Origin: a virus
Length of the DNA stretch: 29,593 bases
IMG/VR virus record: IMGVR_UViG_3300010354_000408
Span: 1 to 29,593 of that record
Reading direction: 5' to 3' (one strand)
Within the stretch, counting starts at the first letter, position 1. Every line of letters starts with the position of its first letter. The translations under genes and the position numbers were made by a program. Under the pieces are notes generated by a model, which ran no database searches, was not told the DNA's origin, and saw only the letters and a list, made by a program, of their open reading frames with translations. Shown piece after piece: positions 1 to 29,593 of the stretch.

Positions 1-1057
1 CTCCTTCCCAGTTGCTACCAGCAGTGGTGCCACCAGCATCTCCGCCAACCGAAGTAATCACTGTTCCATTCACTGTGACCGAGGAGTTTTGTCCATTTTG
101 TGACTGTGTTGTGCCTGCTCTAACTGCCCCATTACCACCTGCTCCTACTGTATAATTCACGGTTAGTCCTGCCCAAGCAGTTCCTATATTCTGATAGGTT
201 ATCTGTCCACCCTCACCACCACCGCCTCCACGACCGTTACCATTATCGCTTGAGTTGCCCCATGATCCACCACCTCCTGCTCCAATAAGCAGCATTTCAA
301 TATCAGTAGAACCGGCTGGTATAGTATGAGAGCCTGACTGAGCAGTGGTAATATCAACCGTTACTCGCTGCTTTTTATTAAGAGTCACAGTTAATCCACT
401 GGGAACTGAGTCAACCATCCATATAGGCAAAGTATTACTCAGCGTGCTGAGATTATTTGCAGTGATTGTGTTTGCTGGCGCTGTGCCATTATTAAACCAA
501 TATATGTTGTTATCACCAGCATGAATATGATTTCCATAGATAACACCCGAAAAACTAACAGTATTGTTTGCCCATGCTGCTGAACTATTAGCAGAGACTG
601 TATATACCTGATATATAAAATTAGTAGTATCGGAAATGGATGATGTGATCTCTCGTCGCTGTTTGCCTAATCCACCAAGAGCGTATGATTTAATGGTTCC
701 TAAAGTGTAGTTTCCGCTGGGAGCACTCCAACTTGCGACATCTTGATCAGGTGTTGTGGTATTAGTGTCAGGAACAGCAGTGATACATTCATAGATAATA
801 CCATTATGAACTACATGACGACCAACTTCATAAGCAGTTAGTGTTTGAAAAAATCTTACATTATGACGAACGCCATCAACAGTTGTAAAATCAGCCAAGG
901 TATTTGAAGTTCCACCCGTATAGCGATATAATCTACCTGTATCATGTGTATATACCAACGAGTTAGCACCCATTATGCTTCTCATTGATAGCATTTCAGC
1001 GTCAGTGTGAGTAAAGAACCACCCACGATATTCTATCATTCTAAATTTATCAGGCAT
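1..1057 (-). CDS. Glycine-rich tail fibre/adhesin, 3' end outside window
   Basis: The frame stays open from an ATG at 1057 to the window edge, giving about 352 residues with no stop, so the C-terminus is missing. The protein starts MPDKFRMIEYRGW. Around residues 245-340 it becomes a glycine-rich domain with runs such as GAGGGGS, GGGGGEGG and YTVGAGGNGA. Such domains occur at the receptor-binding tips of phage fibres, including the polyglycine loops of T4-type gp38 adhesins. A good Shine-Dalgarno (AAGGA) lies about 7 nt before the ATG, and only 8 nt separate the gene from the fibre gene upstream, so the two are probably cotranscribed. A role as distal host-recognition protein is inferred from composition and position. 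The first 240 residues match no family I recognise. Confidence 0.75.
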   Translation of the reverse strand, partial: MPDKFRMIEYRGWFFTHTDAEMLSMRSIMGANSLVYTHDTGRLYRYTGGTSNTLADFTTVDGVRHNVRFFQTLTAYEVGRHVVHNGIIYECITAVPDTNTTTPDQDVASWSAPSGNYTLGTIKSYALGGLGKQRREITSSISDTTNFIYQVYTVSANSSAAWANNTVSFSGVIYGNHIHAGDNNIYWFNNGTAPANTITANNLSTLSNTLPIWMVDSVPSGLTVTLNKKQRVTVDITTAQSGSHTIPAGSTDIEMLLIGAGGGGSWGNSSDNGNGRGGGGGEGGQITYQNIGTAWAGLTVNYTVGAGGNGAVRAGTTQSQNGQNSSVTVNGTVITSVGGDAGGTTAGSNWEG

Positions 1058-1065
1058 GTGAGTCC

Positions 1066-2835
1066 TTAACTACAAAATAGTGTCCATGTTTCATTAGCAA
1101 ATATTGGCTGAGTGGTTGTAAATAGTGCAGTTGTTGAGTTGCTAAGAGTATAATCAGCATTGCTAATCAAAATACCATCAGCAAATATCTTGAAGATAGC
1201 ATAGGTTGATATATCAGTTGTGTTACCAAAATAAAGATTTCCACCTGTTAAACTATCGGTAGTTGGAGTATAAGATAATCTAAGTTCTGGAATTGAGGTA
1301 TATTTAGCATCAACGCCAACATAAATGCTACCAGTAGTAGCATTGGCTCGTTGAACCCATCCAACTCTAACAGGATTTGATGTAGCACCTGTAGTATATG
1401 TTCCTGCTACATTAGAAACATAAAGCATATCGCCATTAGCAAAAGCACTGGTATCAATGTTTGCTACAAGACCCTCGGTTACTACATATCCATAACCATT
1501 AGCAGCAAGCGTTTGCTGTGCTACACCAATGACCTTGACAACATCTGATAAAGCGCTATTTGCTAATTTAACTTGCAGCGAAGATCCACCAGCACTGCCA
1601 CTAACATATACTGGTTGTCCCTTGTTGATTGTTACATTTCCAGCATTTTGAACTACAATTAAACTGTTTCCTTGATGACTGGCAGCAATAATATTGGAAA
1701 CAACATCCATGGTATTAGCAAGAACCTGAGTGGAAGTCATTGTAACTAAGTTAGCATTACCAGCAATCGTAAATGTTAGATTGGCATTACTGTCAATAAG
1801 CATTCTTGTATTGCCATTATTGACATTGGGTGTAGTAACACTATTGGCTAATACCTGTAGTGTGCTAGCATTTACCTGAGTATTACTAAATTGAACTACA
1901 TTTGCTGTATTCGCTATTCTTAAACGAATATTAGCATCACTGTCGATTAGAATCGCTGTAGTACCATTGTTGATGTTGGGAGCGGTAAGAAAATCACTTA
2001 GTTGACCGTTAGTTCCTACATAACTTACAGTGGTCAGAGTTGCTGTTGATTTATTAAACGTAAGATTGGCATTGCCTGCAACATTACCAGCATCATTAAA
2101 CTGCACCTGAGTGTTAGTACCTGCTACTGAAGGAACATTAACCCAAACACTATTAGCACTATCATAAGAAAGAATTTGTCCATTGGCGACAGAAGTTATC
2201 TTAACATCATGTAGTTCGTCAATTTCCCATCCATTATCTACTTTAATATAAATGCTACCTACTGTGGCATGAGATCTTTTAACCCAACCAATGACAACTA
2301 AATTATTAGGAGCTTGAGGTTTTGTTGTAGTAAACTGTCCCGCTACATCAGACAGATAAATCGTTGCGCCTTCAGTATAAGCCGAGGTGTTGAGTTGCTC
2401 TAGAGCACCATCTGTAATCATGTATCCATCGCCAAAGCTAGCAATATTGCTCATGATAACACCGATAGTTTGACTACTAGCAGCCTCAGTAGCCGCGTTA
2501 GCTCGAATAACACTGACTTTATTTCCCTGTGCCCCTGAAATCTTTACAACTTCACCTTTAACAAGCGTGGTAGTTTCAGCGTTATATACTAGCGTGGCAC
2601 TATTACCGTAATGAGTGCCGGTAATATTAAAGTTTGTGTTTCCTTGATTGTCAAACTGATAGTTAAACCCAGCAGTAGCATTGCTTACTCGTATATTGGC
2701 ATTTTGACCATCGATTGATAAATTTGCCCACACATTGGTTGAGCTGTCGGTGATTGTAACGTAACTGTTTACACCGTCTAATGTGATATTACCAGTGGTA
2801 ACACCATTCTTTACTACAAAGTTTTTCTGTCCCAT
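1066..2835 (-). CDS. Tail-fibre-like protein with two copies of a ~120-residue module
   Basis: This 589-residue protein begins MGQKNFVVKNGVTTGN. Residues about 81-200 and 391-509 are two diverged copies of one module: a KGxxVxxSG start, an IGV core, a GY(M/V)(I/V)T(D/E)G turn, an LNTSAYTEG / IDTSAFANG segment and a G(W)VxRxxATxGSIY end. Between them are asparagine-rich beta-type repeats (NGNTRMLIDSNANL and similar) and a QVQFNDAGNVAGNANLTF module also found in two neighbouring fibre genes. A GGGAG Shine-Dalgarno lies 5-9 nt before the ATG. A GATAAATA late box lies 55 nt upstream, beyond a perfect inverted repeat. No enzymatic motif is visible. Fibre function is inferred from repeat architecture and from its place in the cluster. 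Confidence 0.8.
   Translation of the reverse strand: MGQKNFVVKNGVTTGNITLDGVNSYVTITDSSTNVWANLSIDGQNANIRVSNATAGFNYQFDNQGNTNFNITGTHYGNSATLVYNAETTTLVKGEVVKISGAQGNKVSVIRANAATEAASSQTIGVIMSNIASFGDGYMITDGALEQLNTSAYTEGATIYLSDVAGQFTTTKPQAPNNLVVIGWVKRSHATVGSIYIKVDNGWEIDELHDVKITSVANGQILSYDSANSVWVNVPSVAGTNTQVQFNDAGNVAGNANLTFNKSTATLTTVSYVGTNGQLSDFLTAPNINNGTTAILIDSDANIRLRIANTANVVQFSNTQVNASTLQVLANSVTTPNVNNGNTRMLIDSNANLTFTIAGNANLVTMTSTQVLANTMDVVSNIIAASHQGNSLIVVQNAGNVTINKGQPVYVSGSAGGSSLQVKLANSALSDVVKVIGVAQQTLAANGYGYVVTEGLVANIDTSAFANGDMLYVSNVAGTYTTGATSNPVRVGWVQRANATTGSIYVGVDAKYTSIPELRLSYTPTTDSLTGGNLYFGNTTDISTYAIFKIFADGILISNADYTLSNSTTALFTTTQPIFANETWTLFCS
1309..1665 (-). repeat. Fibre module copy B (residues ~391-509)
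   Basis: This is the second copy of the module at 2236-2595. The conservation is at protein level; the DNA has diverged. Confidence 0.75.
2236..2595 (-). repeat. Fibre module copy A (residues ~81-200)
   Basis: This is the first of two diverged ~120-residue modules in the 1066-2835 fibre gene. It shares with copy B (1309-1665) the KGxxVxxSG start, IGV core, GY(M/V)(I/V)T(D/E)G turn and G(W)VxRxxATxGSIY end. It probably arose by duplication within the gene. Confidence 0.75.
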
Positions 2836-2864
2836 TATGTCTCCCGGTTCACTATCCCCTAGGG

Positions 2865-2891
2865 ATTAGCGTTAGACTATCTAACGCTAAT
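2865..2891. repeat. Perfect 11-bp inverted repeat, 5-nt loop
   Basis: ATTAGCGTTAG (2865-2875) and CTAACGCTAAT (2881-2891) flank a 5-nt loop in the gap between two fibre genes. No T-run follows on the minus strand, so it is not a standard intrinsic terminator. It abuts the GATAAATA box, so it would form right at the 5' end of the downstream transcript or at the 3' end of the upstream one. Confidence 0.85.
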
Positions 2892-2898
2892 ATTTATC
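2891..2898 (-). promoter_or_regulatory. Late promoter box GATAAATA
   Basis: This one-mismatch version of the T4 late box TATAAATA lies on the minus strand 55 nt before the fibre gene ending at 2835. T4-type late promoters consist of this box alone, recognised by gp55 with host RNA polymerase. Confidence 0.55.
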
Positions 2899-2903
2899 TC
2901 ATC

Positions 2904-5567
2904 TTATACTAGTCGCCATTGAACTTCCCAAGTAGTACTTGTGCTTGATTGTGGAGTTACTTGCAGTGTATAATTCCCCGTATCATAAACAAGATCTAAG
3001 GCACCAGTTGTTCCAGCCCCCATAGTTACAGTACCATAGGTAGCATAATCAGCAGAAGTACCATCATTGATACCAAGCAGCGTACTTGTGCTATAACGTC
3101 CAGTTACAGTTCTACTAGATACAAATAACTCAATAGCCTCACCGGTATTAGCAGCAATAACCGCAACGTTTTGAACAGCAGTTGATGTTGTAATGACATT
3201 GCCCCATCCAATCTTTGATACGCCAAGATTGATTACACCACGAACTGTTACGTTTCCAGCATTTACGTTAGCGTTAGCATAGAAATCGCTAAGCATTACG
3301 CTGTTAGTTTCATTTACTGTGAATACATTTGGTACGCTGTTGATTCCAAAAACTACATTACCATTAGCAACAGGGATAGCAACATTGCTGGTACCATTAG
3401 CAAGAGGACCGCTTACATTACCATGAAACCATGCAGCACGAACATTAGCTAATTCAGTAAAGGTAACAATGTTGTTACTTTCAGTTACGTTGTTACCAAA
3501 CTTAAATTCTTCAGCACTTGTATCCCAACCAGCAAACTTAAAGACATCAGTAGCAGCGTTAGGGTCCCATGTATGAAATATATGTCCGCGATCTCTGATA
3601 TCAACTGAAGTAAGATTTGCTCCGTTTGCTCCACCACCAACTATAATCAAGGGATCTTCAAGAGCGATAGTTTCTACGTTAATATAGGTGATGTTACCAT
3701 TAACTGCTAGGTTACCACCGACAACTAAATCATCAGAAACTGTGGTTGTAGCATGTGTTCCGTTACTGAAAATGTTAATAATAGACCCTTGGTTATTAAC
3801 ACCAATAAGAATATTAGAATTATTAAGAGCGATTGATGTATTGTTGTCATCGCCTTCAGCCGAGGTAGCTAGACCCTTGATAAGAGGGGTAAATACCGCA
3901 GTAGTGCCCTGTAAGAAGTTACCGTTAGCAGTAATATTGCCATTAGCAAATATATTCATATCTACATTGGCGTTAGATTGAATATTAGCATTGCCCACTA
4001 GATTAAGTTCTGATAGACCATCAATATTGCCATCAGCTTGTACAATATCTAAACTGTGTAAGTTACCTGTAGTGGTCAATCCCGCTATAGCGGCATTTGT
4101 TCTGACTTCCAATAAGTTAGCGTTTGCCCAACCAGTAACAAACAAATTAGCACTAGTGGTTAATAATGCTTCACTTATCGTGAATACATTAGCATTACCG
4201 TTGATGGTAAATTCAACATTGGCATCTTCATATACACTAACATCACTTGAAGCATTGATCAATGCACTGCTAACAATAGTACGCCAATAGACATTTCCGT
4301 TACCATTAGAAGCCAGTACCTGTCCGTTAGAACCACCGGCAATGTGAAGATTGGCTACATTACCAAGAGATATATTTGCTGTATTACTGAGATTAACAAT
4401 TCCGTTGGGATCACTAACAGTAAAGTTACCATGAACTATTAACTCTTTGGTATTGGCGCTTGATCCAACCGTTAATGTAGTAGTGTTAGCAGTTGCTATG
4501 ACATTACTATTAACCGTGATGGTGATATTAGCACTATCAGCAAGAGCGATTTCAGTTGTGCCATTGTGAATATTAGCACCCTGAAATGCTGCAGCAATTG
4601 CCAGATCATCAATGATAGCGTTACCAACAACATGAAAGTTTGCTGTATCAAAGTAAGCAACAACAGCATTTGCCATTTCAAACTTCATGTTACCAGCATC
4701 AAATACAATTCGTTCAGCGTTGCTTAAATTACCAACTGTCTTGCCAAGTAAGATATCGCCACTAACATAACCGTTAGCATTAACATTACCATTACCAACA
4801 AATAAGTTACTACCCTCAACAAATAAGTTTCCGTCGATGGTTGCTTCCGTGAAAATATGAACTTGGTTGTTGCTTATTTCAGCAGCAGTATTAGCAGCAT
4901 ATGCAAAAACTATATTACCATTAGCGAAATTAACATAACTCTGACTATTGACAGCTTCGCCATCCTCTGTGATGATCTTTGGGAAAGCCCATGCAGTAGC
5001 ACCATTAGAGCCTACACGAGTAATCGCCATGCCGGCACTAGCATTAGCGTTTGCTGGTGTTACTCCATTAGCATAAACATGATTGATATTACCTAGATCA
5101 ATAGTATTGGCATTAGCAAGAAGAACATGACCACCAAAAACTGCAAAATTAGCATTGCTAGTAACAGCAAGCGTTCTGATTACATTTAGACCAACTTGAG
5201 TAACATTGGCAATCGTATTACCATTAGCAATAAAATTGATGTTACCATCTGCAACTGGTATAGCAACCTGACTTGCTCCGTTGCTAATTCTATCAGTTGC
5301 AGCAAGCGCCCAATAAACGTAGCCGTTACCATCTGTTGTAAGATAACTACCAGCATTGCCTCCAAGCATTCTAACGGTAGCATTGGGATTATTTGCTGCG
5401 TTCGAAGTATCACCAGCAGTTCCTAGTGTGATGTTCGCCCCAGTAAACAGTACATTACCATTAGCGGTAATCTGTTGAACGGTAATATCAGCATTAGATT
5501 CAATTACATTCGCTGTAATATCTGCTACTGATAAACCGCCGGTGACATTAAATGCCTTAAGTGCCAT
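2904..5567 (-). CDS. Asn-rich repetitive tail-fibre protein, 887 aa
   Basis: The protein is almost entirely short degenerate repeats rich in Asn, Ala, Gly and Val (NAN, NGN, SNAN, GNANV), as expected for an extended trimeric beta fibre. Two copies of the fibre motif GG-x-(G/N)-x-x-L-x-(T/S)-(D/N)-G-x-G-(Y/N)-V-Y-W are visible, near residues 73-90 and 412-429. The last ~95 residues form a less repetitive C-terminal domain (STSTLLGINDG, YATYG, LQVTP) that aligns with the end of the neighbouring fibre at 5580-7301. The start is an ATG with an AGGAGA Shine-Dalgarno in the 12-nt gap after that gene, and no promoter was seen in the gap, so cotranscription is likely. The exact position in the tail cannot be told. 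Confidence 0.8.
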   Translation of the reverse strand: MALKAFNVTGGLSVADITANVIESNADITVQQITANGNVLFTGANITLGTAGDTSNAANNPNATVRMLGGNAGSYLTTDGNGYVYWALAATDRISNGASQVAIPVADGNINFIANGNTIANVTQVGLNVIRTLAVTSNANFAVFGGHVLLANANTIDLGNINHVYANGVTPANANASAGMAITRVGSNGATAWAFPKIITEDGEAVNSQSYVNFANGNIVFAYAANTAAEISNNQVHIFTEATIDGNLFVEGSNLFVGNGNVNANGYVSGDILLGKTVGNLSNAERIVFDAGNMKFEMANAVVAYFDTANFHVVGNAIIDDLAIAAAFQGANIHNGTTEIALADSANITITVNSNVIATANTTTLTVGSSANTKELIVHGNFTVSDPNGIVNLSNTANISLGNVANLHIAGGSNGQVLASNGNGNVYWRTIVSSALINASSDVSVYEDANVEFTINGNANVFTISEALLTTSANLFVTGWANANLLEVRTNAAIAGLTTTGNLHSLDIVQADGNIDGLSELNLVGNANIQSNANVDMNIFANGNITANGNFLQGTTAVFTPLIKGLATSAEGDDNNTSIALNNSNILIGVNNQGSIINIFSNGTHATTTVSDDLVVGGNLAVNGNITYINVETIALEDPLIIVGGGANGANLTSVDIRDRGHIFHTWDPNAATDVFKFAGWDTSAEEFKFGNNVTESNNIVTFTELANVRAAWFHGNVSGPLANGTSNVAIPVANGNVVFGINSVPNVFTVNETNSVMLSDFYANANVNAGNVTVRGVINLGVSKIGWGNVITTSTAVQNVAVIAANTGEAIELFVSSRTVTGRYSTSTLLGINDGTSADYATYGTVTMGAGTTGALDLVYDTGNYTLQVTPQSSTSTTWEVQWRLV

Positions 5568-5579
5568 TTCTTATTTCTC

Positions 5580-7301
5580 CTAATAGTATATCGTCATTAT
5601 AAGATTGTATCTAACTAAATAACTTACGTTTGGGCTGACTAACAATCTAACATTGCCAGCACTTTGATCAATGCTTAATTCACCAATCTTGTATCCAACA
5701 TGAGTCTCTCCATATTCTTGATAGTTAGTTTGAGTATCAAAGTTGATAGCAAGTAACTTGCTTATCTGTCTGGCATTTGTTCCTTCTGTTGCCGTGACAT
5801 GAAAATCAACACTGGTTACTAATGACGAATCGATTTCATAAAGAACTTGATTTGCTGCTGAACTTATGGTCGTAGCATCAAGCCATTGGCTTCTGCTTAG
5901 AATCTGAGTACTGTTACCCAACTGAAAGTTATTGCTTGTAATTACATCGCCGATTGCTGTTTCTGTAACAAAATCACCAGTCAATGTCACTACATTATTG
6001 ACATAATCAAATGTTAGTGCTGGGCTTCCTTGTAGATTGCCCTGTTCACTAAACTGAATATGAGTGTTTGCTCCTGCTGCTGTGTTTGCCCAATACAAGT
6101 TACCTGCGCCATCAGTTTTAAGAACTTGTCTATTACCACCTCCGCTAATGTGCAAATTAGAAACCGTGCCAAGATCAGTATTAAAAGAATTGACTAAATT
6201 AACACTGTACTTAGTATTAGGGGAATCAGGGTTAAACAAAGCAATGTTGCTACCCATTCTGATCGTGCCGTTTTCACTAACAGTTAATGTTAGATTTGCT
6301 TCTCCAGCACGAGTTGTAATAGTGTTAGCATTAATGAATACATTCTCAATCATTATCTCATCAGCATACGCCTGAGTTGATAGATAAGCATTGGTGATAT
6401 AAGTATTCTGATTATTAACTGTGACGGGCAATGAAAGTGATGGATCACTTTCATCTTTTAGATAAATGGTGCTGTTAAACTCGGGATACTCGTAAATAGC
6501 ACTGTTGGGACCTGATACTAAGTGAAATACCTCAGCGTCATTGATAAGAAAATGAACATCATCATTGGTCTTGTTGCCAGTAGTACTCTTTACCTCAATA
6601 TTACTAGCACCCATATGAATATAGTTACCAGTCCATAACGTATTCCAACGACGACCTGCTGAACCTAGATTAAATGTATTGCAACTTTCGGGTCTAAGAT
6701 TGCCAAGTACTGTTCCGCTGATAGCAATGTTAGGTACGCTCATTCGTCCAATAACAGGATCATAGACGAAAACACCAGAATCGCTGGATAAACGACCGTC
6801 ATAGTTAAACTGAATATCATAGTTAGCACCAGCCGGAGCAAGAACCAATGGTTGCCAACTTAAATGTCCGCTGCCATCTGTTCTTAGATATTCACCAGCA
6901 TTCCCGCCCTGTAGATAAAAACTACCAATATCTAATGATATGCTATTTGGGCTAAAGTTAGCAAGATTGAAGTTTGTAACATTAAGATTTTCTGCCCATA
7001 TCGTGCCATCAATGATGAATGTACCAGTGTCCTTGTCCCAACGAAGACGACTGTCGGCTCCGTTTAAATCACCGCTCTTAAACTGTAGTTCTCCATCAAT
7101 AACACCACTGGACTTGCTACTAACTTCTGTAATATAATATCGTTGCTCTGTTGTTTGCTGATAAGAGCTAATGCTAATGTCTTTATCAGTGTTTAAGATT
7201 ACAAGATTGTTCCCAATGTTACCCTCAAGACGAGAAGCAACATCGCCTGATGTTATTCCGGCAGTTTCTAAAACTGTTTCTGACTTAGTAGTTATGGCCA
7301 T
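5580..7301 (-). CDS. Tail-fibre-like protein, 573 aa, sharing modules with its neighbours
   Basis: The N-terminal ~115 residues (MAITTKSETVLETAG through GTIWAENLNV) look like an attachment region. Two GGNAGEYLRTDGSGHLSW-type motifs follow, near residues 131-148 and 391-408. After them come two Q-F-N/S-x-x-G-x-L modules and a motif NTFNLGSAGRRWNTLW, similar to the 'NxYDLGSxxxRWxxLY' signature common in phage fibre proteins. The C-terminal domain (ISKLLAINFD, YQEYGE, VRLLVSP) is homologous by eye to that of the 2904-5567 gene. An ACTAAATA late-like box sits 20 nt upstream and overlaps the stop of the preceding gene. The Shine-Dalgarno is weak (AAGAAA). It is probably a structural tail-fibre subunit; no enzymatic residues are recognised. 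Confidence 0.8.
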   Translation of the reverse strand: MAITTKSETVLETAGITSGDVASRLEGNIGNNLVILNTDKDISISSYQQTTEQRYYITEVSSKSSGVIDGELQFKSGDLNGADSRLRWDKDTGTFIIDGTIWAENLNVTNFNLANFSPNSISLDIGSFYLQGGNAGEYLRTDGSGHLSWQPLVLAPAGANYDIQFNYDGRLSSDSGVFVYDPVIGRMSVPNIAISGTVLGNLRPESCNTFNLGSAGRRWNTLWTGNYIHMGASNIEVKSTTGNKTNDDVHFLINDAEVFHLVSGPNSAIYEYPEFNSTIYLKDESDPSLSLPVTVNNQNTYITNAYLSTQAYADEIMIENVFINANTITTRAGEANLTLTVSENGTIRMGSNIALFNPDSPNTKYSVNLVNSFNTDLGTVSNLHISGGGNRQVLKTDGAGNLYWANTAAGANTHIQFSEQGNLQGSPALTFDYVNNVVTLTGDFVTETAIGDVITSNNFQLGNSTQILSRSQWLDATTISSAANQVLYEIDSSLVTSVDFHVTATEGTNARQISKLLAINFDTQTNYQEYGETHVGYKIGELSIDQSAGNVRLLVSPNVSYLVRYNLIMTIYY

Positions 7302-7321
7302 AGTTTCTTATTAGTTCATTG

Positions 7322-7329
7322 TATTTAGT
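7322..7329 (-). promoter_or_regulatory. Late-like box ACTAAATA
   Basis: A weaker late-type box 20 nt before the fibre gene starting at 7301. It overlaps the stop of the beta-propeller gene. Confidence 0.35.
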
Positions 7330-8453
7330 CATTTCCATACTAAAATGGCACCACGAGTTTTATCACCAATCTTGATTGATCCACAAGAGTAATTGCTACT
7401 CTTAAAATATGTTGATCCGTAAAGATTTAGTTCCCATTTAGTTAATTCACGATATCCGTCAACTGTTTGCCATGTTCCTGTGCCCGGGTTATTATTAGGG
7501 TTAACTTGAACATTCTGATAATTTCCAACTGATAACCATTTATGATTGGCTGAGTCCCAATACACTCTGTTAATTGGAGAAGAATCAGCAGTTGACATTG
7601 CTGGAAGATAGGAAATAGAGTTTGTATTTTGTGTGACAAATCCCTGATTAGTGGGACTACGACCATGAAAGAACATACCATTATGAGCGATAGTAGACCA
7701 TCCAATGTTATCACTAGAATATAATATGCCATTAATAGTAATCGAGGGAATAGTTACTTCAGTCCAATTTATCAAATCGGTTGACTTCATAACAATACCG
7801 CCACCTACTGTTCCCGTTGTTGCTCCATTCACGTCTACACCAACCACCATTGCTATTCGTTGTAATGATAAAGGCACTGCTCCAACAGCGAGCCCTTTCC
7901 ATGTAACACCTGGACTCACAATCATTGTTGTTGGCATTGCCACTCGTGTTGCTGTTTTCCAAGTATCAACTCGATCACTGACATACATGATTCCACTACT
8001 ACCATAGGCGATATATTTATCAAATACAGAATCGTAGACCACGCCTCGAAACACTCGATTCTGAGGAACATCGGTCTGAGCCGCTCTCCAGGTTACGGCA
8101 TTATCTTTGCTATAATATATGCCAGTTGATGTGGGACCCAAATATCCATCCCATGCTACAACTACCCAATTTCCCTGACCATCAGTTGCTATTCCTGAAC
8201 TTCCGGCTCCATAATATGATTGTGGTATGAGATGCTTTTTCCATGAATGACCGTTTCTGCTTGTAATAATAACGCCAGAAATCAGACTTGCATTAAGAGA
8301 ACTTTGTTCTCCTCCGGTAGCAACGATAATACTATCAGTGGCAACAATATCATTAAGCAGAAATGATCTATCCCAGGTAAACAGTGTTCTATTTGGACCT
8401 CGTTCTAGTGGATAGATATTATCTAGGCCATGACTATTTAAACGTGTTGCCAT
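7329..8453 (-). CDS. Beta-propeller-like tail protein with degenerate Asp boxes
   Basis: This 374-residue protein carries at least four sialidase-type Asp-box-like motifs: SRNGHSW, SKDNAVTW, SDRVDTW and STDLINW. They are spaced through residues ~80-235 and interleaved with hydrophobic strands such as GNWVVVAWDG and DKYIAYGSSG. This pattern is typical of BNR/Asp-box beta-propellers, which bind or cleave glycans in several phage tail proteins. I cannot identify the catalytic Arg triad and Tyr/Glu of true sialidases, so glycan binding or a purely structural role is as likely as catalysis. Its ATG overlaps the stop codon of the giant fibre gene (TAATG), which implies translational coupling and perhaps assembly on the same fibre. 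Confidence 0.7.
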   Translation of the reverse strand: MATRLNSHGLDNIYPLERGPNRTLFTWDRSFLLNDIVATDSIIVATGGEQSSLNASLISGVIITSRNGHSWKKHLIPQSYYGAGSSGIATDGQGNWVVVAWDGYLGPTSTGIYYSKDNAVTWRAAQTDVPQNRVFRGVVYDSVFDKYIAYGSSGIMYVSDRVDTWKTATRVAMPTTMIVSPGVTWKGLAVGAVPLSLQRIAMVVGVDVNGATTGTVGGGIVMKSTDLINWTEVTIPSITINGILYSSDNIGWSTIAHNGMFFHGRSPTNQGFVTQNTNSISYLPAMSTADSSPINRVYWDSANHKWLSVGNYQNVQVNPNNNPGTGTWQTVDGYRELTKWELNLYGSTYFKSSNYSCGSIKIGDKTRGAILVWK

Positions 8454-11400
8454 TATTGAGTAGAAGCTCTTTGACCAAATGCTATATATCCATTAGCAGT
8501 TTTAATAACTGTAAACGTATAGATATCATAGCCATTGGTTACAGGATAGGGTGTTCCTTGTAGCCAATTAATGGTTGGAATACTAGTATTATCCATCATG
8601 ATTCCCGTACAGATATAACCATTAAACGAATTATTCTTGACGATAACTGTGTAAGTTACGCTACGCCCAGTGGTTGCTACTCCAAGAATATTAACAAATT
8701 TTATAATGAAATCAGTAGTGGTTTCTTGTAAAAAGATCCATTGATTAGTCTGACTGATATCAAGCGCTTGTAGTCCAAGTGGGGCATCGTCTAAGATTGT
8801 TATAGTATCAGCACCACTGGCTATAATTCCTGTACCTATCACTGCACTTGACAAATAAGCGGTTCCAGTAGTGCTAATATTTGGAACAGTTAGCATCTTA
8901 GCGCTGGGATCATAGGTAAACAATGGATCACCAGAAAACTCATAATTAGCTACGTCATGATACTGAACAGCACCACTTGATCCAGCTGGTGGAGTATAGA
9001 TAGCATCAGCAGAAATAACAACATTGCCTGTGCTTTGATTGATTGTTATTCCTGATCCAGCTTCAATATGGGTAACACCAGAATTAGTAACAGTGATATT
9101 ACCATTTGTTACGATTGGGCTGCCAGAAATTGATATTCCGTTTCCAGCGATCAAATTCACTCTAGTTACTGTACCACTACCAGCACTGGTCCAACTTAGA
9201 TTGCCAAACCCATCAGTTGTAATAATGTTATTAGGATTACCTCCACTGATCTTGATATTATCAATGTCACCAAGATTAGCTTCTCCAATGACTTTAAGCT
9301 GAGATAGATTACCCAGTCTAGTAATGTTTGGCTGAATAGCATGAGTTATAACAGCGTTAATAGTGTTAGCAGTGATTTCTCCATCAACTGCCAACGATAT
9401 TAAATTACCAACTGATGTAATATTTGGTTGATCTGAACTGATAACCGTATAAGCAGAAAGACTTAGTGGTATATTACCTATAACACCATTAGCAAATACT
9501 GTTCCAGCATAAGCACTATAGTTAGCATTTGCTACTATACCTGTAATATTTGCTCCAGTTATGTTTCTTAACCCAGCTCCGTTACCGCTTAGAGTATTTG
9601 CTTCTAAGTTACCAGTAACATGAAGATAGTAAAGATTACCAACAGTAGTAATATTGGGCTGAAATCCGTTACTAACTTCAACAGCAATGTTGGCTACTTC
9701 AGAGTAAGTGGCATTTTCTACAGTTCCTATAACAGCAGTGCCCAATATGCCTGTGAGTCCTGAACCATTTCCAGAAAACGTGCTAGCAAGTACTGTGCCA
9801 CTAACTGTTAAGTTATCTAACGTACCCACGCTTGTAATCTCAGGCTGATCAGGACGAGTTAGTCTAGCATAAAGTGTATTAGAAATAACGTGTTCAAAAT
9901 TAGCAGTGTTTCCAACAAGACTGCCAGAGATATCTAGTTCCTGTAATGTTCCAAGAACAGTGATATTAGGCTGAGCATTTTCACTGACCCATCTGCTCGT
10001 TATTGCTTCACTGACTGTTCCTACTACATTTGCTCCAGCGACTTGAAGTGCTATGTTTGCTCTATTACTTTGTTCAGCATTCATAACACTGGCGTTGTTC
10101 ATGACTCCTACAATGTTTGCTGCTCTAATATTAGACAGACCGCCAGCATCTCCGTTATAGATACCATTATATGTAGTGATATTTCCGTTAGAACGAACTT
10201 GATCTAGCACTCCTAGATTTCTAATGTTGGCTTGATTACTTTCTGTAACATACTCAGCAAGATTACTTAAAGGCACAGCGCCCGTAATATTAGCGCCGGG
10301 AATACTATACAGTTGCTCAGCGTTGCCAATAAACAAGTTACTGATTACAACGTTCGCTGTTACTGTTCCTGTAACATCCAGAACAACAAGATTACCCAAC
10401 TGAGTTATCTCAGTTTGATTTGAAGTTCTAATCAAGCCATCAACGTAATTAGCAGCAACGACATTGGTGATAACATCATTATTAACTGTGATATAATCTG
10501 TTAGTGTATTGCCTAGAACATTAAGTTCAACTAGTGTGCCAAGACGAGTAATATTAGGTTGATAGCTTAGCGTAACTCTATTAGCCAAGTTAGCATTATC
10601 AGCGAAGTTAGCATGATCAACTATACCCACAATATTAGCCGCTCTAATATTTGATAATGATCCACCATCGCCCGAGAATAAACCACTGTTAGTTGTGCCC
10701 GCTACTGTTAGTGATGTTAGAGTTCCGACCGTTGTAATGTTAGACTGATTGCTTTCTGTTACTTGACGAGCAAAATTACTAGTACCTGATATATCAATAT
10801 CGTACTCACCTGTTAAACGCTGACGATCAAGCGTTCCAATATCAATATTACCAGCACTTAAACTTGATAATGTTCTGCCATTTCCATAAAAACGATTAGC
10901 ACGAACATCTTCTGTAAAATTAGCTCCGTTGCCTGTAATATCGTTCGTTAAACTGATTGCTCCATTACTAATCTGAACAGAATCAGTTCCGCTAGCACTA
11001 GTTTTGATTAGCAGATTACCAAAGACATTAGCATGAGTAAGATTGCCAACTGATGTAATATTAGGCTGAGCACTGATAGTTATATTTCCAGCATAGTCAG
11101 CCAAGTTAGCACGAGCAACCGTGCCCACAATATTAGCAGAGACTATGTTTGATAAGTTACTGCCATCGCCCCCAAAATACTGAGCAGTTATAGTATCTAC
11201 GTTAGTAACGTGATTGTTATTAAGATTTAGCGTACCAACAAGTGTTAAACCAATAAGATTACCAACTCTAGTTATGCTAGATTGATTACTAGTTCTCAGC
11301 GTTCCTACTAAATTACTAGCACTAACAGTATTAGCAATAGTGATATCTTGAGCAGTAATATCAGTGGCGACTGTTAATGAAGTTAATGTTCCGATTTCAG

Positions 11401-14068
11401 TAATATTAGGCTGTGATGCAGTTGTTAGAGTGCCCGTGAATAACTGAGCAGTAACATTAGAATTAGAAACAATATCGTTAGCTAGTAAATTACCTGTAAC
11501 ATTCAGTGAATCTAGATTGCCAGTTTCTGTGATGTTGGGCTGTGATGCTTGAGCAAGTGTGCCCCATAGTACATTAGCACTAATAACATTAGCGAATATC
11601 TGTTCGCCAACATAAGCATTGGCAGTAACTGTTAAGTCAGTATTAACGGTAACTGAGTTAGCACTAACTGAATTTGCTATCACGTTTGCTGCTGTTACTG
11701 AATCAGTTGTATCAATGTTACCACTTGAAATAGCAGTAAGATAAAGCGTGCCGTTTGCTGCTGTATATCCTACTTCAAGCGTAGATAATCTGCCAATCTC
11801 ATGAATGTTGGGCTGTGAGTTAGAGTTAGCGCCAATCTGTCCCTCAATACCCCCTAGACCCTGAACTGTTAAATTGCCAGCAATCAGAGTATCATGAGTT
11901 GTTACTATGCCACCATCATCAAAAGTTACAGCATAAATTGTTCCAGTATTTGCATCAGTATATCCAACACTCAGATCTAGAAGTTGTCCAACTTGAGTAA
12001 TATTGGGCTGATTATTAGTAGTCAACGTACCAGTAATCAAGTCAGCAGTTATCTTGTTTGCTATAAGTACGCCGTCACCATCAATTGTAAGATTAGCAGT
12101 TGTTGTGCCAATTTCTAGACTTGTTAAGCGTCCTACGCTAGTAATATTAGGCTGACTGCTATCATTAACAGTGTTAGCCACTGATGCAGCAGTAACTATG
12201 CCCACAACATTAGCAGCCGTAATGCTTGATAAGTTACTGCCGTCTCCACTAAAATAAGCAGCAGTAACATCATTTGTAACAGTGACCGAGTTTTGTACTG
12301 CTAAATCTGTTTGAATAGTAACTTGATCAGCGACAATATCACTGACTCCTGTTAATGTTCCCGATAACGTCATGTCTCCTGCAACATCAAGCCCAGTCAA
12401 AGTACCAACTGAAGTGATATTCGGCTGAGCACCGATAGTTATATTTCCAGCATAGTCAGCCAAGTCAGCACGATCAACTGTACCCACAACATTAGCAGCC
12501 GTGATCATTGATAAATTACTGCCATCTCCGATAAAATAAGCAGCAGTAACATCATTTGTAACAACAAGATTATTGCTAACAGTAACTGTATTATCTACCG
12601 TTAAATTATTTGCTATGGTTACATTTTTAGCAACAGTTAAATCATCAGTAATTGCTGTTGTGCCCAATGATGTTGTATTAGCAACAAGATCACCTATGAT
12701 TACGTTAGCGGGATCAACGCCACGAGTAATAACAAGATTTGTATTATCAGATGAGAATGTATATTCGTTAAAATAAACGTTATTGTTAATATATAAATCT
12801 GACCAACTCTGTGTTGCAGATCCTATACTCTGAGCATTATGTTGTAGCGGTAACAACGCTCCATCAATGTTGCCTGTAATTTCAAGATCAGTTGTAGTTA
12901 TAAGTTGATTGACAACAAGGGTATTACTTGTAAGCGAATTACCAACTTGAGCATCGTTAGCAATAGTAACACTGTCTTGAATATCAACATTGCTCAGAGC
13001 AGTGACAAGATTAGTTACCGTTAAATTATTTGAAATACTAGCACTGTTGGCAATAGTAATACTATCACCTATGCTTGCTGCATTAGCAATGGAGAGATTA
13101 TTTGCTTGAATGTTACCAGCATAATCAAACACTGTACTAGTATTTGTGCCGGTTATGCTGCCAGTTCTTGATATTTCAAGACTCAGAGCATTTGCTGTAT
13201 CATAAAACGTCAGTGAATCACCAGTTGCTTGAAGCGTGGGCTCAGTGACATTCCCTATTCTGAATAGAACATCGTTTGTAATCTCTCGCTCATCAATATT
13301 AGTGCTACCTGTATTAGCACTAACTTCTAACACGGTAACATACGCTACTTGATTCGAAAAGATATACTCGCTTGTTGTGGTATTTGATAACACAGTGTTA
13401 GCATTAACAGTACCATTAGCATAAATCGTTGTTGGATAATCAGTTTGTGCTGCCCCGTTGCCCGATAACTTGCTTGTGATGATAACAGCATCATCAGCGG
13501 GATTATCCATTTTAACTTCTACAACATTACTAAAAACAGCACTGCTAGCACTAAGAGCAATCGTTATATTAGCCGTGCTCGCTCTGAGATTCCCATCAAC
13601 ATTAGCATTACCAACAATCTCAGTGTTATAAACACTCAGAGTAGATGTAGTGTTATTCCATGATAGATTGGGACTTGCTCCCAACCCACTTCCATTATTA
13701 AATTGAACTTGTCCTGATGATCCCTGAACAGTTGCAGAGGGATCAAGTACTAACCCTTGAATATTCGCCCAAGTGACACCACCGTTACCATTAGACTGTA
13801 AAAACCAACCGTTTAACGAAGCATCAATAGGACCGATCTGTAAATTAGATACATCAGCAATTACAAGATTACCTGATACTTCAATGGGACTATATTTTGT
13901 CAGTATCTCAGTGTTATTGATAGCAGGATCATCGGGTCTGTTTGAATCATTGCCAATAAACAATCGACGATGATCATCAGCCCATCCTAATTCGCCGGGA
14001 GCTAATTGTGGCAGATCTGCTAGATTGCCGCTTCTAATCTGAATTCTTGAGATTTGTACGATGGCCAT
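8453..14068 (-). CDS. Giant repeat tail-fibre protein, 1871 aa, Mtd-like N-terminus
   Basis: The first ~45 residues (RIQIRSGNLADLPQLAPGELGWADD, then RRLFIGN) match the tail-attachment segment of fibres with a major-tropism-determinant-like N-terminus. The body, about residues 550-1600, repeats two alternating modules. One is QPNITSVGTLTxLxVxG (about 17 copies, variants QSNIT, QTEIT, QANIR). The other is a FSGDGSNLSxITAANVVGTVxxA type (about 9 copies). The C-terminal ~280 residues are not repetitive and contain two GNxxW motifs and a likely trimerisation or binding head. No S74 chaperone motif was recognised. A GATAAATA late box lies 24 nt upstream of the ATG with no Shine-Dalgarno. It is the longest gene here and probably a long tail fibre. 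Confidence 0.85.
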   Translation of the reverse strand: MAIVQISRIQIRSGNLADLPQLAPGELGWADDHRRLFIGNDSNRPDDPAINNTEILTKYSPIEVSGNLVIADVSNLQIGPIDASLNGWFLQSNGNGGVTWANIQGLVLDPSATVQGSSGQVQFNNGSGLGASPNLSWNNTTSTLSVYNTEIVGNANVDGNLRASTANITIALSASSAVFSNVVEVKMDNPADDAVIITSKLSGNGAAQTDYPTTIYANGTVNANTVLSNTTTSEYIFSNQVAYVTVLEVSANTGSTNIDEREITNDVLFRIGNVTEPTLQATGDSLTFYDTANALSLEISRTGSITGTNTSTVFDYAGNIQANNLSIANAASIGDSITIANSASISNNLTVTNLVTALSNVDIQDSVTIANDAQVGNSLTSNTLVVNQLITTTDLEITGNIDGALLPLQHNAQSIGSATQSWSDLYINNNVYFNEYTFSSDNTNLVITRGVDPANVIIGDLVANTTSLGTTAITDDLTVAKNVTIANNLTVDNTVTVSNNLVVTNDVTAAYFIGDGSNLSMITAANVVGTVDRADLADYAGNITIGAQPNITSVGTLTGLDVAGDMTLSGTLTGVSDIVADQVTIQTDLAVQNSVTVTNDVTAAYFSGDGSNLSSITAANVVGIVTAASVANTVNDSSQPNITSVGRLTSLEIGTTTANLTIDGDGVLIANKITADLITGTLTTNNQPNITQVGQLLDLSVGYTDANTGTIYAVTFDDGGIVTTHDTLIAGNLTVQGLGGIEGQIGANSNSQPNIHEIGRLSTLEVGYTAANGTLYLTAISSGNIDTTDSVTAANVIANSVSANSVTVNTDLTVTANAYVGEQIFANVISANVLWGTLAQASQPNITETGNLDSLNVTGNLLANDIVSNSNVTAQLFTGTLTTASQPNITEIGTLTSLTVATDITAQDITIANTVSASNLVGTLRTSNQSSITRVGNLIGLTLVGTLNLNNNHVTNVDTITAQYFGGDGSNLSNIVSANIVGTVARANLADYAGNITISAQPNITSVGNLTHANVFGNLLIKTSASGTDSVQISNGAISLTNDITGNGANFTEDVRANRFYGNGRTLSSLSAGNIDIGTLDRQRLTGEYDIDISGTSNFARQVTESNQSNITTVGTLTSLTVAGTTNSGLFSGDGGSLSNIRAANIVGIVDHANFADNANLANRVTLSYQPNITRLGTLVELNVLGNTLTDYITVNNDVITNVVAANYVDGLIRTSNQTEITQLGNLVVLDVTGTVTANVVISNLFIGNAEQLYSIPGANITGAVPLSNLAEYVTESNQANIRNLGVLDQVRSNGNITTYNGIYNGDAGGLSNIRAANIVGVMNNASVMNAEQSNRANIALQVAGANVVGTVSEAITSRWVSENAQPNITVLGTLQELDISGSLVGNTANFEHVISNTLYARLTRPDQPEITSVGTLDNLTVSGTVLASTFSGNGSGLTGILGTAVIGTVENATYSEVANIAVEVSNGFQPNITTVGNLYYLHVTGNLEANTLSGNGAGLRNITGANITGIVANANYSAYAGTVFANGVIGNIPLSLSAYTVISSDQPNITSVGNLISLAVDGEITANTINAVITHAIQPNITRLGNLSQLKVIGEANLGDIDNIKISGGNPNNIITTDGFGNLSWTSAGSGTVTRVNLIAGNGISISGSPIVTNGNITVTNSGVTHIEAGSGITINQSTGNVVISADAIYTPPAGSSGAVQYHDVANYEFSGDPLFTYDPSAKMLTVPNISTTGTAYLSSAVIGTGIIASGADTITILDDAPLGLQALDISQTNQWIFLQETTTDFIIKFVNILGVATTGRSVTYTVIVKNNSFNGYICTGIMMDNTSIPTINWLQGTPYPVTNGYDIYTFTVIKTANGYIAFGQRASTQ
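9275..12430 (-). repeat. Coding repeat array in the giant fibre gene
   Basis: About 17 copies of a QPNITxxGxLxxLxVxG unit alternate with about 9 copies of a GDGSNLSxIxAANxVGTV unit. Neighbouring copies vary in length, which suggests repeated duplication and drift. Two pairs remain nearly identical in DNA (11064-11170 with 12423-12529; 12201-12281 with 12483-12563). Confidence 0.85.
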
Positions 14069-14093
14069 AGTGTATTTTCACATGTAATACACT
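14069..14093. repeat. 8-bp inverted repeat between late box and giant-fibre start
   Basis: AGTGTATT (14069-14076) and AATACACT (14086-14093) are separated by 9 nt. One arm touches the ATG and the other overlaps the last base of the GATAAATA box. It may be a DNA-level operator or a leader hairpin, depending on the true transcription start. Confidence 0.65.
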
Positions 14094-14100
14094 ATTTATC
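14093..14100 (-). promoter_or_regulatory. Late promoter box GATAAATA
   Basis: The box lies 24 nt before the giant fibre ATG. The expected transcription start leaves a leader of under 20 nt without a Shine-Dalgarno. Confidence 0.6.
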
Positions 14101-14107
14101 ACTTGTA

Positions 14108-14806
14108 CTACTGAAACTTTGTGTAGTATTCCTCTACTCGATCCCACCAAAGATTTTCATAATGTTTCCAATCTTGACCCTCTAAGATAAACTCTTGATA
14201 TACCGGTACGTTATTCTCTAAGGGAGCAATACACATCATAATAACGCCACGATTTATATCGGTGTTATGAAGTTTATTATGAGCCACCGCGTAAGCACAT
14301 AACTGAAGGAAATAGTCGTCGATCCATTCTTTTTTCTTTGGTTTGTTGGTTTGCTTAAAGTCGATAATGCTTTCTTGATCATTATGAACTCCAACACAAT
14401 CAGATGTTCCAGCATAGATTTCAGGATAGTATAGCGGTACTTCTATACCCCAAAACTCTTGACAGTTAATCAACCCTTGATTTTTAATCGTCTGAGCCAT
14501 ATGCCAACTGTTATGATTAAATTTATTCCCTGGTAGATCGGGCATTTGACCATCACGAATACAACGCTCAAGATAAGAGTGCATGCCTGTTCCACGATTA
14601 GCACTTTCAGTGGTTATCTGCTGTGCCCGTTCGTAACCTACTCGCTTTCTCCATTCGTTTAACGCCTTAATCTTTTCATGTGGCTTGGTCTTGTCTAAAA
14701 TAGTGGTGACTGATGGGATCTTTCTACCGTCAGGGGTGGCATAAAGACGACGACCCTCTACAGTTTGTCTTGATATAGGTTGATAGTTGAATTTAGGAAT
14801 GTACAT
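14108..14806 (-). CDS. PD-(D/E)XK (RecB-like) phage exonuclease
   Basis: The 232-residue protein shows the conserved N-terminal block RLYATPDGRKIPSVTTIL (residues 20-37). It then has the nuclease core: RGTxxHSYLE with H76 and E80, GTSD with D136, DFK with D149 and K151, and QLCAY with Q168 and Y172. These match RecB/lambda-exonuclease-type active sites and the exonucleases common in marine T4-like phages. The likely role is 5' end resection or DNA processing in phage recombination or replication. Its five cysteines do not make a Cas4/AddB-type iron-sulphur pattern. It has its own promoter (TTGATT-17 nt-TATAAT) ending 6 nt before the ATG and no Shine-Dalgarno, so the message is predicted to be leaderless. 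Confidence 0.85.
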   Translation of the reverse strand: MYIPKFNYQPISRQTVEGRRLYATPDGRKIPSVTTILDKTKPHEKIKALNEWRKRVGYERAQQITTESANRGTGMHSYLERCIRDGQMPDLPGNKFNHNSWHMAQTIKNQGLINCQEFWGIEVPLYYPEIYAGTSDCVGVHNDQESIIDFKQTNKPKKKEWIDDYFLQLCAYAVAHNKLHNTDINRGVIMMCIAPLENNVPVYQEFILEGQDWKHYENLWWDRVEEYYTKFQ

Positions 14807-14812
14807 AACTAT

Positions 14813-14841
14813 ATTATATACAGAATATTATGAAAAATCAA
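14813..14841 (-). promoter_or_regulatory. Sigma70-type promoter of the exonuclease
   Basis: TTGATT (14836-14841), a 17-nt spacer and TATAAT (14813-14818) on the minus strand. The -10 ends 6 nt before the ATG, so the predicted start site coincides with the start codon. Confidence 0.65.
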
Positions 14842-14854
14842 ATAATTTGGATAA

Positions 14855-15175
14855 CTAGATCGTGAAAGATTTCCCACACCCACAACGATCACGTTCGTTG
14901 GGATTTACAAACTTGAATCCTTCGTTGATTTCTTGACGTTCCCAATCAATAACTAAACCTTGAAGATAGCATTCGTTCTTGATATCACAAAATACTTTAA
15001 TACCATTGCTCTCATGAATACGATAACCAGTATCAAAACGATCCATGAATTCTAAAACATAAGCAAGACCACTACAGCCTGTAGTCTTGACACCTACGTT
15101 TATGCCTAGACCTCGTCCTCGTTTGTGAAGTAACTCAGTTATCTTTAATGCTGCTTGCTCAGTCAGTGTAATCAT
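14855..15175 (-). CDS. iscA: A-type iron-sulphur cluster carrier (IscA/ErpA/HesB family)
   Basis: This is a full-length 106-residue A-type carrier (E. coli IscA is 107). All three cluster-binding cysteines are present: C34 in TTGCSGLAY, and C98 and C100 in CGCGKSF, preceded by the family's F-x-F-x-NPN segment (FKFVNPN). The family binds Fe-S clusters or iron and passes them to apoproteins; in a phage genome it counts as an auxiliary metabolic gene. The ATG overlaps the stop of the preceding gene (ATGA), placing it last in an operon of virion-like genes that begins at 17038. That suggests late expression, possibly to maintain host Fe-S proteins or mature a phage Fe-S protein; this is inference. 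No obvious degradation is visible. Confidence 0.93.
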   Translation of the reverse strand: MITLTEQAALKITELLHKRGRGLGINVGVKTTGCSGLAYVLEFMDRFDTGYRIHESNGIKVFCDIKNECYLQGLVIDWERQEINEGFKFVNPNERDRCGCGKSFTI

Positions 15176-15498
15176 AATCCAGCAGCACGACGACTCATTG
15201 TGTCAAGCGTATCCTCAGTATCATCAGAGGGCTGATCAGCATCAGTGCTTGAATCGCCCTTGAATAGAACCGTGTCACCTTTAATGTTATGAATGATATT
15301 CTTTAGAGGAGGGTTTTTAATCATGTCAATCAGATCTTCTTTTGTAACATAAAGATCGTTATCTCTAAGATGATTAATGAAACTTCTAACACTCATTGGC
15401 TCTTTGGCAGCAGTGTCATCACGACGAGCTTTGAGTTGTCTGACTACACTGCTTAGTCGTACTGCCAAAGAATTATCAGTGAACTCTCTTAGAAACAT
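15172..15498 (-). CDS. Conserved phage protein of unknown function, 108 aa
   Basis: The protein begins MFLREFTDNSLAVRL. It has a charged helical N-terminal half, a central segment (LIDMIKNPPLKNIIHNIKGDTVLF, residues ~56-79), then an acidic Ser/Asp tail rich in DADQPSDDTED that ends MSRRAAGL. From memory, small proteins with a PPLK-(K/N)-II-x-N-I-x-G-D core are recurrent in marine T4-like phages without assigned function; this could not be checked here. It overlaps both neighbours (TAATG at its start, ATGA at its end), so it is translationally coupled to the coiled-coil protein before it and to iscA after it. Confidence 0.75.
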   Translation of the reverse strand: MFLREFTDNSLAVRLSSVVRQLKARRDDTAAKEPMSVRSFINHLRDNDLYVTKEDLIDMIKNPPLKNIIHNIKGDTVLFKGDSSTDADQPSDDTEDTLDTMSRRAAGL

Positions 15499-16208
15499 TA
15501 TCGTAACTCTCTTCCTGCTCCACCCATTTCTTCGGGTTCTTCTTCAGGTTCTTCTGCTCCCAGGTCTGCTTCTGGAGGAGATTCTATGCCCAGGTCTGCT
15601 TCTGGAGGAGATTCTATGCCCATGTCTGTTTCAGGAGCTTCTGCTCCCATGTCTGCTGATGCTCCGCCGCCTTGACCAGTAACAATACTTAATGCCTGTG
15701 ATAAAGCACCCTTGGCTTTAGCTAAATTCGCTAATAGCTCTGTAAGAGCAGCACTTGATGAACTCATAAACTGCTCACCTTCATTAGCACCGATCTCATT
15801 CTCAACACCAGTAACAACTGCTGGAAGTTCTTCGGCATTCATTTTACTAACCTGCTCAATCATCTTTTGTACGGTGTCAACCATATCTTGAGCAGCAAGA
15901 ATAACCTGTGACTTCTCTACCTCTTCATTTTCTAGAACAACCTGTCGCTCTACATATAGATCACGATAATGATCGCTTAGAGCCTGTTCCATCATAACTA
16001 ACTTGAGATAGCCAGGACTACGATGACTAGAATGAAATGTATTGCTTGATTGACGATACTCTTTTAGCAAACCACGAACTTGTGATAGCATTTGACGAGT
16101 GGTGCCAAAATTTAAACGATCTAATTTAAGATCGTAATTGAAATTCTCTTTTAAAGCACGAGTTGCTGTCTTTTTTACTTTACTTTCTCTGAGATCGTTT
16201 AGTTTCAT
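15498..16208 (-). CDS. Coiled-coil, acidic-tailed structural-type protein with capsid-targeting-like N-terminus
   Basis: I chose the ATG at 16208 over the in-frame TTG two codons upstream because AGAGGA lies 8 nt before it. The 236-residue protein starts MKLNDLRESK: a Lys-rich N-terminus followed by L-x-E at residues 6-8, resembling T4 capsid-targeting peptides cut by the gp21 protease. Residues ~50-170 are helical, including the block AAQDMVDTVQKMIEQVSKMNAEELPA. The C-terminal ~60 residues are acidic and Pro-rich with a 10-residue tandem repeat (IESPPEADLG), encoded by two identical 30-bp DNA units. An internal head or core role is inferred from these features only. It overlaps both neighbours, and an ACTAAATA box lies upstream. 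Confidence 0.75.
   Translation of the reverse strand: MKLNDLRESKVKKTATRALKENFNYDLKLDRLNFGTTRQMLSQVRGLLKEYRQSSNTFHSSHRSPGYLKLVMMEQALSDHYRDLYVERQVVLENEEVEKSQVILAAQDMVDTVQKMIEQVSKMNAEELPAVVTGVENEIGANEGEQFMSSSSAALTELLANLAKAKGALSQALSIVTGQGGGASADMGAEAPETDMGIESPPEADLGIESPPEADLGAEEPEEEPEEMGGAGRELR
15561..15620. repeat. Two identical 30-bp tandem units (10-residue protein repeat)
   Basis: Positions 15561-15590 and 15591-15620 are identical and encode IESPPEADLG on the minus strand. Degenerate further copies follow on both sides (ETDMGIESPP, EADLGAEEPE). Exact identity points to recent slippage. Confidence 0.9.
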
Positions 16209-16656
16209 TTTCAAATCCTCTGATTTGGCTTGTATATGCCATGTTTATGTATTTAGTCATTTCAAGTAGAAACTTAGTTTCTTGATCGGACACTCTCTGA
16301 AGCTTGGTGTCAAATAGCAGATAATCTTCTAACTTCTTAGAACGTTTTCTACGTTTATACAAATTCTTCATGAACTGAATGCTGACTAAGAATGAATCAA
16401 TCTGAGCAATACGCTCTGCTTCTTGCATCTTTGTCTTATTGTGAAAGATCACCCAACTAACTGCTATCTTGAGATCTCTGAATAGTATCTCTTTATCGTT
16501 ATTGTAATAAACTCTGGCAGTGTTATCTGAATTTTTGACAATAGTGTATCTATCAAACAATCTATATCTATTGGTATCGTATTCAATAATAAGAGTTCTA
16601 GCAATCTCATCTAGTCGCTTTAGCACAAACTGTTCTATTTTTTCTTGCTTATTCAT
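16180..16656 (-). CDS. Conserved helical phage protein of unknown function, 158 aa
   Basis: I chose the ATG at 16656 rather than the preceding in-frame TTG because it sits inside the overlap with the upstream gene. The protein starts MNKQEKIEQFVLKRLDEIA and is mostly alpha-helical, with a basic stretch KNLYKRRKRSKKLEDYLL around residues 106-123 and an aromatic N-terminal third (NRYRLFDRYTIV). It has no signal peptide, membrane segment or catalytic motif. It overlaps the upstream 129-residue gene by 8 nt and the next gene by 29 nt, in a tightly packed late operon. I believe this gene pair recurs in marine T4-like phages, but I assign no function. Confidence 0.75.
   Translation of the reverse strand: MNKQEKIEQFVLKRLDEIARTLIIEYDTNRYRLFDRYTIVKNSDNTARVYYNNDKEILFRDLKIAVSWVIFHNKTKMQEAERIAQIDSFLVSIQFMKNLYKRRKRSKKLEDYLLFDTKLQRVSDQETKFLLEMTKYINMAYTSQIRGFENETKRSQRK
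16250..16257 (-). promoter_or_regulatory. Late-like box ACTAAATA
   Basis: The box lies about 40 nt before the coiled-coil structural-type gene (ATG 16208), inside the end of the upstream gene. It is the same variant as at 7322-7329. Confidence 0.3.
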
Positions 16657-17038
16657 CAACTATCTCAAAGAAAATATTGCCCTCTGAACCACTATCCAAT
16701 ACATTTGACAGCGTGGCAGTTTCATCGAGTCCCGAAATCATGGGTACATTATTACAATCCTCTAATAACGCTGACAATTGATTAGATCCATTGCTATAGA
16801 CATCACCTCGATCAACGGTGAAATTAAAAGACCATGCTGTATGATTAGATAATTGAATTTGAACAGGCTCAGTAATGTTTTCAGGTTGTGCTCTTATACC
16901 TATACACTGAATAATCGTTTCATAGTTTGAATGCTGTCGTGCTTTTTTCATGAGATCAGAGTCATCAACGATGTGATGACGACGAGCATTTATATTTGTT
17001 CGTGTAATATCCCATAGCGTTATACATCGTATTCTCAT
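16649..17038 (-). CDS. Conserved T4-like phage protein of unknown function, 129 aa
   Basis: The protein starts MRIRCITLWDITRTNINAR and contains YETIIQCIGIRAQPENIT (residues ~39-56), an N-terminal arrangement (CITLxDIT ... PENI) that I recognise from uncharacterised marine T4-like phage proteins. The second half is beta-rich (WSFNFTVDRGD, PMISGLDETATL, NIFFEIVDE), suggesting a structural fold. It is the first gene of the operon running to iscA. A late-like AGTAAATA box lies 8 nt upstream, just past the terminator of the preceding gene, and no Shine-Dalgarno is visible. A virion-associated role is an inference from context. Confidence 0.75.
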   Translation of the reverse strand: MRIRCITLWDITRTNINARRHHIVDDSDLMKKARQHSNYETIIQCIGIRAQPENITEPVQIQLSNHTAWSFNFTVDRGDVYSNGSNQLSALLEDCNNVPMISGLDETATLSNVLDSGSEGNIFFEIVDE

Positions 17039-17046
17039 AGTAAGAG

Positions 17047-17054
17047 TATTTACT
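17047..17054 (-). promoter_or_regulatory. Late-like box AGTAAATA for the operon ending in iscA
   Basis: The box lies 8 nt before the ATG at 17038 and immediately downstream of an intrinsic terminator, so a promoter is needed here. It has two mismatches to TATAAATA. Confidence 0.4.
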
Positions 17055-17056
17055 AG

Positions 17057-17087
17057 AAAAGAAAAAGCCCTAGAATAAATCTAGGGC
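17057..17087 (-). terminator. Intrinsic terminator after the 17118-17501 gene
   Basis: A perfect 8-bp stem (GCCCTAGA/TCTAGGGC) with a 5-nt loop is followed on the minus strand by TTTTTCTTTT. It lies 30 nt after the stop of the small structural-type gene. Confidence 0.92.
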
Positions 17088-17117
17088 CATGCTTACATCA
17101 AGAACTAAACTTTAAGT

Positions 17118-17501
17118 TTAGAACATTGCTTCGGCGTCAACACTTGTTGATGCTGATGTATAGCCTGTAGCAGCATCAAGAGCTGTCTTGAGTGTTGCTG
17201 TTGTCCATGCTCCTACTGGGTAGATAGCAACTGCCATAGCTGCATTTGTGATATCTACTTTATAGATATGAACTGTAGCGAGCTGAGCGATTGTTTGCAT
17301 TGCCTTAACTGCGCCAGCAGCGTTTAGTTCGCCTGGAGCGCTATATGTGAAAAATGCTAGTGCTGGGCCCTGTGGCTGAACAGTAGCACCATCAACCACT
17401 GTGTCTGCACCATTGTTAAAACCTGCGCCACCTGATGTAACGCCTGCGTCCATTACTGCTACTGGTCGTAAATCACCATTGCTTCTTGTAAAACCTGCCA
17501 T
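17118..17501 (-). CDS. Small Ala/Gly/Thr-rich protein, likely abundant structural protein
   Basis: This 127-residue protein (MAGFTRSNGDLRPVAVMDAG...) is rich in Ala, Gly, Thr and Val and has few charged residues. It includes a VQPQGPALAFFTYSA segment and ends in VDAEAMF. Its codon use is richer in GCT/GCA/GCC than that of the AT-rich genes around it. It is an isolated transcription unit: a GATAAATA late box 39 nt upstream, the best Shine-Dalgarno in the region (AAGGAGAT), and a strong intrinsic terminator 30 nt after its stop. That arrangement is typical of a highly expressed virion component such as a decoration or tail accessory protein. I do not recognise the family, so the role is inference. 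Confidence 0.8.
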   Translation of the reverse strand: MAGFTRSNGDLRPVAVMDAGVTSGGAGFNNGADTVVDGATVQPQGPALAFFTYSAPGELNAAGAVKAMQTIAQLATVHIYKVDITNAAMAVAIYPVGAWTTATLKTALDAATGYTSASTSVDAEAMF

Positions 17502-17540
17502 TTTAAATCTCCTTAAGTTGTGAGCTTAAAGCTCTATACT

Positions 17541-17548
17541 TATTTATC
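17541..17548 (-). promoter_or_regulatory. Late promoter box GATAAATA
   Basis: The box lies 39 nt before the isolated small gene ending at 17501. A short palindrome (GAGCTT-A-AAGCTC, 17522-17534) and an AAGGAGAT Shine-Dalgarno lie in the leader. Confidence 0.65.
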
Positions 17549-17572
17549 ATTCCTTCCAAAAAATCTATTCTA

Positions 17573-17860
17573 CTATTTAGAAGCAGCAGATATAATCTTT
17601 TGAAATAGATGAGGATTTGATCTAATATGCTTAAGCATATTCGTGGCAAATCTTTCTAGATGACGAGAATCGTATTGTTTGACAAAAGAACTCTGTTGCT
17701 GATCATTTGCTTGAATAATCTGATTGAATTCAGAAGTGGTGGTTTTGGTATCGGCGGGAACTCCAGCCATCTTATTAGCCAACCAACGAGTAGTGGCACT
17801 CTTAAAATCAGGAGTGGTCATTGATGGAGCATATTCCTTGATAATTTCTTTAGCTTTCAT
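17573..17860 (-). CDS. Small protein of unknown function with capsid-targeting-like N-terminus, 95 aa
   Basis: The protein starts MKAKEIIKEYAPS. This resembles T4 capsid-targeting peptides (a short Lys-led N-terminus ending in I-x-E, here I7-K8-E9, the gp21 protease consensus). The rest is helical and polar, with a Gln-rich middle (QIIQANDQQQSSF, residues ~48-60) and a C-terminus HIRSNPHLFQKIISAASK. No known family is recognised. It overlaps the preceding 82-residue gene by 11 nt (ATGAAAGCTAA), so the two are coupled. It may be an internal head protein cleaved during maturation, but this rests on the N-terminal pattern alone. Confidence 0.7.
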   Translation of the reverse strand: MKAKEIIKEYAPSMTTPDFKSATTRWLANKMAGVPADTKTTTSEFNQIIQANDQQQSSFVKQYDSRHLERFATNMLKHIRSNPHLFQKIISAASK

Positions 17861-18098
17861 CGTTATTCCGTTTCAGACTCTTATTAAATCTTGTATTATC
17901 TTTGTGCTTGATTGCCATAAGAAGCTTACGCTCAAGAACGGCCGCTCGTTCACTATCAAAATTCTTATTGATAAGTTCAATAAGATTGATAGCACTAGAA
18001 ATCACATTATTAGCGCGATTTTCTAAAACATGCTTGAGATCTCTCTTGTCGCCAAGAGCCTCAAGTTCTTCTAATAAACTTCTAGTTTTTCGTTCCAT
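17850..18098 (-). CDS. Small helical protein of unknown function, 82 aa
   Basis: The protein (MERKTRSLLEELEALGDKRDL...) is predicted to be almost wholly helical and highly charged. It contains NVISSAINLIELINKNFDSERAAVLERKLLMAIKHKD in its second half, here described only by composition: long amphipathic helices, possibly a coiled coil. A GATAAATA late box lies only 7 nt before the ATG and there is no Shine-Dalgarno, so the mRNA would be almost leaderless. It is coupled to the following 95-residue gene by an 11-nt overlap. No family is recognised. Confidence 0.7.
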   Translation of the reverse strand: MERKTRSLLEELEALGDKRDLKHVLENRANNVISSAINLIELINKNFDSERAAVLERKLLMAIKHKDNTRFNKSLKRNNDES

Positions 18099-18105
18099 GA
18101 TATAG

Positions 18106-18113
18106 TATTTATC
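18106..18113 (-). promoter_or_regulatory. Late promoter box GATAAATA, 7 nt from ATG
   Basis: The box lies between the helicase stop and the ATG at 18098. It would give an almost leaderless transcript for the two small genes downstream. Confidence 0.5.
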
Positions 18114-18115
18114 TG

Positions 18116-19531
18116 CTATTGCTTCTTTATGCTGGCAATCATTGATTTAAGAGCATTACTTTGAATATTAGCAGCAATTTTAGGTGTTTGCTCAGAGCTT
18201 TCAGTTGATCGTATTTCAATTGATGGTGTTGTAACTGTGCTCTTTGTTCTAATCTTGTCTAGAATTGAACTACCAGAAGTTTCAGCGGCAGAGTTATTAT
18301 CGTGATCATCGCCATTATCAAAGATTCTTAAAGTTTCACGATCAAAACTCAGATCAATCTTTTGACCAACTCCGCTGCTATTACGAGTTTTCAAAAACTG
18401 AATCTGATACTGACCACGCTCTCTCATAGCACGACTAGTAAATATACCAAATACGTTATCAGCAGTATTGATTTTACTGATACCACCAGAGATATGACTG
18501 TGATCAAACTCAACTTCTTCAACGGCGTTACGATTTAACTGACTAGCAGTGACCAAAAGAACTTTGAGTTCTTTAGCAAGATTTCTGATCTCTTCACTAA
18601 CATACTTGTCTTTGATAAAGAGATCGCTTGGACTTACTTTGGCACTCACAGGCATTAACAAGTCAAGATAGTCAATACACAAAAAGTCAATCTTCTTTCC
18701 TGATTCTATCTGGAGATTTTTGATATAGGCACGAATATCATTAACAGTACTCTGAGCAGGCAAATACTTGACCCAAAATGCTCCACTTCGTTTGCCGATC
18801 ATTCTTACCTTTAGATCTACATCATCAAGATCCTTAAAAGTATTTTTCATGGATACTCCCGACATCATACTGTCTATACGCCAACTACAAAGTTCCTCAC
18901 TGAGTTCTAAGGTAATATATACGCCATTTAGATTAGCCTGAGCCCAATTTACAGATAGATTTTGCATGAATAGCGACTTTCCTGATCCTGATCCACCAGC
19001 AAAAATCTGTAACTCTCCACGATTAAACCCACCATATAACTTATTATCAACTGACGGCCAACCAGTGCTAATCTGTCCGTTACTATTCTTGATAGCTTCT
19101 AGTCGAGCACGAGGATTAGCAAAGTATTCAGTGCCCAAGTCTTTTTGTAAACTAATCTGAACTGCATCCTTGATTAGCTTTTCAACTGGGTCATAGTTTC
19201 CTTTTTCTAATAAGTCGGCAGCTTTAAGAATCGCTCTTTCAAGCTCCTGTCTTTTAGTAAAACGCTCAAACTCATCCAAGAACCATATAGAATCTGACTC
19301 TCGTAGACCCTCGATAGGATCAATAGTCTGACCAGTTGTCGCCAAAATCTGAACACTATCTGGCATAACATTATACTTTTCAGCATGATCTTTAATCATT
19401 GTGACCACTGGCTGTAAGTTCTTGTGAAAGTTTTTGGCATCTAAGATGTTACTAACTCTAGGATAAAGATGAGGATCAGTGATCATCATTCTAACTAATG
19501 CTGTTTGCATTTCAATACTTGCTGAACTCAT
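18116..19531 (-). CDS. 41: Replicative DNA helicase, DnaB/T4 gp41 family
   Basis: This 471-residue protein (T4 gp41 is 475) has a DnaB-like N-terminal helical domain, the RecA-type core with Walker A GGSGSGKS at residues 179-186, and Walker B in IDFLCIDYLDLL at 281-292. The VTASQLNR motif lies at ~327-334, with a downstream HISGG and DNVFGI region. It would unwind DNA 5'-3' as a hexamer at the phage fork together with the primase encoded just upstream. Its ATG overlaps the primase stop (ATGA), so the two are translated in coupled fashion, which suits stoichiometric primosome assembly. The low-complexity C-terminal ~70 residues are probably a flexible tail that contacts partners. Confidence 0.93.
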   Translation of the reverse strand: MSSASIEMQTALVRMMITDPHLYPRVSNILDAKNFHKNLQPVVTMIKDHAEKYNVMPDSVQILATTGQTIDPIEGLRESDSIWFLDEFERFTKRQELERAILKAADLLEKGNYDPVEKLIKDAVQISLQKDLGTEYFANPRARLEAIKNSNGQISTGWPSVDNKLYGGFNRGELQIFAGGSGSGKSLFMQNLSVNWAQANLNGVYITLELSEELCSWRIDSMMSGVSMKNTFKDLDDVDLKVRMIGKRSGAFWVKYLPAQSTVNDIRAYIKNLQIESGKKIDFLCIDYLDLLMPVSAKVSPSDLFIKDKYVSEEIRNLAKELKVLLVTASQLNRNAVEEVEFDHSHISGGISKINTADNVFGIFTSRAMRERGQYQIQFLKTRNSSGVGQKIDLSFDRETLRIFDNGDDHDNNSAAETSGSSILDKIRTKSTVTTPSIEIRSTESSEQTPKIAANIQSNALKSMIASIKKQ

Positions 19532-20496
19532 TTAAATTTTCCTCGGGCCATTCTTAACTTTATTTCATTCGTTGTTCTATTTTGTAAAATACTTAATAGA
19601 GTTGGTAATCGTCCATATTTTAATACAGCGTCATTGACATCTTTTACATCATCAGCCCAATCAGGAATACTTATTTTGTATCCTAATTCTAAAGCTCTAG
19701 TACCAATTTCTAGTCCCGCTCGATCATGATCAGGGACAACAATCACTTCTTTATTTAAAGACGATATTAATCTTGCTTGTTCATCATTGATTGTGCTACC
19801 AAGATAAGCACATCCATTAATACTCATGGCATCAATCTGACCTTCTACAAGAATCAAAATCTGATTTTCTGGATGTTGTCGATCAAGATTAAACACAAAT
19901 CCTCGTTGCTGATTGGAAATATACTTAGGTGTTCTATCATCGTAATGTCTAATAGTATAACCAACTATTTCTTGACGATAGTAATAGGGTATGATAATAC
20001 CTGGGCGATTTGTATAGTCTTTCGTGAATACATAAAACTTATTACTATGATAGTCTATTCCACGTCGTTCCAAATATTCTTTATCTCGTTTATGATTGGG
20101 ATTAGTAAAGTCAAATGGCTCACACGATTCAGGAAGATCAACCGTCTTAAAAGAAACCGTGATTGCGGACCGACGCTGAGTCATTAAGTCTTTAAGAATA
20201 TCTCGATGTTTCCAACTCTCAAAACTCATCTTATCGATGTCTTGATCGCTGACTCCACACCATGATAGTAATTGCTTGACCCGAGATCCAAATTGATTTC
20301 CTATAGATACTGAGCACTTAAATTGGCAGTTAAAACAATGATAGGTCCAATCGGTTTCATTCTGAAATATAACTCCGCCACGATTACGTTTGTCAGGCTT
20401 ATGACCACGATGATGACAGCATATGGCATTAAAAGAATACCAACCAGTAGAGGTTTTACGTTTTCTGCCTGGAATGAGCGAGATTATATCTATCAT
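19528..20496 (-). CDS. 61: DNA primase, T4 gp61 type (zinc ribbon + TOPRIM)
   Basis: The 322-residue protein (gp61 is 342) opens with a zinc-binding domain: cysteines and histidines at C26, C27, H28, H32, C54 and C57 (ICCHHRGH ... HCFNCQ). The TOPRIM catalytic core follows, with the conserved glutamate in ILILVEGQIDAMSI and DxD in VVPDHDRAG. It makes the RNA primers for lagging-strand synthesis together with the coupled gp41-type helicase. An in-frame GTG six codons upstream (20514) exists. I prefer the ATG at 20496 because the promoter's -10 box (TATCAT, 20505-20510) lies over those codons and the family's N-terminus normally begins shortly before the zinc domain. The transcript then would be nearly leaderless. 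Confidence 0.92.
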   Translation of the reverse strand: MIDIISLIPGRKRKTSTGWYSFNAICCHHRGHKPDKRNRGGVIFQNETDWTYHCFNCQFKCSVSIGNQFGSRVKQLLSWCGVSDQDIDKMSFESWKHRDILKDLMTQRRSAITVSFKTVDLPESCEPFDFTNPNHKRDKEYLERRGIDYHSNKFYVFTKDYTNRPGIIIPYYYRQEIVGYTIRHYDDRTPKYISNQQRGFVFNLDRQHPENQILILVEGQIDAMSINGCAYLGSTINDEQARLISSLNKEVIVVPDHDRAGLEIGTRALELGYKISIPDWADDVKDVNDAVLKYGRLPTLLSILQNRTTNEIKLRMARGKFK

Positions 20497-20504
20497 AGAT
20501 AGAT

Positions 20505-20534
20505 ATGATATCACATTTCGTAGTGTAAAGTCAA
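20505..20534 (-). promoter_or_regulatory. Sigma70-type promoter of primase-helicase
   Basis: TTGACT (20529-20534), an 18-nt spacer and TATCAT (20505-20510) on the minus strand. The -10 ends 8 nt before the preferred primase ATG at 20496. Confidence 0.6.
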
Positions 20535-20538
20535 TCTA

Positions 20539-21321
20539 TTACTTTACCAAAATCTCGGTAATGTCACCTATATTAGCCGAATTTGAATGAGTGCCCTGAT
20601 TGTCAAAGTCTAGTCTCAGATAGTTATAGTGACCATCAACTACTATTGCCATGGATCCACTAAAATCAGTTAATTGATAGTTCTTATCTTTAACTGGAAC
20701 TGGTCTGGAAAAGCTTGGCACATCGCTAGAGATAACAGTAATCGTTCCTGTATAGTTGCTGGCCCAAATCTGAAAAGTGGTTATCGGGGAACCAGTTGAC
20801 TCAATAATAGAACTCTTAAACTTTACAGGCACTGCTGGTCTTGTTGGCAATTTTACATCCTGAGCGCTGATTGTTCGAGGATAAATGCTATCAACAATCT
20901 CTGCCACGCCACGAGCCTGTCCATTATTCAAGGTGTATCCTGCTTTCTCACCTGAATCCTGCTGCCAACTAATGCTATAGTAGCCTCGCTGAGCATCTAA
21001 ATATTCAGTTTCGGACGGAGTGAGTATCAATTTCATAAGCCCTGTTGCTGGATATACTGGCTCTAGTAGCTTGCTAGCAAGTAGTATATCGCCCCGATCA
21101 TTCATTAATCTCCACATCAGATTTTGATTGAATAAGTTGACATTCTTTTGATTCTGATTGATAAAATGAAATTCGATCTCGTTGGTAATACCACGATGAA
21201 TGGTAATTGGTTTGCTATACACGGCTTGATATCTCCTGTTACTACTGTCAGTAGAATTTAGATATAATAAAACAATCTGATTTCGGTCAGTGACTAAATA
21301 AACTTGACTTTGAGCGGGCAC
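20539..21321 (-). CDS. Beta-rich structural-type protein, 260 aa, GTG start
   Basis: The protein begins at GTG (21321) with AAGGA about 9 nt upstream and a CATAAATA late-like box 19 nt upstream, supporting late expression. The N-terminal ~130 residues (ITIHRGITNEIEFHFINQNQ, LMWRLMNDRGDILLASKLL, ATGLMKLILTP, GYYSISWQQDSGE) resemble the immunoglobulin-like N-terminal domain of phage baseplate or upper-fibre proteins (BppU-type), by pattern only. The C-terminal half is another beta domain (TTFQIWASNYTGTITV, FSGSMAIVVDGHYNYLRLDF) that looks like a metal- or ligand-free jelly roll. A virion structural protein is likely. It ends 42 nt before the preferred primase start, in the region of the primase promoter. 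Confidence 0.7.
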   Translation of the reverse strand: MPAQSQVYLVTDRNQIVLLYLNSTDSSNRRYQAVYSKPITIHRGITNEIEFHFINQNQKNVNLFNQNLMWRLMNDRGDILLASKLLEPVYPATGLMKLILTPSETEYLDAQRGYYSISWQQDSGEKAGYTLNNGQARGVAEIVDSIYPRTISAQDVKLPTRPAVPVKFKSSIIESTGSPITTFQIWASNYTGTITVISSDVPSFSRPVPVKDKNYQLTDFSGSMAIVVDGHYNYLRLDFDNQGTHSNSANIGDITEILVK

Positions 21322-21340
21322 AATACTTTGTCCTTTATAC

Positions 21341-21348
21341 TATTTATG
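21341..21348 (-). promoter_or_regulatory. Late promoter box CATAAATA
   Basis: The box lies 19 nt before the GTG start of the structural-type gene at 21321 and overlaps the ATG of the divergent plus-strand gene. Confidence 0.5.
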
Positions 21349-21723
21349 ACTACTGACTTTTTTAAGAAACTCACCGAGAATCATCCATTTATCACAGTAT
21401 GTAGCTATGGAGGACAAGAATATATTGGCATCGTTCAGAATAAAGATGATTCCTTTACAACATTCTATGACTATGGTAGCATTGCTGAGCAATCACTGAA
21501 ACAAGCCTTCTTGAATTTGGGCGATACTTGGTGGTGGGAAAGTAATAGAATGATACCCATAAACATATTTCTAAAGACAGAATGGGCACCATTTAAGCCC
21601 TATCTTAAAACATTTAATAATCGTGGACTAGTCGTACTTCATGGACCTGTTGTTAGTCTAGACGATATAAACAAAAAACGAATTAAGCGACGAAGTATTA
21701 CTCTAGTTCGTCGTACCCTCTAG
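21346..21723 (+). CDS. Conserved phage protein of unknown function, 125 aa
   Basis: I chose the ATG at 21346 (MTTDFFKKL); the only longer start is a TTG at 21304 whose extra residues look untranslated and overlap the divergent gene. The compact, aromatic-rich sequence contains a conserved-looking block LGDTWWWESNRMIPINIFLK (residues ~57-76) and a basic C-terminus (KKRIKRRSITLVRRTL). From memory, homologues with the TWWWESNR-x-IPINIFL block occur in marine T4-like phages without known function. No Shine-Dalgarno is visible. A TATACT box ends 4 nt before the ATG but lacks a -35. Its last 26 nt overlap the end of the convergent PolIII-like gene. Confidence 0.75.
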   Translation: MTTDFFKKLTENHPFITVCSYGGQEYIGIVQNKDDSFTTFYDYGSIAEQSLKQAFLNLGDTWWWESNRMIPINIFLKTEWAPFKPYLKTFNNRGLVVLHGPVVSLDDINKKRIKRRSITLVRRTL

Positions 21724-22282
21724 CTAACATATTCATATTAACAATCACTAAGTGACTATAAGCAATGGCGTGACTTCTCTTAAAATGATAACTGTCATCA
21801 TTGGGACGATCCCAGATAGTTCTAGCAACTTCAGCCCATGATAGTCCTATTAGATGTCGCTTAGCTGGTCTAATAACACTGAGCATCATACTCAATCTAG
21901 CAATGCTTGTAATAGGCTCAGGCATCTGTCGAATAGTATCATAATGACGACCAAGATGAATCAGTTTACTCACAAACTCTCGATCTTCAAGATTACTCCA
22001 ATCAGGCTCTTTCATTAGATCAATCAACTCCGCTTCTGTTTTAATATGAGCGTAGAGTTTAACATTTAATATATCTAATTTGAAATAACCACGCTGCTCT
22101 GCTTGTTGATAATCAATGCTGGCCATGTTCGTTAAGCAGTCTCGGGGACAGTCAGTAACATAAATGCCAGTATTATGCTTTCTTGAACGAACGTTATCTT
22201 GTTGTATGGCAGGAATATGAGCGATCAATTTCAATATCTGCTCTCGATCACCAACGTCTATATCAACGTCACTCTTAAACAT
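21698..22282 (-). CDS. Miniature DNA polymerase III alpha-like (C-family palm/fingers) protein, 194 aa
   Basis: The protein is collinear with the palm and fingers of bacterial PolIII alpha. SDVDIDVGDREQILKLI (residues 4-20) matches the PDxDxDF...RR.xVI catalytic motif, so D5 and D7 correspond to E. coli D401 and D403. KHNTGIYVTD (35-44) matches KHAGGVVIAP. GYFKLDILNV (65-74) matches GLVKFDFLGL, so D70 corresponds to D555. The segment ending MLSVIRPAK (133-141) matches ALVALFRPGP, and YHFKRSHAIAY (165-175) matches YGFNKSHSAAY. PHP, helix-hairpin-helix, beta-binding and OB/tau regions are all absent (PolIII alpha is ~1160 residues). Polymerase activity is uncertain; a regulatory or structural relic is possible. 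It is last in the operon with the gp62-like gene. Confidence 0.75.
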   Translation of the reverse strand: MFKSDVDIDVGDREQILKLIAHIPAIQQDNVRSRKHNTGIYVTDCPRDCLTNMASIDYQQAEQRGYFKLDILNVKLYAHIKTEAELIDLMKEPDWSNLEDREFVSKLIHLGRHYDTIRQMPEPITSIARLSMMLSVIRPAKRHLIGLSWAEVARTIWDRPNDDSYHFKRSHAIAYSHLVIVNMNMLARGYDELE

Positions 22283-22285
22283 TTG

Positions 22286-22987
22286 TCAAATTCCACAACG
22301 TTCAAGTAGCATAACAGCAGACCGATACATATCGGGATCACGACGTATCTTGATATTCCAATAAACAGGGTCAATATACTCATTGATAAACGAAACTTCA
22401 GATTCACTGAGTTTGGCCAACCATTCTTGTGCTCGTGGGCTGGCATAGAGAACCCAAGGACTAATCTGACCCTGAGTAATCATATGACATATCTTGCCTC
22501 TTGGTCCATAGAGAAATACATCCTCTAAACGAATGTTCTCAATCTTTGATAGATCGATTAGAGATTCTGCTGTTCTATAAATAGCATCATAGAGATCTTC
22601 ATGTTTCACGAACTGTATCAAGAACTTAGTATATACTGTATCACTGGCCCACTTATCAAGTGGTACTGAGTTTTTTAGTAGATAATCAATATAGGAAACA
22701 ATACTAATCACACGAGAGGAAGAACAGTATTCTCCAAATCGAACAAACCCACGATAGTAGGGACTCTTGATAAAATCAATATAGGAAAGCGATCTATTTG
22801 ATCCTATATGAACAGTGTTGTAAAACTTAACCCATGAATTGAAACCGATTCTGTTTCCAGGCATATTTTGACTGGTCCATCGTTTCTTTTTCTCACACAT
22901 ATGAGTCTGAAACGAACTGGGCCTAATAAATGTCTTGTTACACCATTGACAAGTCAAATCATTAGTCTCTGCCAAGTTCTCTTTCAT
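22286..22987 (-). CDS. Zinc-finger protein conserved in T4-like phages, function unknown, 233 aa
   Basis: An N-terminal zinc knuckle is clear: C13 and C16 in CQWC, then H29 and C31 in HMC (C-x2-C-x12-H-x-C), followed by a basic patch KKKRW. The rest is helical with aromatic blocks (FVRFGEYCSSSRVISIVSYIDYLL, GQISPWVLYASPRAQEWL) and ends IDPVYWNIKIRRDPDMY. I recognise this overall layout (zinc finger, KSPYYxxFVxFG, ISPW, IDPxxW) from uncharacterised proteins of cyanophages and other marine T4-like phages. DNA or RNA binding is likely but unproven. The ATG lies 26 nt inside the end of the gp62-like gene, and 3 nt separate its stop from the PolIII-like gene. Confidence 0.8.
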   Translation of the reverse strand: MKENLAETNDLTCQWCNKTFIRPSSFQTHMCEKKKRWTSQNMPGNRIGFNSWVKFYNTVHIGSNRSLSYIDFIKSPYYRGFVRFGEYCSSSRVISIVSYIDYLLKNSVPLDKWASDTVYTKFLIQFVKHEDLYDAIYRTAESLIDLSKIENIRLEDVFLYGPRGKICHMITQGQISPWVLYASPRAQEWLAKLSESEVSFINEYIDPVYWNIKIRRDPDMYRSAVMLLERCGI

Positions 22988-23552
22988 ATTCTGCTATCTC
23001 TTCCTGAGTTGTTAATAAGTTTAGAACTTCAAGATCCTCATACTTTAATAGGTCATTCATTTTGGCAAGACGACACTTCTTGTGTTGCTCATCAAGATAA
23101 ATCTTACTAAACTCTTTAATGTCAGAGGCTTTACTGCCAACATAAACCTTGCCAAAGTAATCCTGAACTTGCTTGATCGTTGCTGGCTCACGATATTTAC
23201 TAATACGTTCAGATAGATGAGGAATCCATTCATGAAATTGTCGTCCCATCTTAGGACTGCTAACACAAAGCATGAGCCATTGTAATTCAGGATGATTCTG
23301 AACGTGCTCGTTAAACAAATGTCGATTGGCAAATTCTTCAGTACTTAACACATGATAAGCCGAAATGTCTCCGTTTTGTTTGACGGCACTCATCCACATA
23401 AGCATCATATAGGGAACAAACTTCTTTTGTTGCTCTTCACTTAACTTACTATAGTAGTTATAGTCTTTACGATCAAGCGCCGCTAAAGCATCAAACAAGT
23501 CAAAGTCTTGTTTCTCTAAACGCGCATCCTGATTAGTGGTTGTTTTTTTCAT
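22962..23552 (-). CDS. 62: Probable clamp-loader small subunit (T4 gp62-like)
   Basis: I chose the ATG at 23552 (MKKTTTNQDARL) because it forms a TAATG overlap with the upstream stop; a GTG three codons earlier is less likely. The 196-residue protein is close to T4 gp62 in size (187). It has the order FDALAALDRKDYNYY, then FVPYMMLMWMSAV, then LFNEHVQNHPELQWLMLCV and KMGRQFHEWIPH, the last resembling gp62's FNYLMAAV...GKRYGKWAKL. gp62 acts with gp44 to load the sliding clamp. The assignment rests on weak by-eye similarity and on its replication-gene neighbours. gp44 and gp45 are not in this window. Confidence 0.5.
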   Translation of the reverse strand: MKKTTTNQDARLEKQDFDLFDALAALDRKDYNYYSKLSEEQQKKFVPYMMLMWMSAVKQNGDISAYHVLSTEEFANRHLFNEHVQNHPELQWLMLCVSSPKMGRQFHEWIPHLSERISKYREPATIKQVQDYFGKVYVGSKASDIKEFSKIYLDEQHKKCRLAKMNDLLKYEDLEVLNLLTTQEEIAEYERELGRD

Positions 23553-24052
23553 TAGAAGCACTGTGCAAAATCTACAATCTCACAGTTTCTGCTTATCTCT
23601 TTAACTGTGTAGATACATCTGGGTCTAACATGATCATCAATTGGTATGCTAAGAAACTGTCCGTTCTTTAGTCTGGGAGCATACCATGTTATGTCATGAT
23701 AAATGTCTACGATCTCAATGTCAAGAAAACTGGGCTTGAAACCGGATAAGGGATTGAACTCAAATGCCTTGAATCCACGATCAGTAATGCTCTTTAAGGG
23801 AACCGTTTCTAAATCGCCAAACTCAGGCTCACCAATCAAGATCTGCCAATCAAGAGGCATTTTGATTATCTGATCGTCAATTCTTACCACCAAAGCACTG
23901 CTATTAAAGCTTTCTAAAAAGATTAATGGTATGTAATGATAGTCAACGTTATTAGGATTGCTATTGTCTAGAATAGCGAATCTCATATCGTCGATTTCCT
24001 CAGGAAGAGTTTCCAGATTGTATGCTATGTTATCTAATGTCAGTATTTTCAT
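23552..24052 (-). CDS. Conserved protein of unknown function, first gene of the gp62-like/PolIII-like operon
   Basis: This 166-residue protein (MKILTLDNIAYNLETLPEE...) is mixed alpha/beta. It has a segment HYIPLIFLESFNSSALVVRIDDQIIKMPLDWQILIGEP (residues ~39-76, described as a run of beta strands) and a C-terminal block NGQFLSIPIDD ... CIYTVKEIS (residues ~129-154). I have an impression of similar 'LKNGQxLxxPL...P.C.YFVKxIS' proteins in large myoviruses, without function. A sigma70-like promoter (TTGACA-17 nt-TATCAT) ends 6 nt before the ATG, with no Shine-Dalgarno. Its stop overlaps the next start (TAATG). Confidence 0.75.
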   Translation of the reverse strand: MKILTLDNIAYNLETLPEEIDDMRFAILDNSNPNNVDYHYIPLIFLESFNSSALVVRIDDQIIKMPLDWQILIGEPEFGDLETVPLKSITDRGFKAFEFNPLSGFKPSFLDIEIVDIYHDITWYAPRLKNGQFLSIPIDDHVRPRCIYTVKEISRNCEIVDFAQCF

Positions 24053-24058
24053 GTTATA

Positions 24059-24087
24059 ATGATATAATATATTGTCATCATTGTCAA
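24059..24087 (-). promoter_or_regulatory. Sigma70-type promoter of the gp62-like/PolIII-like operon
   Basis: TTGACA (24082-24087), a 17-nt spacer and TATCAT (24059-24064) on the minus strand. The -10 ends 6 nt before the ATG at 24052, and no Shine-Dalgarno is present. Confidence 0.65.
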
Positions 24088-24096
24088 TATTTTTTG

Positions 24097-24104
24097 GATA
24101 AATA
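24097..24104 (+). promoter_or_regulatory. Late promoter box GATAAATA, 5 nt from ATG
   Basis: A plus-strand late box directly before the gene at 24110, back to back with the sigma70-type promoter at 24059-24087. Confidence 0.5.
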
Positions 24105-24109
24105 CTTGT

Positions 24110-24706
24110 ATGAGAATCAACGAAATTATCTTAGAAAATAAGAGTGCCTATCAGGGATGGGATGATGAACGAAGCGAGTCTTTTCGGGTTAATGGCACGA
24201 AGGACGGCGTCATTACCATCGCCAGAAGTTTTGACGAGAACGATGAAGTTGATAGAATCATGTATAACTATTACGATAAAAATATTATCGGCAATACTAA
24301 CATACCGGTAGTTGGCGTTCGTATGGAAAAGAATGGTATAGTTAGACAATTTGTGTACGGAGAGGATGGCATTAATGGCACAACTAGAGATATCGGCACG
24401 ATTGATGGAATTCCTAATCTATACAAATACTTCATGGAACTGGTGATTGGCATAATAAATAAGAACATATATCTAGGAGAAAATATGAACGGGAAACTTA
24501 CCCTTGAACAATTCATGAATATGAACTCGGAAATCGTAAATGCCATGAAAACCGCAGAAAACGAATTTCGGTCAGAGTATTCAAAAAGAACAATGGCGGA
24601 AAGTCAATCTGTCAATATGAGTCCCTATAAAGACGCAATCAAGAACGCCGAAACACCAAAGAAGAAATCAGCGAAGAGTAAAGTCGAGCAACTATTCAAC
24701 AAGTAA
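24110..24706 (+). CDS. Protein of unknown function with capsid-targeting-like N-terminus, 198 aa
   Basis: The protein begins MRINEIILENKSAY: a short basic N-terminus ending I-L-E (residues 7-9), the pattern of T4 capsid-targeting peptides with an I/L-x-E gp21 cleavage site. Residues ~20-110 are mixed beta (DGVITIARSFDENDEVDRIMYNYY, IPVVGVRMEKNGIVRQFVYGEDG). The second half is helical, ending in a Lys-rich tail (PKKKSAKSKVEQLFNK). A GATAAATA late box ends 5 nt before the ATG with no Shine-Dalgarno. It is a plus-strand gene between minus-strand replication genes and may be a separately acquired late head protein. No family is recognised. Confidence 0.75.
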   Translation: MRINEIILENKSAYQGWDDERSESFRVNGTKDGVITIARSFDENDEVDRIMYNYYDKNIIGNTNIPVVGVRMEKNGIVRQFVYGEDGINGTTRDIGTIDGIPNLYKYFMELVIGIINKNIYLGENMNGKLTLEQFMNMNSEIVNAMKTAENEFRSEYSKRTMAESQSVNMSPYKDAIKNAETPKKKSAKSKVEQLFNK

Positions 24707-24716
24707 TAAATAAAAG

Positions 24717-24793
24717 GTGCCAGTCGCGGTTCCCCAACCCACTGATGCTCGGTTATTGTAAGTCAGTCAAAGGATGGCGTCTTGCCAATCCTC
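24717..24793. other. Structured, relatively GC-rich gap between convergent genes
   Basis: The stretch has nested pairing CAGT/ACTG (24721-24724, 24741-24744) around GGTT/AACC (24728-24731, 24736-24739), and an alternative ACTGA/TCAGT pairing (24741-24745 with 24763-24767). A hairpin GGATGGC ... GCC-A-ATCC lies at 24772-24791. No U-run follows on either strand. It may be a two-way terminator or a small RNA; neither is established. Confidence 0.4.
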
Positions 24794-26251
24794 CTACTTA
24801 TAAACGATCTTCTCTAGCGTGAAAGGATAGTTTGCCTCTCTATAGAATTCCTTGCGTTTAGTGAGGTGACGTTTGGAAAATTTACAGCTGGAGGTGATAT
24901 CCCAAATCTGTACGAAGTCTTTATCTTCTGCCTTACGCACACCTCTACCGATTGATTGAATGACTCGCACAAACGATTTACCCGGTTCTATCATAACTAA
25001 GTTGAAGATGCGAGGTATATTCAGTCCGACGGCAGCCACACCATATGTAGCCACAATAATCTTATCGTCGCTGATTGCTACTTCATCATATTCTTCTTTA
25101 CGATCTTTGTTCTTTGTTTTACCACTAACGAATACACTATTGCTTATTCTGGAAACCAGTTCCTCACCCGCAGCAATACGATCAACCAAAATAAGTGTAT
25201 TGCCTGTCTTAACAATCTCATGAATAAGATCACTGATTTTATCTAATCGTTCTTTATTCTCTAACAGATACCTTAACTCACCCTGATAATCTCTGAAGTC
25301 CTGATCATCCTGAAACTGAACAATGTTTACATGACATTGTGCTAAAACTCCACGTTCCTGAAGCTCGCTTGCACTAAGTTGTCCTACAAGAGGACCAATA
25401 CCACAAAACAGAGCCTGTCGAGCGTAGTCATCTTTGGGTATAGTTCCCGTTAGTCCCCATCGTATGGGTACATGACTCATGACTCCGGTTAGTAAAGACT
25501 TGAGAGCATCAGCTTTAGCACTATGAGCCTCGTCAATCATAATACAAACAACATTCTCGATAAACTCTCCAATGGGTACAACGCCAGTATGATCTTTGGT
25601 GCCCTTGAGAATATTGTTCAAACTCTGCCAAGTACAAATAGTATGCTGATGCCCAATCTCCTTTCTATCTTGAAAGTACACCCCAACATCAAGTCCCAAG
25701 TTACGATAATCTGCTTCTGTCTGTCCCACTAAGCTTTTATTGGGCACTACGACAATTGTTCTACCAACGTGCTGACAACTATATGATAGAGCAGCAGTCA
25801 TGATTGTTTTTCCAGCACCAGTAGCGACCTCTTGAACACATTGTGGGTTTTCAAGAAAGTTGTTGATAATGTCTATCTGATAGTCTCTTAGAACAATAGG
25901 TTCACCTGCTTGTGGGTGTCCTGTGGGCCATGATTTTTCGCTAAACGTCTGTTGATCTATTCTATTAAACTGAAAGCTCGTTGAGTAGTCTCTAATATCT
26001 TCAAGATCGATGTCGTAGCCCTGCTGCTCTAAGAAAGGTATAATCTCAGATAACAGATTTACATATGTGGATCCACCAAGTTGAAAATAACTGACCTTGC
26101 CATTCCATCGGCCCAAGCGAACACTTGGCAGATATCTTGCCCCAGGAATCTCGTATTCAAACTGACGAGCCAGTGCTCGACGATCACTAACGTCTAGGCC
26201 CTCTATTTTTACGTTAACCTCATCTTTTACAATAATCGTAGCGGTTTTCAA
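24794..26251 (-). CDS. uvsW: SF2 DNA/RNA helicase, T4 UvsW family
   Basis: The 485-residue protein has the small N-terminal UvsW domain (residues 1-95, including PSVRLGRWNGKVSYF, close to UvsW's F-R-Y-G-N-W-D-G-R-I). All SF2 motifs follow: Q motif LRDYQ (121-125), Walker A ATGAGKT (143-149), DEAH (240-243), LTGT (267-270) and motif VI QSIGRGVRK (~435-443). UvsW remodels recombination intermediates, unwinds R-loops and branched DNA, and shifts T4 from origin- to recombination-dependent replication. The start is TTG with GGAG 9 nt upstream; a nearby ATG is out of frame. Its own promoter (TTGACT-17 nt-TATAAT) follows the terminator of the AAA+ gene. Confidence 0.93.
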   Translation of the reverse strand: MKTATIIVKDEVNVKIEGLDVSDRRALARQFEYEIPGARYLPSVRLGRWNGKVSYFQLGGSTYVNLLSEIIPFLEQQGYDIDLEDIRDYSTSFQFNRIDQQTFSEKSWPTGHPQAGEPIVLRDYQIDIINNFLENPQCVQEVATGAGKTIMTAALSYSCQHVGRTIVVVPNKSLVGQTEADYRNLGLDVGVYFQDRKEIGHQHTICTWQSLNNILKGTKDHTGVVPIGEFIENVVCIMIDEAHSAKADALKSLLTGVMSHVPIRWGLTGTIPKDDYARQALFCGIGPLVGQLSASELQERGVLAQCHVNIVQFQDDQDFRDYQGELRYLLENKERLDKISDLIHEIVKTGNTLILVDRIAAGEELVSRISNSVFVSGKTKNKDRKEEYDEVAISDDKIIVATYGVAAVGLNIPRIFNLVMIEPGKSFVRVIQSIGRGVRKAEDKDFVQIWDITSSCKFSKRHLTKRKEFYREANYPFTLEKIVYK

Positions 26252-26275
26252 TAATGTGCTCCATGATAGTTGATC

Positions 26276-26304
26276 ATTATAAAGTATTTAATGAACGAAG
26301 TCAA
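26276..26304 (-). promoter_or_regulatory. Sigma70-type promoter of uvsW
   Basis: TTGACT (26299-26304), a 17-nt spacer and TATAAT (26276-26281) on the minus strand, right after the AAA+ gene terminator. The leader of ~18 nt carries GGAG before the TTG start. Confidence 0.85.
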
Positions 26305-26318
26305 GAGTTTTGGGCAAC

Positions 26319-26341
26319 AAAAAGCCCGATGTTCTCGGGCT
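26319..26341 (-). terminator. Intrinsic terminator after the AAA+ gene
   Basis: A perfect 7-bp stem (AGCCCGA/TCGGGCT) with a 5-nt loop is followed on the minus strand by TTTT. It lies 22 nt after the AAA+ stop and insulates uvsW. Confidence 0.9.
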
Positions 26342-26362
26342 GAATATTGTGTGATAATGTTT

Positions 26363-27406
26363 TTAACGATTCATACAAGTGCTACGAGCAAGAGCTTGCC
26401 AGTTTTCAGGACTGATCTTTACTAAGTCTGCTAACTTAAGAGCCATTCTTAAACTTAGTTCTCTAAGTTTAGTCATGTTTGCTTTCATAAACTCAAGTAT
26501 CTGTTCAGCCTCTCCATTATCAAAGTCATAATCACGAAATAACCCACCGTCAGCATCACGATGAACCTGAGAGATACGAAGCATTTTATCACGCTCGGTG
26601 TCAATTGTTAGATCGATAAAATGACAACGACTTTGAAGTGCCTCTAAATGATCCTGTAGCTTTTTGCTCTTGAGATTTTGAAACTTAAGATTCGTAATAA
26701 AGATTACCGAACCCTTAAACTCAAATTGATCGGGTACTCCTTCACGACGAAGCATGGCACTATCTGAATTCCAAAAAATACGACGCCGCTTACCAGAGTC
26801 AAGTGCTGCTTTGAGAATATTAAGAGCCAAGTCATCCTGAAATACTGAATCACAGTCATCAAAAACTAAAACGTTCTTTGAATCGCTAAACTTGAAGAGC
26901 TGACAATATAGACCGATAGGAGTCATAGCACCCTTTACGATTTCAAAACGAACCCGTTTACCGGCTAACTTATCGAACAAACTAGCCTTTTCCATTTGTG
27001 TTTCCACACCAAAACTTTTACCCACTCCTGGAGGGCCAGAAACAATCAAGGCACGAATATCACCATTTATTGCTGCTAGACTCATCTGATCAAGAACAGA
27101 AAATTGGCCAGCGATACGATTCATAGCCTCATCATCTGATTCGGCGATAACTGGAACTGATTGAGTCTGAGGCATGTTCGAAATAAATCCTAGAGAAGGT
27201 AAACGAGGAGTCTCGTTTACAGTAAAACTGCCAGAGTTTGGCACGTCAATGTAAACTTGTTTTGCTTGTGTTGGAAGATTGCCGTTATTCTTGACCTGAA
27301 CACGTCCAGCAGGCATACTCTCAATTGGGCGAGCAAGTTCAAAAGTCTGATTTTCGATTCTGGTTGACTTGTAGAAACCCTGATTGATAATAACGGTTTT
27401 AGCCAT
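26363..27406 (-). CDS. AAA+ ATPase of unknown role, 347 aa
   Basis: Residues ~95-300 form an AAA+ module: Walker A GPPGVGKS (124-131), Walker B NVLVFDDCD (178-186) and sensor 1 VIFITN (234-239). An arginine-finger candidate lies in LQSRCHF (around R260). The N-terminal ~90 residues are low complexity and probably flexible. Related stand-alone AAA+ proteins occur in many large phages; without a partner domain the substrate cannot be named. It has a perfect-consensus sigma70 promoter (TTGACA-17 nt-TATAAT), AAGGA before the ATG, and its own intrinsic terminator, so it is a monocistronic, strongly transcribed early gene. A role in DNA metabolism or host take-over is inference. Confidence 0.85.
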   Translation of the reverse strand: MAKTVIINQGFYKSTRIENQTFELARPIESMPAGRVQVKNNGNLPTQAKQVYIDVPNSGSFTVNETPRLPSLGFISNMPQTQSVPVIAESDDEAMNRIAGQFSVLDQMSLAAINGDIRALIVSGPPGVGKSFGVETQMEKASLFDKLAGKRVRFEIVKGAMTPIGLYCQLFKFSDSKNVLVFDDCDSVFQDDLALNILKAALDSGKRRRIFWNSDSAMLRREGVPDQFEFKGSVIFITNLKFQNLKSKKLQDHLEALQSRCHFIDLTIDTERDKMLRISQVHRDADGGLFRDYDFDNGEAEQILEFMKANMTKLRELSLRMALKLADLVKISPENWQALARSTCMNR

Positions 27407-27440
27407 GTTGTGTAGTTCCTTAACTGTTTACAATAAAGAC

Positions 27441-27469
27441 ATTATACACGAAATCAGATTTATTGTCAA
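27441..27469 (-). promoter_or_regulatory. Perfect-consensus early promoter 1 (AAA+ gene)
   Basis: TTGACA (27464-27469), 17 nt and TATAAT (27441-27446). The -35 overlaps the upstream stop codon. A TATTGTAAAC element (27426-27435) downstream mirrors the -35 block TTGACAATA. Confidence 0.92.
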
Positions 27470-28188
27470 CTCAGAACACGAACGAAATTCATTCGAGTCT
27501 GACCGTTTTCCATATGATCCTTGATACGGCCTTTTAGCGTAACCTGAGATCCTTGAGCAAGTTTCTCTGAAAAACTAAAGAATATCACTTGATCCGAATC
27601 AGTAATAGCCGTCACATAATGAGTATTCCAATTGGAACTCCATATACAGCGAAGAATCTCGACTTTAACGAAATCTATCTTTTGCCCTGGCTTGGCGAGA
27701 TATCCACCACGAGCATCTCTAATACGATTTTCAATGCTAGATCTAGCCTGATCATTAGCATAGGCTTGGGGCAGAAATGCTACCGTACCATTATACGCTA
27801 ACAGCCCCGTGACGGTTTCTTTAGTGACGATTGAATTGATACTCATATCAAAGTCAGTGATGATTTTACCTGCTAAGATTGAAACAACATTCTTAGAACG
27901 AAAATGCTTGATAATGATCTGAGCCTGAGGCTTAAAATCTTCGTTAATTTGACTTTGATTTTCAAGAAGAAATCGAACACGCTCAGCATTTACAAAGCAT
28001 TGACTCTGATTATCATTCATCTTATATTCAGTCACTCCCAATCGCTCACCCGCTCTCTCACATGAGATTACATCGCTTGGCTTGACGTATCTTTCAGAAT
28101 TCTCCGCAAATGCCTGACAACTTGCTGCTATCACCAATTCAGTAGGATATACAAGAGACTTTAATCGACTAAATTCTATCTTGGTCAT
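27466..28188 (-). CDS. Early protein of unknown function with OB-fold-like C-terminus, 240 aa
   Basis: The C-terminal ~45 residues (DSDQVIFFSFSEKLAQGSQVTLKGRIKDHMENGQTRMNFVRVL) are here recognised as the 'IxFFS...L..GxxVTLKGxIKxH...G.T.xxRV' strand pattern typical of OB-fold nucleic-acid-binding domains. The N-terminal ~160 residues are mixed, with two cysteines near the start (ASC at ~23, ISCERAGERLG at ~43) and a helical middle. It is read from a perfect-consensus sigma70 promoter with AGGAA 8 nt before the ATG. The stop codon lies inside the -35 box of the following AAA+ gene's promoter. Nucleic-acid binding is a pattern-based inference; the family is not recognised. Confidence 0.75.
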   Translation of the reverse strand: MTKIEFSRLKSLVYPTELVIAASCQAFAENSERYVKPSDVISCERAGERLGVTEYKMNDNQSQCFVNAERVRFLLENQSQINEDFKPQAQIIIKHFRSKNVVSILAGKIITDFDMSINSIVTKETVTGLLAYNGTVAFLPQAYANDQARSSIENRIRDARGGYLAKPGQKIDFVKVEILRCIWSSNWNTHYVTAITDSDQVIFFSFSEKLAQGSQVTLKGRIKDHMENGQTRMNFVRVLS

Positions 28189-28220
28189 ATCTGCTTCCTA
28201 ATGATGTTTACAATACTGCT

Positions 28221-28249
28221 ATTATAGGATAAATCTGATTTATTGTCAA
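28221..28249 (-). promoter_or_regulatory. Perfect-consensus early promoter 2 (OB-like gene)
   Basis: TTGACA (28244-28249), 17 nt and TATAAT (28221-28226). The same extended TTGACAATAAAT block and TATTGTAAAC element (28206-28215) are present as in promoter 1. Confidence 0.92.
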
Positions 28250-28471
28250 CTATTGAGAAATCCAGCCCCAGCCTTCACGCTCAATTTTACGGCGAGCATT
28301 GAGCATGATTTTGCGAAGCTTATTGACTTCTTTAGTAAGAGGAGCCTGGATTCCACCTAATTCTTTAAGAGCAAGAAGGGCCTGATCACGACGTTTATAT
28401 GTTGATAGCGCCGCTTCGGGAATTAAGACATTGGTCATAAACGGACTGGAATACAGAACTTTTTTCATCAT
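28250..28471 (-). CDS. Small basic early protein of unknown function, 73 aa
   Basis: The protein (MMKKVLYSSPFMTN ... EREGWGWISQ) is basic and mostly helical, with RRDQALLALKELGG and a Lys/Arg-rich C-terminal third. Either of two adjacent ATG codons could start it; the Shine-Dalgarno is weak. Its promoter is the third copy of the strong early type (TTGACA-17 nt-TATAAT), so it is probably an abundant early product. Its stop is next to the -35 box of the next gene's promoter. Small early basic phage proteins often bind host proteins, but nothing here shows a target. Confidence 0.65.
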   Translation of the reverse strand: MMKKVLYSSPFMTNVLIPEAALSTYKRRDQALLALKELGGIQAPLTKEVNKLRKIMLNARRKIEREGWGWISQ

Positions 28472-28504
28472 CTTGAACTCACTGTCTTAACTGTCAATAA
28501 TGCT

Positions 28505-28533
28505 ATTATACTATCAAGTCAATTTATTGTCAA
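28505..28533 (-). promoter_or_regulatory. Perfect-consensus early promoter 3 (small basic gene)
   Basis: TTGACA (28528-28533), 17 nt and TATAAT (28505-28510), again with the TTGACAATAAAT extension. The downstream element is altered to TATTGACAG. Confidence 0.9.
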
Positions 28534-28553
28534 ATTAGCGACCAGCATGAAGA

Positions 28554-28575
28554 ATTGTTGTTTTTTAGCAACAAT
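28554..28575. repeat. 7-bp inverted repeat with 8-nt loop
   Basis: ATTGTTG (28554-28560) and CAACAAT (28569-28575) lie between the late-gene terminator and early promoter 3. No U-run follows on the minus strand; the role is unknown. Confidence 0.6.
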
Positions 28576-28584
28576 ACCCAAACA

Positions 28585-28611
28585 AAAAGCACAGTCGGAG
28601 ACTGTGCTTTT
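28585..28611 (-). terminator. Strong intrinsic terminator, potentially bidirectional
   Basis: A 12-bp stem (AAAAGCACAGTC/GACTGTGCTTTT) with a 3-nt loop is followed by T-runs on both strands. It lies 20 nt after the stop of the 28632-28907 late gene. Confidence 0.93.
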
Positions 28612-28631
28612 CTATTCTAAGTTAGTCTAAC

Positions 28632-28907
28632 TTATCGTGGCTTGACGTTTGACGCTGATTGATTCACGAAGTTGTACATTGATTCTGCTGTTTTTAGAAC
28701 TTGATCAAGACCAGGAAAAGGAGGCATGCCAACAGTAGTAGTCACTACACCCTTTTCATCACGGTTTACACTCAGTTCCCAACCGTGAAACTTGCTATGA
28801 TATTCTTCTGCGACTAGGTCTTTGGCCATTTTAAGGATTTCTGTACGGATTTCGTAACCATTACGATTAAACTTTACTTCAGTTTTTGGTAGATCAAAAT
28901 TAGACAT
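28632..28907 (-). CDS. Conserved small T4-like phage protein, 91 aa
   Basis: The protein begins MSNFDLPKTEVKFNRNGYEIRTEILKMAKDLV, here cited for its VxFNRNGYEIR-xEIL block. It then has EEYHxKFxGWE and ends in a MPPFPGLDQVLKTAESMYNFVNQ helix. I recognise this layout from small proteins of cyanophages and other marine T4-like phages that lack a function. It has the only perfect T4 late box in the window (TATAAATA, 60 nt upstream), a strong AAAGGAGAG Shine-Dalgarno and a strong terminator after its stop. It is therefore a monocistronic late gene, probably highly expressed. A virion or head-assembly role is plausible but not shown. Confidence 0.8.
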   Translation of the reverse strand: MSNFDLPKTEVKFNRNGYEIRTEILKMAKDLVAEEYHSKFHGWELSVNRDEKGVVTTTVGMPPFPGLDQVLKTAESMYNFVNQSASNVKPR

Positions 28908-28967
28908 GCTACTCTCCTTTCTGTGTGTATGTGTCTAGTTTGAGAACACCCCATGTGCCCTCAGATA

Positions 28968-28975
28968 TATTTATA
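28968..28975 (-). promoter_or_regulatory. Perfect T4 late promoter TATAAATA
   Basis: The exact T4 late consensus on the minus strand, 60 nt before the ATG at 28907 that carries a strong Shine-Dalgarno. Confidence 0.8.
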
Positions 28976-29006
28976 CATGTGAAATTATTATTTTACAATT
29001 TTTTAA

Positions 29007-29014
29007 GATAAATA
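29007..29014 (+). promoter_or_regulatory. Late promoter box GATAAATA for the homing endonuclease
   Basis: A plus-strand box 71 nt before the GIY-YIG ATG, divergent from the TATAAATA box 31 nt away. Confidence 0.45.
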
Positions 29015-29019
29015 AAAAT

Positions 29020-29051
29020 GTAGTCCACGAGTCTCTAACCTCTCCGACTAC
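29020..29051 (+). promoter_or_regulatory. Leader hairpin of the GIY-YIG gene
   Basis: GTAGTC (29020-29025) pairs with GACTAC (29046-29051), with an inner GAG/CTC pairing. It sits between the late box and the Shine-Dalgarno and does not cover the latter. Confidence 0.4.
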
Positions 29052-29085
29052 TCTAACGCTTGAATTAAGAAAAGGAAGCATCAGC

Positions 29086-29593
29086 ATGACTATTTATTAC
29101 CTTTATGTTAAAACACATAAAATCACAGGATTAAAATATCTAGGTCAAACTAAAAAAGAACCAATAAAATATAAAGGATCAGGTTTAGATTGGCTACAAC
29201 ATATAAAAAAATACGGGTATGACGTTAATACTGAAATTTTATTAGTCACAGAAAATAAACAAGAAAGAAATAATTGGGGAAGGTATTATAGTAAATTATG
29301 GAATATAATTGCAGCGCAAGATGATTATGGTAACAAAATTTGGGCTAATCGTATTCCTGAAACAGGTGGAAGTTGGGTTGAGGGTGTTAAACAATCACCT
29401 GAACATATAGCTAAAAGAGTAACAAAAAATATTGGTAAAAAAAGATCTCTTGAATTTAAACAAAACCGCAAGGGTGAAAAAAATTCATTTTACAATAAAA
29501 ACCACACTGATGAAACAAAAGAAAAAATGAAAAGAAATCATGCAGACGTATCTGGTTCAAAAAATCCCATGTTTGGTAAAAAAGGAAAGAACA
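29086..29593 (+). CDS. GIY-YIG homing endonuclease with NUMOD3-like motifs, cut by window end
   Basis: The frame is open from the ATG at 29086 to the window edge (169 codons). The N-terminus IYYLYVKTHKITGLKYLGQT (residues 3-22) is a GIY-YIG-type core (here YLY ... YLG), followed by YKGSG and W-x-x-H-I-x-x-Y-G. Later segments KNSFYNKNHTDETKEKMK and KNPMFGKKGK are NUMOD3-type DNA-binding repeats. This is the Seg/I-Tev-like architecture of free-standing phage homing endonucleases. Its codons are extremely A-rich, unlike the neighbours, which fits recent entry. An AAGGAAG Shine-Dalgarno lies 7 nt before the ATG. A GATAAATA box lies 71 nt upstream, with a hairpin in the leader. Confidence 0.85.
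   Translation, partial: MTIYYLYVKTHKITGLKYLGQTKKEPIKYKGSGLDWLQHIKKYGYDVNTEILLVTENKQERNNWGRYYSKLWNIIAAQDDYGNKIWANRIPETGGSWVEGVKQSPEHIAKRVTKNIGKKRSLEFKQNRKGEKNSFYNKNHTDETKEKMKRNHADVSGSKNPMFGKKGKN

Follow-up and report, generated by a model that had tools for sequence, protein, structure and literature searches.

A short phage protein related to DNA polymerase III alpha is one half of a split enzyme core

RESULTS AND DISCUSSION

Relationship to DNA polymerase III alpha

The DNA of an uncultivated phage, IMG/VR record IMGVR_UViG_3300010354_000408 (29,593 nt; here called the window), encodes a protein of 194 aa that carries catalytic motifs of DNA polymerase III (PolIII) alpha. The question raised by this locus is whether so short a protein is a true member of the C-family polymerases and, if so, what function it could have. 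The gene extends from position 22282 to 21698 on the minus strand, from ATG to stop codon. Its product contains the blocks DVDIDV, KHNTG, GYFKLDILN, IRPAK and FKRSHAIAY in the order of PolIII alpha, and the initial annotation, which had described this ORF and the five ordered blocks, was correct to the exact coordinates. When mapped to Escherichia coli DnaE, the palm residues D5, D7, D9, K68 and D70 correspond to D401, D403, D405, K553 and D555, respectively. H36, G39, R138, P139, F167, H171 and Y175 correspond to H511, G514, R639, P640, F756, H760 and Y764. The protein consists of palm strands with D5/D7/D9, H36, K68 and D70 and a reduced finger segment with R138-P139-K141, F167-K168 and H171; its assignment as the C-terminal half (C-half) of a split minimal PolIII alpha is based on PHROG and profile matches, conservation and the predicted fold.

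Searches of PDB and Pfam with the protein as a single query sequence gave no matches, and the relationship to DnaE is therefore visible only by profiles and structure. Among the PHROG profiles, phrog_11778 ("DNA polymerase") matched residues 3-187 with an E value of 5e-54. A profile search of PDB gave nine matches up to E = 10, all of them to PolIII alpha chains; the matches were individually weak (best E, 0.1), and those among the matches listed were colinear. With hhalign, the C-half was aligned to residues 507-568 of DnaE in an alignment of seven DnaE-type proteins (E = 2.2e-5).

The AlphaFold2 model of the C-half, built from an alignment of window and virus-contig sequences only, had a pLDDT of 93.9 and a pTM of 0.83. 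In the VIA-align comparison, 13 C-family entries led the list (Z, 6.4 to 9.7; 184 to 191 of the 194 residues aligned), followed by unrelated chains with Z of 3.4 and below. Residues 1 to 194 of the model were aligned to residues 398 to 786 of E. coli PolIII, and 459 to 843/844 of the Taq enzyme; on the Mycobacterium tuberculosis enzyme, the model was aligned to residues 417 to 813. Foldseek gave no match at E ≤ 0.001; the best match had an E value of 6e-3, and the top matches were all PolIII. The superposition over the whole length, together with the residue mapping, suggests that D5, D7 and D70 converge as in a C-family palm. Both the fold and the active-site residues thus correspond to those of solved C-family structures. 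The descent from PolIII alpha that had been proposed from the motifs is supported by PHROG, hhalign, the predicted fold and conservation; the C-half is a true relative of PolIII alpha and not a chance similarity.

Homologues and conservation

Homologues covering at least 80% of the C-half query were detected by tblastn in 63 phage records, with 33 to 46% identity among the 60 matches listed. The carriers are mostly RaK2-like and other T4-related jumbo phages (GAP32, CBB, 121Q, PA5oct, Atu_ph07, Phosso and SCTP-2). The gene is also carried by the 141-kb Alishewanella phage Slicko01, which was the most divergent of the ten phages checked. An alignment-based scan of virus contigs added at least 589 confirmed relatives. 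The 10 matches among cellular genome contigs were all in MAG contigs of scattered taxa and are most simply read as binned phage DNA.

The positions D5, D7, D9, H36, G39, K68, D70 and N73, as well as R138, P139, K141, F167, K168, H171, Y175 and N184, were invariant in all 110 homologues compared; the invariance of K68-D70 and of the F167-K168-H171 block was partly favoured by the search patterns, that of the other positions, D5, D7, D9, H36 and R138 among them, was not. The retention of the three catalytic aspartates, previously noted for this protein alone, therefore extends to the whole set. Like the other members of the split family, the C-half is a stand-alone ORF of about 190 to 220 aa that begins at DxDxD and conserves the equivalents of D401, D403 and D555. 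The impression that similar unannotated proteins occur in other T4-like phages was right as to their occurrence, which is common, and only partly right as to their annotation, as RefSeq and PHROGs already use the name "DNA polymerase" and a split minimal PolIII was described in 2021. In several GenBank records, e.g., JN882285 (GAP32), KU574722 (CBB) and MT708547 (Muenster), the C-half is labeled "putative membrane protein", which conflicts with its relationship to PolIII.

The partner half and the split point

The C-half begins four residues ahead of the D401 equivalent and has no counterpart of the palm segment before this point, in which the nucleotide-binding GxGRGS loop is located; in DnaE, the GPGRGS loop sits in the approximately 120 residues before the point at which the C-half starts. 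In relatives, this segment is encoded by a separate gene of about 175 aa (phrog_11127; here called the N-half), indicating that the C-half makes up one half of an enzyme core encoded by two genes and is no self-contained polymerase. This changes two parts of the initial annotation: the rest of the enzyme is not all gone, because the N-terminal palm segment persists in relatives as its own gene, and the 194 residues with their incomplete palm are unlikely to make a minimal polymerase on their own.

Some N-halves are already known under other descriptions. A short "PolIII alpha" elsewhere in the genome was reported as the truncated CBB_328 of phage CBB (PMC5259590) and as the PolIII alpha subunit gp316 of Atu_ph07 (PMC6102473); the passages that describe them do not mention a C-half. 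Both proteins are the partner N-halves of the split pair: they carry GxGRGS, end just ahead of D401 and stop at the residue that matches the "ERFLN" of DnaE. The distance from GRGS to the stop was 33 to 39 residues in 109 N-half ORFs (a few genes counted twice), and the distance from GRGS to N393 in E. coli is 33.

The N-half was aligned by hhalign to DnaE residues 275-393 (E = 2.5e-10), and its predicted fold had a pLDDT of 91.9. Residues 70/71 to 178 of the model were aligned to residues 270/271 to 393 of the E. coli and 287 to 455 of the Taq enzyme, and the model was aligned to residues 303 to 413 of the M. tuberculosis enzyme. The first approximately 70 residues had no counterpart in the structural matches. 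Between them, the two models cover the DnaE core (271-393 and 398-786) except for a gap of 3 to 4 residues, in DnaE and PolC structures alike, so that the cut falls in a single loop, E. coli residues 394 to 397. Among 236 loci, no ORF matched both halves. A 310-aa candidate for a fused form (L158) was judged, on inspection of its translation, to be an open frame through noncoding sequence upstream of the real start.

The N-half was not present in the 29.6-kb window, which is a fragment, when the window was searched for the GRGS motif in six frames and with an HMM. Selection by the C-half gave five phages (Atu_ph07, GAP32, Phosso, Slicko01 and PA5oct), each of which has the N-half, and selection by the N-half gave five others (SCTP-2, Vibrio 2.275.O, XacN1, 121Q and RAS14), each of which has the C-half. 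The N-half was also present in 9 of 16 longer virus contigs, many of which are likely fragments, including the 58%-identical L008/G001. All 10 isolate phages with both halves encode a family B polymerase; none was detected in the window, again a fragment. The annotations of Atu_ph07 (L038:16878-19847) and Slicko01 (L253:2491-5129) divide the family B polymerase between two neighbouring ORFs. In Atu_ph07, CBB, SCTP-2, XacN1 and 121Q, five of the nine phages with an inspected N-half region, the N-half gene lies within a few genes of one annotated as gp44-like clamp loader; in others, it is near an AAA or P-loop ATPase gene.

Gene neighbourhood

The C-half gene lies in a minus-strand cluster. It is preceded by genes for proteins of 166 aa (24052 to 23552; phrog_11279), the first gene of the cluster, 199 aa (23561 to 22962; phrog_11758) and 233 aa (22987 to 22286; phrog_11058, with a weak C2H2 zinc-finger match), and the stop codon of the last of these is 3 nt ahead of the C-half start codon. 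A convergent ORF of 139 aa on the plus strand (21304 to 21723; phrog_11637, unknown function) overlaps the 3' end of the C-half gene; nearly all of the relatives compared have it at this place and in this orientation. Downstream on the minus strand are genes for a Toprim DNA primase (19528 to 20514) and a DnaB-like replicative helicase (18116 to 19531), and upstream is one for a UvsW-type helicase (24794 to 26251, minus strand). The order UvsW helicase, 166-aa, 199-aa, 233-aa, C-half, convergent 139-aa and 260-aa proteins, primase and DnaB helicase is kept in nearly all relatives compared, with drift in some members. The upstream neighbour at 26363-27406 that had been called a probable clamp loader subunit is indeed an AAA+ protein; it belongs to phrog_1250 (unknown function; E = 4e-85), and its matches to clamp loaders are marginal (E, 0.005 to 0.008).

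A sigma-70-like site, TTGACA-17-TATCAT (11 of 12 consensus positions), is located directly upstream of the 166-aa gene at 24059 to 24087 on the minus strand and probably serves the cluster as its promoter. Three perfect sigma-70 consensus sites that share TTGACAATAAAT-N11-TATAAT lie on the same strand at 28533-28505, 28249-28221 and 27469-27441, within 1.1 kb, compared to a mean of 0.02 such sites in shuffled windows. Judged by their sequence, these sites would fit transcription by the host RNA polymerase.

Two further ORFs of the window are recorded here for completeness. A 106-aa protein (14855-15175, minus strand; phrog_17776) resembles A-type iron-sulphur carriers (Pfam Fe-S_biosyn, E = 8e-15), and a 1871-aa ORF (8453-14068, minus strand) has almost no recognisable family matches.

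Losses relative to full-length DnaE

Six joined pairs of N- and C-halves were aligned with the seven DnaE-type proteins. In E. coli numbering, E328, R362-G363-S364, S368 and F391 are kept on the N-side and D401, D403, D405, H511, G514, K553, D555, R639-P640 and H760 on the C-side. Several positions that do not vary among the DnaE-type proteins are lost: R390 is replaced by E in all six pairs, R396 and T680 are removed by deletions, and conservation of R709 is absent. P642 is replaced by K. The interval from D401 to H511, in which we take the thumb to lie, is 31 residues in the split protein versus 110 in DnaE, indicating that the thumb is essentially gone; the interval from R639 to H760 is 33 versus 121 residues. 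The palm, thumb and fingers of DnaE are in one chain, whereas the palm is split here and a thumb-sized stretch is absent. For a PHP domain there is no room in the 194 aa, and no Pfam match was obtained. Given the loss of R390, R396, T680, R709 and the thumb stretch, the pair could deviate from a polymerase in how it binds DNA and in its activity. No obvious common clamp-binding peptide was seen by eye in the C-terminal tails.

Proposed role and alternatives

The best explanation, and one that we regard as probable, is that two proteins make up a minimal C-family nucleotidyltransferase core, of which the window protein is the C-terminal half. The N-half would provide the initial palm segment with the GxGRGS loop, which binds the incoming nucleotide. 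The C-half would provide the metal ligands D5, D7 and D70, a lysine (K68) and a finger helix of reduced length, and the two halves, cut at one loop, should jointly form one active site. They presumably associate as a heterodimer, and we lean, with some reserve, towards polymerase activity of the pair. As the thumb, the PHP domain and the clamp- and DNA-binding C terminus are missing, a distributive accessory polymerase that works beside the family B replicase would be its most likely form. Such an enzyme might, for example, extend primers or fill gaps at the primase-helicase; a role in primer extension is proposed here tentatively. More speculative still is a handoff, in which a thumbless C-family heterodimer, with one half linked to helicase and primase and the other to the clamp loader, would pass phage primers to the family B replicase. 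This would be a viral counterpart of the DnaE-to-PolC or Pol alpha-to-delta exchange, across two polymerase families.

The pattern of losses also bears on the strongest alternative, that the pair is a nucleotidyltransferase and no template-directed DNA polymerase. Examples would be a terminal transferase, an enzyme that tags primers or a regulator of the family B replisome that senses nucleotides. Intact metal ligands and K553, next to a missing thumb stretch, missing R390, R396 and T680 and the loss of most of the fingers, speak for such an enzyme, as does the family B replicase in 10 of 10 phages. However, H511, R639-P640 and the H760 region, which belong to the fingers on the template and dNTP side, are still invariant, and the neighbours of the C-half are replication genes; we consider this alternative possible and clearly less likely than a polymerase.

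The C-half is unlikely to work by itself, whether as a minimal polymerase or by binding to the replisome of the host or of the phage. It appears to be a stable single domain by its model scores and is encoded far from the N-half, but its palm is incomplete without the GS-loop segment, and the N-half is co-conserved in 10 of 10 phages, even in the divergent Slicko01. Still less probable is a decoy of the host replisome, an option raised in the initial annotation, or an inhibitor of it that mimics PolIII alpha. The protein does resemble the host enzyme with a reduced catalytic core, and the upstream sigma-70-like promoters suggest expression by the host RNA polymerase. In contrast, precisely the clamp-, tau- and epsilon-binding parts of PolIII alpha are absent, and a decoy has no need for an invariant D/D/D/K set; the invariance of the metal-binding and triphosphate-contacting positions in 110 of 110 homologues, alongside the conservation of the second half, thus disfavours this option. 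A decaying relic without function, suggested by the large deletions relative to DnaE, is hardly credible given that each half is an intact, stand-alone protein with strong conservation, at identities between phage genera as low as 33 to 46%.

Comparison with known systems

A "phage-specific minimal" PolIII alpha that is divided between two proteins was described for jumbo phages by Iyer et al. 2021 (PMC7824862), with Atu_ph07 as one of the examples of group 2.2. By this description, phrog_11778 and phrog_11127 appear to be the two families in question. The split minimal PolIII is therefore already known, and the window protein is a further member, from an uncultivated phage. In the available text of that paper, only jumbo phages are named, whereas the pair is also present in the 141-kb Slicko01; the text gives neither the split point at residue level nor the loss of the thumb or the change of R390 to E. 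The present analysis adds the exact split point, the loss of the thumb and of R390, R396 and T680, the occurrence in a 141-kb phage and the gene order linked to primase and helicase. In PHROGs, the N-half and the C-half each form a family of their own, both named "DNA polymerase", and no mechanism is given. In the open-licence papers searched, no biochemical test of the split pair was found.

The fold order and the metal-binding and active-site residues of the pair are those of DnaE (PDB 2HNH, 2HPI, 3E0D and 5FKU) and PolC. Unlike DnaE and PolC, the pair lacks most of the fingers and the clamp, OB and tau regions in addition to the PHP domain and the thumb-sized stretch, and its chain is cut between E. 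coli residues 393 and 398. It is unusual for a replicative polymerase to have its active site divided between two unlinked genes, always at the same loop, to lack the thumb and to be maintained as two halves in many phage genera beside a family B replicase. If active, the pair would show how little of a C-family polymerase suffices for catalysis and would add a second polymerase to the model of the T4-type replisome. The minimal forms have been proposed to resemble ancestral PolIII (Iyer et al. 2021; PMC7824862). The split pair bears on this proposal and on the opposite one, reductive fission, and the data fit either; the core common to the pair and DnaE is short and has no usable outgroup for a tree of ancestral versus derived states.

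A 150-kb virus contig (IMGVR_UViG_3300027804_000045) encodes, at L146:1501-3177, a DnaE-like polymerase of about 559 aa without PHP domain, whose nearest phage record is the uncultured 484-kb phage LR756508 (37.6% identity, unannotated). The same contig also carries both split halves and a family B polymerase, that is, three DNA polymerases on one contig.
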